Shown here: piece by piece, positions 1 through 53,783 of the stretch
How the letters are laid out: each line of letters begins with the position of its first letter
Position numbering within the stretch: position 1 is the first letter of the stretch
Source of the DNA: Oscillospiraceae bacterium
GTDB taxonomy: Bacteria > Bacillota > Clostridia > Oscillospirales > Oscillospiraceae
Assembly: GCA_017461445.1 (NCBI GenBank)
Contig: JAFTXW010000020.1
Span: 1-53,783, forward strand
Reading direction: 5' to 3'
DNA length: 53,783 nt
Made by a program: the position numbers and the translations under genes
Notes under the pieces: generated by a model
Databases searched by the model: none
Seen by the model: the letters and a program-made list of their open reading frames with translations, nothing else
Told to the model about the DNA's origin: nothing

Positions 1-26
1 TTGAATTGTACAATGTTGTTGGACAT
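1..26 (-). CDS. 5' end of an unidentified gene running off the left edge
   Basis: An ATG at 26-24 on the minus strand opens a frame of eight codons (reads MSNNIVQF) before the window ends. It is preceded at a proper distance by an AAAGGAG ribosome binding site (about 36-42) and by a sigma-A-like promoter at 67-96. The gene lies downstream of recR on the same strand but has its own promoter and follows the recR terminator. Too little is visible to name a product. Confidence 0.5.
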
Positions 27-66
27 GGTTTGCTGTCTCCTTTCAGAATGTGTGTGTCGCAACTTC

Positions 67-96
67 ATTCTACCAGAGACCGGCAAGCCGTGTCTA
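67..96 (-). promoter_or_regulatory. Sigma-A-like promoter for the left-edge gene
   Basis: Read on the minus strand, a -35 TAGACA (96-91) and a -10 TAGAAT (72-67) are separated by 18 bp. It points at the ATG at 26. The -10 is good and the -35 moderate. Confidence 0.45.
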
Positions 97-194
97 TTTT
101 TTTCTTGTTTTCAATTTGCGCAACTTATTGTACCTTATCAACAGAAGTGGTATGCCCTTCGGGCATGATTAAAAAATTGCGCAGCAATACCATT

Positions 195-232
195 TCTATT
201 CTCTATTCTCTTTTATCTATTCCCTATTATCT
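195..232. repeat. Heptad tandem array, family 3 (TCTATTC type)
   Basis: Five consecutive 7-mers are visible: TCTATTC, TCTATTC, TCTTTTA, TCTATTC, CCTATTA, then TCT. The period of seven is strict while the unit differs from the TTGAAAA/G and GAGTGTG arrays elsewhere in the window. Only one arm is seen. It lies immediately beyond the recR terminator, between recR and the next minus-strand gene. No inverted partner is visible between here and the left edge. Confidence 0.6.
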
Positions 233-238
233 AAAAAA

Positions 239-264
239 GCACGACCAATGCGGTCGTGCTTTTT
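239..264. terminator. Intrinsic terminator after recR
   Basis: GCACGACC (239-246) and GGTCGTGC (252-259) form a perfect 8-bp stem with a 5-nt loop. It is flanked by A-runs on the left and T-runs on the right, so it can work in both directions. On the minus strand it directly follows the recR stop codon. Confidence 0.85.
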
Positions 265-863
265 CAAATCTCTTGCCGTCCCTCAAGTGCCCGGGACAGT
301 GTCACCTCGTCGGCGTATTCCAGCTGGCTGCCAACGGGGACGCCGTAGGCCAGTCGGGTCACCTTGACCTCCATGGGCCGTAGCAAGCGGGAAATGTACA
401 TGGCTGTGGCTTCGCCCTCGGTGTCGGGGTTGGTGGCCATGATGACCTCCCGAACCTCGCCGGAACCCACGCGCATCAGCAGCTCCTTGATCTTAATGTC
501 ATCCTGGGTCACATGGTTCAGGGGCGAAATGACGCCGTGGAGCACATGGTACACCCCCCGGAACTCCCGGGAACGCTCCATAGCGATCACATCCTTAGGT
601 TCAGCCACCACGCAAATGAGGCTCTGGTCACGGGTAGGATCATCACAGATGGGGCACAGCTCCCGGTCCGTCAGATTCTGGCACCGGGGACAGGTGTGTA
701 CCTGCTTCTTGGCTTCCAGAATGGCGGCGGCAAAGCTCTCCGCGTCCTCCGTATCCATGCCCAGCACATAAAAGGCCAGCCGTTGGGCCGTCTTACCGCC
801 AATACCGGGCAAACGGGCAAACTGATCCGCCAGATTTTGCAGTGCAGCGGGAAAAAACTGCAT
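264..863 (-). CDS. recR: Recombination mediator protein RecR
   Basis: RecR acts with RecF/RecO to load RecA at single-stranded gaps during recombinational repair in the cytoplasm. The 199-residue protein has the family layout: helix-hairpin-helix (LPGIGGKTA, 18-26), a four-cysteine zinc site (C58, C61, C70, C73) and a Toprim domain from about residue 80 (VAEPKDVIAMER). The start at 863 is set by an AAAGGAGGGGAG ribosome binding site. A longer frame upstream only reads through the heptad repeat. It is the last gene of the conserved dnaX-ybaB-recR order, followed by a strong terminator. An inverted heptad array separates it from ybaB. Confidence 0.97.
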   Translation of the reverse strand: MQFFPAALQNLADQFARLPGIGGKTAQRLAFYVLGMDTEDAESFAAAILEAKKQVHTCPRCQNLTDRELCPICDDPTRDQSLICVVAEPKDVIAMERSREFRGVYHVLHGVISPLNHVTQDDIKIKELLMRVGSGEVREVIMATNPDTEGEATAMYISRLLRPMEVKVTRLAYGVPVGSQLEYADEVTLSRALEGRQEI

Positions 864-875
864 AACTCCCCTCCT

Positions 876-964
876 TTGAAAAATTGAAAATTGAAAGTTG
901 AAAATTGAAAGTTGGGGATTATCTTCGACATAATTTTCAATTTTCAATTTTACATTTTCAATTT
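876..964. repeat. Inverted heptad array pair without a gene (empty slot) between ybaB and recR
   Basis: The left arm (876-914) repeats TTGAAAA/G units with a 7-bp period. The right arm (933-964) carries the complementary TTTTCAA units with one irregular unit. The short interior holds ATTAT...ATAAT around CTTCGAC, a small hairpin of its own. The right arm begins a few bases after the ybaB stop, and the left arm ends at the recR ribosome binding site. RNA from the operon would fold this into a long imperfect hairpin. The architecture matches 3035-3137. Confidence 0.8.
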
Positions 965-965
965 A

Positions 966-1313
966 TCAGAACAGTCCGCCCAGGTTCAGGCCGCCGGTCA
1001 GCCGGGACATATTGTTGGCTGCCTCCGCGTCCGCGGCACGCATGGCCTCGTTGACAGCGGCGATGACCATGTCCTGCAGCATCTCCACATCATCGGGATC
1101 CACAGCCTCGGGGTTGATCTCCAGATTCACCAGCTCATGCTTGCCGTTGACGGTAGCGGCCACCATGCCGCCGCCAGCCTTGGCAGTGAAGGTTTTTGCC
1201 TCCTGCTCCTGCTGCATCCGCAGCATCTCCTGCTGCATCTTCTGGGCTTGCTTCATCATAGCAGCCTGATTCATACCACCGGGCATACCGCCCCGGAATC
1301 CACCTTTTGCCAT
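966..1313 (-). CDS. YbaB/EbfC family nucleoid-associated protein
   Basis: This 115-residue protein belongs to the YbaB/EbfC family of small dimeric DNA-binding proteins, usually encoded between dnaX and recR as here. After a glycine/methionine-rich start comes a long helix rich in Q, M and K (about 14-42). The family core follows (VAATVNGKHELVNLEINPEA, then an acidic helix). Length and order are typical. It is probably cotranscribed with dnaX (59-bp gap) and recR. The molecular role in this lineage is not settled: nucleoid organisation is known, while a link to RecR-type repair is inferred from gene order. Confidence 0.93.
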   Translation of the reverse strand: MAKGGFRGGMPGGMNQAAMMKQAQKMQQEMLRMQQEQEAKTFTAKAGGGMVAATVNGKHELVNLEINPEAVDPDDVEMLQDMVIAAVNEAMRAADAEAANNMSRLTGGLNLGGLF

Positions 1314-1372
1314 TGTAAATATCTCCTATCCTATTATTCTGCTGTCATCGGGAGCCAGTCCCGCAATGACAA

Positions 1373-3019
1373 TTATTCTTTTATCTTCACGATGTCGCTA
1401 TGCTCCCGGCCGAATTTCATCAGCTGCTCCATCCGGGGGTTGCCCTGGGGCCTGGCGTTCATGTCCACAGCGAAGGCCCTGACAGGCCGCCCAAGCATGG
1501 CAGAAGCCTTCCGGGAGACCACCTCCAGAATGTCCGGCTTATCCAGCATCTGGGCGGTAAAAGCGTTGGTGCACCGCAGCTCCAGCCGGTTTCCGGTGAG
1601 CACACCCTGCACCGGGGCATTTGGCCCGGTGTTGAAGAAACCGATAGCTGGGGGTCGAAGCTCCTTACGCAGACCGGCCACCAGGTCAGACCAGAAGCCC
1701 ATGGGGGCATCGTTCCGGGGTGCGGGAGCGGGCATCGGCTCCTCCTCACCGGGAGGAGCGTCCTCGTCCCCGGGCATAGGGGGACGGTCGTCATCATAGT
1801 CATCCTCTCGAGGGGCTTGGTCAGGCTTCCCTGCGGCTTTGGTCTGGGCAGACACAACGATGTTTCCGCTTTTTATCTGCTCCTCCAGCCGGGTCAGGCG
1901 GGCGTTGATAGCCTTTGCGTCCAGGCTCAGCTCCGGCTGACACAGCTCCAGCAGGCACAGCTCCGCATCCATCCGGCGGCTGGAACTTCTGGTAAAGCCC
2001 GCCAGCGTCTGCTGGATCAGATTCATCATCCGCACCAGCTCCCCGCTGGAAAGAGCCTTCGTCAGCTCCTGAACCTCCTTGTCGGAGGCTACCCCGGACA
2101 GCATGGTGATCCCCGCGTTTCCCGCAGTCTTTATCACCAGCAGATCCCGGCACAGGCAGGCCAGCTCGTCCAGCATGGCGGAAAGATCCTTGCCCTCGGT
2201 ATAAAGCCGGTTGAACAGCTCCAACGCGCTTTTCGTGTCGTGATTCGCGATATACCCCATCAGCTCGCCGCATTTCCGCTCGCCGGCAATGCCCAAGCAG
2301 GCGTACACCCGCTCAGCGGTCAGCTCTCCCGTGGTAGCCGAAGCGCACTGGTCAAGCAAACTCAAACCATCACGCATACCGCCGTCCGCCAACCGGGCGA
2401 TAACCCGCGCGGCGGAATCATCCAGGTCGATATTCTCCTGATAAGCCACATATTGCAGCCGCGCGGCAATATCCTCCTGGCTGATGCGCCGGAAGGAAAA
2501 CCGCTGGCACCGGGACAAGATCGTTGCGGGAACCTTGTGCAGCTCCGTAGTCGCCAGAATGAACAGCAGATGCTCCGGCGGCTCCTCAATGATCTTCAAG
2601 AGGGCGTTAAATGCCGAAATGGAAAGCATGTGGACCTCGTCGATGATGTACACACGCATTTTCACCTGGGAGGGGGTATAAATGGCATCATCCCGCAGGT
2701 CACGAACATTGTCCACGCCGTTGTTGGAAGCAGCATCGATTTCCAAAACATCCATGCAGGAGCCGGAATCGATGGCCTTGCAGGCCTCACAGCGGTTGCA
2801 GGGATTGCCATTTTCCGGGTGGAGACAGTTGACAGCCTTCGCCAAAATCTTGGCGCAGCTGGTCTTGCCGGTACCCCGGGAGCCGGTAAACAGATACGCA
2901 TGGCTCATCCGCCCGCTGACCAGCTGGGTCTTCAGCGTCTGCGTCACCGCCATCTGCCCCGAGACATCATCAAAGGTCTGAGGACGATATTTGCGATATA
3001 GGGCTTGATAGGTTGCCAT
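1373..3019 (-). CDS. dnaX: DNA polymerase III subunit gamma/tau
   Basis: DnaX is the ATPase of the clamp loader that places the beta clamp on primed DNA. The 548-residue protein shows Walker A GSRGTGKT (46-53), the zinc module with C65, C74, C77 and C80, Walker B DEVH (127-130) and the sensor SRC (169-171). A proline- and acid-rich linker (about 400-450) precedes a short C-terminal domain. The start MATYQALYRKYRPQ at 3019 follows an AAAAAAGGAGG ribosome binding site. The upstream in-frame extension is translated heptad repeat and is rejected. I see no obvious slippery site for a shorter gamma form. The SRP RNA gene lies just upstream, a classic Firmicutes arrangement. Confidence 0.97.
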   Translation of the reverse strand: MATYQALYRKYRPQTFDDVSGQMAVTQTLKTQLVSGRMSHAYLFTGSRGTGKTSCAKILAKAVNCLHPENGNPCNRCEACKAIDSGSCMDVLEIDAASNNGVDNVRDLRDDAIYTPSQVKMRVYIIDEVHMLSISAFNALLKIIEEPPEHLLFILATTELHKVPATILSRCQRFSFRRISQEDIAARLQYVAYQENIDLDDSAARVIARLADGGMRDGLSLLDQCASATTGELTAERVYACLGIAGERKCGELMGYIANHDTKSALELFNRLYTEGKDLSAMLDELACLCRDLLVIKTAGNAGITMLSGVASDKEVQELTKALSSGELVRMMNLIQQTLAGFTRSSSRRMDAELCLLELCQPELSLDAKAINARLTRLEEQIKSGNIVVSAQTKAAGKPDQAPREDDYDDDRPPMPGDEDAPPGEEEPMPAPAPRNDAPMGFWSDLVAGLRKELRPPAIGFFNTGPNAPVQGVLTGNRLELRCTNAFTAQMLDKPDILEVVSRKASAMLGRPVRAFAVDMNARPQGNPRMEQLMKFGREHSDIVKIKE

Positions 3020-3034
3020 AGCGTCCTCCTTTTT

Positions 3035-3137
3035 TGAGTTGAGAGTTGAAAGTTGAAAATTGAAAGTTAAGGTGTCACTTCGTGACGATTTGAAAGTGAA
3101 GAAAATTTTCAACTTTCAATTTTCAACTTTCAACTTA
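3035..3137. repeat. Inverted heptad array pair without a gene (empty slot) upstream of dnaX
   Basis: A 25-bp arm at 3044-3068 is perfectly complementary to 3111-3135. Both are made of TTGAAAG/TTGAAAA heptads. The 42-bp interior contains a small hairpin (GTCAC 3074-3078, TTC, GTGAC 3082-3086). The array lies between the 3' end of the SRP RNA gene and the dnaX ribosome binding site. Its arms match those around the four-helix-bundle gene at 22111-22527 almost base for base. Confidence 0.85.
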
Positions 3138-3147
3138 ATAAAAACGT

Positions 3148-3444
3148 CCGGCTCATAACAAGATCGCACACCCACATTTGAACAAACCGGGCATCCGTAC
3201 CGGCGCAGCCAGCTCAAGAACGGCAACCCCGCGGCACACGAGAAGATCCGCTTAATGCTGCTTGGTTCCCCACCTGACATGGTTCACGGGATCTCGTTGC
3301 GCAGGACCATCCTCTCAACACCGCTTACGCGGGTCAGACAATGCCCTAAGTTTGTCCGGGTGTGGGAATTCATCCCTGCTGTAGCGGATTGCAGGTACAG
3401 GGCACCGCTATCTCCCCGACTAGTGCGACCTTGTTATAAGCCGG
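3148..3444 (-). ncRNA. ffs: Signal recognition particle RNA, large bacterial type
   Basis: This is the RNA scaffold of SRP, which binds Ffh and targets nascent membrane proteins. The ends pair over 21 bp (3424-3444 with 3148-3168, starting CCGGCTTATAACAAGG). The 5' part has the Alu-domain signature CTAGTCGGGGAGATAGCGG. Domain IV is the GTCAGGTGGGGAACCAAGCAGC-like hairpin at about 3257-3282. About 297 nt is the size of the Alu-containing SRP RNA of Firmicutes, not the short 4.5S form. It sits between acpP and dnaX on the same strand. Confidence 0.93.
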
Positions 3445-3468
3445 TCGTGCTTGTAACAAGGAAAATGT

Positions 3469-3482
3469 TAAATTGAAAATTA
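3469..3482. repeat. Short heptad-repeat remnant at the acpP stop
   Basis: On the minus strand the acpP stop codon runs into AACTAATTTTCAATTTAAC. The first 16 bases (AACTAATTTTCAATTT) are identical to the junction after the stop of the four-helix-bundle gene at 22141. Only about one and a half heptads are present, so this may be a relic or a chance match to AT-rich sequence. Confidence 0.4.
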
Positions 3483-3701
3483 GTTCAGCTTGGACTCGAT
3501 GAAATCAGCCAGCTCCTGGAAGGTAGCGATCTTCTGATCCTCCAGCTCCAGCTCAACACCCAGCTCGCTCTCCAGATCCATAATCATCTCCACCACATCC
3601 AGGGAATCGATGCCCAGGCTCTCAAAGGTGGAATCGGGAGTGATCTCAGAAGCATCCAGCTCCAGCTGCTTGGCTGCATAATTCTTGAGTTTCTCGAACA
3701 T
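3480..3701 (-). CDS. acpP: Acyl carrier protein
   Basis: A 73-residue acidic protein that carries acyl chains on a phosphopantetheine arm during fatty acid synthesis. The attachment serine is in the canonical GIDSLDVVEMIM motif (S33-34 region), and the length is normal. It has its own promoter (3744-3772) and a GGAGGGACGTAACT-ATG start. It stands apart from other fab genes here, next to the SRP RNA, which is unusual compared with fab-cluster placement. A dedicated carrier for another pathway is possible, but the sequence looks like the housekeeping ACP. Confidence 0.95.
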   Translation of the reverse strand: MFEKLKNYAAKQLELDASEITPDSTFESLGIDSLDVVEMIMDLESELGVELELEDQKIATFQELADFIESKLN

Positions 3702-3743
3702 AGTTACGTCCCTCCAAATGGTTTGTTTCCTAATCTCTGACCT

Positions 3744-3772
3744 ATTTTATTACAGGATGAGCGATTTGTCAA
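3744..3772 (-). promoter_or_regulatory. Sigma-A promoter of acpP
   Basis: On the minus strand a perfect -35 TTGACA (3772-3767) and -10 TAAAAT (3749-3744) are separated by 17 bp, about 45 bp upstream of the acpP start. No clear FapR-like operator was recognised. Confidence 0.8.
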
Positions 3773-3790
3773 TGCTTGATTTTGTGAACA

Positions 3791-4633
3791 TTATTTCAGC
3801 CCGATTCTCTCCAAAACCTGCGTGGTGGTAACGCCGCTGGGGCGGTATGCAAGTTCTTCAAGCGAAAAGGGCAGCTCCTCCGCCCCCTGCAGGCGGATCA
3901 GGGCATAATTCTTTCGGATCCGCTCCCGGTTTCGGATGACCGATTCCCGGATAGAGGACCTGCGTATTTCATCGGTATGTTCCAGAAGTGTGTCCAACTC
4001 CCCAAACTGCCCCATCAGGGCTGCGGCGGTCTTGGGGCCCACACCCGGCACACCGGGGATATTGTCCGCCTTGTCCCCGGTGAGGGACTTGAAAGCGGCA
4101 TACTGCTCCGGCTGGATGCCCAGCGTCTGCACCAGGTACTCCCGCCCGCAGATGACAGTATGCTTCCCCCGATAGCGCAGAATATGTACCCGGTCTGAGA
4201 TCAGCTGGAAAAAGTCGCTGTCCTGGGAGGCCACCACCACTTCCCTCTCTCCGCCGTACCGCCGGGCATAGCCCGCGATCCAGTCGTCCGCCTCGCAGAC
4301 GCTGGTCTCCCGGTGGGGAATTTTCAGGTAATCCAGTGCCCGGTAAATATCCGGCAGCTGGGAAAAAGGGGTATCCTCCTCCGGCATTTCGCTGTAGTCG
4401 GGCCGATTTCCCTTGTAGTCTTCATCCAATTGGGTGCGCTCGCTGATATATTCCCCGTCAAACACAACAGCCGCGTGGCTGGGCTCCGTCATGCGAAGAA
4501 TTTTCAGCAGTGCCCCCACAAACCCCAGCGTCCCCTGGATGGCCTTCCCCTCCCGGTTCACGATCCGGGCAGGCATCCCGTAAAACATTTGAAACAGCAG
4601 ATTGCTGCCGTCCACGATCAGAAGCTTTTCCAT
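3791..4633 (-). CDS. 5'-3' exonuclease / flap endonuclease family protein
   Basis: This 280-residue protein corresponds to the stand-alone 5' nuclease domain of DNA polymerase I, without the polymerase. Such enzymes remove RNA primers and flaps. Visible motifs are LLIVDGSNLLFQMFYG at the N-terminus, the acidic clusters EADDWIAGYAR and VVASQDSDFFQL (metal ligands), then GDKADNIPGVPGVGPKTAAALM, the metal-binding and helix-hairpin-helix region. The start at 4633 is preferred because GGAGAGGGG lies at the right distance. The ATG at 4648 overlaps that site. It is divergent from the nucleotide phosphohydrolase operon. A separate full-length polA is expected elsewhere. Confidence 0.9.
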   Translation of the reverse strand: MEKLLIVDGSNLLFQMFYGMPARIVNREGKAIQGTLGFVGALLKILRMTEPSHAAVVFDGEYISERTQLDEDYKGNRPDYSEMPEEDTPFSQLPDIYRALDYLKIPHRETSVCEADDWIAGYARRYGGEREVVVASQDSDFFQLISDRVHILRYRGKHTVICGREYLVQTLGIQPEQYAAFKSLTGDKADNIPGVPGVGPKTAAALMGQFGELDTLLEHTDEIRRSSIRESVIRNRERIRKNYALIRLQGAEELPFSLEELAYRPSGVTTTQVLERIGLK

Positions 4634-4664
4634 GATTCCCCTCTCCACATAGGCGAAAAATAAA

Positions 4665-4693
4665 TTGCATTTTTCCGGAAGCTGTAGTATAAT
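4665..4693 (+). promoter_or_regulatory. Sigma-A promoter of the nucleotide phosphohydrolase operon
   Basis: TTGCAT (4665-4670), 17-bp spacer, perfect TATAAT (4688-4693). The first start codon downstream is at 4746. Confidence 0.8.
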
Positions 4694-4745
4694 AAAATGT
4701 TCAAAAGGAACATTTCACATAATCAAAACGACAAGAGGTGAGACC

Positions 4746-5972
4746 ATGCCCAATTACGAATCCCTTTCCCCCGAACTGACCCGACGCATCCAGCAGGACA
4801 AAGCCGCCGGTACGCAGCCAAAAGTAGGATTTGACGATCAAAACATTCTGCGCAGGCACTATGTTCCCACAGACCGGGCCACCGTCTGGCGTCCGGCCTT
4901 CGTCCATGATATCGACAAGATTATTCACTGCCCCTATTATAACCGCTACAGCGACAAGACGCAAGTTTTTTCCCTGATCCGCAACGACGACATCACCCGC
5001 CGCAGCCTTCATGTGCAGCTGGTCTCCCGGATCGCCCGGACCATCGGCAGTGCGCTGCATCTGAACCTGGATCTGATTGAAGCCATCGCTCTGGGCCATG
5101 ATATGGGGCATTCCCCCTTCGCCCACTCCGGCGAGATCTATCTGGATGAATTATACTTTGCCCACGCCGGGCGGCATTTCAGCCACAGCATCCACTCCGT
5201 GCGGGTGCTGGACGACATCTTCCCCCTGAACGTAAGCCTGCAGGTGCTGGACGGCATCGCCTGCCACAATGGAGAGATCGAGCTGGCGGAGTACACCCCC
5301 GCCTCCCTGGGAAGCTTCGCGGAATTCGACACCATGATCGAAGGATGCTACGAAGACAGCCGTCGGGTACGTAAGCTGATGCCCTCCACTCTGGAAGGGG
5401 CGGTGGTCCGCATTTCGGATATTATCGCCTACCTGGGCAAGGACCGGCAGGACGCGGCCCGGATGAATATTGTGAATGAGAACGACTACGACATGACCTG
5501 CATCGGCTCCATCAATGCCGAGATCATCAACAACCTGGTGGTAAACATCATTGAAAACAGCTACGGCAAGCCCTACATCCGGCTGGACGATGCCCATTTT
5601 GCGGCTCTCAAGACAGCCAAGCAGGAAAACTGCCACCGCATTTACGAAGCCGCCTCCACCCGGGCGAAGCTGGACACCACCGCGAAACCCATGATGGGGG
5701 AAATTTACGGCCAGATGCTGACCGATCTGCGGCTGGGCAAGGATTACTCCCCCATTTTCCGGCACCATATCAGCTACGTGAACCAGACCCATTACCCCCG
5801 GCAGACACCCTACGAAAAAGAGGAACCCAACCAGATCGTTGTGGACTACATCGCCAGCATGACCGACGATTACCTCATCGACCTGCACCATTATCTGTTC
5901 CCGGACAGCAGCCTCAGGGTGGAATACACCGGGTATTTTGACGATCAGGAAAGCGGGGGATACCATGTTTGA
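4746..5972 (+). CDS. HD-domain dNTP triphosphohydrolase-like protein
   Basis: A 408-residue member of the dGTPase-like HD superfamily, which hydrolyses dNTPs to deoxynucleosides and triphosphate. The N-terminal half has the family sequence YYNRYSDKTQVFSL, RRSLHVQLVSRIAR (H89) and the HD motif ALGHDMGHSPFAHSGE (H118-D119). A further metal ligand region is DGIACHNGE. The start follows AGAGGTGAGACC at 4746; the longer frame begins inside the promoter. It opens a four-gene operon of nucleotide hydrolases and overlaps the next gene by 8 bp. Substrate preference among dNTPs cannot be read from the sequence. Confidence 0.88.
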   Translation: MPNYESLSPELTRRIQQDKAAGTQPKVGFDDQNILRRHYVPTDRATVWRPAFVHDIDKIIHCPYYNRYSDKTQVFSLIRNDDITRRSLHVQLVSRIARTIGSALHLNLDLIEAIALGHDMGHSPFAHSGEIYLDELYFAHAGRHFSHSIHSVRVLDDIFPLNVSLQVLDGIACHNGEIELAEYTPASLGSFAEFDTMIEGCYEDSRRVRKLMPSTLEGAVVRISDIIAYLGKDRQDAARMNIVNENDYDMTCIGSINAEIINNLVVNIIENSYGKPYIRLDDAHFAALKTAKQENCHRIYEAASTRAKLDTTAKPMMGEIYGQMLTDLRLGKDYSPIFRHHISYVNQTHYPRQTPYEKEEPNQIVVDYIASMTDDYLIDLHHYLFPDSSLRVEYTGYFDDQESGGYHV

Positions 5973-6900
5973 AGCCATTTTACAGGAGATCAAAGCCTAT
6001 AATACCATCATCCTCCACCGGCACTACCGCCCCGACGGCGATGCCATGGGCAGTCAAATCGGCCTGAAACACCTCCTGCGGGAGAATTTCCCGGACAAGA
6101 CCATTTACGCCGTAGGCGATGAACCGGGCTTCTTCGGCTTCATGGAGGACGCTGTGATGGACGAAATTCCCGCGAGTGACTACGAAAACGCCCTCGCCAT
6201 TATCCTGGACTGCGGCTCCCCTGCCCTGGTCAGCGACGGGCGGTATCAAAAAGCCGCCAAAACCTGCCGCATTGACCACCACATTTTCACCGGCAAATTT
6301 GCCGATGTGGAGGTAACGGATACCAGCTTTGAAAGCTGCTGCGGCATGGTGGCCCAGCTGGCTATGGAGTCCGGCCTGCGGCTGACCAGAACAGCGGCAA
6401 AATCCCTCTATACCGGCATGGTCACCGATTCCGGCCGCTTCCGCTACGACGGCACCACCGCCCGGACCTTCCGCCTTGCGGCCTTCCTGATGGAGCAGGG
6501 CTTTGATACCAACGAAATTTTCCGGGATCTGTACGCCGACGATTTTGAAAACAAAAAGCGTAAGGCCCAGTTCCTCTTAAAAACCCAGTTCACCCCCAAG
6601 CGGGTGGCCTACATCTACACCACAAAAGAGGAGCTGGCTGCCATGAATATCAGCACCTTCACCGCCTCCCGGGGTATGGTGAACACCATGGCGGACATAA
6701 AGGGTACCGACATCTGGGTGAACTTTACAGAGACCGACGAAGGCGTCCTCTGCGAGCTGCGCTCCAACGGGACGAACATCAACCCCATCGCCGTCAAATA
6801 CGGCGGCGGCGGACACGCTAAAGCCAGCGGTGCCACGGTGCCTGACTACAACACGGCCATGGAGATGCTCCGTGACCTGGACGAACTGACAGGAGAATGA
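5965..6900 (+). CDS. DHH/DHHA1 phosphoesterase, NrnA-like (first copy)
   Basis: A 311-residue cytoplasmic protein of the DHH superfamily. NrnA-type members degrade short oligoribonucleotides or pAp and some act on cyclic dinucleotide products. The first motif HRHYRPDGDAMGS (18-30), a central CGSPALVS acidic site and the DHH motif (104-106) supply Mn ligands. The C-terminal DHHA1 domain ends with YGGGGHAKASGATV. The start at 5965 overlaps the end of the HD gene, implying translational coupling. A close paralogue follows directly. Substrate is inferred only from family. Confidence 0.9.
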   Translation: MFEAILQEIKAYNTIILHRHYRPDGDAMGSQIGLKHLLRENFPDKTIYAVGDEPGFFGFMEDAVMDEIPASDYENALAIILDCGSPALVSDGRYQKAAKTCRIDHHIFTGKFADVEVTDTSFESCCGMVAQLAMESGLRLTRTAAKSLYTGMVTDSGRFRYDGTTARTFRLAAFLMEQGFDTNEIFRDLYADDFENKKRKAQFLLKTQFTPKRVAYIYTTKEELAAMNISTFTASRGMVNTMADIKGTDIWVNFTETDEGVLCELRSNGTNINPIAVKYGGGGHAKASGATVPDYNTAMEMLRDLDELTGE

Positions 6901-6901
6901 G

Positions 6902-7888
6902 ATGAACAGAGAAGCAATGGAAGCCATTCTGCAAAAAATCCAAGAATACGACCGCATCACCCTCTTCCGCCATGTCCGCAATGACGGCGACTGCGTGGGT
7001 GCCACCAAGGGCTTGAAGCGGATCATCCAGCTGACCTGGCCCGAAAAGGAAGTCTATCTCATCGACCACGACACCGCCAAATACTTAGAATTCATGGGCC
7101 CCGAGGACGAGGAAATTCCCGACGAGCTCTACGCTGATTCCCTCGGTATCGTCCTGGACACCGCCTCCGAGGCCCGGATTTCCAACAAGAAATACACTCT
7201 CTGCAAGGAGCTTATCAAGATCGATCACCACATCCCCCTGGAGACCTACGGCAGCCTTCAGTGGGTAGAAGAAGAACGCTCCTCCTGCTGCGAAATGGTG
7301 GTGGCCTTCTACGATGCCTTCCGGGATGTGCTGAAGATCGACTCCGAAGCGGCTACCTACCTCTACACCGGCATGGTCACGGACTCCGGACGGTTCAAGT
7401 ACAGCGGGGTCAACGGCGACACCATGCGCAACGCCGCCGTGCTGCTGGACGTGGGCGTGGACACCGATACCCTCTTTGCCCGGCTGTATCTGGAAGCCTA
7501 TGAGTATCTGAAATTCAAGGCCCACATCTACCAGCGGATGCAGATCACCCCCAACGGCGTGGCCTACATCTATATCGACCGGGCCATGCAGGCCGAATTC
7601 GGCCTTTCCCTGGAGCAGGCCAGTGCCTGTATCGGCAATCTGGATTCCATCCGTGGCTGCATCAGCTGGATCGCCTTCATCGAAAGCGGCGACGAGCGGG
7701 GCACCATCCGCGTCCGCTTGCGCTCCCGGTTCGTCCACATCAACGGCATCGCCGAAAAGTACCGGGGCGGCGGCCACGCCTGCGCCAGCGGTGCGACCCT
7801 CTACAGCCGCGACGAGGTGGATGCCCTTCTTGCCGACACTGACGCGCTGGTGAAGGAATACAAAGAAACGCACGAGGGCTGGCTATGA
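6902..7888 (+). CDS. DHH/DHHA1 phosphoesterase, NrnA-like (second, tandem copy)
   Basis: A 328-residue paralogue of the preceding gene, starting one base after its stop codon. It keeps FRHVRNDGDCVGA (about 23-34), the DHH motif (108-110) and C-terminal YRGGGHACASGATL, so it looks catalytically intact. It differs in the first motif (RNDGDCVG for RPDGDAMG) and in the acidic middle loop (GPEDEEIPDEL), which suggests a different substrate rather than redundancy. It overlaps surE by 4 bp (ATGA). Confidence 0.9.
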   Translation: MNREAMEAILQKIQEYDRITLFRHVRNDGDCVGATKGLKRIIQLTWPEKEVYLIDHDTAKYLEFMGPEDEEIPDELYADSLGIVLDTASEARISNKKYTLCKELIKIDHHIPLETYGSLQWVEEERSSCCEMVVAFYDAFRDVLKIDSEAATYLYTGMVTDSGRFKYSGVNGDTMRNAAVLLDVGVDTDTLFARLYLEAYEYLKFKAHIYQRMQITPNGVAYIYIDRAMQAEFGLSLEQASACIGNLDSIRGCISWIAFIESGDERGTIRVRLRSRFVHINGIAEKYRGGGHACASGATLYSRDEVDALLADTDALVKEYKETHEGWL

Positions 7889-8607
7889 GAATTCTGATCA
7901 CAAATGACGACGGACTGAACGCCGAGCAGCTGCTGCCTCTGATCCGCTGGTGTCAAAAGCTGGGCGAGGTCACTGCCTTTGTTCCCAAGGTGGAGCAGAG
8001 CGGCAAAAGCCACTCCTTTGAGATCCGCAAGCTGTTTGAGGCAAAGCAGGTAGAGCTGGAACCGGGCGTTACCGTCTGGTCCGTGGACTCCACCCCCGCC
8101 GACTGCGTCCGCCTGGCGGTGCTTGGCCTGGGGCTTCAATTCGACCTGGTGGTCTCCGGTGTGAACCGGGGGCTGAACCTGGGCCGGGACATCATGTACT
8201 CCGGTACCGTGGGTGCCGCCAGCGAAGCGGTGAACCTGGGCATCAAGGCCATCGCCCTGTCCACCCCGCCGGAAGCCTATGACCGGGCTACCGCCCACCT
8301 GGATACCGTCTGGGATTTCTTCCAAACCCATGACCTGCTTTCCCGGAACGATATTTACAATGTCAACATCCCCGCCGAACCTATTGGTATCCGCATCACC
8401 CGCCAGGGCGGCCCCTACTATTCCGACGACTTCCCCCACATCGGCAACGACCTGTACCGTCCCACCGGCAAGCCCATCTGGGAGGACAGCCACGACGACA
8501 CCCTGGACACCGACGCCACCTTCCACGGCTACATAACCGTCACCCCCCTGACCATCGACCGCACAAATTGGGAGGTGTTCCGGAAGCTGGAGGGGCTGAA
8601 TCGATAA
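7885..8607 (+). CDS. surE: 5'/3'-nucleotidase SurE
   Basis: SurE dephosphorylates nucleoside monophosphates, and in some species short polyphosphate or 3' nucleotides. The 240-residue protein begins with the metal-binding MRILITNDDGLNAE (D8, D9). It has QSGKSHS and the conserved SGVNRGLNLGRDIMYSGTVGAA. Length is normal. It is the last gene of the operon after two DHH phosphoesterases and an HD hydrolase, so the whole operon appears to handle nucleotide turnover. A perfect bidirectional terminator follows at 8673-8700. Confidence 0.95.
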   Translation: MRILITNDDGLNAEQLLPLIRWCQKLGEVTAFVPKVEQSGKSHSFEIRKLFEAKQVELEPGVTVWSVDSTPADCVRLAVLGLGLQFDLVVSGVNRGLNLGRDIMYSGTVGAASEAVNLGIKAIALSTPPEAYDRATAHLDTVWDFFQTHDLLSRNDIYNVNIPAEPIGIRITRQGGPYYSDDFPHIGNDLYRPTGKPIWEDSHDDTLDTDATFHGYITVTPLTIDRTNWEVFRKLEGLNR

Positions 8608-8672
8608 GCGCACCCCTGTAGGGGCCAGCATCCCCGACGGCCCGGCGGCGCAGCCGCCTACAACTACAAGAA

Positions 8673-8700
8673 AAGACCGCACCCAGCCGGGTGCGGTCTT
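8673..8700. terminator. Shared bidirectional terminator between surE and the lipoprotein operon
   Basis: A perfect 12-bp stem, AAGACCGCACCC (8673-8684) with GGGTGCGGTCTT (8689-8700), has an AGCC loop and A/T tails on both sides. It ends both convergent operons. Just upstream (about 8610-8660) is a GC-rich stretch with CCCCTGTAGGGG that resembles the TGTAGGGG ends of the repeat at 24197-24336. Confidence 0.9.
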
Positions 8701-8717
8701 CTTGCGTATTCAGGGAA

Positions 8718-10055
8718 TTACTCAGCAACCAGAGTACAGCCCTGGGCGAATTCGATGGTGCCCTTGTAGTTGGTCAGGGTGCCGGTGACGGTGATGACAC
8801 TGCCCTCGGCCAGATCCTTTGCACCCTCGCCGGACAGGCGGTAGCACATGATCTTGTAGTCCTCCAGACCGGCTACCACGATGGTGACGGTGATGTTCTG
8901 GTAGTCCTCGCTCCATGCGGTGTCAACGGTTGCCACGGTGCCGGTGATGGTCTTGACAGCTTCCTGGCTCTCGCCCTCCTGCAGCTTGTAGCCGGACAGG
9001 GCGTTCTTTACGGAGTGGTAAGCGTCGTTGGGAACCAGCTTGCAGCCAGCGTCGAACTCGACGGTGCCCTTGTAGTTCTTGATAACACCGGCAACGGTAA
9101 TGACATCGCCAACAGCCAGGTCAGCAGCACCCTCGCCGGACAGGCGGTAGCACTGGACGGTCTGGCCGTCGATGTCCATGTTGACGGTGATGTTCTGATA
9201 CTCGTCGCTCCATGCGGTGGGGATCTCGGTGACAGTGCCGGTCAGAACAGCGGGGTAATCCATAGCCGCACCCTCGCCCAGAGCGAAAGCGGCCTTCAGC
9301 AGAGCCTTCTGGTCAACGTACTCGCCGTAGCCAACCAGGGTGCAGCCCTGATCGAACTCGTAGGTGCCCTTGTAGTTCTTCAGGCAGCCCTCAACGGTGA
9401 TGGCGTCGCCCACCTTCAGATCCTTCGCGCCCTCGCCGGACAGGCGGTAGCACTGGATGGGCTGCTCTTCCTTACCGGCAACCGCGATGGTGACGGTGAT
9501 GTTCTGGTAATCCTCGCTCCACTCGGTATCGATGGAGGTAACGGTGCCGTACAGGCGGTAGGCATCCTCGGTGGAAGCCTGATCCTCCAGGGCGTAGACC
9601 AGGTCGACAATCTGCGCGTAGGTCAGGCCGTCCACGTCCATGGTAGCGGGCAGGATGTGGTTCCAGGACAGGGTCTGGGTGTCGGTGCCGTCGGTCAGAG
9701 AAGCGGTCAGAACGTAAGCGACCTCTTCGCTGCTTGTCTCATTGACATCGATGGTGACCATGCCGTCCTCGCCCTTCACGATGGCAACAACGTCCTCAGC
9801 AACATCCACGGTCCAGGTGATCTCGAAGGTCTCCGCGCCCACGGGGACGGAGCCGACTACCTGATAGTCCTTGGAGGTGACCTCAGCGGCATTCTTGTAG
9901 ATGGTCTTGACATAAGCCACGGCATCAGCCAGGCCGGATTCCGCAGCCTCGGTCTCGGTGGGAGCAGGCTCGGTAGCGGAAGTTTCATTGGAGCAGCCTG
10001 CGAACATGGCAACACACATGGCCAGCAGCAGTGCCCAAGCAGTTAATTTCTTCAT
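8718..10055 (-). CDS. Lipoprotein with three tandem OB-like repeats
   Basis: A 445-residue secreted lipoprotein: signal peptide with lipobox ending FAGC (Cys21), a T/E/P-rich tether (22-40) and a beta domain (about 45-140). Three repeats follow at about 168-241, 271-341 and 370-443. Each repeat carries WS(E/D)(D/E)YQNITV, then CYRLSGEGA, then NYKGT.EF..GC.LV. The pattern of short beta strands resembles OB-fold nucleic-acid-binding domains found with secreted nucleases, but this is inference. It lies 14 bp downstream of the nuclease gene with a GAGGAG ribosome binding site, at the end of the ABC transporter operon. Probably an outer-face binding partner. No catalytic motif is recognised. Confidence 0.8.
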   Translation of the reverse strand: MKKLTAWALLLAMCVAMFAGCSNETSATEPAPTETEAAESGLADAVAYVKTIYKNAAEVTSKDYQVVGSVPVGAETFEITWTVDVAEDVVAIVKGEDGMVTIDVNETSSEEVAYVLTASLTDGTDTQTLSWNHILPATMDVDGLTYAQIVDLVYALEDQASTEDAYRLYGTVTSIDTEWSEDYQNITVTIAVAGKEEQPIQCYRLSGEGAKDLKVGDAITVEGCLKNYKGTYEFDQGCTLVGYGEYVDQKALLKAAFALGEGAAMDYPAVLTGTVTEIPTAWSDEYQNITVNMDIDGQTVQCYRLSGEGAADLAVGDVITVAGVIKNYKGTVEFDAGCKLVPNDAYHSVKNALSGYKLQEGESQEAVKTITGTVATVDTAWSEDYQNITVTIVVAGLEDYKIMCYRLSGEGAKDLAEGSVITVTGTLTNYKGTIEFAQGCTLVAE

Positions 10056-10069
10056 GGTTAGCTCCTCTT

Positions 10070-11413
10070 TCAGTTGATTGTGATGTTTTCAGCAGTGAAA
10101 ACCTTGATTTGGTAGGTTCCGTCATAGAGATCGACGATTCCCTTCACATCGATGGTCTGTCCCAGATAGGTCTCCGCGGTGATCCGCTGGCCGTTTTCGT
10201 CCAGCAGCAGAGCGGTGCGCACCGTCACGGGAATGCCGCCACAGTCGCAGGTGAAGGTCATAGCCCCGTCAGAGGAAGACCCGGCGTTCTCGGTGGTGTA
10301 CACATCCACCACCCGCAGACCCTTCATTTCCACGGAGGTTCCCATAACCAGAGCGGCGTAGGAAGCGGTGAATTCCCCCTCCTCCGTCTCCAGGGTCACC
10401 TGACCGTTGACAAAGGTATCCGCGTCGGTCAGCACATAGGCGGGACTGTTGCCCTCGCTGAGCTTCTGGATATTGCCGGGGTCATCGGGCTGCATCAGCC
10501 GGTAGTTCAGGTCCGACACCTGCCAGGTTCCGCCGCCCTCGTAATACTGGACGGTGCCCACGATCCGGGCCTCGTTGCCAACGGTGAGTACATCCAGCCC
10601 CGCACCGGTGAGGCCGTGACCATAGTAGATGTACATGCCGTAGTACAGGCCCGTTTCCGCGTCATAATCCTCCACATAGACACCCTGGGTGCCGGAATTG
10701 GCGGTGATAACGCCAGAGAAGGCCACCTTCATACCGCTGTAGCTCTCGATATTGGTCCGCAGCTCCTTCAAGGTCAGCTCAATGGCCTCGCCGTAGTAGA
10801 AGTCGGGGTCCGGTTGGCCGGAGTAAAGGTTCAATTTCTGTGCCTTCGCCTGATTGATAGCCGCGACGCAGGTCTCGCCATAGCGGTTGTTAGCCGCGCT
10901 GTTGGCGATTGCCAGACCGTTTTGCAGGATCTCGATGTTCAGGTTCCGGTAGTCCGCATCCTCTGCGGTCTTATACCAGACCCAGGCCAGATACCGGGTG
11001 CCGGTGGAATCAGGATCCCAGCCGGTGGTCTCGGATTCGATGAGGATGGAAACGGCTTCTGACAGCTTCGCCTTGGTGAAGGCCGCAGCCGCCTTTCCGT
11101 ATTCCTCGATCTTGCCGGTGGACTCGGGGGTGTTGATGGCCAGAAACCGGGCTTTCAGCACACCGTCGGCCATGACAGCTTCGGGGACATGGAAATGGAC
11201 CGTATCACCATCGATAAAGCTCTTGACGGTGACCTCCTGCTTTGCCGTGTCCGTGGACATATCCAGCTTCAGGGAAGCGGCATAGTCCACCGTCTCAGCA
11301 GGGGCCGTGGCTGCCGTGGTCTGGGGCACTGTGGGAGCAGGCTCGCTCCCACAGGCCGTCAGAGAAAGACAGGCCAAAATCAGGAAAACAAGAAGTTTCC
11401 GAAAACGGTTCAT
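10070..11413 (-). CDS. Lipoprotein with staphylococcal-nuclease-like domain
   Basis: A 447-residue lipoprotein (lipobox LTAC, Cys21) exposed on the cell surface. Residues 60-190 match the thermonuclease (SNase) fold: IDGDT (67-71), RFLAINTPES (R89, E97), EYGKAAAAFTK, TRYLAWVW (R140) and a closing LNIEILQNGLAIA. These correspond to the catalytic Arg35, Glu43 and Arg87 of staphylococcal nuclease. The Asp40 metal ligand is Asn94 here. Two further beta-rich regions (about 220-320 and 380-447) look OB-like and resemble the downstream lipoprotein. The start at 11413 is 5 bp after the binding-protein stop without a clear ribosome binding site, suggesting translational coupling. Expected activity is cleavage of extracellular DNA or RNA. 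Confidence 0.85.
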   Translation of the reverse strand: MNRFRKLLVFLILACLSLTACGSEPAPTVPQTTAATAPAETVDYAASLKLDMSTDTAKQEVTVKSFIDGDTVHFHVPEAVMADGVLKARFLAINTPESTGKIEEYGKAAAAFTKAKLSEAVSILIESETTGWDPDSTGTRYLAWVWYKTAEDADYRNLNIEILQNGLAIANSAANNRYGETCVAAINQAKAQKLNLYSGQPDPDFYYGEAIELTLKELRTNIESYSGMKVAFSGVITANSGTQGVYVEDYDAETGLYYGMYIYYGHGLTGAGLDVLTVGNEARIVGTVQYYEGGGTWQVSDLNYRLMQPDDPGNIQKLSEGNSPAYVLTDADTFVNGQVTLETEEGEFTASYAALVMGTSVEMKGLRVVDVYTTENAGSSSDGAMTFTCDCGGIPVTVRTALLLDENGQRITAETYLGQTIDVKGIVDLYDGTYQIKVFTAENITIN

Positions 11414-11418
11414 TGAAC

Positions 11419-12861
11419 TCAGCTTGCGTACTCGCACTCAGCCACAGCGTCCTCGAAGGCAGCAGCGATCTGAGCGTCCACATTGTCGCCGGTGATTGCC
11501 AGGCACTTGGTCAGCAGCGCACCGACCTGGTCACGGGCTTCGGAGGAGCCGTTGAAAGCGGGAGAGGTGTAGTAAGCATGCGCCTGCTCCAGGCAGACCA
11601 GGGCAGACAGGGCAGAGACATAGTTGCCGCCGTCGGCGTTGGCGATGAACTCAGCATAAACAGGGTTCTCAGCAACGGACTTCAGAACAGGAACATAGCC
11701 GGAAGCCATGGCGAACTCAGCCTGGAACTCCACGGTGGTGGTCAGGTACTTAACGAACAGCCAGGAAGCGATGACTTCCTGGGGATTCCCCTTCTGGAAG
11801 ATGCACAGGCTGGGGCCCTGAGAAATGACCTTGGCATTCTCTGCATCCACCTGGGGAATGCTTGCGATACCCACCTCGAAGGGGTAGGAGCCGTCAGCCT
11901 GGGCAGCGGGACGCTGGTGCACAGCACCGGCGGAGGAGCCGATGGACATGTAGCTTCTGACACCTTCCAGAGTGGTGAACAGGCCGGAGGTGTAAGCACC
12001 GTACAGGGTCTGGGTGGTCAGGTAGCCAGCGTTATACCACTCGTTGAACTCCTTGATGAAGGCGTGGTTCTGCTCGTTGTCGAACAGGAAGTGGTCGCCG
12101 GTGGCACTGGTGTAGGGAGAGCCGTACTGCTCGCACATATTGATGAACCAGTTGGCCTCGGAGTCATAGCCCAGAGGGATAGAGTTGGGGTCGATTGCCT
12201 TGATCTGGGCGCAGACATCCTTCAGCTCCTCCCAGGTGGTGGGAACGGTGATGCCGTGCTCGTCGAAGAAGGTCTTGTTGTAGTACAGGACTTCGGTAGA
12301 CTTGGAGAGGGGCATGGTGTACATCAGGCCGTCGCCGAACTCCCGGCCTTCGTTGTAGTAGCCCTCGATGAAGTCAGCGATCTGCTCGTCGGTCAGGCCC
12401 AGGATCTCGGTGGTGCCGTCGGCACGGGTCACAGTCTCCTGGCTGGCGATCAGGTCATCCAGGGTGGTGACAGCCTGTGCCAGATTGTACAGGGCCACAT
12501 GGTCGGGGTAGCAGTAAGCGATGTTGGGCTGGTTGCCGACGGTGATCTCAGTGGAGATCTGGTCGCGGCAATCGTCATAGTTGCCCACGTTGGTGGAGAC
12601 GACGGTGATGTTGGGGTACAGCTTGTTGAACTCAGCAATGTAGGTCTCCAGAACCGCGCTCAGGTTTGCACCCATGGTGTTGTAGAAGACGATGGTCACT
12701 TCGCTGCCGTCATAGCCGCCCTCGGGAACGGTAAAGTTGCCGGTTGCCTGGACAACATCATCGCCCTGGGGTTCGGTGGGGGCAGGGGTGCTGCCGCAGC
12801 CTGCCAGCAGGCTCATCAGCATGACAGCCAGCAGCAGTGCTGCTACGATTCTTCTCTTCAT
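11419..12861 (-). CDS. ABC transporter substrate-binding lipoprotein, family 1 (CUT1-type)
   Basis: A 480-residue extracellular solute-binding lipoprotein (lipobox LLAGC, Cys22) of the carbohydrate/glycerol-3-phosphate type. Typical segments are VTIVFYNTMG near the start of the mature domain, STEVLYYNKTFFDEHGI and PTTWEELKDVC. It is followed by the nuclease gene with only 5 bp between stop and ATG. The ligand cannot be read directly. Sugars are usual for the family, UgpB-like members bind phosphodiesters, and the context with a nuclease makes a nucleotide or sugar phosphate worth testing. Confidence 0.9.
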   Translation of the reverse strand: MKRRIVAALLLAVMLMSLLAGCGSTPAPTEPQGDDVVQATGNFTVPEGGYDGSEVTIVFYNTMGANLSAVLETYIAEFNKLYPNITVVSTNVGNYDDCRDQISTEITVGNQPNIAYCYPDHVALYNLAQAVTTLDDLIASQETVTRADGTTEILGLTDEQIADFIEGYYNEGREFGDGLMYTMPLSKSTEVLYYNKTFFDEHGITVPTTWEELKDVCAQIKAIDPNSIPLGYDSEANWFINMCEQYGSPYTSATGDHFLFDNEQNHAFIKEFNEWYNAGYLTTQTLYGAYTSGLFTTLEGVRSYMSIGSSAGAVHQRPAAQADGSYPFEVGIASIPQVDAENAKVISQGPSLCIFQKGNPQEVIASWLFVKYLTTTVEFQAEFAMASGYVPVLKSVAENPVYAEFIANADGGNYVSALSALVCLEQAHAYYTSPAFNGSSEARDQVGALLTKCLAITGDNVDAQIAAAFEDAVAECEYAS

Positions 12862-12914
12862 AGATTTTGCTTCCTTTCTCGTTTTTAATTGTATAACAGA
12901 CGGAATTCCGTCTA

Positions 12915-13802
12915 TTAACCCTTGATACCGCTGCGGCTGACGCCTGCCATGATATACTTGCGCAGGAACACGAAAACCAGGAACAGCGGAGCGGAAACGA
13001 TGGCGACCGCAGCCATCTGGACGGGGTAGTTGACATCACCGGTGGTCTCGGTAAAGGCGTTTCTCAGACCGTTGGTGATCATCCGGTGGGCCTCGTCGTT
13101 GGCCACCAGCCGGGGCCAGATATAGGAGTTCCACGCGCCCATCATTTTCAGGATGGTAATGGAGATCAGCGTGGGCAGGGACAGGGGCACCATGACCTTC
13201 CACAGATATTTCAGATCAGAGGTGCCGTCCACCTTTGCCGCCAGGTACAGCTCATTGGGGATCTGCATAAAATTCTGGCGAAGCAGGTAGATATAGAACA
13301 CGCTGACCAGGAAGGGAACGATCAGGACCCGGTAGGTATTCATCCAGCCCAGGCTGGTGACGGTGGCGTAGTTGGTGATGGTAAACAGCTCGCCGGGGAT
13401 CATCATGGTGGCAAGCAGAAGGCCAAACATGGTGTCACGGCCCTTGAACTCCAGCCGGGCAAAGGCGAAGGCGGAGAGGACGGTAATGACCAGGCTCAGC
13501 AGCGTGGAGACCACGCCCACGATCATGGTATTGTAGAACAGCTGGCCCAGGCTGGCGGTAGTGAAGGCCTCAGCATAGTTGCGCAAAAGGACCTTCTGGG
13601 GCCAGAAGGTAGGCACGTTCAGGCGGTACTCCTCCAGAGATTTCAGGGAGGAAATGATCATCCAATAGAAGGGAAACAGGATGATGACCGCCATCAGGAT
13701 CAGAAACGCATAGGTAAAGAACTTGACCAGGAAGCGTCCGATACGCTGGGACGCGGAAAGCCGCTGCAGATTCCGTTCCTGCATGGTATTTTTCTCAGAC
13801 AT
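12915..13802 (-). CDS. ABC transporter permease (CUT1 type, UgpE/MalG-like)
   Basis: About 295 residues with six predicted membrane segments, the first at about FFTYAFLILMAVIILFPFYW. The EAA loop that docks to the ATPase is NELYLAAKVDGTSDLKYLWKVMVPLS. It has the short N-terminus and late-loop features of the second permease in CUT1 systems. The ATG at 13802 is chosen because GGGAGG lies 8 bp upstream. A GTG at 13811 is too close to that site. It follows the first permease by 15 bp. Confidence 0.92.
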   Translation of the reverse strand: MSEKNTMQERNLQRLSASQRIGRFLVKFFTYAFLILMAVIILFPFYWMIISSLKSLEEYRLNVPTFWPQKVLLRNYAEAFTTASLGQLFYNTMIVGVVSTLLSLVITVLSAFAFARLEFKGRDTMFGLLLATMMIPGELFTITNYATVTSLGWMNTYRVLIVPFLVSVFYIYLLRQNFMQIPNELYLAAKVDGTSDLKYLWKVMVPLSLPTLISITILKMMGAWNSYIWPRLVANDEAHRMITNGLRNAFTETTGDVNYPVQMAAVAIVSAPLFLVFVFLRKYIMAGVSRSGIKG

Positions 13803-13817
13803 GACAGCCACCTCCCA

Positions 13818-14762
13818 TCAGTAATGGATCCGCTTCTTGCTGACCTGATTGTTGATCAGCGTAACAACAAGAATAATGGCAAACAGGATCAGTGCGGCGG
13901 CACTGGCACGGCCCTGGCTGTTGGTCTCCAGAGCGTCGTAGATAAAGCCTACCATGGTGTTCAGTCGGCCCGCATCGTCCGGGGGGCCCATGTTCTCGCC
14001 GAAGATACCCACGATGCTGGTATACTCTTTAAAGCCGCTGATGAAGCCGGTAATGACCACGTAAGCCAGCATGGGGCTCAGCAGGGGCACGGTGATGTGG
14101 GTAAAGACCCGGCGGCGGGGGGTGCCGTCCACCTTGGCGGCATCGTAATACTGCTTATTGATGCCCTGCAGGCCGCCCAGCAGTACCAGGATCTTAAAGG
14201 GCAGGGCGTTCCAAACGATATAGACCACCATGACGAACATATTGGCCTCGTAGGTAGAGCCGTAGTTGATCCAATTCACATGCTGGCCGCCGAAGAATTC
14301 GATGACGTTGTTGATAATGCCCGCGGTGACGATCAGCTCATTCTCGGTGCCGTAGAAGGAACCGACGATGTTGAACATGGCAGCAAACACCATGCCGATG
14401 GCGATGGAGTTGGTCACATAGGGCAGGAAGAAGATAGTTTGCAGGCCCTTCTGCAGGAACTTGATGGAATTCAGTGCCACAGCGATCAGCAGGGCCAGAA
14501 TGGTGGAGATGGGCACCGTCAGCACGCAGAGGATACAAGTGTTCTTTAAGCACTGAATGAACCGCTTATACTCCACGACCTTCAGGAAGTTGCCGATGCC
14601 GAACTCGAACTGCATTCCGGCAGCGGCCTTCAGGCCGCTGTAGTTCTCCAGGAAAGCCATCCGAACGGTGTTGAAGATGGGCCAGACCGTGAACACCAGC
14701 AGCAGAACGATCGCCGGTGCCAGATACAGCCAGGCCTTCCATTGCTGTTTGTTATCGACCAT
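13818..14762 (-). CDS. ABC transporter permease (CUT1 type, UgpA/MalF-like)
   Basis: A 314-residue membrane protein with six predicted helices, beginning WLYLAPAIVLLLVFTVWPIFN. Its EAA loop is QYYDAAKVDGTPRRRVFTHITVPLL. It forms the heterodimeric channel with the following permease. The gene starts one base after the ATPase stop codon and its ribosome binding site lies within the ATPase end, so the two are tightly coupled. Confidence 0.92.
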   Translation of the reverse strand: MVDNKQQWKAWLYLAPAIVLLLVFTVWPIFNTVRMAFLENYSGLKAAAGMQFEFGIGNFLKVVEYKRFIQCLKNTCILCVLTVPISTILALLIAVALNSIKFLQKGLQTIFFLPYVTNSIAIGMVFAAMFNIVGSFYGTENELIVTAGIINNVIEFFGGQHVNWINYGSTYEANMFVMVVYIVWNALPFKILVLLGGLQGINKQYYDAAKVDGTPRRRVFTHITVPLLSPMLAYVVITGFISGFKEYTSIVGIFGENMGPPDDAGRLNTMVGFIYDALETNSQGRASAAALILFAIILVVTLINNQVSKKRIHY

Positions 14763-14763
14763 A

Positions 14764-15867
14764 TTACTTCACCTCGTAGCGGATCCGCTCTTCGGTCTCC
14801 TTATTGAACAGGAAGAACTTATGGGGCTTGACGCTGTAGCGGACGGTCTTGCTGCCCAGGTCTACCTTATTGTCAGCGTTGATGATGGAGCGGATAAGAG
14901 GATTCACAGACGCGGGATTGGTGGAAACGATGCTCACATCCCGGCCCATGATCTCCACATTGCTCAGTGCGCAGTGCAGGGGGCCGTTTTCATCCAGCTC
15001 GAAGCCCTCGGGGCGGATGCCGATGACCACATCCTGGTCGGCAACACCGGAAACCTCCAGCACAGCATCCTCGCCGATATACACCTTGCCGCCCTTGACC
15101 TTACCCTCCAGCACATTGATGGGAGGAGTGCCCAGGAATTTGGCGACGAACAGGTTCGTGGGATCGTCATAGACCTCCTGGGGCTTGCCGATCTGCTGCA
15201 CAACACCCAGCTTCATGACAACGATCATATCGGAGATGGACATGGCCTCCTCCTGGTCGTGGGTAACGAAAACGGTGGTGATGCCGGTCTCCTTCTGGAT
15301 GCGGCGGATCTCCTCACGGGTCTGGAGCCGCAGGCGGGCATCCAGGTTGGAAAGGGGCTCGTCCAGCAGCAGGACCCGGGGCATCTTCACCAGAGCCCGG
15401 GCGATGGCCACACGCTGCTGCTGTCCGCCGGACAGCTCACTGGGCTTGCGCTCCATCAGCTCGTCGATCTGCACCAGCTTCGCGGCCTCGTAGGCCCGCT
15501 TCTGCATCTCTTCCTTGCTCAGCTTGTCCTTGCCCTTCAGATTCTGCAGAGGGAACAGGATGTTCTGCTTCACCGTCATGTGAGGATACAGGGCGTAGTT
15601 CTGGAACACCAGGCCGATGCCCCGGTTCTCGGTGGACAGCTCGGTCACATCATCGTCACCGAAGAAAATCTTACCGGAGGTGGGCTTTTGCAGGCCGCTG
15701 ATCATGTACAGCGTGGTGCTCTTGCCGCAGCCGGAGGGGCCCAGAAGGCCGATGAGCTTGCCGTCAGGGATCTCAAAGGTGAAATCGTTGACAGCTACTA
15801 CCTCCTTGCCGGCCTTCTTGTCCCGGCTGGGGAAGATTTTTGTCAGATTTTGCAGGACTACTTTCAT
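14764..15867 (-). CDS. ABC transporter ATP-binding protein, UgpC/MsmK type
   Basis: A 367-residue ATPase that drives the importer from the cytoplasmic face. It has Walker A GPSGCGKST (43-51), Q-loop FQNYALYPHM, signature LSGGQQQR, Walker B LLLDEPLSNLDA and the switch HDQEEA. The C-terminal TOBE/regulatory domain (about 240-367) contains VIGIRPEGFEL as in UgpC, MalK and MsmK. Unlike many Clostridia, where CUT1 ATPases are shared and unlinked, this one is encoded with its own permeases, which argues for a dedicated system. Confidence 0.95.
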   Translation of the reverse strand: MKVVLQNLTKIFPSRDKKAGKEVVAVNDFTFEIPDGKLIGLLGPSGCGKSTTLYMISGLQKPTSGKIFFGDDDVTELSTENRGIGLVFQNYALYPHMTVKQNILFPLQNLKGKDKLSKEEMQKRAYEAAKLVQIDELMERKPSELSGGQQQRVAIARALVKMPRVLLLDEPLSNLDARLRLQTREEIRRIQKETGITTVFVTHDQEEAMSISDMIVVMKLGVVQQIGKPQEVYDDPTNLFVAKFLGTPPINVLEGKVKGGKVYIGEDAVLEVSGVADQDVVIGIRPEGFELDENGPLHCALSNVEIMGRDVSIVSTNPASVNPLIRSIINADNKVDLGSKTVRYSVKPHKFFLFNKETEERIRYEVK

Positions 15868-15903
15868 ACAAATTCCCTTCCTATATGTTTATTTTTTCTT
15901 TTA

Positions 15904-16665
15904 TCAATAAGCCTGCCGGGACGCTCGTTCGGCGGCGGCTTTTTTCTGGTAGGCGATCAGATCCTCGGTGGTGCGGAAAATGGTCTGGCTGCTCATGTCC
16001 ACCACCACGGTGCCTGCCAGCAGGTCGTGGATGGCGCAGTTGTGCCGGGTCACCGCAAGGCATACGATCTGGGCGATCAGCACCGCCAGCAGGATCAGCG
16101 TACCCGTCAGACCGATGATGCCCCAGTAGAGCATCAGCACCATATACACCGGGATCATGGTTTCAATGGTGAATTTTCCCAGCAGCGTCCGGGTGAACAG
16201 CTGCATATTGTTGACCTTCACCCCATCGTTTCGGATCAGGCACAGGCCAAATATCTTTTTCCCCAGGGTCTGGCCGTTGCCAAGAAGCAGCGGCACCACA
16301 AACTCCCAGCCCATCACCGCCAGCAGAATGCCGATGGTGGCGATGACCATGGTCAGGTTTATCATCATATTGTAGGCGTATATGGCCTCATCGTCGGCAA
16401 CGAGAGCCTCGTATGCGGCATCATAATTCAGCCGCTCCGTCTCGGTCATAGCGTCGTAATCCTCCTGGGTGATGGCAAAGCTGACGCCGTATTCCGCCGC
16501 GTATTTGTCATAGGCAGCACTGACGCTGTCGCTGTAGCCGTCATAGCCCACAACGGCGGACAGCAGCCAGCAGCAGCCCACCGCCAGAACGCTCAGCAGG
16601 ATCATATCAAACATCCACGCGGCGATACGCTTCCACATACCGGCCTTCTGAATATCATGCACCAT
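15904..16665 (-). CDS. RDD family membrane protein
   Basis: A 253-residue protein that starts MVHDIQKAGMWKRIAAWMFDMILL, carrying the Arg and Asp residues that define RDD proteins in the first helix region. Further hydrophobic segments lie at about 110-130, 180-200 and 200-215, with GQTLGKKIFGLCLI as the second RDD motif. RDD proteins are poorly understood; some act in ion exchange. It precedes the ABC ATPase by 36 bp on the same strand and probably opens the transporter operon. No strong consensus promoter was found in the AT-rich gap 16666-16749. Confidence 0.8.
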   Translation of the reverse strand: MVHDIQKAGMWKRIAAWMFDMILLSVLAVGCCWLLSAVVGYDGYSDSVSAAYDKYAAEYGVSFAITQEDYDAMTETERLNYDAAYEALVADDEAIYAYNMMINLTMVIATIGILLAVMGWEFVVPLLLGNGQTLGKKIFGLCLIRNDGVKVNNMQLFTRTLLGKFTIETMIPVYMVLMLYWGIIGLTGTLILLAVLIAQIVCLAVTRHNCAIHDLLAGTVVVDMSSQTIFRTTEDLIAYQKKAAAERASRQAY

Positions 16666-16749
16666 TTTTCAACGCCTCATATCCGCAAAAATATATCACA
16701 ATAATATAACACATCCTGCCGTATATTTCTACAAAAACTTTCTGCTTCC

Positions 16750-17607
16750 TTAAAATTTTTTGCTTTGCCGTCTCAGCGCGTCCAGGCAGGACATGGGCAC
16801 CCGCAGCTCTCCCCTGCCGCTGCCCAATTGGATATCCGGCTTGTTGGCACCATGGAAATCGCTGCCGCCGCTTATCAGAATACCAAATTCTTCGGCAATC
16901 TGACGCGCCAGCCGGGTCTGTTCCCCGCTGAACTTGGGGTACAGAGCCTCCATGCCGTCCAGCCCCACAGGCACCGCCTGCCGCAGAAATTCCCGCAGCC
17001 CAGCCTCGTCCAGGTTCAAAAAGGGGTGGGCCAGTACGGCTACCGCACCGATGGACTTGATAAACCGGATGGTATCCAGTGCGTCCAGCCGTTTAGGCGG
17101 ATGAAATAAGCCCCGCTCCTCCGAAAGCCACTTGGAAAACGCTTCCTTTACGGACGTACAGTACCCCAGGCGCACCATTTCCGCGGCGATCACCGCCCGG
17201 TTCACCGTGCCGCCCGCATTTCTTTGGATGGCGGCATAGTCCAGGGAAAGCCCCGCTTCGTTGAGCTTTTCCACCAGGGCGAGATTGCTTTGCTCCTTTC
17301 GGCGCAGCATCTGCGCCACCCGATCCGTCACCGCGGGATAATCCCGGGGCTGAACGAACAGGGCCAGGATGTGCAGCTCCCCTCCCCGGTATTCGGTGGA
17401 GAATTCGATGCCTGGCACCCCCTCCACCCCGCTATCCGCAGCCGCCGCCAGAAATTCCGGCAGGCCTGCCACGGTGTTGTGGTCGCAGAGGGCCACAGCC
17501 CCCAAGCCCAGCTCCGCCGCCAGACTGACCAGCTCCGCCGGGGAGAGCGTCCCGTCAGAGCAGGTGGAGTGGACATGCAGATCGCAGTAATTTTCCATAG
17601 GGGGCAT
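16750..17607 (-). CDS. PHP-domain phosphoesterase
   Basis: A 285-residue PHP-family enzyme with all metal-binding motifs in place: DLHVHSTCSDG near the N-terminus, CDHNT, GIEFS, LAHPF and GGSDFHG. Small stand-alone PHP proteins of this type hydrolyse 3',5'-nucleotide bisphosphates or trim 5' ends of short RNAs. Which applies here is unknown. The ATG at 17607 overlaps the telA stop (TGATG), giving translational coupling. An alternative ATG at 17598 is possible. The two upstream genes are telA-like and xpaC-like. Confidence 0.88.
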   Translation of the reverse strand: MPPMENYCDLHVHSTCSDGTLSPAELVSLAAELGLGAVALCDHNTVAGLPEFLAAAADSGVEGVPGIEFSTEYRGGELHILALFVQPRDYPAVTDRVAQMLRRKEQSNLALVEKLNEAGLSLDYAAIQRNAGGTVNRAVIAAEMVRLGYCTSVKEAFSKWLSEERGLFHPPKRLDALDTIRFIKSIGAVAVLAHPFLNLDEAGLREFLRQAVPVGLDGMEALYPKFSGEQTRLARQIAEEFGILISGGSDFHGANKPDIQLGSGRGELRVPMSCLDALRRQSKKF

Positions 17608-18758
17608 CAGCCGCCGTTGCGGATCTGCAGCAGCTTCATCTTCAGATCGTTTTCCATTTTGGCCATTTCCTGCTCCGCCGCCAGCCGCTTGGCCCGCCCG
17701 TCTGCCTGGATCTTCATCACTTCGTCCAGGGTCTGGATCAGCTGGGCGTTGGTCTGCTTCAGGGTCTCGATGTCCACGATGCCCCGCTCCGCTTCCTTCG
17801 CCGTCTCCACGGAGGCCATGTGCAGCTTCTGGGCGTTCTGCTTTAAGAGGGCGTTGGTAATGTCCGTCACCTGCCGCTGGGCTGCCGCCGCCTCGGTGGA
17901 GTGGGCAATGCCCAGGGCCAGCACCATCTGGTTCTTCCACAGGGGGATGGTGTTCATCAGAGTGGTCTGGATCTTCTCCACCATCACATTGTCGTTGTTC
18001 TGGATCATGCGGATCTGGGGGGCCGTCTGGATGGAAATGGTCCGGGTCAGCTCCAGGTCATGGATCTTCTTCTCAAAGCGGTTGCACTTTTCCGCCAAGT
18101 CACGGGCCGCCTGAACATCCTCCGCCAGGCCTGTCCGCTGGGCGGTGGCTTCCAGCTCCCTGAGCTTGCCGGCGCGGGTTTCCTGGAGCTTCTGCTTGCC
18201 CGCCAGGATGTACATGGTCAGCTCCTTGAAGTAGGCCAGATTCTGCTCGTACATCTTATCCAGCAGGGCGGAATCCTTCAGAAGCCGCACCTGGTGCTGC
18301 TGCAGAGCATCGCCGATCTTGGCTACGTTCACCTCCGCCTTGGCGTAGCGGTTTTTCATGGTTTCCAGCTCATTGGCCTTCTTACGGAAGAAGCCAAACA
18401 GGCCCTTCTCCTCCTCGGCATCAAAGCCCCGCAGCTCGCCCACCACATCGGAGATCAGCTCACCCACCTCTCCCAAATCCTGAGTGCGGACATTTTCCAG
18501 GGCGGCATCGGAGAAATCCGCCATTTTCTTCTGGGTGCCCGCGCCGTACTGCAAAATCTGGGCGGTGTTCTCTACATCGATCTTGGCGGCGAAGGCATCC
18601 ACCATCTGCTTTTCCTCGGGGGTCAGCACGGGCTCCGGGATCTTGGACTGGGCCAGCTCCGTTTCTTCCTTGACTGCCAGCTCCGGGGCGGCATCCAGCT
18701 CCGGCTCCAGGGTCAGGCTGGGAGTGGTATCAGCAAATCGGTCAAATTCAGCATTCAT
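17607..18758 (-). CDS. TelA-like toxic anion resistance family protein
   Basis: About 383 residues, largely helical. An acidic, variable N-terminus (to about 45) precedes LTPEEKQMVDAFAAKIDV, and long coiled-coil-forming segments run to the end. The core TISIQTAPQIRMIQNNDNVMVEKIQTT and IPLWKNQMVLAL is characteristic of the TelA/KlaA family. Members are named for tellurite tolerance and also affect cell-envelope stress, but the mechanism is unresolved. The start MNAEF at 18758 fits the CAGGAGAATGACC ribosome binding site better than the ATG two codons earlier. It follows the xpaC-like gene by 27 bp, a common pairing in Firmicutes. Confidence 0.9.
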   Translation of the reverse strand: MNAEFDRFADTTPSLTLEPELDAAPELAVKEETELAQSKIPEPVLTPEEKQMVDAFAAKIDVENTAQILQYGAGTQKKMADFSDAALENVRTQDLGEVGELISDVVGELRGFDAEEEKGLFGFFRKKANELETMKNRYAKAEVNVAKIGDALQQHQVRLLKDSALLDKMYEQNLAYFKELTMYILAGKQKLQETRAGKLRELEATAQRTGLAEDVQAARDLAEKCNRFEKKIHDLELTRTISIQTAPQIRMIQNNDNVMVEKIQTTLMNTIPLWKNQMVLALGIAHSTEAAAAQRQVTDITNALLKQNAQKLHMASVETAKEAERGIVDIETLKQTNAQLIQTLDEVMKIQADGRAKRLAAEQEMAKMENDLKMKLLQIRNGG

Positions 18759-18785
18759 GGTCATTCTCCTGTTCCAGAAATGGTT

Positions 18786-19991
18786 TTAGTGGTTTTTCTT
18801 CATTTTGGTCAATTCGTCCTCCGTCAGGCCCTCCTGTGCCAGCAGGGTCTGGAGCACGGAAATATCGCTGGAAACATCCAGGGCCGTATCTTGGAAGACG
18901 GAATCCAGCAGCTTTTCAAAGGCCAGGTTCAGGGTGTCCAGGGTGTCCTCGATCTCCCGCTTGGAAGCCTGGATGGTCTCTCCCTGGACGGGCTGGGCAT
19001 CCATGTCCGCGTAGGCGTTCAGCAGCTTCACCGTCATGGGCAGGTAGTAGTCCATCAGCTTTTTCAGGTCGGGGACGATCTCCGGGTGGGCCTCCGCCCG
19101 GTCGAAAATACGCGCCACGATCAGCTCCATCCGGTCGATCTTCGCGGAGATCTCCTCGCCGGGGATGGCATCGTTGCAGCGGCGGATCTCCGCCACAAAG
19201 GCATCGCCCCGGTCCAGCACCTCCTGCACCCCGGGATCCCGGGCCGCAACGGCCTGCTGTGCCTGAGCCTTCGCCCGGGCCTCCTGCTGCTGCCGCTGCT
19301 CCAATTGCAGGCGGCTGTGCTCAAAGTAGCGGTAGGTCTCGTCGCTGGTGATCAGCATGGTCTCTTCCTTATCCAGGTGCCCTTCCAGGAACAGTCCCTG
19401 GTCGATCATGCCCCGCAATTCCTTTTTGACGAATTTCAGGGGCTTGCCCACGCCGCGGGCCAGCTTTTCCAGGGCACAGTGGGTCTTGTCACCCAGAAGC
19501 TTCTTGTAGGACTTGAAGCGGCCCAGACGGGTGAGGACGCGGATGCCGTTGAAGATCAGTCCGCCGCCTGCCGCCAGAAGCACAAGGGGTGTCCAGCCCA
19601 GGGACATCCCCGCAAGCCCCCCGGTAACAGCCTCCACAAACGCCACAGCCAAACTGCCCATCAGGGTGAAAAAGCTTAGAATACCGCCGCCCACGATCTG
19701 CAAAATGCCCCCGGCGGTTTTTCCGTTGGTATTGCTGTACAGGGCGGGCAGGTTTTTCTTTTCCACGACCGCCTCCGCCTGCTTCACCGGCTTCCGTGGG
19801 GCAGCCGCAGTCCGGGTACGGGAATCCCGCGCGACCCTGCGGACAGCTTCGCCGCCCGCGTCCACGGCCCGCTCCACCGTCTGGCGGATGGTCTGATTCA
19901 ATTTCTGATAGTCCTGGGAACTGACCGCCCGGTCGATGATATCCTGGATATTCCGGCCCAGGTCTTCCCAATCCTGATTGTAACGCGCCAT
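18786..19991 (-). CDS. xpaC: XpaC-like membrane protein
   Basis: A 401-residue protein of the XpaC family (annotated for 5-bromo-4-chloroindolyl phosphate hydrolysis, true function unknown). A basic N-terminal cytoplasmic region (to about 90) is followed by two hydrophobic segments (about 97-120 and 130-150), then a long helical, Q/A-rich cytoplasmic tail with NAYADMD and SKREIEDTLDTLN. The start at 19991 follows GGAGAGGAAG. It leads the xpaC-telA-PHP operon from the promoter at 20021-20048. Confidence 0.85.
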   Translation of the reverse strand: MARYNQDWEDLGRNIQDIIDRAVSSQDYQKLNQTIRQTVERAVDAGGEAVRRVARDSRTRTAAAPRKPVKQAEAVVEKKNLPALYSNTNGKTAGGILQIVGGGILSFFTLMGSLAVAFVEAVTGGLAGMSLGWTPLVLLAAGGGLIFNGIRVLTRLGRFKSYKKLLGDKTHCALEKLARGVGKPLKFVKKELRGMIDQGLFLEGHLDKEETMLITSDETYRYFEHSRLQLEQRQQQEARAKAQAQQAVAARDPGVQEVLDRGDAFVAEIRRCNDAIPGEEISAKIDRMELIVARIFDRAEAHPEIVPDLKKLMDYYLPMTVKLLNAYADMDAQPVQGETIQASKREIEDTLDTLNLAFEKLLDSVFQDTALDVSSDISVLQTLLAQEGLTEDELTKMKKNH

Positions 19992-20020
19992 AGTCTTCCT
20001 CTCCATAAAAGATTGCTTAT

Positions 20021-20048
20021 ATTATAGCGTTATCCGAAGAAAAAAACA
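20021..20048 (-). promoter_or_regulatory. Sigma-A promoter of the xpaC-telA-PHP operon
   Basis: On the minus strand TTGTTT (20048-20043) and a perfect TATAAT (20026-20021) are separated by 16 bp, just upstream of the xpaC ribosome binding site. Confidence 0.6.
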
Positions 20049-20070
20049 AGCCATACACGAAAAATAGCAA

Positions 20071-20092
20071 AGGCCGGAGCCTGCGCTCCGGC
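20071..20092. terminator. Terminator after the XRE regulator gene
   Basis: GGCCGGAGC (20071-20079) pairs perfectly with GCTCCGGCC (20084-20092) around CTGC. On the minus strand it follows the regulator stop at 20099 and is trailed by TTTGCTATTTTT. Confidence 0.8.
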
Positions 20093-20098
20093 CTGTAT

Positions 20099-20794
20099 TT
20101 ATGTTCCGTGCTCGATCTCATTGTTCAGCCGGGACAGTTCCTCAAAAGCGTTGGCATCCGTGTAGTCCTCGGAAAGAAGCCGCATGACCTTGCGCAGCTG
20201 CTCGATATTCTCCGTCACCCTGTCCTTGTCGAACAAGAGACTTGCGTACAGCCGGCTGAGCCAGTTATATTCCCCGCCGCTGTCCTCCTCCGTCAAAAGG
20301 CGGTAAGACTGCATAAAGCCCCGGAATTCGGCCACACCCTGCCAATAGTTGGCATCCTTGCCGTCATGGGCATAGTCCGCGAAGGCGGTTTTCGCCCCAT
20401 AGGCAAAGCTGACGCAGCACTGCTCCAGCAGCTTTTCACTCCCCTGTTCACGCCGCAGCATCCCATACATCACCAAATTCAAAAGCAGGGACAGAGCCAG
20501 CAGAAGGGTGAGAGGCTTTTTCCTGTCCTTTCTCTCCTTCCGTAGCTTCGGCTCCTCCGCAGGCTCCGGCAGTGGCTCCGGTTCCATGTCCTCCGGCAGC
20601 TGCCCGGTAGCGAGAAATTCCACATCCGTCTCAAAAAGCTTTGCCAGTAGGATCAGATTCTCCGTATCCGGGGCGGACTGGTCGTTCTCCCATTTGCTCA
20701 CCGCCTGACGGCTTACGTTCAGCTTCTCCGCCACCGTCTCCTGGGAGAGCTTCCGCTCCCGCCGCAGGGAACAGATCCGTTGTCCTAATGTCAT
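20099..20794 (-). CDS. XRE-family regulator with a membrane anchor
   Basis: A 231-residue protein with an N-terminal helix-turn-helix (1-60; QETVAEKLNVSRQAVSKWE), an acidic/proline then basic linker, one membrane segment (PLTLLLALSLLLNLVMYGML, about 94-113) and a C-terminal soluble domain of unknown fold. The layout suggests a DNA-binding protein tethered to the membrane that senses an outside or membrane signal. No target operator is evident. It is expressed independently of the xpaC operon, with a terminator between them. Confidence 0.85.
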   Translation of the reverse strand: MTLGQRICSLRRERKLSQETVAEKLNVSRQAVSKWENDQSAPDTENLILLAKLFETDVEFLATGQLPEDMEPEPLPEPAEEPKLRKERKDRKKPLTLLLALSLLLNLVMYGMLRREQGSEKLLEQCCVSFAYGAKTAFADYAHDGKDANYWQGVAEFRGFMQSYRLLTEEDSGGEYNWLSRLYASLLFDKDRVTENIEQLRKVMRLLSEDYTDANAFEELSRLNNEIEHGT

Positions 20795-20871
20795 AGTGCA
20801 TCACCTCGGGAAAATGGTATCAGATCCCAGCCCCAAAAGCCACCAACCGGGCCGCAACTATTGGTTGCGAT

Positions 20872-22092
20872 TCATAAATTCACCGCACATCCCGCCGCGT
20901 AAGCTGTGGCCCAGGCGATTTGCAGGTTGAAGCCGCCGGTATAGGCATCGCAGTCGATGACCTCTCCCGCGAAGTACAGCCCGGTTACCTTCTTGGATTC
21001 CATAGTCTTGGGGTCGATCTCGGAGACCTTCACGCCGCCGGAGGTGATGATGGCCTCCGCCACGGGCCGCTTCCCGGTGATCTCCACAGTGAAGTTTTTC
21101 AAAAGTTCCACCAACGCCCGCCGCTTCTGCTTTGTCAGGGAATTTGCCTGCATGGCGGGGTCGATTTCCAGCCGCCGCAGCACCACTGGGATCATAGACC
21201 GGGGCAGCAGGTCAATGAGGGCATTCTCCATAGCCCGGTTCTGGTACATATCCAGGTCCCGCAGGATGCGGTCGTCCAGCTTGCCTTCCTCCAGGGCGGG
21301 CTTCAGGTCGATGACCAGACGGCAGTTCTCGCCTTTTAAGTGGCAGCTGGCGGAGAGCACCGTGGGGCCGGAGACGCCGAAGTGAGTAAACAGCAGCTCC
21401 CCAAAGTCCTTATAGAGCACCTTTCCCTTGGCGTTCAGCAGCTTCACACCCACATTCCGAAGGCTAAGGCCCTGCATCTCCTGGCAGTCCCTTCCCGCCG
21501 TTTCCAGGGGAACAAGGCTTCCCTGGGGGGCGATAATGGTATGTCCCAGCTTTTCGGCCATGGCATAGCCGTCGCCGGTGGAGCCGGTGGTGGGATAGGA
21601 CGCACCGCCCGTCGCGAGGATCACCCATTTTGCAGCAATTTTCTCATTCTGTGTCTCCACCCCGGAAACATGCCCATCCTCTGTCAGGATGCCTTTCACC
21701 CGTGCGGTTTTCACCGTCACCTTTTGGCGGCGCATTTCCTTTTGCAGACAGTCCAGGATGGACTGGGCCTTGTCCGTCACCGGAAACACCCGGTTGCCCC
21801 GCTCAGTTTTCAGGGCACAGCCCCGTTCCTCAAAAAAGGCTTTGGTCTTTTCCGGAGGAAAGGCCGTCATGGCACTGTACAAAAACCGCCCGTTCCGGGG
21901 CGTATTCTGCAAAACCTCCTGGGCGGTACAGTCATTGGTCACGTTACAGCGGCCCTTGCCGGTGATCAGCAGCTTCTTGCCCAAACGGTCGTTTCGCTCC
22001 AAAAGCAGCACCCTGGCACCCCGCTCCGCCGCCGCAATAGCCGCAAACATCCCAGCAGGCCCGCCGCCGATGATAATTCCGTCGTAGTTCAT
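20872..22092 (-). CDS. HI0933/BaiN-like flavoprotein (NAD(P)/FAD-dependent oxidoreductase)
   Basis: A 406-residue flavoprotein with an N-terminal Rossmann FAD site (IIIGGGPAGMFAAIAAAERG), the family signature GKKLLITGKGRCNVTN (about 38-53), ATGGASYPTTGSTGDGY and a closing FAGEVIDCDAYTGGFNLQ. The family includes BaiN, reported to reduce bile acid intermediates in gut Clostridia, but most members are uncharacterised. It should not be called BaiN from sequence alone. The start at 22092 follows GGGAGGTTTT. The four-helix-bundle cassette lies immediately upstream, between this gene and rpiR. Confidence 0.88.
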   Translation of the reverse strand: MNYDGIIIGGGPAGMFAAIAAAERGARVLLLERNDRLGKKLLITGKGRCNVTNDCTAQEVLQNTPRNGRFLYSAMTAFPPEKTKAFFEERGCALKTERGNRVFPVTDKAQSILDCLQKEMRRQKVTVKTARVKGILTEDGHVSGVETQNEKIAAKWVILATGGASYPTTGSTGDGYAMAEKLGHTIIAPQGSLVPLETAGRDCQEMQGLSLRNVGVKLLNAKGKVLYKDFGELLFTHFGVSGPTVLSASCHLKGENCRLVIDLKPALEEGKLDDRILRDLDMYQNRAMENALIDLLPRSMIPVVLRRLEIDPAMQANSLTKQKRRALVELLKNFTVEITGKRPVAEAIITSGGVKVSEIDPKTMESKKVTGLYFAGEVIDCDAYTGGFNLQIAWATAYAAGCAVNL

Positions 22093-22110
22093 AAAACCTC
22101 CCGGTTTTGT

Positions 22111-22140
22111 AGTTGAAAGTTGAAAATTGAAAATTGAAAA
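22111..22140 (+). repeat. Left 30-bp inverted repeat of the four-helix-bundle cassette (heptad array)
   Basis: Built from TTGAAAG/TTGAAAA heptads. It matches the reverse complement of 22498-22527 at 29 of 30 positions. It sits directly against the stop codon of the four-helix-bundle gene and 18 bp before the flavoprotein start codon. Confidence 0.9.
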
Positions 22141-22488
22141 TTAGTTTTTGATCGTCTTTACAATAGAAACTAAAATCTTTTCAATTTCAACGCAATCTCC
22201 AATTATCGAGTCATATTCCGTCTGCGATAAAAGCTCTGTCGCATTCATCAGACGAAGCCAATATTTTGTTTCTGTCGTTTCCTTCAACGCAATATTTAAC
22301 TTTGAAAGAAAATCCGCTCTGCTCTGCGCCTGCTTGGCTTCCGCTACATTCGCGCCAATGCTTGAGCCCGCACGCAGAAGCTGCTTTGATAATGTGAATT
22401 CTTTTTTATTACCGCACAAATGCCTGTACAAATATACGATGCGAACCGCGAATCGAAAGCTTTTTTCTTCAATAACGTTATTTTCCAT
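22141..22488 (-). CDS. Four-helix-bundle protein (S23/IVP family)
   Basis: A 115-residue helical protein of the family first seen as an open frame in 23S rRNA intervening sequences and related to Avd of diversity-generating retroelements. The segments KSFRFAVRIVYLYRHL, LSKQLLRAGSSIGANVAEA and DFLSKLNIALKETTETKYWLRLM are diagnostic. No reverse transcriptase or rRNA is adjacent. The gene is AT-rich compared with its neighbours and exactly bracketed by 30-bp inverted heptad repeats. No ribosome binding site is visible; the ATG lies about 10 bp after the right array. Function unknown. Confidence 0.9.
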   Translation of the reverse strand: MENNVIEEKSFRFAVRIVYLYRHLCGNKKEFTLSKQLLRAGSSIGANVAEAKQAQSRADFLSKLNIALKETTETKYWLRLMNATELLSQTEYDSIIGDCVEIEKILVSIVKTIKN

Positions 22489-22497
22489 ATCAAATAA

Positions 22498-22528
22498 TTT
22501 TCAACTTTCAATTTTCAACTTTCAACTT
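22498..22528 (-). repeat. Right 30-bp inverted repeat of the four-helix-bundle cassette (heptad array)
   Basis: The complement of 22111-22140 with one mismatch, again in TTGAAAG/TTGAAAA heptads on the minus strand. It overlaps the end of the rpiR-family gene: the last residues KLKVEN and the TGA stop are read from the repeat itself. Confidence 0.9.
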
Positions 22529-23377
22529 CTCATACACGTCGTATTCGTCCCAGATGCGTTCCAGATTGGCAAAGGTTCTGGACAGCTCCTTCTCCCGCTT
22601 TGCGGCCACGGCGACGATGAGGGCGTTGACGATGCTCAGCGGGGCCACCAGGGAATCCACCAGGGAGACCATATCGCTTTTCGCCAGCAGCACATGGTCA
22701 CTGACCTGGCCCAAGGGGGACAGCTGGTTATCCGTAAAGCCGATGACCGTAGCCCCCGCGCTGCGGCAGTATTTGGCCCCTTTGGTGGTGGAGGCGGAGT
22801 ACCGGGGGAAGGAAAAGGCGATGACCACATCCTCCGCGTTCACACCCACGATCCGCTCAAACATCTCCCCCGCACTGGCCCCGGAGATCACATGGACGTT
22901 ATTGAACATATAATTCAGATAATATCCCAAAAAATTCGCCAGCGGGGCCACGGAGCGGACACCCAGAATATAGATACGCTTTGCCTTCAAAATGGCGTTC
23001 ACCGACGCGCTGAAGGCCTCCCGGCTGACGGTCTCCCCGGTCTGGCGCAGCTTTTCCATATCGGAATGGAGCACCGTAGAGATCACGTCCTGGTCGCCGT
23101 AGCGGTCACTGGCTACCTCGATGCGCTGGACGGAGGTGAGCCGGTTTAAGACCATTTCCTGCATGGCCTTCTGCATACTGGGATAGCCGTCAAAGCCCAG
23201 GTCAACGGCGAACCGAACCACCGTGGATTCAGACACCCCCACGGTCTTGCCCAGCTTATTGGCGGTCATAAAAGCGGCCTTGTCGTAGGCCTCGGTGATG
23301 TATTTGGCAATGCGCTTCTGGCCCTTGGAAAATTCCGGGGCCTTCTCCTGCAGGAGCGTTAAAATATCGTGATTCAT
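22508..23377 (-). CDS. RpiR/MurR-family transcriptional regulator
   Basis: A 289-residue regulator with an N-terminal HTH_6 domain (about 1-77; KLGKTVGVSESTVVRFAVDLGF) and a C-terminal SIS sugar-phosphate-binding domain (about 125-255; IYILGVRSVAPLANFLGYYL, VIAFSFPRYSASTTKGAKYC). Such proteins respond to phosphorylated sugars. The start at 23377 follows GGGGAGGGTCAGT, and a promoter lies at 23420-23448. No sugar genes are adjacent, so the target is unclear. The C-terminus KLKVEN and the stop codon come from the heptad repeat, so the original end may have been changed by the insertion. Confidence 0.9.
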   Translation of the reverse strand: MNHDILTLLQEKAPEFSKGQKRIAKYITEAYDKAAFMTANKLGKTVGVSESTVVRFAVDLGFDGYPSMQKAMQEMVLNRLTSVQRIEVASDRYGDQDVISTVLHSDMEKLRQTGETVSREAFSASVNAILKAKRIYILGVRSVAPLANFLGYYLNYMFNNVHVISGASAGEMFERIVGVNAEDVVIAFSFPRYSASTTKGAKYCRSAGATVIGFTDNQLSPLGQVSDHVLLAKSDMVSLVDSLVAPLSIVNALIVAVAAKREKELSRTFANLERIWDEYDVYEKLKVEN

Positions 23378-23419
23378 ACTGACCCTCCCCAGCGGCCTGT
23401 GCCGCAGCGATACATTCAA

Positions 23420-23448
23420 ATAGTAGCAAAAGCCGCGGGAATTTGCAA
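23420..23448 (-). promoter_or_regulatory. Promoter of the RpiR-type regulator, -35 inside the upstream terminator
   Basis: On the minus strand TTGCAA (23448-23443), 17-bp spacer, TACTAT (23425-23420). The -35 falls in the loop of the hairpin at 23432-23464, so the end of the pseudouridine synthase gene and the start of the regulator share the same bases. Confidence 0.65.
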
Positions 23449-23464
23449 GAGCAAACCCCGCGGC
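23432..23464 (-). terminator. Terminator of the pseudouridine synthase gene
   Basis: GCCGCGGG (23432-23439) pairs with CCCGCGGC (23457-23464), with an inner stem TTTGC/GCAAA and a 4-nt loop. On the minus strand it follows the synthase stop at 23474 and is trailed by TTTTGC. Confidence 0.75.
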
Positions 23465-23473
23465 ATGCAAGAT

Positions 23474-24175
23474 TTATTTCAGATCGCGTACTTCCTCCGC
23501 CGTCAGATACCGCCACTTCCCCAGCGGCAGATCACCCAGAGATAAACTTCCCTCCCGGATGCGGCGGAGCCTTGTGCAGTGCATCCCGGCGGCTTCGCAC
23601 ATCCGCCGAACCTGACGGTTGCGGCCCTCATGAATGGTGACCCGGAATTTGGCCTTGTCCCCCTCCGCCCGGAGCAGCCGCACCTGGGGCTTTCGGATGG
23701 TATAGCCGTCCAGGGTGATGGGCTTTCCCAGCCGTACCTCCCCGCCGGGGGCGTAGCCTGTGACCCACACATCATAGGTTTTCTTCACCTCATGCTTGGG
23801 ATGGGTCAGGGCATTGGCAAACTCGCCGTCGTTGGTAAACAGCAGCAGCCCCTCGGAATCCATGTCCAGCCGCCCCACGGGGTAGACCCGAACGCCGCAG
23901 TCCGCCACCAGTTGGGCCACGTTCGGTCTGCCCTTTTCGTCAGAGAGGGTCGTCACATACCCCCGGGGTTTATTCAGTAAGATGTACACATAGCCGCTTC
24001 TCTCCGGCAGGGGCTTTCCCTCCACCAAAATCACGTCCGCATCCGGGTCGGCACTGTCCCCCAGGCCGGCCACCGCCCCGTTGACGGTGACCTTTCCCGC
24101 CAATATCATTTCCTCCGCCCGCCGCCGGGAAGCCACTCCACGGGCAGATAATATCTTTTGTAACCGTTCCTTCAT
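23474..24175 (-). CDS. rluB: RsuA/RluB-family rRNA pseudouridine synthase
   Basis: A 233-residue enzyme that converts a specific rRNA uridine to pseudouridine. An S4 RNA-binding domain (1-60; RLQKILSARGVASRRRAEEMI) precedes the catalytic domain. That domain has LLNKPRGYVTT, the catalytic GRLDMDSEGLLLFTNDG (D104) and the C-terminal GRNRQVRRMCEAAG. In Firmicutes this size and motif set usually means RluB (23S rRNA), and scpA-scpB linkage is also typical, but the RsuA site cannot be excluded. Confidence 0.88.
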   Translation of the reverse strand: MKERLQKILSARGVASRRRAEEMILAGKVTVNGAVAGLGDSADPDADVILVEGKPLPERSGYVYILLNKPRGYVTTLSDEKGRPNVAQLVADCGVRVYPVGRLDMDSEGLLLFTNDGEFANALTHPKHEVKKTYDVWVTGYAPGGEVRLGKPITLDGYTIRKPQVRLLRAEGDKAKFRVTIHEGRNRQVRRMCEAAGMHCTRLRRIREGSLSLGDLPLGKWRYLTAEEVRDLK

Positions 24176-24196
24176 GGACAGCCTCCCATCAAAGTA

Positions 24197-24336
24197 TGTA
24201 GGGGAGGGTCAAGACCCTCCCGGTGATTTTGAGAATCAAAATCACATCGCCGCCAGGCGATAACCGTTTATTTTCCTTCGGAAAATCCGAAAATCCTTAC
24301 GGATTTTCGTCGGGAGGGGCGAGACCCTCCCCTACA
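24197..24336. repeat. 140-bp palindromic repeat element with TGTAGGGG ends
   Basis: The ends TGTAGGGGAGGGTC...CCCTCCCG (24197-24222) and their complement (24311-24336) match at 22 of 26 positions. Smaller palindromes lie inside: GATTTTGAGAATCAAAATC, CGCC...GGCG, and two TTTTCC/GGAAAA-type hairpins. It resembles a non-autonomous MITE or REP-type element. The right end contains the TAG stop of the carboxypeptidase gene. A related CCCCTGTAGGGG scrap occurs near 8615. Confidence 0.75.
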
Positions 24337-25417
24337 AATCAAACAGCTTTTCAAAGAAGCTCTTTTCTTCCGCTTTCACCTGCTCCACGGTCTGGCCGTA
24401 GACCACGGGCACCTTGCCCACGGCCTTGCCCTCGATCAGCACATAGGCAAAGCCCGCGTCGGCTCCTTCCACCGCCGGGGCATAGACAAAGCCCGGCCCG
24501 GGGAGCATCAGCTGGGGGCATTCCTCCTGGGTAACGGCAAAGTCGAAATCCGCCGCCGCCAGCACCTCTACCCGCTGTGCTTCGCCGCCCATCACTTCCA
24601 GGGTGCCTACCCGCTCCCCTTCCGTGACGATCCGCTGAACACTGTACCGGGCGAAGCCCTCCTCCAAAAGAGAAGCATGGTCGTTCCAGTCATCAGGATC
24701 ATCAATGGTCACGGCGATCAGCCGCCGCCCCTCCCTGCTGGCACTGGATACCAGAATGCGGCCCGCCGCCTGGGTATAGCCGGTCTTGACCCCGTCGGCC
24801 CCGTCTACCCGCCACAGGAGCTTATTGTGATTGGTCAGATACCGGTCACCGATGGTAACGGACTTGGCGGAGACGGTCTTGGCGAAAATGGGATTTTCCA
24901 TGGCGTAGGCAGCCAGCTTCGCCAGGTCTTTGGCTGTGGAGTAATGGCCGGGGCTGTCCAATCCGTTGGGATTTTCAAAATGGGTGCCCGTCAGGCCCAG
25001 CACACGGGCCTTGTCGTTCATCATTTCCGCAAAGCCTTCCACGGTGCCGCCGCAGTAGATGGCGAGAGCCACCGCCGCGTCGTTGCCGGAAGAGAGCATC
25101 AGCCCGTAGAGCAGCTCCTGAATGGTCAGCACTTCTCCCTCTTTCAGATACATGGAGGAGCCCTCGATGCCCACCGCCTCTTTGGGGATGCGCATCCGGT
25201 CTAAGACATTGCACTGCTCGCAGACCACCAGGGCCGTCATGATTTTCGTGGTGCTGGCGATCAGGCTTTGCTCTGTGGCGTTTTTCTCAAAGAGCACCCG
25301 TCCGCTGACGGCATCCACCACATAGGCCCGCTTCGCAGACACCGCCCGGGCCTGTACAGGTAAAAACAGAACGGCGGCCAGCAATGCAGCCGCCGTCCCG
25401 GCGATAACACGTTTCAT
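24332..25417 (-). CDS. D-alanyl-D-alanine carboxypeptidase (DacF/PBP5 type)
   Basis: A 361-residue secreted low-molecular-weight penicillin-binding protein that trims the terminal D-Ala of peptidoglycan stem peptides. It has a signal peptide (1-25), SxxK as STTK (S55-K58), SGN (110-112), KTG (211-213) and a C-terminal beta domain (about 265-340). The C-terminal helix (EEKSFFEKLFDL) is the usual membrane-binding tail. The stop codon TAG lies within the end of the palindromic repeat at 24197-24336. In spore formers the DacF type often acts in forespore wall synthesis. Confidence 0.93.
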   Translation of the reverse strand: MKRVIAGTAAALLAAVLFLPVQARAVSAKRAYVVDAVSGRVLFEKNATEQSLIASTTKIMTALVVCEQCNVLDRMRIPKEAVGIEGSSMYLKEGEVLTIQELLYGLMLSSGNDAAVALAIYCGGTVEGFAEMMNDKARVLGLTGTHFENPNGLDSPGHYSTAKDLAKLAAYAMENPIFAKTVSAKSVTIGDRYLTNHNKLLWRVDGADGVKTGYTQAAGRILVSSASREGRRLIAVTIDDPDDWNDHASLLEEGFARYSVQRIVTEGERVGTLEVMGGEAQRVEVLAAADFDFAVTQEECPQLMLPGPGFVYAPAVEGADAGFAYVLIEGKAVGKVPVVYGQTVEQVKAEEKSFFEKLFDL

Positions 25418-25457
25418 CTTTCCTCACCCGGGCATAGCTTTCCCAGGTTTGGCAATC

Positions 25458-25682
25458 TTATTCTTCGCTTTCGTCCTCGTCCTTATGCTCCCGGTGGTAG
25501 TCGATAATGACCATCAATCCCTTGGCAATGCCGAACAGGACACAGAACAGGCACACATAGAAAGTGATCCCCGAAAGCAAATCATTAAATCTACCGCCGG
25601 AGGACATATATGCCAGTGCAAACAGCCCGCAGGCCACGACGATGGCAAACATCGCCGTCAACAAACGCCAAATCTTATCCAT
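25458..25682 (-). CDS. Small two-helix membrane protein
   Basis: A 74-residue protein with two hydrophobic helices (about WRLLTAMFAIVVACGLFALAY and ITFYVCLFCVLFGIAKGLMVII) and a charged, acidic C-terminal tail. The ATG at 25682 is supported by AAGGAGG eight bases upstream; a longer frame starts inside the heptad array. It lies between gerW and the carboxypeptidase on the same strand. No family is recognised. A role in spore formation is only a guess from its neighbours. Confidence 0.65.
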   Translation of the reverse strand: MDKIWRLLTAMFAIVVACGLFALAYMSSGGRFNDLLSGITFYVCLFCVLFGIAKGLMVIIDYHREHKDEDESEE

Positions 25683-25699
25683 CGTACGGGCCTCCTTCA

Positions 25700-25730
25700 T
25701 TTTCAACTTTCAACTTTCAATTTTCAACTC
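25700..25730. repeat. Single heptad array between gerW and the small membrane protein
   Basis: About four TTGAAAA/TTGAAAG heptads on the minus strand. The gerW stop codon TGA is the first TTGA of the array, and the next gene's ribosome binding site follows at once. There is no inverted second arm. The unit sequence is the same as at 3035-3137 and 22111-22527. Confidence 0.8.
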
Positions 25731-26089
25731 TTCTTATTGCTGTCCAGGTAAGAGGTGATCTTATCCAGCGTATCCGGCACCATTTCCACGATCCGGTCAG
25801 CCGTTGTATTGGCGGGCGTTGCCACGGGGAGCATCCGCACGTTGCCGTCCTTCACGATCAGGAAGCAGATGGGGGTCACATGGACACCGCCGCCCACACC
25901 GCCGCCGAAGGCATTGTTATTTGCAAAATCGCTGCCGCCGCCGCCAAAGCCCACGCTGACACGGGACACGGGGATGATGGTCACGCCGTCGGGAGTGGAG
26001 ATGGGGGTACCGATGACGGAGTTCACGTCCACCATCTCGCGAATTTTCTGGATGGTATTTTCAAGCATGTTGGGAAGTTTTTCACTCAT
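25724..26089 (-). CDS. gerW: Spore protein GerW (YtfJ family)
   Basis: A 121-residue protein of the GerW/YtfJ family, found in endospore formers and needed for full germination in Bacillus. The conserved core NSVIGTPISTPDGVTIIPVSRVSVGFGGGGSDF and the glycine-rich GGGVGGGVHVTPICFLI are both present. The gene overlaps the upstream DUF2953 gene by 4 bp (ATGA), the pairing usual in Clostridia. The last codons and stop run into the heptad array, so the C-terminus SNKKS may have been altered. Confidence 0.93.
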   Translation of the reverse strand: MSEKLPNMLENTIQKIREMVDVNSVIGTPISTPDGVTIIPVSRVSVGFGGGGSDFANNNAFGGGVGGGVHVTPICFLIVKDGNVRMLPVATPANTTADRIVEMVPDTLDKITSYLDSNKKS

Positions 26090-26736
26090 GGATTCGCACC
26101 GCCTTTTCTTTGCTTTTTGATTTTCAGGAATTCTTTCACCGCCCGGATGCCGAATACGGTCACCAGAGCCAGGAGCCTGCCCAGGGTGATGGTGATATCC
26201 AGCCGGGCAGTGATAAGGGTCTCGGACGCGGTAAAGTCACATTCGACCTCCACGTTCCGCTTTTTGATCACGAGAAACCGTTCCAGCTGGGGCATCAGGT
26301 TGCCCACCGCCGCCCAGGCCCTGCCGTAATTCACCGCCAGGTCACAGGGGTCGCCCCCTGCCAGGATCAGCTTCGCTTCCAGCACATCCACCCGCAGCTT
26401 CCGCCGCAGACTGTTCAGCAGATCCAGTGCCACCTTTATCAGGGGCAGGAAATCCGTCAGCTTGCCGCCCTTGTCCTCTTTGGGCTTCTCCTCCGGGGGC
26501 GGAGGGGGATTCTGTGGGGCCTTGGGAGCGGGCTTTTTCGGCTCCTCCGGCTTTTGGGCGGGTTCCGGTTTCTTCTTTTTTTCCTTCTTTTCCTTTTTGG
26601 GAAGGGGGAAAACGGTGATTTTCAAGGGCCCAAGGATGATTTTTGCCACCAGTCCCGCCGCGTCATAGCGAACGCTGGCCCCCAATGGCAGCACCGCCAG
26701 AAGGGTCACCACCCCCAGCGCGATCAGCCAGCCCAT
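26086..26736 (-). CDS. DUF2953 domain protein
   Basis: A 216-residue membrane-associated protein: N-terminal helix (1-22), a lysine/glutamate then proline-rich spacer (about 48-88; KKEKKEKKKKPEPAQKPEE), then the DUF2953 core (AAVGNLMPQLERFLVIKKRNVEVECDF) and a hydrophobic tail helix. Commonly located next to gerW in spore formers, as here. No biochemical function is known. It directly follows scpB without a gap. Confidence 0.88.
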   Translation of the reverse strand: MGWLIALGVVTLLAVLPLGASVRYDAAGLVAKIILGPLKITVFPLPKKEKKEKKKKPEPAQKPEEPKKPAPKAPQNPPPPPEEKPKEDKGGKLTDFLPLIKVALDLLNSLRRKLRVDVLEAKLILAGGDPCDLAVNYGRAWAAVGNLMPQLERFLVIKKRNVEVECDFTASETLITARLDITITLGRLLALVTVFGIRAVKEFLKIKKQRKGGANP

Positions 26737-27300
26737 TTACTTGCCCTCCGCCGCCGGTTCCTCCGGCAGCTCGATAGGCTCGCCAAAGGAAATTTTATCG
26801 ATGGGCGGCAGCTCCTCCAGGGAAGCGAGTCCGAAAGTCCTCAGAAAATCAGGGGTCGTTTTATACTGGATGGGCCGTCCCGGCACGTTCAGCCGCCCGG
26901 CTTCCTCAATGAGCTTTTTATTCAGCAGAGCCGCCACGGAGTAGGCACTGTCCACACCTCTTATTTGCTCCACCATGGCCTTGGTGGCCGGCTGGTAGTA
27001 GGCAATGATGGTCAGGGTCTCCAATTGGGAAGAGGACAGCTTGGGGGGCTTGCGGGTCTCCAAAGCCTTGGTCACATAGTCCGCCATTTCGCCGGAGGAC
27101 ACCATCTGGTAGCCCTTTTCCAGCTTGATAATGCGGATGCCCCGCCGTTCATAGCTCAGCTGGTTGGCAAGAGCGTCGGCGGCGGATTCGATATCGGCTT
27201 CATCCGTTCCTAACGCGAAGGCCAGCCGGGAAATATCCACCCGCTCCCCCGCGGCAAAGAGGATGGCCTCAATGGCTCTTTGTAATTGTTCCAGCTCCAT
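26737..27300 (-). CDS. scpB: Segregation and condensation protein B
   Basis: ScpB is the winged-helix kite subunit of the SMC-ScpAB condensin that organises and segregates the chromosome. The 187 residues have the expected pattern: QRAIEAILFAAGERVDISRLA, the conserved LETLTIIAYYQPATKAMVEQIRGVDS and YKTTPDFLRTFGL near the end. The start overlaps the scpA stop (TGATG). Confidence 0.95.
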   Translation of the reverse strand: MELEQLQRAIEAILFAAGERVDISRLAFALGTDEADIESAADALANQLSYERRGIRIIKLEKGYQMVSSGEMADYVTKALETRKPPKLSSSQLETLTIIAYYQPATKAMVEQIRGVDSAYSVAALLNKKLIEEAGRLNVPGRPIQYKTTPDFLRTFGLASLEELPPIDKISFGEPIELPEEPAAEGK

Positions 27301-28091
27301 CAGGTCAGCTCCTTTCGCTCGGTTTCGTCCAGCAGGCGGACGTTGGGATTATCGCCGTTCACATCGTCCTCCAATGTGACGGAATTGGTCTTGCACAGGT
27401 CAAGGACAGCCAGGAAGGTCGCCACGATCTCGGAGCGGCTCTTGTTGCCCTTAAAGAGGTTTTTAAGCCGTTCCACACCCCGCAGCACCAGCTGGCGCAG
27501 CACTTCCCCGGTCTTTCTGCCGATGGGATACCGCTCCTTGCCCACGATACCCTGGAAATTGGTGGTGGGCGGGGGCAGCTGCCGCTGGTTCCGCTCGGAG
27601 ATGGTATCCAAAGCCCGCAGCAGGTCGATCACGTCGTGCTTATAGCGGTAGGTCTTGTCCTTTCGCAATGGCTCCGGGTCTTTGGTAAAGAGACAGCGTC
27701 CGATCTCGTTCCTCGGCTCCAGCTGGGCCACGGCCACCCGAATTTGCTCCATGGCTTCCTTCCGCTTGCGCTCCACAAGGGACTGGCGCAGCAGGTCCAG
27801 CTCGCTTTCCGCTTCCGCCTGCTCGGCAGCGGAGAGGAGCATTTTGGTCTTAATGAGCATCAGGTGGGAGGCCATGGTGATGAATTCACTGGCGATCTCC
27901 ATATCCAGCCGCTTCATTTCTTCCAGGTAGGCGAGATATTGCTCCAGAATGGCGGTGATGGACACGTCCTGAATCTCGATTTTGTTCTTGCTCAGCAGTT
28001 CAAAAATAACATCCAGAGGGCCCTCGAAATCCTCCATGGTCTCGGTTCGGGTATGGACGATGCCCTCCAAACGGTATTGCGGTTCTCCCAT
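27300..28091 (-). CDS. scpA: Segregation and condensation protein A
   Basis: ScpA is the kleisin that bridges the SMC heads. The 263-residue protein has the N-terminal kleisin motif (EDFEGPLDVIFELLSKNKIEIQDVSI) and LIKTKMLL. It opens the scpA-scpB-DUF2953-gerW operon from a promoter at 28124-28152. The start at 28091 follows AAAGGAAACCGTT. Confidence 0.95.
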   Translation of the reverse strand: MGEPQYRLEGIVHTRTETMEDFEGPLDVIFELLSKNKIEIQDVSITAILEQYLAYLEEMKRLDMEIASEFITMASHLMLIKTKMLLSAAEQAEAESELDLLRQSLVERKRKEAMEQIRVAVAQLEPRNEIGRCLFTKDPEPLRKDKTYRYKHDVIDLLRALDTISERNQRQLPPPTTNFQGIVGKERYPIGRKTGEVLRQLVLRGVERLKNLFKGNKSRSEIVATFLAVLDLCKTNSVTLEDDVNGDNPNVRLLDETERKELT

Positions 28092-28123
28092 AACGGTTTC
28101 CTTTAATAAAGTATATTTTGGGT

Positions 28124-28152
28124 ATTATAGCATTCTTTTGGAATATGCGCAA
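28124..28152 (-). promoter_or_regulatory. Sigma-A promoter of the scpA operon
   Basis: On the minus strand TTGCGC (28152-28147), 17-bp spacer, perfect TATAAT (28129-28124). It is divergent from the promoter at 28189-28217. Confidence 0.75.
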
Positions 28153-28188
28153 GGGTTCGGGAAAAAATAAAGATTCTTTTAGAAAGGA

Positions 28189-28217
28189 TTGCATTTTTGA
28201 AATGGGTGTGTTATGAT
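28189..28217 (+). promoter_or_regulatory. Sigma-A promoter of the small membrane protein at 28253
   Basis: TTGCAT (28189-28194), 17-bp spacer, TATGAT (28212-28217). The -35 is the same TTGCAT seen at 4665. Confidence 0.7.
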
Positions 28218-28252
28218 TACTCTACAGAATCGTAACCGTGGAGGGATGTACC

Positions 28253-28546
28253 GTGGCAAAGCGTAACCGTTACCGTGAAATGGAAAATCTGATGACCAAG
28301 ATCCTGATCGTGGATGCTCTGGTCTTTGTTCTGTACCTGCTGTGCGCCGGAAAGGGCTGGGATGTGTTCAAGGTCATCTCTGCCATTATTTCCACTGTCG
28401 GCTCCCTTTTATGCCTGGGCTGGCTGTATATTACGGGTGAATTCCCCCGCCGCCGCAGCCTGTGGATGATCACGGGCTTCATCGGCATCGTGGCCTGCGT
28501 GATCTTCTCCCTGATCCTCGGCTACCCCTGCCCGCCCCTGGCCTGA
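28253..28546 (+). CDS. Small membrane protein, three predicted helices
   Basis: A 97-residue protein: basic N-terminus (KRNRYREMENLMTK) and hydrophobic segments at about 17-33, 40-62 and 72-92. The GTG at 28253 is preferred because GGAGGG lies 7 bp upstream; an earlier GTG at 28238 lacks a ribosome binding site. It has its own promoter and terminator, so it is monocistronic, and it diverges from scpA. No family recognised. Confidence 0.75.
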   Translation: MAKRNRYREMENLMTKILIVDALVFVLYLLCAGKGWDVFKVISAIISTVGSLLCLGWLYITGEFPRRRSLWMITGFIGIVACVIFSLILGYPCPPLA

Positions 28547-28562
28547 TATCTACATAACGTTT

Positions 28563-28592
28563 AAGAGGTGACCGCTTCGTCGGCCACCTCTT
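28563..28592 (+). terminator. Terminator after the small membrane protein
   Basis: AAGAGGTGACCG (28563-28574) pairs with CGGCCACCTCTT (28581-28592) with one mismatch, followed by TTT. Confidence 0.8.
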
Positions 28593-28622
28593 TTTGTCAT
28601 AGTCATATATATAAGCAAAAAA

Positions 28623-29153
28623 TCATGCACTTCGATTACAATGTATGCGAAGATTGTACAAAACACAGTATGCTACAGAAGGTAACAACGTAATATTTGC
28701 AAATGCCATGTATGCCCTTCTAACATAATCAGTTTCGCTGACGAAAGCTCCTCCTGGAAGAGGGATAGCATTTGCATGCATCCACAAGCCTATATGGAAT
28801 ATGAGCATGATCAGAAAATAAATCCCACTGCCCCGAATCGTTTTTTTCCGCTCGGCACGACGGTACAGAAAAAGATAAAGAAGGAACTCCGAAAGCATCC
28901 ATCGAAAAACATCTGCATTTACCTCAACATTATTTACATCGAGGTAGAACAAAAAATAAGTAAACGTGCGCGGATGCTCAAATTTTATAACATCATCCCA
29001 TGCAGATAAAGCACCGGCAATACAACTTATGAAAAAGTAAACTGTCAGCAGTGTACACGGTACGCATATCACTCTATGTAAAATAGAAACAACATCCAAT
29101 CGCCTGTTATTGGAAGCATTGTTATTCTCTGTATTTTTATTTATAGAAAACAC
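28623..29153 (-). CDS. Unidentified AT-rich membrane protein
   Basis: About 176 residues with four predicted membrane helices (VICVPCTLLTVYFFISCIAGAL, MLSEFLLYLFLYRR, IYFLIMLIFHIGLWM, FANITLLPSVAYCVLY). The GTG at 29153 is preferred because AAGGAGG is 8 bp upstream; the ATG at 29189 has no ribosome binding site. Base composition is clearly more AT-rich than the flanks, and the gene sits with a DUF2019-like gene beside a dispersed repeat, so horizontal acquisition is likely. No family recognised. Confidence 0.65.
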   Translation of the reverse strand: MFSINKNTENNNASNNRRLDVVSILHRVICVPCTLLTVYFFISCIAGALSAWDDVIKFEHPRTFTYFLFYLDVNNVEVNADVFRWMLSEFLLYLFLYRRAERKKTIRGSGIYFLIMLIFHIGLWMHANAIPLPGGAFVSETDYVRRAYMAFANITLLPSVAYCVLYNLRIHCNRSA

Positions 29154-29195
29154 GATAATTGCCTCCTTATTTTTTGTGTCTGAATCCAAAGTAAC

Positions 29196-29552
29196 CTATT
29201 TAAATCGAAAAGGCTTGCAGTATTGCAGGCATTGTTCCGCTGAAAAGCGAATATAACGGTCCGAACCATTTTCCGAGATGGTTTGCAATTCTGTTATGCC
29301 TTCTTCTGTATGCGTTTCCGCCTGGATGCAATATGCGCCTGCGGATATCCTCACATTTTCATCCTCATGTTCCAGCAAGGACAGTATCAGGTCAGCGCAC
29401 TTATCAGGATCTTCAAACATTTCACACTTTAGCTTATGCAGTCCCGTCATGGCCCGGTTGTGAATCTGCCGAAGCCGCTTATCTTGCAGTTCTTCAAAGG
29501 TTCTGGCGAACTTTTTGCTATATTGCACGAATGCGGTGTAATGATCCTTCAT
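29196..29552 (-). CDS. DUF2019-like small HEAT-type helical protein
   Basis: A 118-residue protein, mostly helical. The segment CADLILSLLEHEDENVRISAGAYCIQAETH followed by an IRFSAEQCLQYC helix resembles DUF2019 proteins, which adopt a small HEAT-like fold and are often found near toxin or immunity loci. The start at 29552 follows AGGAGGAACG. It is upstream of, and probably cotranscribed with, the membrane protein at 28623-29153. Family assignment is tentative. Confidence 0.6.
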   Translation of the reverse strand: MKDHYTAFVQYSKKFARTFEELQDKRLRQIHNRAMTGLHKLKCEMFEDPDKCADLILSLLEHEDENVRISAGAYCIQAETHTEEGITELQTISENGSDRYIRFSAEQCLQYCKPFRFK

Positions 29553-29580
29553 CGTTCCTCCTGTATCGTTCGGTAACATG

Positions 29581-29835
29581 GCTGCGATGCACAGCATCGC
29601 ACAAAACAGCTTCCCCCGGGGGGAAGCTGTCAGCGAAGCTGACTGATGAGGAATGCGGGCGGAAATCTTTCATTTACGCTTTTGTTGCAGGCCTTGTACC
29701 AGCCATCAGTGCACGCCATTCCTCTTCCGACCCGGCATAGCCGGGCCACCTTCCCCCCGGGGGAAGGGATTTGCCGCCTTCGGCGGTGCGATTTGTTCCA
29801 AATCGCCGGGCGACCGCAAGGGTCGCCCCTACGCC
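29581..29835. repeat. Dispersed repeat, copy 1
   Basis: About 255 bp of nested palindromes: TGCGATGC...GCATCGCA, CAGCTTCCCCC/GGGGGAAGCTG, CCCGGC/GCCGGG, CTTCCCCCCGGGGGAAG and GGCGACC/GGTCGCC. A homologous copy lies at 36100-36345 with the core inverted (shared blocks include GGCGTGCACTGATGGCT and CATTCCTCATCAGTC). It fills the gap 29553-29903, where no gene is seen. The short open frames here are by-products of the repeat. Confidence 0.85.
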
Positions 29836-29855
29836 ACACATGGCAGAATTTACTT

Positions 29856-29888
29856 ATCGATAGAACAAGTTTCTCCCCCAACAAAGTT
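29856..29888. repeat. Degenerate duplication of the kinase gene 3' end
   Basis: The segment with ATCGATAGAACAAGTTTC followed by CCCCCAACAAA resembles 30265-30297 (ACCGATAGAACGAATTTCCCCCAATAAA), which encodes the last residues (FIGGNSFYR) of the kinase. The duplicated copy has a one-base shift and is not functional. The two copies bracket the AT-rich gene 29904-30209. Confidence 0.45.
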
Positions 29889-29903
29889 TCGTAACAAAGC
29901 CAC

Positions 29904-30209
29904 CTAAAAATTCAACTTAGGAATACCCTCCGGGCACTCGGACACATGTTCCGCAACGATTCTTGCTTTTTTATTCTCGTCCGCCAAAACCTTTTTGTTC
30001 AGCCATTCCACAAAGGCATCGCTCCGGTATTTTACGCCGCAAAATACTTTTCCGTTTTTGTCCCGAAATGTCACCCAATAGGAGTGCTTTATCTGCTTAT
30101 TGTACAGCCACTTTGTAAATCGCTTTTGGAGAACATCTCTGTTCTCAATAACAAATTGCGGTACATCAATGATATCCGCGTCAATGTCAAATTGAAGTAT
30201 GAGCCTCAT
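29904..30209 (-). CDS. Unidentified small AT-rich protein
   Basis: A 101-residue soluble protein, MRLILQFDIDADIIDVPQF at the start and VTFRDKNGKVFCGVKYRSDAFVEWLNKKVL in the middle. GGGAGG lies upstream of the ATG at 30209. It is bounded on one side by the kinase 3' end and on the other by a degenerate copy of that same end (29856-29888), then by the dispersed repeat. No family recognised. The AT-rich composition suggests acquisition. Confidence 0.6.
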   Translation of the reverse strand: MRLILQFDIDADIIDVPQFVIENRDVLQKRFTKWLYNKQIKHSYWVTFRDKNGKVFCGVKYRSDAFVEWLNKKVLADENKKARIVAEHVSECPEGIPKLNF

Positions 30210-30263
30210 GGGGATTTTCCTCCCGATATATCTCTATGTTCCAAAATGTCTTCGGATTTCTTT

Positions 30264-31964
30264 TTACCGATAGAACGAATTTCCCCCAATAAACTCTCTC
30301 ACCAGGCTGGTGGGCGGGATTTCATCGTCCACATCTGCCTCCTGGACGAAGTTCAGCACCTTGACGATGGAGCGCACCTCGTCGTAGCATTCGTCCTCGG
30401 GCTGTACCGCTGTCAGCAGGGGGAAGATGTGCTTTTTCAGCACTGCCAGCTCGTACAGCGTGGAGCTGTTGAAAATCACGTCGGCGTTCTCCTGATAGGG
30501 GAATATCCACCGCCGCTCTCCCCTTCTGACGCTGTCCCACATGGAGAGGGTCCGCTGGACGGAGGAATTGCGGGTCTCGTAGTCCCGGACGATCCGCCGC
30601 AGCAGCCGCAGGTAGCTGGTGGGGATGCGGTTGTGGTTGTCCAGATTCAGCGGAAGCAGGGGGCTGACGTACAGCCGGAAAATCAGATTGGGGGCCACAT
30701 TCTCGGGAAGCATCATGGGATTCAGGCCATGAAGCCCCTCCACGATGATAACGGAATCGGGATGAAGCCGCAGCTTTTCGCCCCGCCACTCCCGGCGGCC
30801 TTTCTTGAAATTAAAGGAGGGCAGCTCCACCTCCTCCCCTGCCAGCAGCTTTGCCATATCCTGCCGGAAAAGGTCGGTATCGATGGTGTTGATGTGCTCC
30901 AAATCCAGCTTGCCGTCGGGGCCGGGAGCGATCTTGTCCCGGTCGATGTAGTAATCGTCCAGGCTCATGAGGATGGGCTTCTTGCCGTGGACCCGGAGCT
31001 GGGTGGCCAGGCGGTTGGCAGAGGTGGTCTTGCCGGAGGAGCTGGGGCCCGCCAGCATGACGGCCTTGGCCCCCCGCTGGCAGACCATGTCCGCCACCTG
31101 GGAATACCGCTTTTCGTGGAGGGCTTCGTTGACCCGGATCAGCTCCCGGATGCGCCCGGAGGTAGTCAGGTCGTTCAGGTCTGCCACCGTCTCGCACTCC
31201 ATCAGGCCGCACCACCGCTCGCCCTCGTTGAACACGCTGAGGAAATTGGGCATGGCGGGCACCCTGGCACAGGTGTCGGGCTTCTCATTATCGGGGTATA
31301 CGAATACAAAGCCCCCGTCGGCGGGCACGATATCCCACACCGTCAGATACCCGGTGGAGGGCATCATCTCGCCGTAGTAATAGTCGGCAAAGTCCCCGTA
31401 GGCGTATTCGTCAAAATAATCCGCGTCCCGCCAGCGCAGCAGCCGGGCCTTGTCCAGCTGGCCCTCCCGGGTATAGCGGTCAAGTACCTGCTGCAGGGGC
31501 ACCCGGCGGCGGATCAGGGGGATATCCTCCTCCACCAGCCGCGCCACCCGGGCCTTCAGAGCGGCGGCAGAGAAATCCTCCGCGCCGATGACTTCTATGT
31601 AAACGCTGTCCCCAAGGGTGCAGTTCATTTTCGCCACCGCCTGGGGCCACAGCTGCCGCAGGGCCAGGAAAATGGCAAACTGGGCCGTGCGGATGTAGGC
31701 CTCCTTGCCCTGGGGGTCGGAATACCGCAGCAGCCGCACCTCGCCCCCCGACGCCGCCATGGCCCGGCGCATGGAGGGGCGGTCAGGGTCTGCGTCCTTT
31801 TCCCGCAGGGGGATATAGTTCAGGGTAAATACCTCACCGGCGATCTTCGCCGCGATGGGCCGCCGGGCAAGGGAAGCATCGTCCAGCCCCAGCTCCCGGG
31901 CCAGCTCCAGCAAAGACCTCCCGGGCCTTGCCTCCACCCTTCTGCCGTCCAAATTTAAATACAT
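30264..31964 (-). CDS. Uridine kinase-like nucleoside kinase with tRNA-synthetase-type N-terminal domains
   Basis: A 566-residue protein. The N-terminal half resembles the TGS and SAD (threonyl/alanyl-tRNA-synthetase editing-type) regions; the C-terminal half is a P-loop phosphoribulokinase/uridine kinase domain. Walker A is GPSSSGKT (306-313), followed by MSLDDYYIDRDKI, INTIDTDLFRQDM and VIIVEGLHGLN. This fusion is widespread in Clostridia and often annotated as nucleoside kinase; the true substrate is unknown. The start at 31964 follows GAGGAGGTGCGGTT. Promoter at 32008-32036. Confidence 0.88.
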   Translation of the reverse strand: MYLNLDGRRVEARPGRSLLELARELGLDDASLARRPIAAKIAGEVFTLNYIPLREKDADPDRPSMRRAMAASGGEVRLLRYSDPQGKEAYIRTAQFAIFLALRQLWPQAVAKMNCTLGDSVYIEVIGAEDFSAAALKARVARLVEEDIPLIRRRVPLQQVLDRYTREGQLDKARLLRWRDADYFDEYAYGDFADYYYGEMMPSTGYLTVWDIVPADGGFVFVYPDNEKPDTCARVPAMPNFLSVFNEGERWCGLMECETVADLNDLTTSGRIRELIRVNEALHEKRYSQVADMVCQRGAKAVMLAGPSSSGKTTSANRLATQLRVHGKKPILMSLDDYYIDRDKIAPGPDGKLDLEHINTIDTDLFRQDMAKLLAGEEVELPSFNFKKGRREWRGEKLRLHPDSVIIVEGLHGLNPMMLPENVAPNLIFRLYVSPLLPLNLDNHNRIPTSYLRLLRRIVRDYETRNSSVQRTLSMWDSVRRGERRWIFPYQENADVIFNSSTLYELAVLKKHIFPLLTAVQPEDECYDEVRSIVKVLNFVQEADVDDEIPPTSLVREFIGGNSFYR

Positions 31965-32007
31965 AACCGCACCTCCTCATGGTGTTTTTGCACAATTTGT
32001 ACCGATT

Positions 32008-32036
32008 ATTATAGCACCCCTTTGGCTTATTTGCAA
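32008..32036 (-). promoter_or_regulatory. Sigma-A promoter of the nucleoside kinase
   Basis: On the minus strand TTGCAA (32036-32031), 17-bp spacer, perfect TATAAT (32013-32008). Confidence 0.8.
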
Positions 32037-32122
32037 TATGGAAATGTAAACTTTCTGAGAATGTCGCTTTACCGCTTCCCCAGGGATGCGGCATAGCCGC
32101 AAAATAACCTCTGACAGTCTGA

Positions 32123-32149
32123 GAGGGAGCGACATGTCATCGCTCCCTC
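32123..32149. terminator. Hairpin after spoIID
   Basis: A perfect 10-bp stem, GAGGGAGCGA (32123-32132) with TCGCTCCCTC (32140-32149), 7-nt loop. On the minus strand it follows the spoIID stop at 32188. T-tracts are weak on both sides, so termination strength is uncertain. Confidence 0.6.
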
Positions 32150-32187
32150 CTGCGTCCTTTATAATATGGTCGGATTTTCAAGTTATC

Positions 32188-33165
32188 TTACCGCATTTCT
32201 CCCGATTCGTCAATTTCCAACCGTATCAGCTGCGTTCCCTGATAGTAGTAGGCCAAAATTTCTTCAAAGCTGCTGCCGCTCACGGCCATGGCATCCGCGC
32301 CGTACTGGCTCATGCCTACCCGGTGGCCGTAGCCCTTGGTGGTGATGGTGATGGTATCGCCCTCCCGGGTCAGGGTGAAGGCGGTGGAGCGCAGGCCCAG
32401 CAGGCGGCGCAGCTCCGTTCCTTTGAATTCCGTTCCGCCGATGACGATGGTATCCACCCCGCCCCCTTCGGTATAGGTGACCGCCCCCAGGCGGCTGCTG
32501 TCCAGCCCCAGGAGGGCTTCGAGCCGCTCCGCGTCATAGCTAATGGTGTCCGTATAGTGGGCGGCGTTCTCCTCCCCGGGGCTTTCCACGCTCTGCAGGT
32601 AGGGATAGTCCGTCCCCCAGACCGCCGCCGCGTCCTCCGTCCTGCCGCCGCTGCAGGAAAAATAGGTAGCCTCGATCAGTGCCCCCTCGTAGGTCAGCAC
32701 ATACCCGGAGCTTGCCGCCACCGCGGCCTTGATCTTTTCGATGCTCTCCTCTGTACCGCCCTTGGCCAGGTAATCCGCCTCGGTTATGTAGGCCTGGCAG
32801 CAGGCCGGGTCGGTGCAGATGCTGCCGTCGCCGTGCTTGCCGCCGGTGGTGTAGGCCCGCCGGGTGTAGGTTCGGGCCACCACCGCCTGAGCCTTGAGGG
32901 CTTCCGTCTCAAAGGAGGCAGGCATCTCCGCCAGCACCACCCGGACAAGATAATCGTCCATATCCATTTCCCGGGTGCTGCCGTCGGAAAGGCGCAGCAG
33001 CATGGGCAGATGGACGGTCTCGGGCACCGTTTCCTGCACCTGGGGCAGGGTCTCGGGTATTTCCGGCTCCTCCTCCAGCAGTGCGGCGGCGAAATTCAGC
33101 ACCATCCAGGGAACCACCATTCCCATGAACAAAGAGATCAGTATATCCTTCCACAGCGGTCTCAT
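32188..33165 (-). CDS. spoIID: Stage II sporulation protein D
   Basis: SpoIID is a membrane-anchored lytic transglycosylase that, with SpoIIM and SpoIIP, degrades peptidoglycan during forespore engulfment. The 325-residue protein has an N-terminal anchor (about 8-30), the catalytic-domain entry YLVRVVLAEMPASFETEALKAQAVVARTY, a C-rich zinc site (CTDPACCQAY), YFSCSGGRTEDA and the C-terminal GYGHRVGMSQYGADAMA. This is strong evidence for an endospore-forming ancestry. The partner genes spoIIM and spoIIP are not in the window. Confidence 0.95.
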   Translation of the reverse strand: MRPLWKDILISLFMGMVVPWMVLNFAAALLEEEPEIPETLPQVQETVPETVHLPMLLRLSDGSTREMDMDDYLVRVVLAEMPASFETEALKAQAVVARTYTRRAYTTGGKHGDGSICTDPACCQAYITEADYLAKGGTEESIEKIKAAVAASSGYVLTYEGALIEATYFSCSGGRTEDAAAVWGTDYPYLQSVESPGEENAAHYTDTISYDAERLEALLGLDSSRLGAVTYTEGGGVDTIVIGGTEFKGTELRRLLGLRSTAFTLTREGDTITITTKGYGHRVGMSQYGADAMAVSGSSFEEILAYYYQGTQLIRLEIDESGEMR

Positions 33166-33254
33166 TGGTATCCCCTCCCGGCCCTATGGTAGCACAGGGG
33201 GCGGAAGGATGCTGTCGAGAGAGCCTTTCCGGAAGGAATTTTCTCGCCGTCCCC

Positions 33255-33283
33255 TTGACTTCCCGCCCCCGCCGCGCTATAAT
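33255..33283 (+). promoter_or_regulatory. Sigma-A promoter of tRNA-Ala
   Basis: TTGACT (33255-33260), 17-bp spacer, perfect TATAAT (33278-33283), 14 bp before the mature tRNA 5' end. Confidence 0.9.
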
Positions 33284-33297
33284 GCTATCAACCCCAT

Positions 33298-33373
33298 GGG
33301 CCTGTAGCGCAGCTGGGAGCGCATTACATTCGCATTGTAGGGGTCGGGAGTTCGAATCTCCTCAGGTCCACCA
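33298..33373 (+). tRNA. tRNA-Ala (anticodon CGC)
   Basis: 76 nt including an encoded CCA. Acceptor stem GGGCCTG/CAGGTCC contains the G3-U70 pair that defines alanine identity. D stem GCGC/GCGC, anticodon loop TTCGCAT (anticodon CGC), T loop TTCGAAT. It has its own promoter and terminator. An AT-rich orphan gene follows on the same strand, as is common at tRNA-linked integration sites, but no integrase is present. Confidence 0.95.
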
Positions 33374-33376
33374 AAG

Positions 33377-33421
33377 AATAACCGCAACATTGATACAATA
33401 TGTGTCAGAGTTGCGGTTATT
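33377..33421 (+). terminator. tRNA-Ala terminator
   Basis: AATAACCGCAAC (33377-33388) pairs perfectly with GTTGCGGTTATT (33410-33421) around a 21-nt loop, trailed by TTTCATT. The descending arm also contains the -35 of the next promoter. Confidence 0.7.
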
Positions 33422-33439
33422 TTCATTCTGTGATATAAT
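33411..33439 (+). promoter_or_regulatory. Promoter of the AT-rich gene, -35 embedded in the tRNA terminator
   Basis: TTGCGG (33411-33416), 17-bp spacer, perfect TATAAT (33434-33439). The -35 lies within the 3' arm of the terminator stem. Confidence 0.75.
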
Positions 33440-33473
33440 ACATAATATAAAAGCCAAATAGGTGGGTGATAAA

Positions 33474-34355
33474 ATGTCTGATTCCTTACAAAACCGCATT
33501 GTGAATCTTATCCCTTCTGAAGATTTACGGAATGTGATCAAATCAACAGCTTATCAGCTTACAGATATTGCGCTTCTGTCAACAGTATACTATTGCGCAC
33601 CTGACTTTGCGTCACGAATAGAGTACTTGCAGATGCTTGAAGCTGTTTTCACAGGGGAAATCAAAGCATATATCACACGAATCATCGAGACACAACATCA
33701 AATGCTGGATGCGTTTTTACGTAACGAAACCGGTGTAGCATTTGAACTGCACATCAAGGAAACCCCGGATGCATATGATGAAACCTATTTATGCAGTTCT
33801 TTTGACGCAGCTGTGAAGATGATTCCCTTGTTCTATCAGGAATATGATAGCAACGAAACTGCTTTGTCACGGTATCGAATTGTAAAGCGTCGTATTTTCT
33901 CTGCACAAGAGGGAGAATTATTTTTCGAGGATTATCTTGGTGAAGCAGTTCTGCTCCCAGGAGAGATTATCCATTCTGTGGAAATGAACGGCTATTGTGC
34001 TGAAAATTGCGATGGACTTTGTCTGGATTGTGAACGTTATTGTGTACGCCGCCAAGATGTTCTGTATCCTGTCTTTGCAGGCCATGCAGATGCGGTTAAA
34101 TACCGTGAGCATGACGGCTCAGTAGGTTTTGGCGTGGTTCTTCAATGGGATGATGCCCCAACCAACGAATGCTATATTATTCCTTTAGACTGTGAACAAG
34201 TTCGTTATCACGATTTTAAGAATGCACACTATGCACATGAGCATGTTCCATCTGTGTTTGTAGAGCGGATTTCGGTGGATCGCCTTTCGGATAAAATGCA
34301 AAAAGACTATCTGGCGTATTCCGCATTTCTGAAAGAAAACCCGGCCTGGACATAA
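33474..34355 (+). CDS. Unidentified AT-rich protein downstream of tRNA-Ala
   Basis: A 293-residue soluble protein with a cysteine cluster in the second half (YCAENCDGLCLDCERYCVRR) that could bind a metal. The N-terminal half is helical, the C-terminal half mixed. AGGTGG lies 8 bp before the ATG at 33474, and a consensus promoter precedes it. The AT-rich composition and position behind a tRNA suggest recent acquisition. A palindrome (TGCACCCAT...AATGGGTGCA, about 34377-34404) and a terminator follow. No family recognised. Confidence 0.75.
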   Translation: MSDSLQNRIVNLIPSEDLRNVIKSTAYQLTDIALLSTVYYCAPDFASRIEYLQMLEAVFTGEIKAYITRIIETQHQMLDAFLRNETGVAFELHIKETPDAYDETYLCSSFDAAVKMIPLFYQEYDSNETALSRYRIVKRRIFSAQEGELFFEDYLGEAVLLPGEIIHSVEMNGYCAENCDGLCLDCERYCVRRQDVLYPVFAGHADAVKYREHDGSVGFGVVLQWDDAPTNECYIIPLDCEQVRYHDFKNAHYAHEHVPSVFVERISVDRLSDKMQKDYLAYSAFLKENPAWT

Positions 34356-34437
34356 AGGATTGGTATTGATAAACATTTGCACCCATGTAAGCGTAATGGG
34401 TGCATTGTATCAATTGTTAAGTACAATGCCAAATAAA

Positions 34438-34462
34438 AAACACCACCCGATGGGTGGTGTTT
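34438..34462. terminator. Bidirectional terminator after the AT-rich gene
   Basis: AAACACCACCC (34438-34448) pairs with GGGTGGTGTTT (34452-34462) around GAT, followed by CTTATTTT and preceded by an A-run. It lies at the outer edge of the left inverted repeat of the helicase segment. Confidence 0.88.
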
Positions 34463-34472
34463 CTTATTTTAT

Positions 34473-34545
34473 CGGGCCATCCGACGGAACCGACGCTTCT
34501 ACGGAACTTTTTCATCCCCCAAACATTTTCGTTGGCCGATTCGCC
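34473..34545 (-). repeat. Left 73-bp inverted repeat flanking the SF3 helicase gene
   Basis: It matches 35965-36037 in inverted orientation at about 61 of 73 positions, with an identical 20-bp run ATGAAAAAGTTCCGTAGAAG. Its inner end coincides with the helicase stop codon TAG at 34545-34547. Confidence 0.85.
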
Positions 34546-35840
34546 TAAAAACGACCGCACAGCCGGATGCCACGGAAGCCCCGGACGAATTTCCCGTTCC
34601 CCGCGGGGATGGCGTTGGTGGGGATCAGCTGATACTGGGGGGCGTTCTGGGTCAGGAAGGAAAAGAACGTCCTGCTGCCCAGCGGGGTCATCATGTTGTC
34701 CTCGCACCAGTCCTTGTAGGCCCCGTACAGCCCCCGGGAGGAGGCGGTGCCCTCCGGGTCAAAGCGGATATAGCCCTGAGACCGGAGGAAATGCACCATA
34801 TTGTTCCCCTCGGCAATGGCACTGGCCATATTGCGCCGGGCCTGCTTGCTGATTGTGAACTGCATATCCTGGCCGATCAGCCGGAACAGCCCCTCCAGGC
34901 ACCACAGGAAGATGCCCTCCAGCTCCTCCACCAGCCGCTTTCCCAGGAAGGGATCGTCCACCCGGTCTGCCGGGCGGTTTTTGGTGGAGAGGATGATCTG
35001 GCGGCGGAAGAAGCCGTAACTCCGGTCATGGAGGGCCTGCAGGGTGCCGTTGCCGAAGGCCATGAACCGGACATTCAGCTGACCCTGGTAGCTCTGGATG
35101 CCCTTGCGCTCCAAGTCCATGGGCACCTCCGCCGTTACGATGGATTTGATGTAATTGGTGCCCTTGAGGGCTTCCATTTTCAGGTCGTCATCCACCATCA
35201 CCAGCAGGTGCTCCAGGTCTGCCCGGGCAAAGGGGCTCTGCTCCACCTTGGCAATGGAGCCTGTGCTCATATTGGTGCCGAACAGGGCCCGCATCACCAC
35301 GCCGATGCGGCTCTTGCCCTCGCCGCCCCGGCCTGTGATAATGAGCATCTTCTGGGCCGCAGTGGTGGGGATCAGGCAGTAGCCCATAAATTCCTGGAGG
35401 GTCAGGATATCCTCCGGCTCCAGCAGCTGATCCAGAAATTCCAGCCACAGCTTCGGCTCCGGGGCATTTTCATTGTAGTTCACCGGGAGCCGGTAGCGGC
35501 AGAAGGTCTTTACCGGGAGAAACCCCTCCTCCAGCTTGTAGGCTCCGTTGGCAAGATGGATCACCGTTTCCTGATAGGGAAGCTTCTGCCTGTAGCACTC
35601 CATCTTCATGGTATCCAGAATGGCATCCACCTTCCGGGGGATATTCCGGGTCAGGTAGGGGGCCACCTCCTCATAGATTTCCTTGCGCAGCTGATCCAGG
35701 CAGTTCACCTTGCCCTCGGCGGTAAAAAACGCACCGTCGGTGTAGACCATGGGATTGTTGTACAGATACTCCCGGCAGAACGCCCCCTCATCGATGTGCC
35801 CGCCTCCCAGCACCCATTCGGGAATGTAGTTTTCTTCCAT
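34545..35840 (-). CDS. P4/D5-type SF3 helicase-primase C-terminal protein
   Basis: A 431-residue superfamily 3 helicase of the phage/plasmid primase P4 and D5 type. A D5_N-like region (about 60-180; NIPRKVDAILDTMK, LANGAYKLEEGFLPVKTFCRYRLPVNY) precedes the ATPase: Walker A GRGGEGKS, Walker B LLVMVDDDL, motif C RFMAFGNG and an arginine finger RRQIILS. A C-terminal winged-helix-like tail (GLYGAYKDWCEDN) follows. No primase catalytic domain, integrase or structural genes are adjacent. Strong AAGGAGG before the ATG at 35840. The gene is exactly bracketed by 73-bp inverted repeats, so it looks like the core of a small or decayed replicon. Confidence 0.88.
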   Translation of the reverse strand: MEENYIPEWVLGGGHIDEGAFCREYLYNNPMVYTDGAFFTAEGKVNCLDQLRKEIYEEVAPYLTRNIPRKVDAILDTMKMECYRQKLPYQETVIHLANGAYKLEEGFLPVKTFCRYRLPVNYNENAPEPKLWLEFLDQLLEPEDILTLQEFMGYCLIPTTAAQKMLIITGRGGEGKSRIGVVMRALFGTNMSTGSIAKVEQSPFARADLEHLLVMVDDDLKMEALKGTNYIKSIVTAEVPMDLERKGIQSYQGQLNVRFMAFGNGTLQALHDRSYGFFRRQIILSTKNRPADRVDDPFLGKRLVEELEGIFLWCLEGLFRLIGQDMQFTISKQARRNMASAIAEGNNMVHFLRSQGYIRFDPEGTASSRGLYGAYKDWCEDNMMTPLGSRTFFSFLTQNAPQYQLIPTNAIPAGNGKFVRGFRGIRLCGRF

Positions 35841-35908
35841 TAAAAATCCTCCTTATTTTAATAGGGAAAGGGAAGCCCTTTCTTGCCCATGCCTTCAAAA
35901 GGAGGAAA

Positions 35909-35930
35909 TGTTGCACGCATCTGTGCAACA
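35909..35930. repeat. Palindrome upstream of the SF3 helicase gene
   Basis: TGTTGCAC (35909-35916) and GTGCAACA (35923-35930) are perfect inverted repeats 6 bp apart. They lie between the helicase start and the right 73-bp repeat. Could be a binding site for the helicase or an origin element; that is inference. Confidence 0.5.
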
Positions 35931-35964
35931 GCCGAAAAAAGAAATGTCCGCCGCCCCGGTTCCT

Positions 35965-36037
35965 GTCGAATCGGCAGACGAAAATGTTTGCGGAATGAAA
36001 AAGTTCCGTAGAAGTGTATATTCCGTCGAGTGGCCTG
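35965..36037 (+). repeat. Right 73-bp inverted repeat flanking the SF3 helicase gene
   Basis: Partner of 34473-34545. Read from its inner end it encodes in one frame a peptide with GMKKFRRSV, and the left copy keeps the same frame with three synonymous and four non-synonymous changes. The 607-bp gap 35841-36447 contains this repeat, dispersed repeat copy 2 and a terminator, and no convincing gene. Confidence 0.85.
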
Positions 36038-36099
36038 TGAAAAGAGAAGGTACAGCAGCACCCTCGCCCCCTCGTAAACGCGGGGCCAAGGCGGCTACG

Positions 36100-36345
36100 C
36101 CGCATCCCTTCCCCCGGGGGGAAGGTGGGCCGCCGAAGGCGGGTCGGAAGAGGAACGGCGTGCACTGATGGCTTGTAGGAGGCCTGTAACAGGTGCAAAG
36201 ACGTAAGGTTATCGCCCGCATTCCTCATCAGTCTGAAATTCCGGCCAAGTATGGCCGAAATTTCAGCCAGCTTCCCCCCGGGGGAAGCCATTTTATGCGA
36301 TGCTGCGCATCGCAACGGGCGACCGCAAGGGTCGCCCCTACGCGG
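36100..36345. repeat. Dispersed repeat, copy 2
   Basis: Homologous to 29581-29835 with the core in the opposite orientation. Shared blocks are CCCTTCCCCCGGGGGGAAGG, GGGTCGGAAGAGGAA, GGCGTGCACTGATGGCT, CCCGCATTCCTCATCAGTC and AGCTTCCCCCCGGGGGAAGC. The end module GGGCGACCGCAAGGGTCGCC followed by CCTACGC is in the same orientation in both copies, so the repeat is modular. A further fragment (CCCCGGGGGAAGGGATGCGG) follows at about 36365. Confidence 0.85.
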
Positions 36346-36415
36346 AGAATTTCTTGATCCGCAGCCCCGGGGGAAGGGATGCGGCGCAGCCGCAAAAATA
36401 TGACTTCAACAAGTC

Positions 36416-36446
36416 AAAAGCCGCCGACCTAAAGTCAGCGGCTTTT
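36416..36446. terminator. Terminator after the AlgX-like gene
   Basis: AAAAGCCGC with GCGGCTTTT, inner GAC/GTC pairing and a short loop. On the minus strand it follows the stop at 36448. Confidence 0.8.
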
Positions 36447-36447
36447 C

Positions 36448-37803
36448 TTATCTGCACAGGCTCCCGAACAGGCGGTTTCCGTCGATGGACTGGGTGGCGA
36501 TGACATAGGGGGCGAAGATCACGTCGTCCACTTCGTGCTCCTTCAGGAACCACCGGAGGGTGGTCTGGGTGAATTTGCGGTAGTCCACCACATAGACCTT
36601 GTGGTAGGTCTGGGCCAGGAAGGGGGCCAGGGCGTTGCCGAAGGAATCCTTAATGAGCACGCAGCTGGGGCCCTCGGGGATGGAAGCGTTGGTGATCTCC
36701 GTCAGGGGATTGTCGCTGCAGATGAAGGCGGAATACTTGGCGTTGGTCTCCCGCTCCGTCATGTCCTGGATCAGTTCCCCCTCGTAGCCGTAGCCGTTGT
36801 TGTTGTAGATCGTCATGGTAATGTCCCCCTGGGGCACATAGGCGATGAGGGTATCCAGCGTCAGGCGGCGGGGATTGGAGGCCTTCCAGTAAAGGCTCCC
36901 CTCGAATTCTCCCTGATCCCATTCGGTAAAGTCCTTCAGGGGCGTCACGTCATAGCCCAGGGCCTCGCAGATGGCGGCGTAGCTGTAGTAGGCACCCCGG
37001 GCCGTCCAGTGGTGGTCAGTGCGGAAATAGATGTATTCGTCATTGTGGGGTACCAGGGCGGCGTAGGTGTCCACCTTTACCACGGTGTCTCCCATCTGGC
37101 TGTGCATGTAGCCGATCATTTCGTCCTGCCGGGCGCAGTTCAGCTTGTCCAGGAACTCCGGCTCGATCAGGATGCCCACGGCGGTGGGGCTGGGGGCACT
37201 GACCACGGTGATGCCGGAATCCTTCACAGCTTCGGCAAAGGCGGTGACCGTTTCGGCGTATTCGTCGCTGTAGTGCTGGGAGAAGCCCACGGCGTTGAAG
37301 GCGGCGTCGCCGATCTGAATGACGGCGTTGCTGCCCATTTCAATGTCCGCGTCCTCCCCCGCGTCCACGCCGCCCCAGCCCTCCGTCTCGGTGGGGACGG
37401 TAGGCTCGGCGGTTTCCCCCTCCGGGGCCGTCTCCGGGGGAAGGGTGCTTACGGGTGTTACCGGCTCCTGGGGCACCTCCATGGTCACAGGCAGGTCACC
37501 CGCAATGGAAATTTCCGAATAGCCGTGCAGGGAGCTGATAGACCGGGACAGGCTCAGCCACTGCTCCCGGCCCGGGAAGGTATCGGAAAACCAGGTGGAG
37601 ATATCGTCAAAGTAATCCCCGGACACCAGGGCTTCCAGGGAAAATTCCGGAAACTCCGCCAGATTCCGCTTTTCCATCTGGGACTGGGTAGGCCGCAGGG
37701 GGAGGATAAAAGACACCACCGTCAGCACCCCCAGCACCACAAGGAAGGGGATCACGAGACCCAGGCCGTTACCGGACTTTTTTTCTTGTTTCTTGTCAGA
37801 CAT
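36448..37803 (-). CDS. AlgX/AlgJ-like SGNH acetyl-transfer protein (DHHW family)
   Basis: A 451-residue protein with an N-terminal membrane anchor (about 13-35), a T/P/E-rich insert (about 105-145) and an extracellular SGNH-like domain. The catalytic Asp/His pair appears in YIYFRTDHHWTARGAYYSY, and the nucleophile block is CVLIKDSFGNALAPFL. Such proteins receive acetyl groups exported by an MBOAT partner and place them on cell-surface polysaccharide. The MBOAT gene lies immediately upstream (8-bp gap). The acceptor polymer is unknown. Confidence 0.9.
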   Translation of the reverse strand: MSDKKQEKKSGNGLGLVIPFLVVLGVLTVVSFILPLRPTQSQMEKRNLAEFPEFSLEALVSGDYFDDISTWFSDTFPGREQWLSLSRSISSLHGYSEISIAGDLPVTMEVPQEPVTPVSTLPPETAPEGETAEPTVPTETEGWGGVDAGEDADIEMGSNAVIQIGDAAFNAVGFSQHYSDEYAETVTAFAEAVKDSGITVVSAPSPTAVGILIEPEFLDKLNCARQDEMIGYMHSQMGDTVVKVDTYAALVPHNDEYIYFRTDHHWTARGAYYSYAAICEALGYDVTPLKDFTEWDQGEFEGSLYWKASNPRRLTLDTLIAYVPQGDITMTIYNNNGYGYEGELIQDMTERETNAKYSAFICSDNPLTEITNASIPEGPSCVLIKDSFGNALAPFLAQTYHKVYVVDYRKFTQTTLRWFLKEHEVDDVIFAPYVIATQSIDGNRLFGSLCR

Positions 37804-37811
37804 AGCTTACC

Positions 37812-39272
37812 TCAGAACTGGAAGTAAATGAAGGGATTATAGCTGTCCCCCACCAGGCAGGCGGTGGAAAGCAGCAGCAAAATCACAGGCAGGACGGAAT
37901 AGAAGGCCACATCCCAGACCCTGCCGAGAACGCCATGGGCATGGGCGAAATCCTCCAAGCTCCGGCGCAGGTGCTTTGCCAGGGGCGTGCCGGCAAGGAC
38001 TGCCGCCGCCAGCAGGAACATGTGGCTCTGGAACTGGATTTCGGAGGTGAAGTCCGTCAGGGCGTTGCCGTTGAGACCGAACAGGCTCTTTACCAGCGTC
38101 AGGCCCAGCTCCAGGTTCGTAAACCGGAAGATCACCCAGCCCACCATAACGACGATCAGAAGGTAGAGATTGGAGAGCACCGGCACCCGTTCCAGCCACC
38201 GTTTCAGCAGGAACCGTTCCAGCATCAAAAACAGGAAGAACCAAAGGCCCCACAGCAGGAAATTCCAGCTGGCCCCGTGCCACAGGCCCGTCAGTGCCCA
38301 GACCACGAAGGTGTTCAGCACCATCCGGGGCTTGCTGCACCGGCTGCCCCCCAGGGGGATGTACACATAGTCCCGGAAGAAGGTGCCCAGGCTCATATGC
38401 CACCGCCGCCAGAACTCGGTGACGGTGCGGGAGATATAGGGATAGTTGAAGTTTTCCAGATAGTTCAGGCCCAGCATCTTGCCCATGCCGATGGCCATAT
38501 CGGAGTAGGCCGAAAAATCCAGATAAATGTGCAGGCCGTAGGCAAGGATGCCCAGCCAGCCCCCGAGAACGGACAGATTTCCCAGCACATCCAGATTCGC
38601 CGCCAGCTGGCCTGCGTCCGAAGCCACGCTGTCCGCCAGGATCATGGAATCCGCCAGCGCGCCGCAGGGATTCGCAAGCAGCACCTTCTTGGCAAGGCCG
38701 CCGCAGAACCGGGACACGCCCAGGTGCCACTGGGGCTGCCGGGGCTCCCCGCTGAACAGCTCATGGTCGATGGTCTTGTACCGGACGATGGGGCCCGCGA
38801 TGCACTGGTGGAACAGAGCCGCGTAGAGCAGCACGTTCCAGTAGCTTTTCTGGGCCGGGGCATCCCCCCGGTACACGTCGATGACGTAGGTCAGCAGCTG
38901 GAAGGTATAGAAGGAAATGCCGATGGGCAGGGCGATGCTTTTAATCAACTCCGGCACCGTGCCGAAAATGCTGCAGATCAGGCCCGCGTACTTAAAATAG
39001 CCGATGAGCCCGATGTCAATGACCGCCGCCAGAACCACCCAGAAAAGCCGCTTCCCCCTGGTGGCCCCCCGCTCCGCCCCCAGGGCGCAGACCCAGGAGG
39101 CAAAGGCCATGAACAGCAGGAGCAGCAGATACTTCGGCTCGCCCCAGGCGTAAAAGACCAGGGAAAAAATCAGCAAAACCACATTCTGCGCCTTCTGCGT
39201 CCGGCACAGGGCATAGCCCACCAGCGACAGGGAAAAGAAGGCATACAGGAAAATCAAACTGGAAAAAACCAT
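37812..39272 (-). CDS. AlgI-like MBOAT O-acyltransferase
   Basis: A 486-residue polytopic membrane protein of the MBOAT family that moves acetyl groups across the membrane for polysaccharide O-acetylation. Family motifs are FYAWGEPKYLLLLLFM, LPIGISFYTFQLLTYVIDVYRG, YLDFSAYSDMAIGMGKMLG and the catalytic histidine block TEFWRRWHMSLGTFFRDYVY...ALTGLWHGASWNFLLWG. It forms a two-gene operon with the AlgX-like partner from the promoter at 39306-39334. Confidence 0.95.
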   Translation of the reverse strand: MVFSSLIFLYAFFSLSLVGYALCRTQKAQNVVLLIFSLVFYAWGEPKYLLLLLFMAFASWVCALGAERGATRGKRLFWVVLAAVIDIGLIGYFKYAGLICSIFGTVPELIKSIALPIGISFYTFQLLTYVIDVYRGDAPAQKSYWNVLLYAALFHQCIAGPIVRYKTIDHELFSGEPRQPQWHLGVSRFCGGLAKKVLLANPCGALADSMILADSVASDAGQLAANLDVLGNLSVLGGWLGILAYGLHIYLDFSAYSDMAIGMGKMLGLNYLENFNYPYISRTVTEFWRRWHMSLGTFFRDYVYIPLGGSRCSKPRMVLNTFVVWALTGLWHGASWNFLLWGLWFFLFLMLERFLLKRWLERVPVLSNLYLLIVVMVGWVIFRFTNLELGLTLVKSLFGLNGNALTDFTSEIQFQSHMFLLAAAVLAGTPLAKHLRRSLEDFAHAHGVLGRVWDVAFYSVLPVILLLLSTACLVGDSYNPFIYFQF

Positions 39273-39305
39273 AGCGTTCCTCTTTAATGTTTAAAATCAG
39301 ATGTC

Positions 39306-39334
39306 ATTATATACCTTTTTTCGCCCTGTTGCAA
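39306..39334 (-). promoter_or_regulatory. Sigma-A promoter of the O-acetylation operon
   Basis: On the minus strand TTGCAA (39334-39329), 17-bp spacer, perfect TATAAT (39311-39306). Confidence 0.8.
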
Positions 39335-39468
39335 CCGCTTTTTCCCAAAACCAACATCTTTGCAGTATCTTTAACCGAATGCCCGGACAGCCGCCATGGA
39401 TTTTCGTCTTTCCTTTTTGGGAAAACTGTGGTATACTACTTGCCGAAATTTGATCAAGGAGAGACCCT

Positions 39469-41622
<2,154 letters not shown>

Positions 41623-41626
41623 TGCC

Positions 41627-41660
41627 AAAAGGCACACGGCGTGAAAACCGTGTGCCTTTT
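41627..41660. terminator. Terminator of tex, shared with the convergent Nudix gene
   Basis: A perfect 13-bp stem AAAAGGCACACGG (41627-41639)/CCGTGTGCCTTTT (41648-41660), 8-nt loop. Confidence 0.9.
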
Positions 41661-41699
41661 GCGGTATATGCCTTCCCCTACAATATATATAGTGATTAT

Positions 41700-42212
41700 T
41701 TATGTATTTCTACCACTTAAATACCCCATCTTCTCCAACCAGGGCCGATACCGTTCCTTTTGCGCATCGATCATTTCCCCGGAATTGACAAAGCGGATAA
41801 ATTCCTTCTCACTGACCCACCGGTAATCCACCGTCTCACCCTCCTGGAGGGTAATTACCGATTTTTCACAATCGGTGACGCAAAGGAAATTATAATAAAT
41901 GGTATCCCGGGAAACGAACCGCCCGATCTCCCGCAGTTCCCCGGAAACGATGCCCGTTTCCTCCCGCAGCTCCCGTTTGGCGCAGGCCAGCTTATCCTCC
42001 CCTTTCAGGGCAGAGCCGCCTGCTGTGGCTTCCCAGTAGCCGCCATAGTTGGGCTTCCGGGGGTCCCGTTGCATCAGAAGATAGTCCCCGTCGGTATGCC
42101 GCACCAAAATCTCACTGACCAGATGCCGCAGCCCCTCAGGAACCGGCTCCCCCCGCACCAGATCCCGTCCCGCCAGGGTGCCGTCGGCATAATAGCCGTC
42201 CCAGATCTCCAT
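41700..42212 (-). CDS. Nudix hydrolase
   Basis: A 170-residue Nudix enzyme, which cleaves nucleoside diphosphates linked to another moiety. The Nudix box is intact (GSALKGEDKLACAKRELREE, then TGI). The N-terminal MEIWDGYYADGTLAG and ILVRHTDGDYLLMQRDPRKP resemble the group related to isopentenyl-diphosphate isomerase-like Nudix proteins. Substrate unknown. AAGGAGGT precedes the start at 42212. Monocistronic and convergent with tex. Confidence 0.9.
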   Translation of the reverse strand: MEIWDGYYADGTLAGRDLVRGEPVPEGLRHLVSEILVRHTDGDYLLMQRDPRKPNYGGYWEATAGGSALKGEDKLACAKRELREETGIVSGELREIGRFVSRDTIYYNFLCVTDCEKSVITLQEGETVDYRWVSEKEFIRFVNSGEMIDAQKERYRPWLEKMGYLSGRNT

Positions 42213-42328
42213 AAAAATACCTCCTTCCGTTTTGTGGACATTATTATATCGGCAGCCCCGTACAATGTCAAACTTATTTTACCCCACTCAATTTCGTTAA
42301 AATATTCCTTACTTTGTGTCATTTATAC

Positions 42329-42364
42329 TTGACATTTTATCATCTATATGTTACCTTATAGATG
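42329..42364 (+). promoter_or_regulatory. Promoter with an overlapping palindrome upstream of the XRE gene
   Basis: A perfect -35 TTGACA (42329-42334), 17-bp spacer and TACCTT as a weak -10 (42352-42357). A perfect inverted repeat, CATCTATA (42341-42348) and TATAGATG (42357-42364), spans the -10. It is placed where a repressor dimer would block polymerase, so autoregulation by the XRE protein is likely (inference). Confidence 0.65.
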
Positions 42365-42375
42365 GAGGTGATGAC

Positions 42376-42597
42376 ATGTCAAGGAATCTTGCCATCAGGG
42401 CGGCCCGGGCGCAGAAGGACATGACGCAGAAAGACCTGGCCGCCGCCGTCGGGGTCTCCCGGCAGACCATCAACGCCATCGAGCAGGGAGAATACAACCC
42501 CACCATCAAATTGTGCCGGGCCATCTGCCGGGCACTGGGAAAAACACTGGACGAACTGTTCTGGGAGGAGGATAACCATGAAGAAGTCCAATCTTGA
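42376..42597 (+). CDS. Small XRE-family repressor
   Basis: A 73-residue protein that is essentially only a helix-turn-helix: NLAIRAARAQKDMTQKDLAAAVGVSRQTINAIEQGEYNPTIKL. Short stand-alone members of this type commonly control a downstream membrane protein. The start at 42376 follows GGAGGTGATGAC. It overlaps the next gene by 20 bp. A palindrome in its own promoter suggests negative autoregulation. Confidence 0.92.
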   Translation: MSRNLAIRAARAQKDMTQKDLAAAVGVSRQTINAIEQGEYNPTIKLCRAICRALGKTLDELFWEEDNHEEVQS

Positions 42598-43018
42598 CGA
42601 AATGCAGGAGCAAAAGCTGCTCCAAATCGAACACACCTGCTGCTGGCTTGCCTTTTGGGGCCTGTTAACCGCCATCATTATCCAGGTGATTATTGGCGGT
42701 TCCCTTCGGGAGATCGCCGGGGAAGCCGTCGTGATTTTTCTGCTCTGCGGCTATCAGAGCTTCCATACCCTTGGCAGCGGCATCTGGGACAGGAATCTGA
42801 AGCCTGACCTAAAGACCAATCTGCTGGCAAGCCTGGTGGCTGGTGCCGCTATGGGACTGATCAGCTTCTTCCGCTTCAACGGTCAGATGACAGACCCCAG
42901 CCGCCTGTTTATCACCTGCCTTTTGTCCGGGATCACCGTTTTTCTGCTCTGCTTTGCGGTCTTGTCCGTTACCGCAGTCATTCAGAAAAAGCGCAGGAAA
43001 ACGCTGGATCAGGAATAA
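42578..43018 (+). CDS. Membrane protein partner of the XRE repressor (DUF6773-like)
   Basis: A 146-residue protein with about four hydrophobic helices (CCWLAFWGLLTAIIIQVIIGG, AVVIFLLCGYQSFHTL, NLLASLVAGAAMGLISFF, LFITCLLSGITVFLLCFAVLSVTAVI) and a basic C-terminus. The two-gene unit with a small XRE repressor and 20-bp overlap is common in Firmicutes, but the role is unknown. The family name is tentative. Confidence 0.8.
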   Translation: MKKSNLDEMQEQKLLQIEHTCCWLAFWGLLTAIIIQVIIGGSLREIAGEAVVIFLLCGYQSFHTLGSGIWDRNLKPDLKTNLLASLVAGAAMGLISFFRFNGQMTDPSRLFITCLLSGITVFLLCFAVLSVTAVIQKKRRKTLDQE

Positions 43019-43077
43019 AAGTATTTTCTCCATCCGCGCCGTACTAACAATGTACGGCTCCGAACATCCGCATATCC

Positions 43078-43100
43078 GGGGAGGGCCGCTGGCTCTCCCC
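43078..43100 (+). terminator. Terminator of the XRE operon
   Basis: GGGGAGGGCC (43078-43087) pairs with GGCTCTCCCC (43091-43100) around GCT, followed by TTTCCTT. A smaller hairpin GCCGTAC/GTACGGC precedes it at 43038-43058. Confidence 0.8.
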
Positions 43101-43150
43101 TTTCCTTCGTCCCGCAAAATATAATGATTTTGTAACTTTTTTCGCATTAC

Positions 43151-43179
43151 TTGACATTTTTCGTAATCCATCGTATAAT
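43151..43179 (+). promoter_or_regulatory. Consensus sigma-A promoter of the LRR protein gene
   Basis: A perfect TTGACA (43151-43156), 17-bp spacer and perfect TATAAT (43174-43179), the best promoter in the window. Confidence 0.92.
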
Positions 43180-43211
43180 TGGCGGAGATATCCTTTGATT
43201 GGAGTATTTTT

Positions 43212-44927
43212 ATGAAGAAATTTACGCGCTTTATGGTGCCCCTGCTGCTGGCTCTTGTGATCATCGCCAGCATCGGCTGGTACCTGTTCGTATATGACCG
43301 GAATTTCACCCGGGACGCGCTGCTGAGCCAGGCCCGCTTCCATGACCTGCACGGCAATTCCCGCCTGTCCTCCTGGTTCTATGACCTGGCCTACGAATAT
43401 TCCGGCCGGGACGAGAACGTGGCCATTGAGCTTGCCAACCAGTACAAGGCCGACGGCAACTACACCAAGGCCGAATACACCCTGACCAACGCCATCCATT
43501 CCGGCGGCACCGTGGAGCTGTACACCGCCCTGTGCAAGGCCTATGTGGAGCAGGACAAGCTGCTGGACGCGGTGACCATGCTGGAAAACATCGCAGACCC
43601 CAACATCAAGGCCCAGCTGGACAAGCTGCGCCCCAACGCCCCCACCGCCAGCTACGCCGCAGGCTTCTACAGCCAGTATATCGACGTGGCCCTGGCCTCC
43701 TCCGGCGATAAGCTGTACTACACCATCGACGGCGAGTATCCCTCCACCGCCGGTGAGCCTTATTCCGAACCCATCACTCTCCCCGCCGGTGAGACCACCA
43801 TCTACGCCATCAGCGTCAGCAACGAGGGTCTGGTGAGCCCCCTGAGCATCATCGGCTACACCGTCACCGGCGTGATCGAGCCCGTTTCCTTCGTGGACGA
43901 AGCCATGGAGGATGCCATGCGGGAGGCCATCGGTGCCAACCGCGCAGAGATCATTTACACCAACATGCTCTGGTCCGTCACCGAGTTCACCGTCCCCGAA
44001 TCCACCACCAATTTGCAGGATCTGACCCTGATGCCCAATCTGGTGAAGCTGACCGCCAGCGGCAACACCCTGGAATCCCTGGAGCCCATCGCTTCCCTGA
44101 CCCGTTTGGAGTCCCTGGATCTCAGCGGCTGCCGCTTCCCCAGCGGCGACCTGAGCTATCTGACCGGGCTCACCGCCCTGCACAGCCTGAGCCTGTCCGA
44201 CTGCGGCCTCAGCACCATTGAGGCCCTCGCCGGTGCCCAGTATCTGACCTGGCTGGATCTGAGCAAAAATACCGTCCGGAATCTGGATGCCCTCAGCGAT
44301 ATGACCACCCTGACGGAACTGAACCTGCGGCATAACGCCGTCACCAGCCTGTCCGCGCTCAGCGAGCTGGATCAGCTGGATACCCTGGACGTTTCCTACA
44401 ACGCCCTGACCTCCCTGTCCCCCATCGGCTCCTGTGTCCGGCTCAGCTGGCTCTGCGCCGACAATAATCAGCTGACCAGCATCAGCGGCGTGGAGCGGCT
44501 CCCCCTGCTGAGCTACCTGTCTATGGATTACAACAAGCTGAAGGAGGTGCAGGTCCTGTCCTCCTGCACGGAGCTGGTGAACCTGAGCTTTGCTGGGAAC
44601 GAAGTCTCCGACATCTCCATGCTGGGCGGCCTGCTGAAAATGGAAGTCCTGGATTTCTCCTATAACCAGTGTATCGCCCTGCCCATCTGGCAGGCTGGCT
44701 GCGCCCTGCGGACCATCGACGGCTCCTACAACAAGCTGGGCAGCATCGACGGTCTGGCAGACCTGGAACAGATCGCCAACGTTTACATGGACTACAACCA
44801 GCTGACCAGCGTGGATGCCCTGGCAGACTGCTACCACCTGGTGCAGGTAAATGTATATGGCAACGAGATTGAGGATGTTTCCGCACTCACTGCTCACGAT
44901 ATTATCGTGAATTACGATCCTACCTGA
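43212..44927 (+). CDS. Membrane-anchored leucine-rich repeat protein
   Basis: A 571-residue protein with one N-terminal membrane helix (about 8-26), a TPR-like helical part (about 40-150) and a chitobiase-type beta module (about 165-215; LYYTIDGEYPSTAGEPYSEPI). About a dozen LRRs of the 22-residue bacterial type follow to the C-terminus (for example LESLDLSGCRF, LTWLDLSKNTVRNLDALSDM). Probably faces outside and binds a surface ligand or polymer. GGAG precedes the start at 43212. Monocistronic. LRR proteins with this start are frequent in gut Clostridia; the ligand is unknown. Confidence 0.88.
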   Translation: MKKFTRFMVPLLLALVIIASIGWYLFVYDRNFTRDALLSQARFHDLHGNSRLSSWFYDLAYEYSGRDENVAIELANQYKADGNYTKAEYTLTNAIHSGGTVELYTALCKAYVEQDKLLDAVTMLENIADPNIKAQLDKLRPNAPTASYAAGFYSQYIDVALASSGDKLYYTIDGEYPSTAGEPYSEPITLPAGETTIYAISVSNEGLVSPLSIIGYTVTGVIEPVSFVDEAMEDAMREAIGANRAEIIYTNMLWSVTEFTVPESTTNLQDLTLMPNLVKLTASGNTLESLEPIASLTRLESLDLSGCRFPSGDLSYLTGLTALHSLSLSDCGLSTIEALAGAQYLTWLDLSKNTVRNLDALSDMTTLTELNLRHNAVTSLSALSELDQLDTLDVSYNALTSLSPIGSCVRLSWLCADNNQLTSISGVERLPLLSYLSMDYNKLKEVQVLSSCTELVNLSFAGNEVSDISMLGGLLKMEVLDFSYNQCIALPIWQAGCALRTIDGSYNKLGSIDGLADLEQIANVYMDYNQLTSVDALADCYHLVQVNVYGNEIEDVSALTAHDIIVNYDPT

Positions 44928-44975
44928 TAACGAAACAAAGCCCGCTGGTAATGTCGTGGCCTTGTGAAACAGTTT

Positions 44976-45004
44976 AAGCCCAGCTGCATTTTGCAGCTGG
45001 GCTT
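44976..45004 (+). terminator. Terminator of the LRR gene
   Basis: A perfect 13-bp stem AAGCCCAGCTGCA (44976-44988)/TGCAGCTGGGCTT (44992-45004), followed by TTCTTATT. Confidence 0.9.
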
Positions 45005-45088
45005 TTCTTATTGTTCGCACTACATGGCAATTTGTTATGTGAAGTGCGTTTTTGTGACTGTTCGATAAATTGGATTTGTTTGTTCCTC

Positions 45089-45742
45089 TCAGCAGTCCCA
45101 TCCAAACTTGTCCCAGTGCTCTTTTTCTTTTGACAGCAGGTCTTTAACCTTTGGGACTATTGAACCTGCAAATGCAACGGTGTTTTCGTGAGAAAAATAT
45201 ATTGCCCAAGAAAAATCCTTATCGGTATAAATCGTTTCATGCCCACCATATTCAACGAATTCAACGGTTTCAATACAATTTTGTGGTCTGAAATCGCTTT
45301 CACCATAACTGTACAGATGAGTTTGAGGGAGCCCCATTATCTGTTCAAGCTGTTTTATATATGGCTCCAAATAGTCAAACATGACAAAAAACTTTTCTGA
45401 AATCTCTTTTGGCTCATCTCCATCAAGGGGAAACCAATACGATGTATTCACATATCCCCAAACAGAACGAAACTTTTCCTGCAACGCAATAGCTTCGGAA
45501 CCAATGATTACTCGCGTATATGGAATATCTGCTAATGCAAGAGATTCTTTTTGTGCTAAAACTTCTTCTAAAAATTCACAGAATTCTTGATTCGTTTTAT
45601 CAATAATATGCTGCGCCAAACTGTTTTGAGGTTCTTTAATAGAGGGTTCATAATGAAGATCAACAAGATTTATTACTTCTCTTTTCAAATCCTCTATGCT
45701 TTCAAAAGACTTGTCTATGAGTGTCGATAGCTTAAATTCCAA
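45089..45742 (-). CDS. Unidentified AT-rich protein, possible N-terminal frameshift
   Basis: About 217 residues from a TTG at 45742, soluble, acidic, with IYTDKDFSWAIYFSHENTVAFAGSIVPKV near the C-terminus. That region resembles immunity/SMI1-type domains only vaguely. There is no ribosome binding site before the TTG. A strong GGAGGTGCTTC-ATG at 45794 opens a 16-codon frame that ends in TGA at 45744-45746, just before this TTG in another frame. Either the gene has a one-base frameshift near its start or the short frame is a leader that couples translation. AT-rich and unrelated to its neighbours. Confidence 0.6.
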   Translation of the reverse strand: MEFKLSTLIDKSFESIEDLKREVINLVDLHYEPSIKEPQNSLAQHIIDKTNQEFCEFLEEVLAQKESLALADIPYTRVIIGSEAIALQEKFRSVWGYVNTSYWFPLDGDEPKEISEKFFVMFDYLEPYIKQLEQIMGLPQTHLYSYGESDFRPQNCIETVEFVEYGGHETIYTDKDFSWAIYFSHENTVAFAGSIVPKVKDLLSKEKEHWDKFGWDC

Positions 45743-45743
45743 T

Positions 45744-45794
45744 TCATATGCAATTTGATAACCAACAATGGTTGATTATATTGTTAAAAATCAT
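45744..45794 (-). other. Short leader-like frame with a strong ribosome binding site
   Basis: ATG at 45794, 16 codons (MIFNNIINHCWLSNCI) and TGA. It is preceded by CGGAGGTG and ends just before the first usable codon of the gene at 45089-45742. It may be the true start of that gene separated by a frameshift, or a coupling leader. Confidence 0.4.
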
Positions 45795-45859
45795 GAAGCA
45801 CCTCCGTCGCACACACATAAGTAGTCAGTTAGAAAAATTTAAGTTTATCAGTCCGTTGT

Positions 45860-45888
45860 ATAATATCGCAGGAAAGCAAATTCTACAA
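45860..45888 (-). promoter_or_regulatory. Likely promoter of the AT-rich gene
   Basis: On the minus strand TTGTAG (45888-45883), 17-bp spacer, TATTAT (45865-45860). Confidence 0.5.
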
Positions 45889-45889
45889 G

Positions 45890-45934
45890 AACAAGCACAG
45901 CGGGCAGATTGATTAGCTACCTGCTGTGCTTGTT
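45890..45934. terminator. Terminator after pncC
   Basis: AACAAGCACAGC (45890-45901) pairs perfectly with GCTGTGCTTGTT (45923-45934) around a 21-nt loop. It lies downstream of pncC on the minus strand. Confidence 0.65.
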
Positions 45935-45973
45935 AACTGTGTTATGAGCATTTGCCAATCGCCACGGCTATTT

Positions 45974-46438
45974 TTATAGATTTTGTTCCAAAATCAGGGA
46001 AAGAGCCTCCCGGATGGCGGCGTTTCGTACCGCCTCCCGGTCGCCTGCAAAGTGAAATTCCTTTGCAAGGGTGATTTTTTCATCACTGTAGCCAACAAAC
46101 ACGGTGCCCACAGGATTCCCGAATTCATCCCCGCCGGGGCCTGCAAGGCCCGTGACGGACACTGCTACATCCGCGGCAAGGGCCTTTCTCGCCCCCGCCG
46201 CCATAGCCTTCGCCACAGGGGCGGATACCGCGCCAACCGTTTCCAGCAAGCCGCCGTCCACCCCCAACAGGTGCTCCTTCACCCAGTTGGTGTAGCTGAT
46301 GATGCCGCCCTTGTAGACCTCGCTGCTTCCGGGGATGGCCGTCAGGGCCCCGCCGATACCGCCGCCGGTGCAGCTTTCCGCCGTCACCAGCGTTTTCCCC
46401 CGGAGGGCTTTCAGCACATCACAGCAGAGGGTCGTCAT
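45974..46438 (-). CDS. pncC: Nicotinamide-nucleotide amidohydrolase (CinA C-terminal domain)
   Basis: A 154-residue stand-alone CinA C-terminal domain that deamidates NMN to nicotinate mononucleotide in pyridine nucleotide recycling. The signature TAESCTGGGIGGALTAIPGSS, the YTNWVKEHLLGV segment and VTGLAGPGGDEFGNPVGTV are all present. The start at 46438 is chosen because it begins the family's usual N-terminus. It overlaps the thiI end by 20 bp, so the two genes are coupled. The competence-linked N-terminal domain of full CinA is absent. Confidence 0.92.
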   Translation of the reverse strand: MTTLCCDVLKALRGKTLVTAESCTGGGIGGALTAIPGSSEVYKGGIISYTNWVKEHLLGVDGGLLETVGAVSAPVAKAMAAGARKALAADVAVSVTGLAGPGGDEFGNPVGTVFVGYSDEKITLAKEFHFAGDREAVRNAAIREALSLILEQNL

Positions 46439-47609
46439 GGTATTCCACCCGGATCTTTTCCACGCCTGCAATGGCCCGCTCCATCAGAGCCTCCCGGTCA
46501 AGCTTCTGCTCCACGTTCAGCAGCTGGCCGATGGTGGGCTTGGTCTTGGGATGCTTGGGAGTGAACACGGTGCAGCAGTCCTCATAGGGCAGGATAGAGG
46601 TCTCCATGGTACCGATCTTTCGGGCGATGGACACGATCTCCTCCTTATCCATACCCACCAGGGGCATGAAGATGGGAATATCCACCACCGCGCCGGTGAC
46701 GGCCATGGCCTCCATGGTCTGGGATGCCACCTGGCCCAGGTTCTCGCCGGTGATCAGCGCGCCGCAGCCGTCCTCCTTGGCGATCCGCTGGGAAATTTCC
46801 ATCATAAACCGGCGCATGACCAGGGTGAAGAACTCCTCGGGGCAGTTGTCCCGGATGGCCTCCTGAATCTCGGTGAATGGCACCACATTGACGGTCATCT
46901 TGCCGCTGTACCGGGTCACCAGCCGGGCCAGCTCCAGCACCTTGTCCTTCGCCAGCTGGGAGGTATAGGGATAGGAGAAGAAGTGGACGGCTTCGATCTC
47001 CACACCTCGCTTGGCGATCATATAGGCCGCTACGGGAGAATCGATGCCGCCGCTGAGCAGGCACATAGCCCGTCCGCCCACGCCGGTGGGCAGACCGCCC
47101 GCACCAGGTACAGCGGGGCCATGAACATAGGCCGCCAGGTCACGAACTTCCACATAGACAGTATAATCCGGATGGCGCACATCCACTTCCACGGTGGGAT
47201 GGGCCTCCGCCAGCCGTCCGCCGATCTCCTGGGACAGCTGAATGGAGGTCAGGGGGAACCGCTTGTCAGAACGCTTACTTTCCACCTTGAAGGACTTGGC
47301 GCAGTCCAGGTCGTCCCCCAGATAGTTCTCGATGGCCTCGAAAATGGCATCCAGATCCTTTTCGCAGGGACGGCAGCGGCACAGGCTCACCACGCCGAAA
47401 ATGGAATTGCAGGCCTCCCAGGCACCGTCCACATCCGCCTCGTCATCCATAGGCTCCACATAGACGGTGGACTGCATGATATACACATCAAAATTGCCGT
47501 AGGGCTTCATCCGCCGCCGCACATTCTGCCGCAGGCGGCTCTCAAACTGCCGCTTGTTAGCACCCTTCAGGACGATTTCGCCCAACTTCAGTAAGAAAAT
47601 TTCCTTCAT
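46419..47609 (-). CDS. thiI: tRNA 4-thiouridine synthetase ThiI
   Basis: ThiI makes 4-thiouridine at position 8 of tRNA. The 396-residue form has the N-terminal ferredoxin-like/THUMP region (KLGEIVLKGANKRQFESRLRQNV, VEVDVRHPDYTVYVEVRD) and the PP-loop ATP pyrophosphatase motif LLSGGIDSPVAAYMIAKRG. The rhodanese extension found in enterobacteria is absent, as usual in Firmicutes. The start at 47609 follows AAGAGGTTTATT; upstream in-frame codons only translate the heptad repeat. It overlaps pncC at its 3' end. Confidence 0.96.
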   Translation of the reverse strand: MKEIFLLKLGEIVLKGANKRQFESRLRQNVRRRMKPYGNFDVYIMQSTVYVEPMDDEADVDGAWEACNSIFGVVSLCRCRPCEKDLDAIFEAIENYLGDDLDCAKSFKVESKRSDKRFPLTSIQLSQEIGGRLAEAHPTVEVDVRHPDYTVYVEVRDLAAYVHGPAVPGAGGLPTGVGGRAMCLLSGGIDSPVAAYMIAKRGVEIEAVHFFSYPYTSQLAKDKVLELARLVTRYSGKMTVNVVPFTEIQEAIRDNCPEEFFTLVMRRFMMEISQRIAKEDGCGALITGENLGQVASQTMEAMAVTGAVVDIPIFMPLVGMDKEEIVSIARKIGTMETSILPYEDCCTVFTPKHPKTKPTIGQLLNVEQKLDREALMERAIAGVEKIRVEYHDDPLL

Positions 47610-47627
47610 AATAAACCTCTTTTTTAT

Positions 47628-47657
47628 AGTGTGGAGTGTGGAGTGTGAAGAGTGGAG
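47628..47657 (+). repeat. Left 30-bp inverted repeat of the DUF5071-like cassette (GAGTGTG heptads)
   Basis: AGTGTGG, AGTGTGG, AGTGTGA, AGAGTGG, AG: strict 7-bp period. It matches the complement of 48158-48187 at 28 of 30 positions. It ends 18 bp before the thiI start codon, the same spacing as at 22111-22140 relative to the flavoprotein gene. Confidence 0.9.
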
Positions 47658-47688
47658 AGTGGAGTTTTTCCGATAGAACCTCTCTATT

Positions 47689-48123
47689 CTACACACATTG
47701 TATCATTCTTTTTTCAAAATCATCCAGCGTCGCTAGCCATAATTCGTCATTTGCTCTTAGGGCGCACAGTCTGCTGAATTGATATGTCTTTTCCAATTCC
47801 GAAAACGGGAAATTCGCGAGCCTCTCAAATACAATTTCTGCACCGGGCCAGTTTATATCCTGCAACCATGCAAAAAGCAAATTCAAAAAAGGTTGCAATT
47901 CGTCATTCGACTTTAGTGAAATAATCCTTGCGCAAGACTCCCATACAGATTTGCTTTTTTCTTCTGGTACTACTATCGGTTGAATAAATGGGTATATGTT
48001 TTTTAGCTTACCTGCCTCAGCAATGCCTCGATTTTTCCTTGATTCATATTCATCAGCAGAATAAGAAGCATCCCAAATAAGCAAATCATAGATTTCATCA
48101 ATATTCAATATCCGTACCCCCAT
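47689..48123 (-). CDS. DUF5071-like orphan protein in a heptad cassette
   Basis: About 144 residues from an ATG at 48123 (a longer frame from 48177 starts in the repeat and is rejected). Helical, with LLFAWLQDINWPGAEIVFERLANFPFSEL matching the core of DUF5071, a small family often found with toxin-immunity genes. The ribosome binding site is unclear. The gene is AT-rich between two GC-rich housekeeping genes (comM, thiI) and exactly bracketed by 30-bp inverted heptad repeats. Function unknown. Confidence 0.75.
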   Translation of the reverse strand: MGVRILNIDEIYDLLIWDASYSADEYESRKNRGIAEAGKLKNIYPFIQPIVVPEEKSKSVWESCARIISLKSNDELQPFLNLLFAWLQDINWPGAEIVFERLANFPFSELEKTYQFSRLCALRANDELWLATLDDFEKRMIQCV

Positions 48124-48157
48124 CCTTGGCAGGAGAGTGAAAAATAACGTTCTTTCA

Positions 48158-48187
48158 CTCCACTCTTCACTCTCCACACTCCACTCT
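48158..48187 (-). repeat. Right 30-bp inverted repeat of the DUF5071-like cassette (GAGTGTG heptads)
   Basis: The complement of 47628-47657 with two mismatches. It begins 4 bp after the comM stop codon TAA (48192-48194). Confidence 0.9.
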
Positions 48188-48191
48188 CAAA

Positions 48192-49706
48192 TTACCGATT
48201 TCCCAAATTTACGGCCCGGTACTGGATGGCCTCGGCGATGTGCTGGGGCTGGATCTCTTCGCTGCCGTCCAGGTCGGCAACCGTACGAGCGACCTTCAAA
48301 ATGCGGTCATAGCTTCTCGCCGTCAGGCCCATGGCTTCAAAGGCATTCTTCATCAATCCCGCGCTTTCCTCGCTGAGGGCGCAGAATCTGCGCATTTCCT
48401 CCGGGCCCATCCGGGCGTTGCACATACCGCCGGAGCCGAAGCGTTGGTTCTGGACAGCTCTCGCGGCATTGACCCGCTCCTTTACCGATGCGGAGGGCTC
48501 CGCCTCGGCACGGCTGCGCAGATCTTCAAAGTGGACGGCAGGCACCTCCACCACGATATCGATCCGGTCCAGCATGGGGCCGGAGATGCGGCTGCGGTAG
48601 TTCTGCACCGCCATCTCCGAGCAGCGGCACCGCCCGGAGGGATCGCCGTACCAGCCGCACTTACAGGGATTCATGGCGCAGACAAGCATAAACTCCGCAG
48701 GATAAGTTACCGCCCCACTGACACGGGAAATGGTCACCTGTCCATCTTCCAAGGGCTGGCGCATCATGTCCAGCGTATCCTTGCGGAACTCCGGCAATTC
48801 ATCCAAAAACAGCACACCCTTGTGGGCCATGGAAATTTCGCCGGGCCGGGGATTGCTGCCGCCGCCCGCCAGACCAGCGTTGGACACCGTATGGTGGGGC
48901 GAGCGGAAGGGCCGCCTGGTCACCAGCGGCTCCTTCGCCGTCAGCAGACCCATGACAGAATAGACCTGGCTCACTTCCAAAGATTCCTCCCAGGTCATAT
49001 CCGGTAAAATGGACGGAAGCCGCTTGCTGAGCATACTTTTGCCGGAGCCGGGCGGGCCGATGAGCAGCACGTTATGGCTTCCCGCCGCCGCGACTTCCAA
49101 AGCCCGCTTCACATTTTCCTGACCCAATACATCCTTGAAGTCCAGGCCGACCATATCATCCTTTTCCGGCTCCCACAGGGGCTGGGGCTGCAAAACGGTC
49201 TCGCCGTTCAGCCCCGCCGCCAGCTCCTGCACCGTATGGACGGGATACACCGCGGGGCCCCGGGCCAGGGTCGCCTCCGCAGCGTTCTCTGCAGGAACGA
49301 ACAGGGCCTGGATCCCCTCCCGCTTGGCGGCAAGGGCCATGGGCAGTACGCCGGAAATGGGCCGCAGCTGGCCATCCAGGCTCACCTCTCCCAGAAACGC
49401 GCTGGTATTCCGGGGGCGGCGGACACTGCCGCAGGCGCAGAGGATGCTTAAAAGAATGGGCAGGTCATAATGGGTACCCGCCTTTTTCAGGCCGGCAGGG
49501 GCCAGGTTCACGGTGATGCGGCTGGTAGGAAAGCTGAGGCGGCTGCTCTTGGCAGCGGCCCGAACCCGTTCCCGGGCTTCCTTCACCGCCGCGTCCGGCA
49601 GACCCACGATATCAAAGCCCGGAAGGCCGTTGGAAATATAGCACTCCGCCGTTACGGCACTGCCCCGGATGCCGGATATGCCCAGGGTGCGGACACTGCA
49701 GATCAT
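48192..49706 (-). CDS. comM: ComM/YifB family Mg-chelatase-like helicase
   Basis: A 504-residue AAA+ protein; ComM in other bacteria promotes branch migration during natural transformation. N-terminal Lon-like domain (VRTLGISGIRGSAVTAECYI, LPGFDIVGLPDAAVKEARER), Walker A GPPGSGKS (217-224), Walker B GVLFLDELPEF, the zinc-like CNPCKCGWYGDPSGRCRC block and the C-terminal Mg-chelatase-like lid. Full length. No competence genes are adjacent in this window. Confidence 0.95.
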   Translation of the reverse strand: MICSVRTLGISGIRGSAVTAECYISNGLPGFDIVGLPDAAVKEARERVRAAAKSSRLSFPTSRITVNLAPAGLKKAGTHYDLPILLSILCACGSVRRPRNTSAFLGEVSLDGQLRPISGVLPMALAAKREGIQALFVPAENAAEATLARGPAVYPVHTVQELAAGLNGETVLQPQPLWEPEKDDMVGLDFKDVLGQENVKRALEVAAAGSHNVLLIGPPGSGKSMLSKRLPSILPDMTWEESLEVSQVYSVMGLLTAKEPLVTRRPFRSPHHTVSNAGLAGGGSNPRPGEISMAHKGVLFLDELPEFRKDTLDMMRQPLEDGQVTISRVSGAVTYPAEFMLVCAMNPCKCGWYGDPSGRCRCSEMAVQNYRSRISGPMLDRIDIVVEVPAVHFEDLRSRAEAEPSASVKERVNAARAVQNQRFGSGGMCNARMGPEEMRRFCALSEESAGLMKNAFEAMGLTARSYDRILKVARTVADLDGSEEIQPQHIAEAIQYRAVNLGNR

Positions 49707-49889
49707 GGCTTCATCTCCTCTTTGGGATGTTTGCGCGATTTATCTTTCCCATTTTACTCCATTTCCCGGAAAAAGACAATCTTTTTTTCGTTCAATCCAT
49801 ATTTTTCCCTGATTTTACAAGCTGTACAGTTTTGGATGGTCTTTCTTGTGGAAAAACATAAAATTTTCACAAGAGAGGGTCGAAACGGC

Positions 49890-49918
49890 TTTACAAATCC
49901 AACCGAAAGTGATATGAT
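49890..49918 (+). promoter_or_regulatory. Promoter of the PFOR gene
   Basis: TTTACA (49890-49895), 17-bp spacer, TATGAT (49913-49918), 26 bp before AGGAGGT. Confidence 0.7.
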
Positions 49919-49958
49919 ATGTGGGACGAAATTTGAATACTTTAGGAGGTATTTCATT

Positions 49959-52900
49959 TTGGCAAGAAAATTTAAGACTATGGACGGCAATACTGCTGCC
50001 GCCCACGTCAGCTACGCCTTTACCGAGGTTGCTGGCATCTATCCCATCACCCCTTCCAGCCCCATGGCTGACAATGTGGACCAGTGGTCCGCTGCCGGCC
50101 GCAAGAACATCTTTGGCGACACCGTCAAGGTTGTTGAGATGCAGTCCGAAGCTGGTGCTGCAGGTACCGTCCACGGCTCCCTGGCCGCCGGTGCTCTGAC
50201 CACCACCTACACCGCATCCCAGGGCCTGCTGCTGATGATCCCCAACATGTACAAGATCGCCGGCGAGCTGCTGCCCTGCGTGTTCCATGTGTCCGCCCGT
50301 ACCGTTGCTGCTCAGTCCCTGAACATCTTCGGTGACCACTCCGACGTCTACGCCTGCCGTCAGACCGGTTTCGCCATGCTGGCTGAGACCAACGTTCAGG
50401 AAGTTATGGACCTGGGCGCTGTGGCTCACCTGGCTGCCATCGAGGGCCGTGTTCCCTTCATCAACTTCTTCGACGGCTTCCGTACCTCCCACGAAATCCA
50501 GAAGATCGCTATCTGGGACTACGAGGACCTGAAGGAAATGACCAACATGGAGGCTGTGGCTGAGTTCCGCAAGCACTCCCTGAACCCCGAGCGTCCCGCA
50601 ATGCGTGGTTCCCACGAGAACGACGACATCTTCTTCCAGCACCGCGAGGCCTGCAACAAGTACTACAACGCTCTGCCCGCCATCGTTGAGAAGTACATGG
50701 GCAAGGTCAATGAGAAGCTGGGCACCGACTACCAGCTGTTCAACTACTACGGTGCTCCCGACGCTGACCGCGTCATCGTTGCCATGGGCTCCTTCTGCGA
50801 TGTTGCTGAAGAGGTCATCGACTACCTGAACGCCCACGGCGAGAAGGTCGGCCTGGTCAAGGTCCGCCTGTTCCGTCCCTGGTGCGCTGAGAAGCTGCTG
50901 GCTGCCATCCCCGACACCGTCAAGGCCATTGCTGTTATGGACCGCACCAAGGAGCCCGGCTCCCAGGGCGAGCCCCTGTACCAGGATGTCGTCATGTCCC
51001 TGGCAAAGTGCGGCTGCAACAACGTCACCGTCATCGGCGGCCGTTACGGCCTGGGTTCCAAGGATACCCATCCCGCTTCCGTCTTCGCCGTCTATGAAGA
51101 GCTGGCTAAGGACGAGCCCAAGCACGAGTTCACCGTCGGCATCGTTGACGACGTGACCAACCTGTCCCTGGAGGAGAAGGTCTCCCCCAACACTGCCGCA
51201 GAGGGCACCATCGAGTGCAAGTTCTGGGGCCTGGGCGGCGACGGCACCGTCGGCGCAAACAAGAACTCCATCAAGATCATCGGCGACCACACCGACAAGT
51301 ACGTACAGGCTTACTTCCAGTACGACTCCAAGAAGACCGGCGGTGTCACCGTTTCCCACCTGCGCTTCGGCGACAATGCCATCAAGTCTCCCTACTACAT
51401 CAACAAGGCTGACTTCGTGGCCTGCCACAACCCCTCCTACATCACCAAGGGCTTCAAGATCGTTCAGGACGTTAAGCCCGGCGGTGTCTTCCTGATCAAC
51501 TGCCAGTGGTCCCTGGAGGAGCTGGAGCACCACCTGGATGCCGCTTCCAAGCGTTACATCGCTGAGAACAACATCCAGCTGTACACCATCAACGCCATCG
51601 ACCTGGCCATCAAGGTCGGCATGGGCAAGCGCACCAACACCATCCTGCAGTCCGCATTCTTCTCCCTGGCTAAGGTCATGCCCGAGGCAGAGGCCATCGG
51701 CTACATGAAGGATGCCGCTGAGAAGTCCTACCTGAAGAAGGGCCGCGACGTTGTTGACAAGAACTGGGATGCCATTGATGCCGGTGCTACCGCTTACGTC
51801 AAGATCGACGTTCCCGCTTCCTGGGCTACTGCCGAGGCTGCTGCCGCTGACGTGGAGCTGGAAGGCCCCGCCGATACCGTCAAGGTCGTCAAGACCATTC
51901 TGAACCCCGTTGGCAAGATGGACGGCTACAGCCTGCCCGTTTCCGCCTTCGAGGAGCTGGCCGACGGTCAGTTCCCCCTGGGTGCTTCCGCTTACGAGAA
52001 GCGCGGCGTTGCCGTCACCGTTCCCCACTGGGACGAGGCAAAGTGCATCCAGTGCAACAACTGTGCTTATGTGTGCCCCCACGCTACCATCCGTCCCTAC
52101 GCACTGACCGCTGAAGAGGCTGCCGCTGTTCCCGCCGGTACCCGTCTGGTGGATGTGAAGGCCGGCAAGGGCAAGGGTGTCTACAAGTACACCATGGGCG
52201 TTTCTCCCCTGGACTGCATGGGCTGCGGCGTCTGTGTCGGCGTCTGCCCCACCAAGGCCATCGCTATGGTTCCTCAGGAGCAGGAGCTGGGCGAGCAGGT
52301 CATCTGGAACCACCTGGTTTCCAAGGTCTCCGAGAAGAAGGATATGCAGGACAACACCGTCAAGGGCTCTCAGTTCCACAAGCCCCTGCTGGAGTTCTCC
52401 GGCTCCTGCGCTGGCTGTGCTGAGACTTCCTACGCCCGTCTCGTGACCCAGCTGTTCGGCGACCGTATGTATATCTCCAACGCCACCGGCTGTTCCTCCA
52501 TCTGGGGCGGCCCCGCTGCTACCTCTCCCTACTGTGTCAACGAGAACGGCCACGGCCCCGCTTGGGCAAACTCCCTGTTCGAGGACAACGCCGAGCACGG
52601 TCTGGGTATGTACACCGCACAGGCTGTCATCCGTGAGTCCCTGGCTAACAAGGTCAAGGCTGTCATGGCCAACACCGTTGACGAGGACCGCAAGGCTGTC
52701 TGCCAGAAGTGGCTGGACACCTACAACGACGGCGAAGCCAACAAGGCCGCTACCAAGGCTCTGATTGAGAACCTGGAAGCTAAGATCTGCTGCGACACCG
52801 TTGCTGACATCCTCTCCAAGAAGGAATACCTGTCCAAGAAGTCCGTCTGGATCTTCGGCGGCGACGGCTGGGCATACGACATCGGCTTCGGCGGCGTCGA

Positions 52901-53486
52901 CCATGTTCTGGCTTCCAACAAGGATGTCAACATCTTCGTCTTCGATACCGAAGTCTACTCCAACACCGGCGGTCAGGCTTCCAAGGCTTCCAACATCGGC
53001 CAGGTTGCCCAGTTCGCAGCCTCCGGTAAGGAGACCAAGAAGAAGTCCCTGGCTGAGATCGCAATGAGCTACGGCTATGTCTACGTTGCTCAGATCGCTA
53101 TGGGCGCAAACCAGGCTCAGACCATCAAGGCTATCTGCGAGGCAGAGGCTTACAACGGTCCTTCCCTGATCATCGGCTACGCTCCCTGTGAGATGCACTC
53201 CATTAAGGGCGGCATGATGAACTGCCAGGCTGAGATGAAGAAGGCTGTCGAGTGCGGCTACTGGAACCTGTTCCGCTTCGATCCTTCCAAGACCACCGGC
53301 AAGTTCCAGCTGGACAGCAAGGCTCCTAAGGACGGTTACCAGGCCTTCCTGATGAACGAGGCCCGTTACTCCCGTCTGACCCGCGAGTTCCCCGAGCGCG
53401 CAACCGACTTGTTCGCTAAGAACGAGGCTGCCGCTAAGGAGCGTTGGGAGCACCTGAACAAGCTGGTCGAGATGTACAAGGACTAA
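49959..53486 (+). CDS. nifJ: Pyruvate:ferredoxin (flavodoxin) oxidoreductase, single chain
   Basis: A 1175-residue PFOR that converts pyruvate to acetyl-CoA and reduces ferredoxin, central to anaerobic fermentation. In order: N-terminal pyrimidine-binding domain (SYAFTEVAGIYPITPSSPMAD), gamma and CoA-related domains, two 4Fe-4S ferredoxin motifs (C696 region CIQCNNCAYVCP; C753 region CMGCGVCVGVCP) and the TPP domain with the GDGWAYDIGFGG and NTGGQASKAS blocks. The TTG at 49959 is favoured because AGGAGGT is well placed and the family normally starts ARK.KTMDGN; an ATG at 49980 is the alternative. Codon use is strongly biased toward GCT, CGT and GTC, which fits a highly expressed gene. Confidence 0.97.
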   Translation: MARKFKTMDGNTAAAHVSYAFTEVAGIYPITPSSPMADNVDQWSAAGRKNIFGDTVKVVEMQSEAGAAGTVHGSLAAGALTTTYTASQGLLLMIPNMYKIAGELLPCVFHVSARTVAAQSLNIFGDHSDVYACRQTGFAMLAETNVQEVMDLGAVAHLAAIEGRVPFINFFDGFRTSHEIQKIAIWDYEDLKEMTNMEAVAEFRKHSLNPERPAMRGSHENDDIFFQHREACNKYYNALPAIVEKYMGKVNEKLGTDYQLFNYYGAPDADRVIVAMGSFCDVAEEVIDYLNAHGEKVGLVKVRLFRPWCAEKLLAAIPDTVKAIAVMDRTKEPGSQGEPLYQDVVMSLAKCGCNNVTVIGGRYGLGSKDTHPASVFAVYEELAKDEPKHEFTVGIVDDVTNLSLEEKVSPNTAAEGTIECKFWGLGGDGTVGANKNSIKIIGDHTDKYVQAYFQYDSKKTGGVTVSHLRFGDNAIKSPYYINKADFVACHNPSYITKGFKIVQDVKPGGVFLINCQWSLEELEHHLDAASKRYIAENNIQLYTINAIDLAIKVGMGKRTNTILQSAFFSLAKVMPEAEAIGYMKDAAEKSYLKKGRDVVDKNWDAIDAGATAYVKIDVPASWATAEAAAADVELEGPADTVKVVKTILNPVGKMDGYSLPVSAFEELADGQFPLGASAYEKRGVAVTVPHWDEAKCIQCNNCAYVCPHATIRPYALTAEEAAAVPAGTRLVDVKAGKGKGVYKYTMGVSPLDCMGCGVCVGVCPTKAIAMVPQEQELGEQVIWNHLVSKVSEKKDMQDNTVKGSQFHKPLLEFSGSCAGCAETSYARLVTQLFGDRMYISNATGCSSIWGGPAATSPYCVNENGHGPAWANSLFEDNAEHGLGMYTAQAVIRESLANKVKAVMANTVDEDRKAVCQKWLDTYNDGEANKAATKALIENLEAKICCDTVADILSKKEYLSKKSVWIFGGDGWAYDIGFGGVDHVLASNKDVNIFVFDTEVYSNTGGQASKASNIGQVAQFAASGKETKKKSLAEIAMSYGYVYVAQIAMGANQAQTIKAICEAEAYNGPSLIIGYAPCEMHSIKGGMMNCQAEMKKAVECGYWNLFRFDPSKTTGKFQLDSKAPKDGYQAFLMNEARYSRLTREFPERATDLFAKNEAAAKERWEHLNKLVEMYKD

Positions 53487-53518
53487 TTCCTGCCATCCTG
53501 ATCCGTTAACGCAATTCG

Positions 53519-53542
53519 CCCGCCCCTGGAAGCAGGGGCGGG
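53519..53542 (+). terminator. Terminator of the PFOR gene
   Basis: CCCGCCCCT (53519-53527) pairs perfectly with AGGGGCGGG (53534-53542) around GGAAGC, followed by TTTCTTAT. Confidence 0.92.
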
Positions 53543-53599
53543 TTTCTTATACTGATATTCAATTATAAAATTTGAAAATCGTATTAAAGGAGAACGACC

Positions 53600-53695
53600 A
53601 TGCTCTGCACCATCATCGATATCCGGGGCGACTATGCCTATGTCATACTATTTTCAAATAAAAACATTAACATATTTTGCTGTAATGTGGTATGA
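53600..53695 (+). pseudogene. Gene fragment after PFOR, probably cut by an insertion sequence
   Basis: AAAGGAG lies 7 bp before an ATG at 53600. The frame reads MLCTIIDIRGDYAYV, then turns AT-rich (ILFSNKNINIFCC) and stops at 53695, so only about 15 residues look like real protein. The change in composition near 53645 marks a likely insertion point. The original product cannot be identified from 15 residues. Confidence 0.55.
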
Positions 53696-53713
53696 TATAC
53701 CTGGGTGATGACA

Positions 53714-53783
53714 ATGGCACAGATGTACAAGTTTAGCGAAAAAGAAATTGAAGAGATCGCGCAGGCTCGCAGAGAGAATAAAA
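53714..53783 (+). mobile_element. 5' end of a probable IS630-type transposase, cut by the window edge
   Basis: ATG at 53714 opens MAQMYKFSEKEIEEIAQARR, then runs off the window. This resembles the N-terminal helix-turn-helix of IS630-family transposases (KY.F.EEEI.EI..ARK pattern). A promoter-like TATGATA lies just upstream at about 53691. Only 23 residues are visible, so the family call is tentative. Confidence 0.45.

Follow-up and report, generated by a model that had tools for sequence, protein, structure and literature searches.

The gene for a four-helix-bundle protein of the S23 (23S rRNA IVP) type in the window, that is, in the whole 53,783-nt stretch of Oscillospiraceae DNA analysed here, probably belongs to an inserted mobile element of the intervening sequence (IVS) kind, in which the gene lies between terminal inverted repeats of about four tandem heptads. 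We put the probability of this reading at roughly three in four. It follows from a site that was empty in 27 of 27 relatives, the heptad arrays in S23 flanks compared with control ORFs, the matched arms, the variants at a second site beside dnaX, the RNA folds, a low dN/dS and a parallel in Coxiella burnetii. Taken together, the comparisons suggest that a family of very small mobile elements, akin to the inserts by which the rRNA of some bacteria is split, has been overlooked.

The genes of the locus are read on the minus strand in the order rpiR, right arm, S23 gene, left arm, ribosome-binding site and flavoprotein gene. The features, by window position, are as follows.

20872..22092, minus strand: HI0933-like flavoprotein gene, the downstream neighbour, which directly follows rpiR in relatives
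22093..22110, minus strand: ribosome-binding region, from the element to the flavoprotein start (read by eye)
22111..22142, plus strand: left terminal arm, with heptads TTGAAAG TTGAAAA TTGAAAA TTGAAAA at 22113-22140; with respect to operon transcription, this is the downstream arm
22141..22488, minus strand: S23 / 23S rRNA-IVP-type four-helix-bundle gene, 115 aa, PF05635, between the arms
22496..22527, minus strand: right terminal arm, four heptads at 22498-22525, encoding the last rpiR codons (LKVEN) and the stop
22508..23380, minus strand: rpiR (SIS + HTH_6), the upstream neighbour, its last codons replaced by the insertion

The inverted heptad repeats that the earlier note had described around the S23 gene are real. 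The arms, at 22111-22146 and 22492-22527, were 36 nt long, 94% complementary and spaced by 345 nt, each made of four TTGAAAR heptads, and the whole element measured 417 nt. In a profile search the S23 product matched PF05635 (23S_rRNA_IVP) with an E value of 4.8e-28 and 97.9 bits, against a curated cut-off of 33.8; 2RLD (E 5e-51, profile A1) and 2GSC are solved homologues. S23 was the sole ORF of at least 60 aa located entirely between the arms, in agreement with the claim that they enclose this gene only, and a long antisense ORF (22148-23149) passes through the region. It was likewise correct that the right arm provides the end of rpiR and that the left arm adjoins the next ribosome-binding site, since the residues LKVEN and the stop are arm-encoded and the left arm sits just before the ribosome-binding site of the flavoprotein gene.

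When the flavoprotein was used as a query against 60 relatives of the same genus and the best 29 loci were fetched, an rpiR match was present beside the flavoprotein gene in 27 of them and absent beside it in two. In all 27 relatives with both neighbours the rpiR match ended 2-48 nt before the flavoprotein start or overlapped it, and no S23 gene was found between the two genes in any of these 27 fetched relatives. Because rpiR stood at or near the flavoprotein gene with no S23 gene in all 27, the S23 element at the window locus is, by this comparison, an insertion; the search for rpiR-flavoprotein neighbours without the insert, which had been proposed as a check, thus returned 27 empty sites out of 27. 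RpiR of the relatives ended in YEKQVE or a similar sequence, directly before or overlapping the flavoprotein start, and the codons following YEK in the window rpiR come from the arm. The proposal of a small cassette inserted in an operon was therefore upheld as regards insertion, but not as regards a landing between an existing stop codon and the next gene, the last RpiR codons having been replaced. In a near relative (L070) the 48-nt junction between rpiR and the flavoprotein gene carried a single array of another heptad-like sequence, as judged by eye. At the S23 site the relatives are too diverged for a target duplication to be read.

Heptad arrays were not confined to this locus. With up to one mismatch, TTGAAARTTGAAAR occurred 19 times in the window, compared with 0.04 expected from dinucleotide shuffles, at 884-947, 3039-3133, 22113-22140, 22498-22525 and 25700-25727, and the S23 arm pair was one of three inverted pairs. 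The exact sequence was present 178 times in the 2.66-Mb genome, against 23 times for the reversed pattern. Besides the S23 element the following features of the window were recorded.

881..967: another short copy that has heptad arms and no gene; 6 of 10 relatives have little or nothing at this place
3036..3136: gene-less short copy (MITE-like) with arms 3039-3066 and 3106-3133, between dnaX (start by eye) and the SRP RNA gene
3164-3428: SRP RNA
25700..25727, minus strand: single heptad array with no recognisable partner

A sample of 35 stretches, picked from the first 100 of the 178 TTGAAARTTGAAAR matches, was read together with the window. Adjacent arrays less than 400 nt apart were in the order TTGAAAR...YTTTCAA in 22 of 22 cases, one of which was the same site on a redundant contig, leaving 21 distinct pairs. 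The pairs enclosed 9-211 nt, with the exception of the S23 copy, which encloses 357. Gene-less short copies were more numerous than S23 copies in the stretches read, and many shared a common interior of two small hairpins, about GGTRTCGCTTCGCGA...CCCCGAAGGGGATACC by eye. A further 27 arrays were classed as single, several of them with a degenerate partner recognisable by eye. Two arrays that enclose a phage-like gene at a distance of 952 nt (L038) were considered as a second cassette and probably do not form one, the minus array having a degenerate partner of its own about 40 nt away. The assembly is partly redundant, the same sites being found on contigs C24 and C46 (L045, L065) and on C24 and C43 (L045, L063), one of them reverse-complemented.

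Our best reading of the wider comparison is that S23-encoding, heptad-ended mobile elements are widespread and that rRNA IVSs appear to be one form of them. The survey behind it used 148 of 155 S23 loci; five genes, all from the phylum-wide set, were not relocated and two loci had short flanks. An array was defined by period 7 with at least 20 of 28 self-matches, and inverted complementarity by a score of 16 or more. Arrays of period 7 were present on both sides of S23 at 100 of the 148 loci and on at least one side at 132, while periods 5, 6, 9 and 10 were never seen and period 8 at one locus. Arrays on both sides and on either side were found, respectively, at 26 and 32 of 32 loci in the genus set (the 29 top-ranked S23 matches of other genomes and the window genome's own three), at 12 and 13 of 14 in the plasmid set (14 of 28 records with a match, mostly the best ranked), at 53 and 72 of 78 named GTDB loci (drawn from the best 80 of at least 581 confirmed), and at 9 and 15 of 24 loci in a phylum-wide draw. 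Inverted complementarity was found at 19 of these last 24, and their shortfall in two-sided arrays counts against the best reading.

Across all loci the flanks showed inverted complementarity at 131 of 148, compared with 19% of swapped flank pairs, and direct similarity at 48 of 148. Control ORFs from the same loci had a left array in 13, a right array in 14 and both in 3 of 138 cases, with inverted complementarity in 10 and direct similarity in 17 of 138. Heptad sequence varied between S23 loci, and the arms of a locus mostly agreed: left and right heptads matched in at least 6 of 7 letters at 85 of the 100 two-array loci, against 14% of swapped pairs. The plasmid two-array loci count against the best reading here, since the heptads agreed in just 7 of 12. 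When the left heptads were read inwards, the triplet A-purine-T was present in 91 of 100, compared with 59% of letter shuffles and 52 of the reverse complements. Among the 78 named loci an array occurred on at least one side under each of ten phylum labels, seven of which were represented by one or two loci each; inverted complementarity was absent at the single Gemmatimonadota locus.

These counts bear on the possibility that the arrays are neutral, slippage-prone intergenic repeats whose position around S23 is incidental. Intergenic heptads are indeed described as over-represented in Nostoc and Xanthomonas in the part of PMC4692102 available to us, and the window genome holds many arrays, but all 22 near pairs were inverted, arrays were enriched around S23 over control ORFs, and the arms agreed within a locus. 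We therefore strongly disfavour this explanation and give it next to no credence; the inverted order, the matched arms and the control ORFs speak against chance or simple slippage as the cause. The search for paired, inverted arrays that the earlier note had called for thus had a positive outcome, both in the 22 near pairs and in the same layout of inverted heptads and S23 at other sites and in other phyla.

Within the genus an S23 match was found in 82 of 121 genomes. The fetched loci of other genomes had inverted flank complementarity in 29 of 29 cases and arrays on both sides in 25 of 29, and they occupied several different sites, which from the translations of the neighbouring genes we take to be ruvC-like/ruvA, ruvA-like/ruvB, upstream of dnaX, upstream of hemW and beside tRNA-Leu. 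Their heptads varied (AATTGAA, AATTGAC, AGTTGAG, AGTTGAT, AGTGGAG and AATTAAG). The window genome has three S23 genes, and the other two (L002, L003) count against the reading, with a one-sided array, no matched inverted arms and an inverted score of 10. Plasmid loci came from cyanobacteria, Bacteroidota, Chloroflexota, Spirochaetota and Bacillota, with inverted complementarity at 14 of 14, and several of these elements lay within defence clusters such as hsd and cas2|cas1. The positions were within cas2|cas1 in two cyanobacteria, within hsdS|hsdR in Monoglobus and within drmD|pglX in Planktothrix (L131, L135, L128, L139). A 23S rRNA IVP is among the domains drawn in the figure legend of a CRISPR survey (PMC10910872, seen in part). 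At the S23 gene of a Nostoc plasmid (L134) the flanks were long and inverted (score 44) but had no period 7, being of the TTGCGAATTGCG... type, possibly a variant kind of end. The idea of a gene cassette is thus sound as to the arrangement, with the refinement that S23 recurs as a component of the element and is no arbitrary cargo.

Among known systems the S23-bearing IVS in the 23S rRNA of C. burnetii is similar in several respects. According to the accessible portion of PMC4990558, it is 428 nt long, with an S23 ORF, a 28-bp terminal stem, GACAGAT heptads as direct repeats at the 5' end and a patchy distribution, and RNase III excises it at the stem in vitro. The window element resembles it in size (417 nt), in the S23-family ORF, in pairing terminal inverted repeats, in heptads and in patchiness, and so has the S23 ORF in a short insert with pairing ends that characterises an IVS. 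Unlike the Coxiella IVS it lies in a protein-coding operon, in the gap between rpiR and the flavoprotein gene, and not in a 23S rRNA helix; the family also has heptad arrays on both arms, many gene-less copies and heptads that differ from locus to locus, features set against what that source describes in the same portion. Heptamers at the ends occur in the window element and are reported for the Coxiella IVS, though they are not known as a defining trait of the IVS family, and the Coxiella unit GACAGAT has the A-purine-T triplet on neither strand.

The other resemblance is to STRR-type repeats. GGGAATC in Xanthomonas and GGGGAYT in Nostoc are over-represented between genes, and the Xanthomonas arrays mostly have four units and form 70 convergent pairs in one genome and 75 in another (PMC4692102, in part); TAACTGA heptads occur in Beggiatoaceae and cyanobacteria (PMC4679880, in part). 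Such repeats have been treated, in the sections of the two papers available, as quadruplex-forming or as possible translational-control sequences, and a term search of both main texts found no mention of S23. Measured against these partly seen descriptions, our elements share tandem heptads between genes. The arrays, their usual four units and their convergent pairing were thus already known from Xanthomonas, without an S23-element explanation in what could be consulted of PMC4692102. Around S23 on cyanobacterial plasmids, Nostoc included, the heptads were other than the published STRR ones. The likeness in heptads that the earlier note had drawn with cyanobacterial STRRs therefore stands, with the refinement that 23S rRNA IVSs, and not those STRRs alone, are the nearest of the known systems. 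Some repeats described as STRR are probably derivatives of S23-heptad elements. A search of the open-access literature gave no link between S23 genes outside rRNA and heptad arms.

The RNA of the window element had a predicted fold of -128.8 kcal/mol (z -6.3) in which a stem longer than 30 bp brackets the S23 gene, and five short copies gave z values from -5.4 to -8.8. Going by these models, a long stem like that of 23S rRNA intervening sequences should form in the transcripts. By analogy with those, RNase III might trim the stem, and its trimming from the mRNA would allow the insert to be tolerated inside an operon. The S23 protein may recognise the heptad ends, as DNA or as RNA, and could be needed for the spread or maintenance of both full and gene-less copies.

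The relation between gene-bearing and gene-less copies was seen most directly at the dnaX/SRP RNA site (window 3036-3136), where nine relatives with both flanks were compared by eye. The element was absent in G046, G047 and G057. G018 had a complete S23 element at this place, and G037 a collapsed remnant in which the opening and closing codons of S23 stand between heptads. G043 and G058 had short copies with other heptads, and G002 and G049 other sequence. The sequence in G002 (L264) is a different short repeat, TCATTGCGAGGAGCGCAGC..., and the gap between dnaX and the SRP RNA gene therefore gathers several kinds of small elements.

In a survey of the short-copy interior, 9 of 29 genomes matched and 30 of 47 matches were used, 18 of them with both arms scored. 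Copies with one shared interior bore different heptads, even within one genome, and the two arms of a copy agreed in 17 of the 18, compared with 19 of 44 cross pairs from the same genome. Interior and arms therefore evolve differently, and the arms change together. Candidate routes for such a joint change are template switching between the arms and simultaneous renewal of the two ends. The heptad type of the short copies was that of the genome's S23 elements only in part, which counts against the best reading; one type per genome for both kinds of copy was considered and is only partly true, G018 having AATGCAG and AGTTGAT-like copies. In G113 at least five types occurred, of which two were each observed on a single arm. 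Interior matches with no heptad arms numbered four in G016 and one in G055. Those in G016 (L323, L332, L336, L341) consist of part of the interior between AAGTGAAGT-like repeats whose spacing is different, with no heptad arrays.

With terminal inverted repeats, no transposase and many dispersed intergenic copies, the gene-less copies resemble MITEs. Their ends differ from those of MITEs in being tandem heptads that vary between copies with the same interior, there was no clear target-site duplication by eye at 881-967 or 3036-3136 against the empty sites in relatives, and no transposase partner was found among the Y1 family tested. A 4-base overlap of the aligned flanks at 881-967, in G041, G046 and G057, was indistinguishable from heptad letters. 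The elements could nevertheless be ordinary MITEs moved in trans by an unrelated transposase, with S23 a captured passenger in some of them. We consider this unlikely: S23 and rarely another gene stands between arrays (100/148 against 3/138 other ORFs), and target duplications were not clear at the two sites examined, even though the gene-less copies outnumber the S23 copies in the stretches read.

The distribution of the arrays bears on the same question. RTTGANA arrays were found in 66 of 82 same-genus genomes with S23 and in 13 of 39 without (Fisher 1.1e-6, kinship ignored). Counting against an association, 16 of the 82 S23 genomes had no match to the pattern and 7 of the 39 S23-less genomes had at least four; G005, with 192 array matches and no S23 match at 78% completeness, fits the passenger explanation. 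Any Y1 match, weak ones included, was commoner with arrays (53/79 against 17/42, Fisher 0.007), which again favours that explanation. Against it, strong Y1 matches were not associated with arrays (14 of 79 genomes with arrays, 6 of 42 without), and G113, which is 97% complete and has S23 and 167 array matches, gave no match to Y1 transposases and none to RVT_1 reverse transcriptases. No Y1 match was present in 3 of the 14 most array-rich genomes, and the window genome (G000) had one weak match. G113 counts against both a Y1/RAYT enzyme and an RVT_1 reverse transcriptase as general requirements, while the association with any Y1 match remains. In the two families searched, Y1 transposase and RVT_1, no enzyme moving the S23-heptad elements was found.

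The S23 protein also gave a weak match to the bAvd profile of diversity-generating retroelements (E 2.4e-4). The score was 22 bits against a cut-off of 40, and the window genome (91% complete) had no RVT_1 match, so the reverse transcriptase partner of such a retroelement was missing from it.

S23 was under purifying selection in two closely related pairs, as seen in their low dN/dS values (0.07 and 0.13); these were the closest of the seven pairs compared, and the other five were saturated at synonymous sites. A tree of the 80 named loci and the window S23 mixed phyla, with 18 label changes where the least possible was 10, and its well-supported branches forced at least five label changes for Bacteroidota; with few columns and many weak forks, this mixing is no proof of transfer. 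Some clades within the genus followed the site, which indicates that copies are also passed on where they stand and counts against fresh insertion at some sites.

Purifying selection, the very stable predicted stems, sites that are often gene junctions, and an S23 gene ending within a few nucleotides of the right array in 24 of 30 genus loci with that array would also be expected if the inverted arrays were host-kept elements acting in RNA processing or translation control, S23 being their domesticated partner and nothing being mobile. Against this stand the patchy distribution and the empty sites, the variable heptads, the scattered gene-less copies and, subject to the limits of the tree, the mixing of phyla, which make it highly improbable. 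The mobility that the earlier note had proposed for the heptad-ended cassette is favoured by the empty sites, the paired inverted arrays and the recurrence across phyla, evidence which is comparative, insertion and excision themselves being unseen.

A more far-reaching form of the mobile-element reading is possible, and we hold it tentatively, with more doubt than confidence. Here the elements would form a class of autonomous mobile elements found across phyla, with no conventional transposase, S23 directing their mobility. The rRNA IVSs would be copies that landed in rRNA, and the STRRs of cyanobacteria, Xanthomonas and Beggiatoaceae gene-less descendants. The arms would be renewed as a matched pair, either by template switching between them or through heptads added, in the manner of telomeres, at the two 3' ends of a linear intermediate.

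The link with IVSs gives the S23-bearing kind a wider range than was formerly known. The annotation "four helix bundle protein" gains a context, as the coding part of a small element settling at gene junctions and, on plasmids, several times within restriction-modification or CRISPR gene clusters. Spread of so compact an element with no recognised transposase would be a new mechanism. If this is true, the origin of S23-bearing rRNA IVSs and the meaning of intergenic heptad repeats would become a single testable question.
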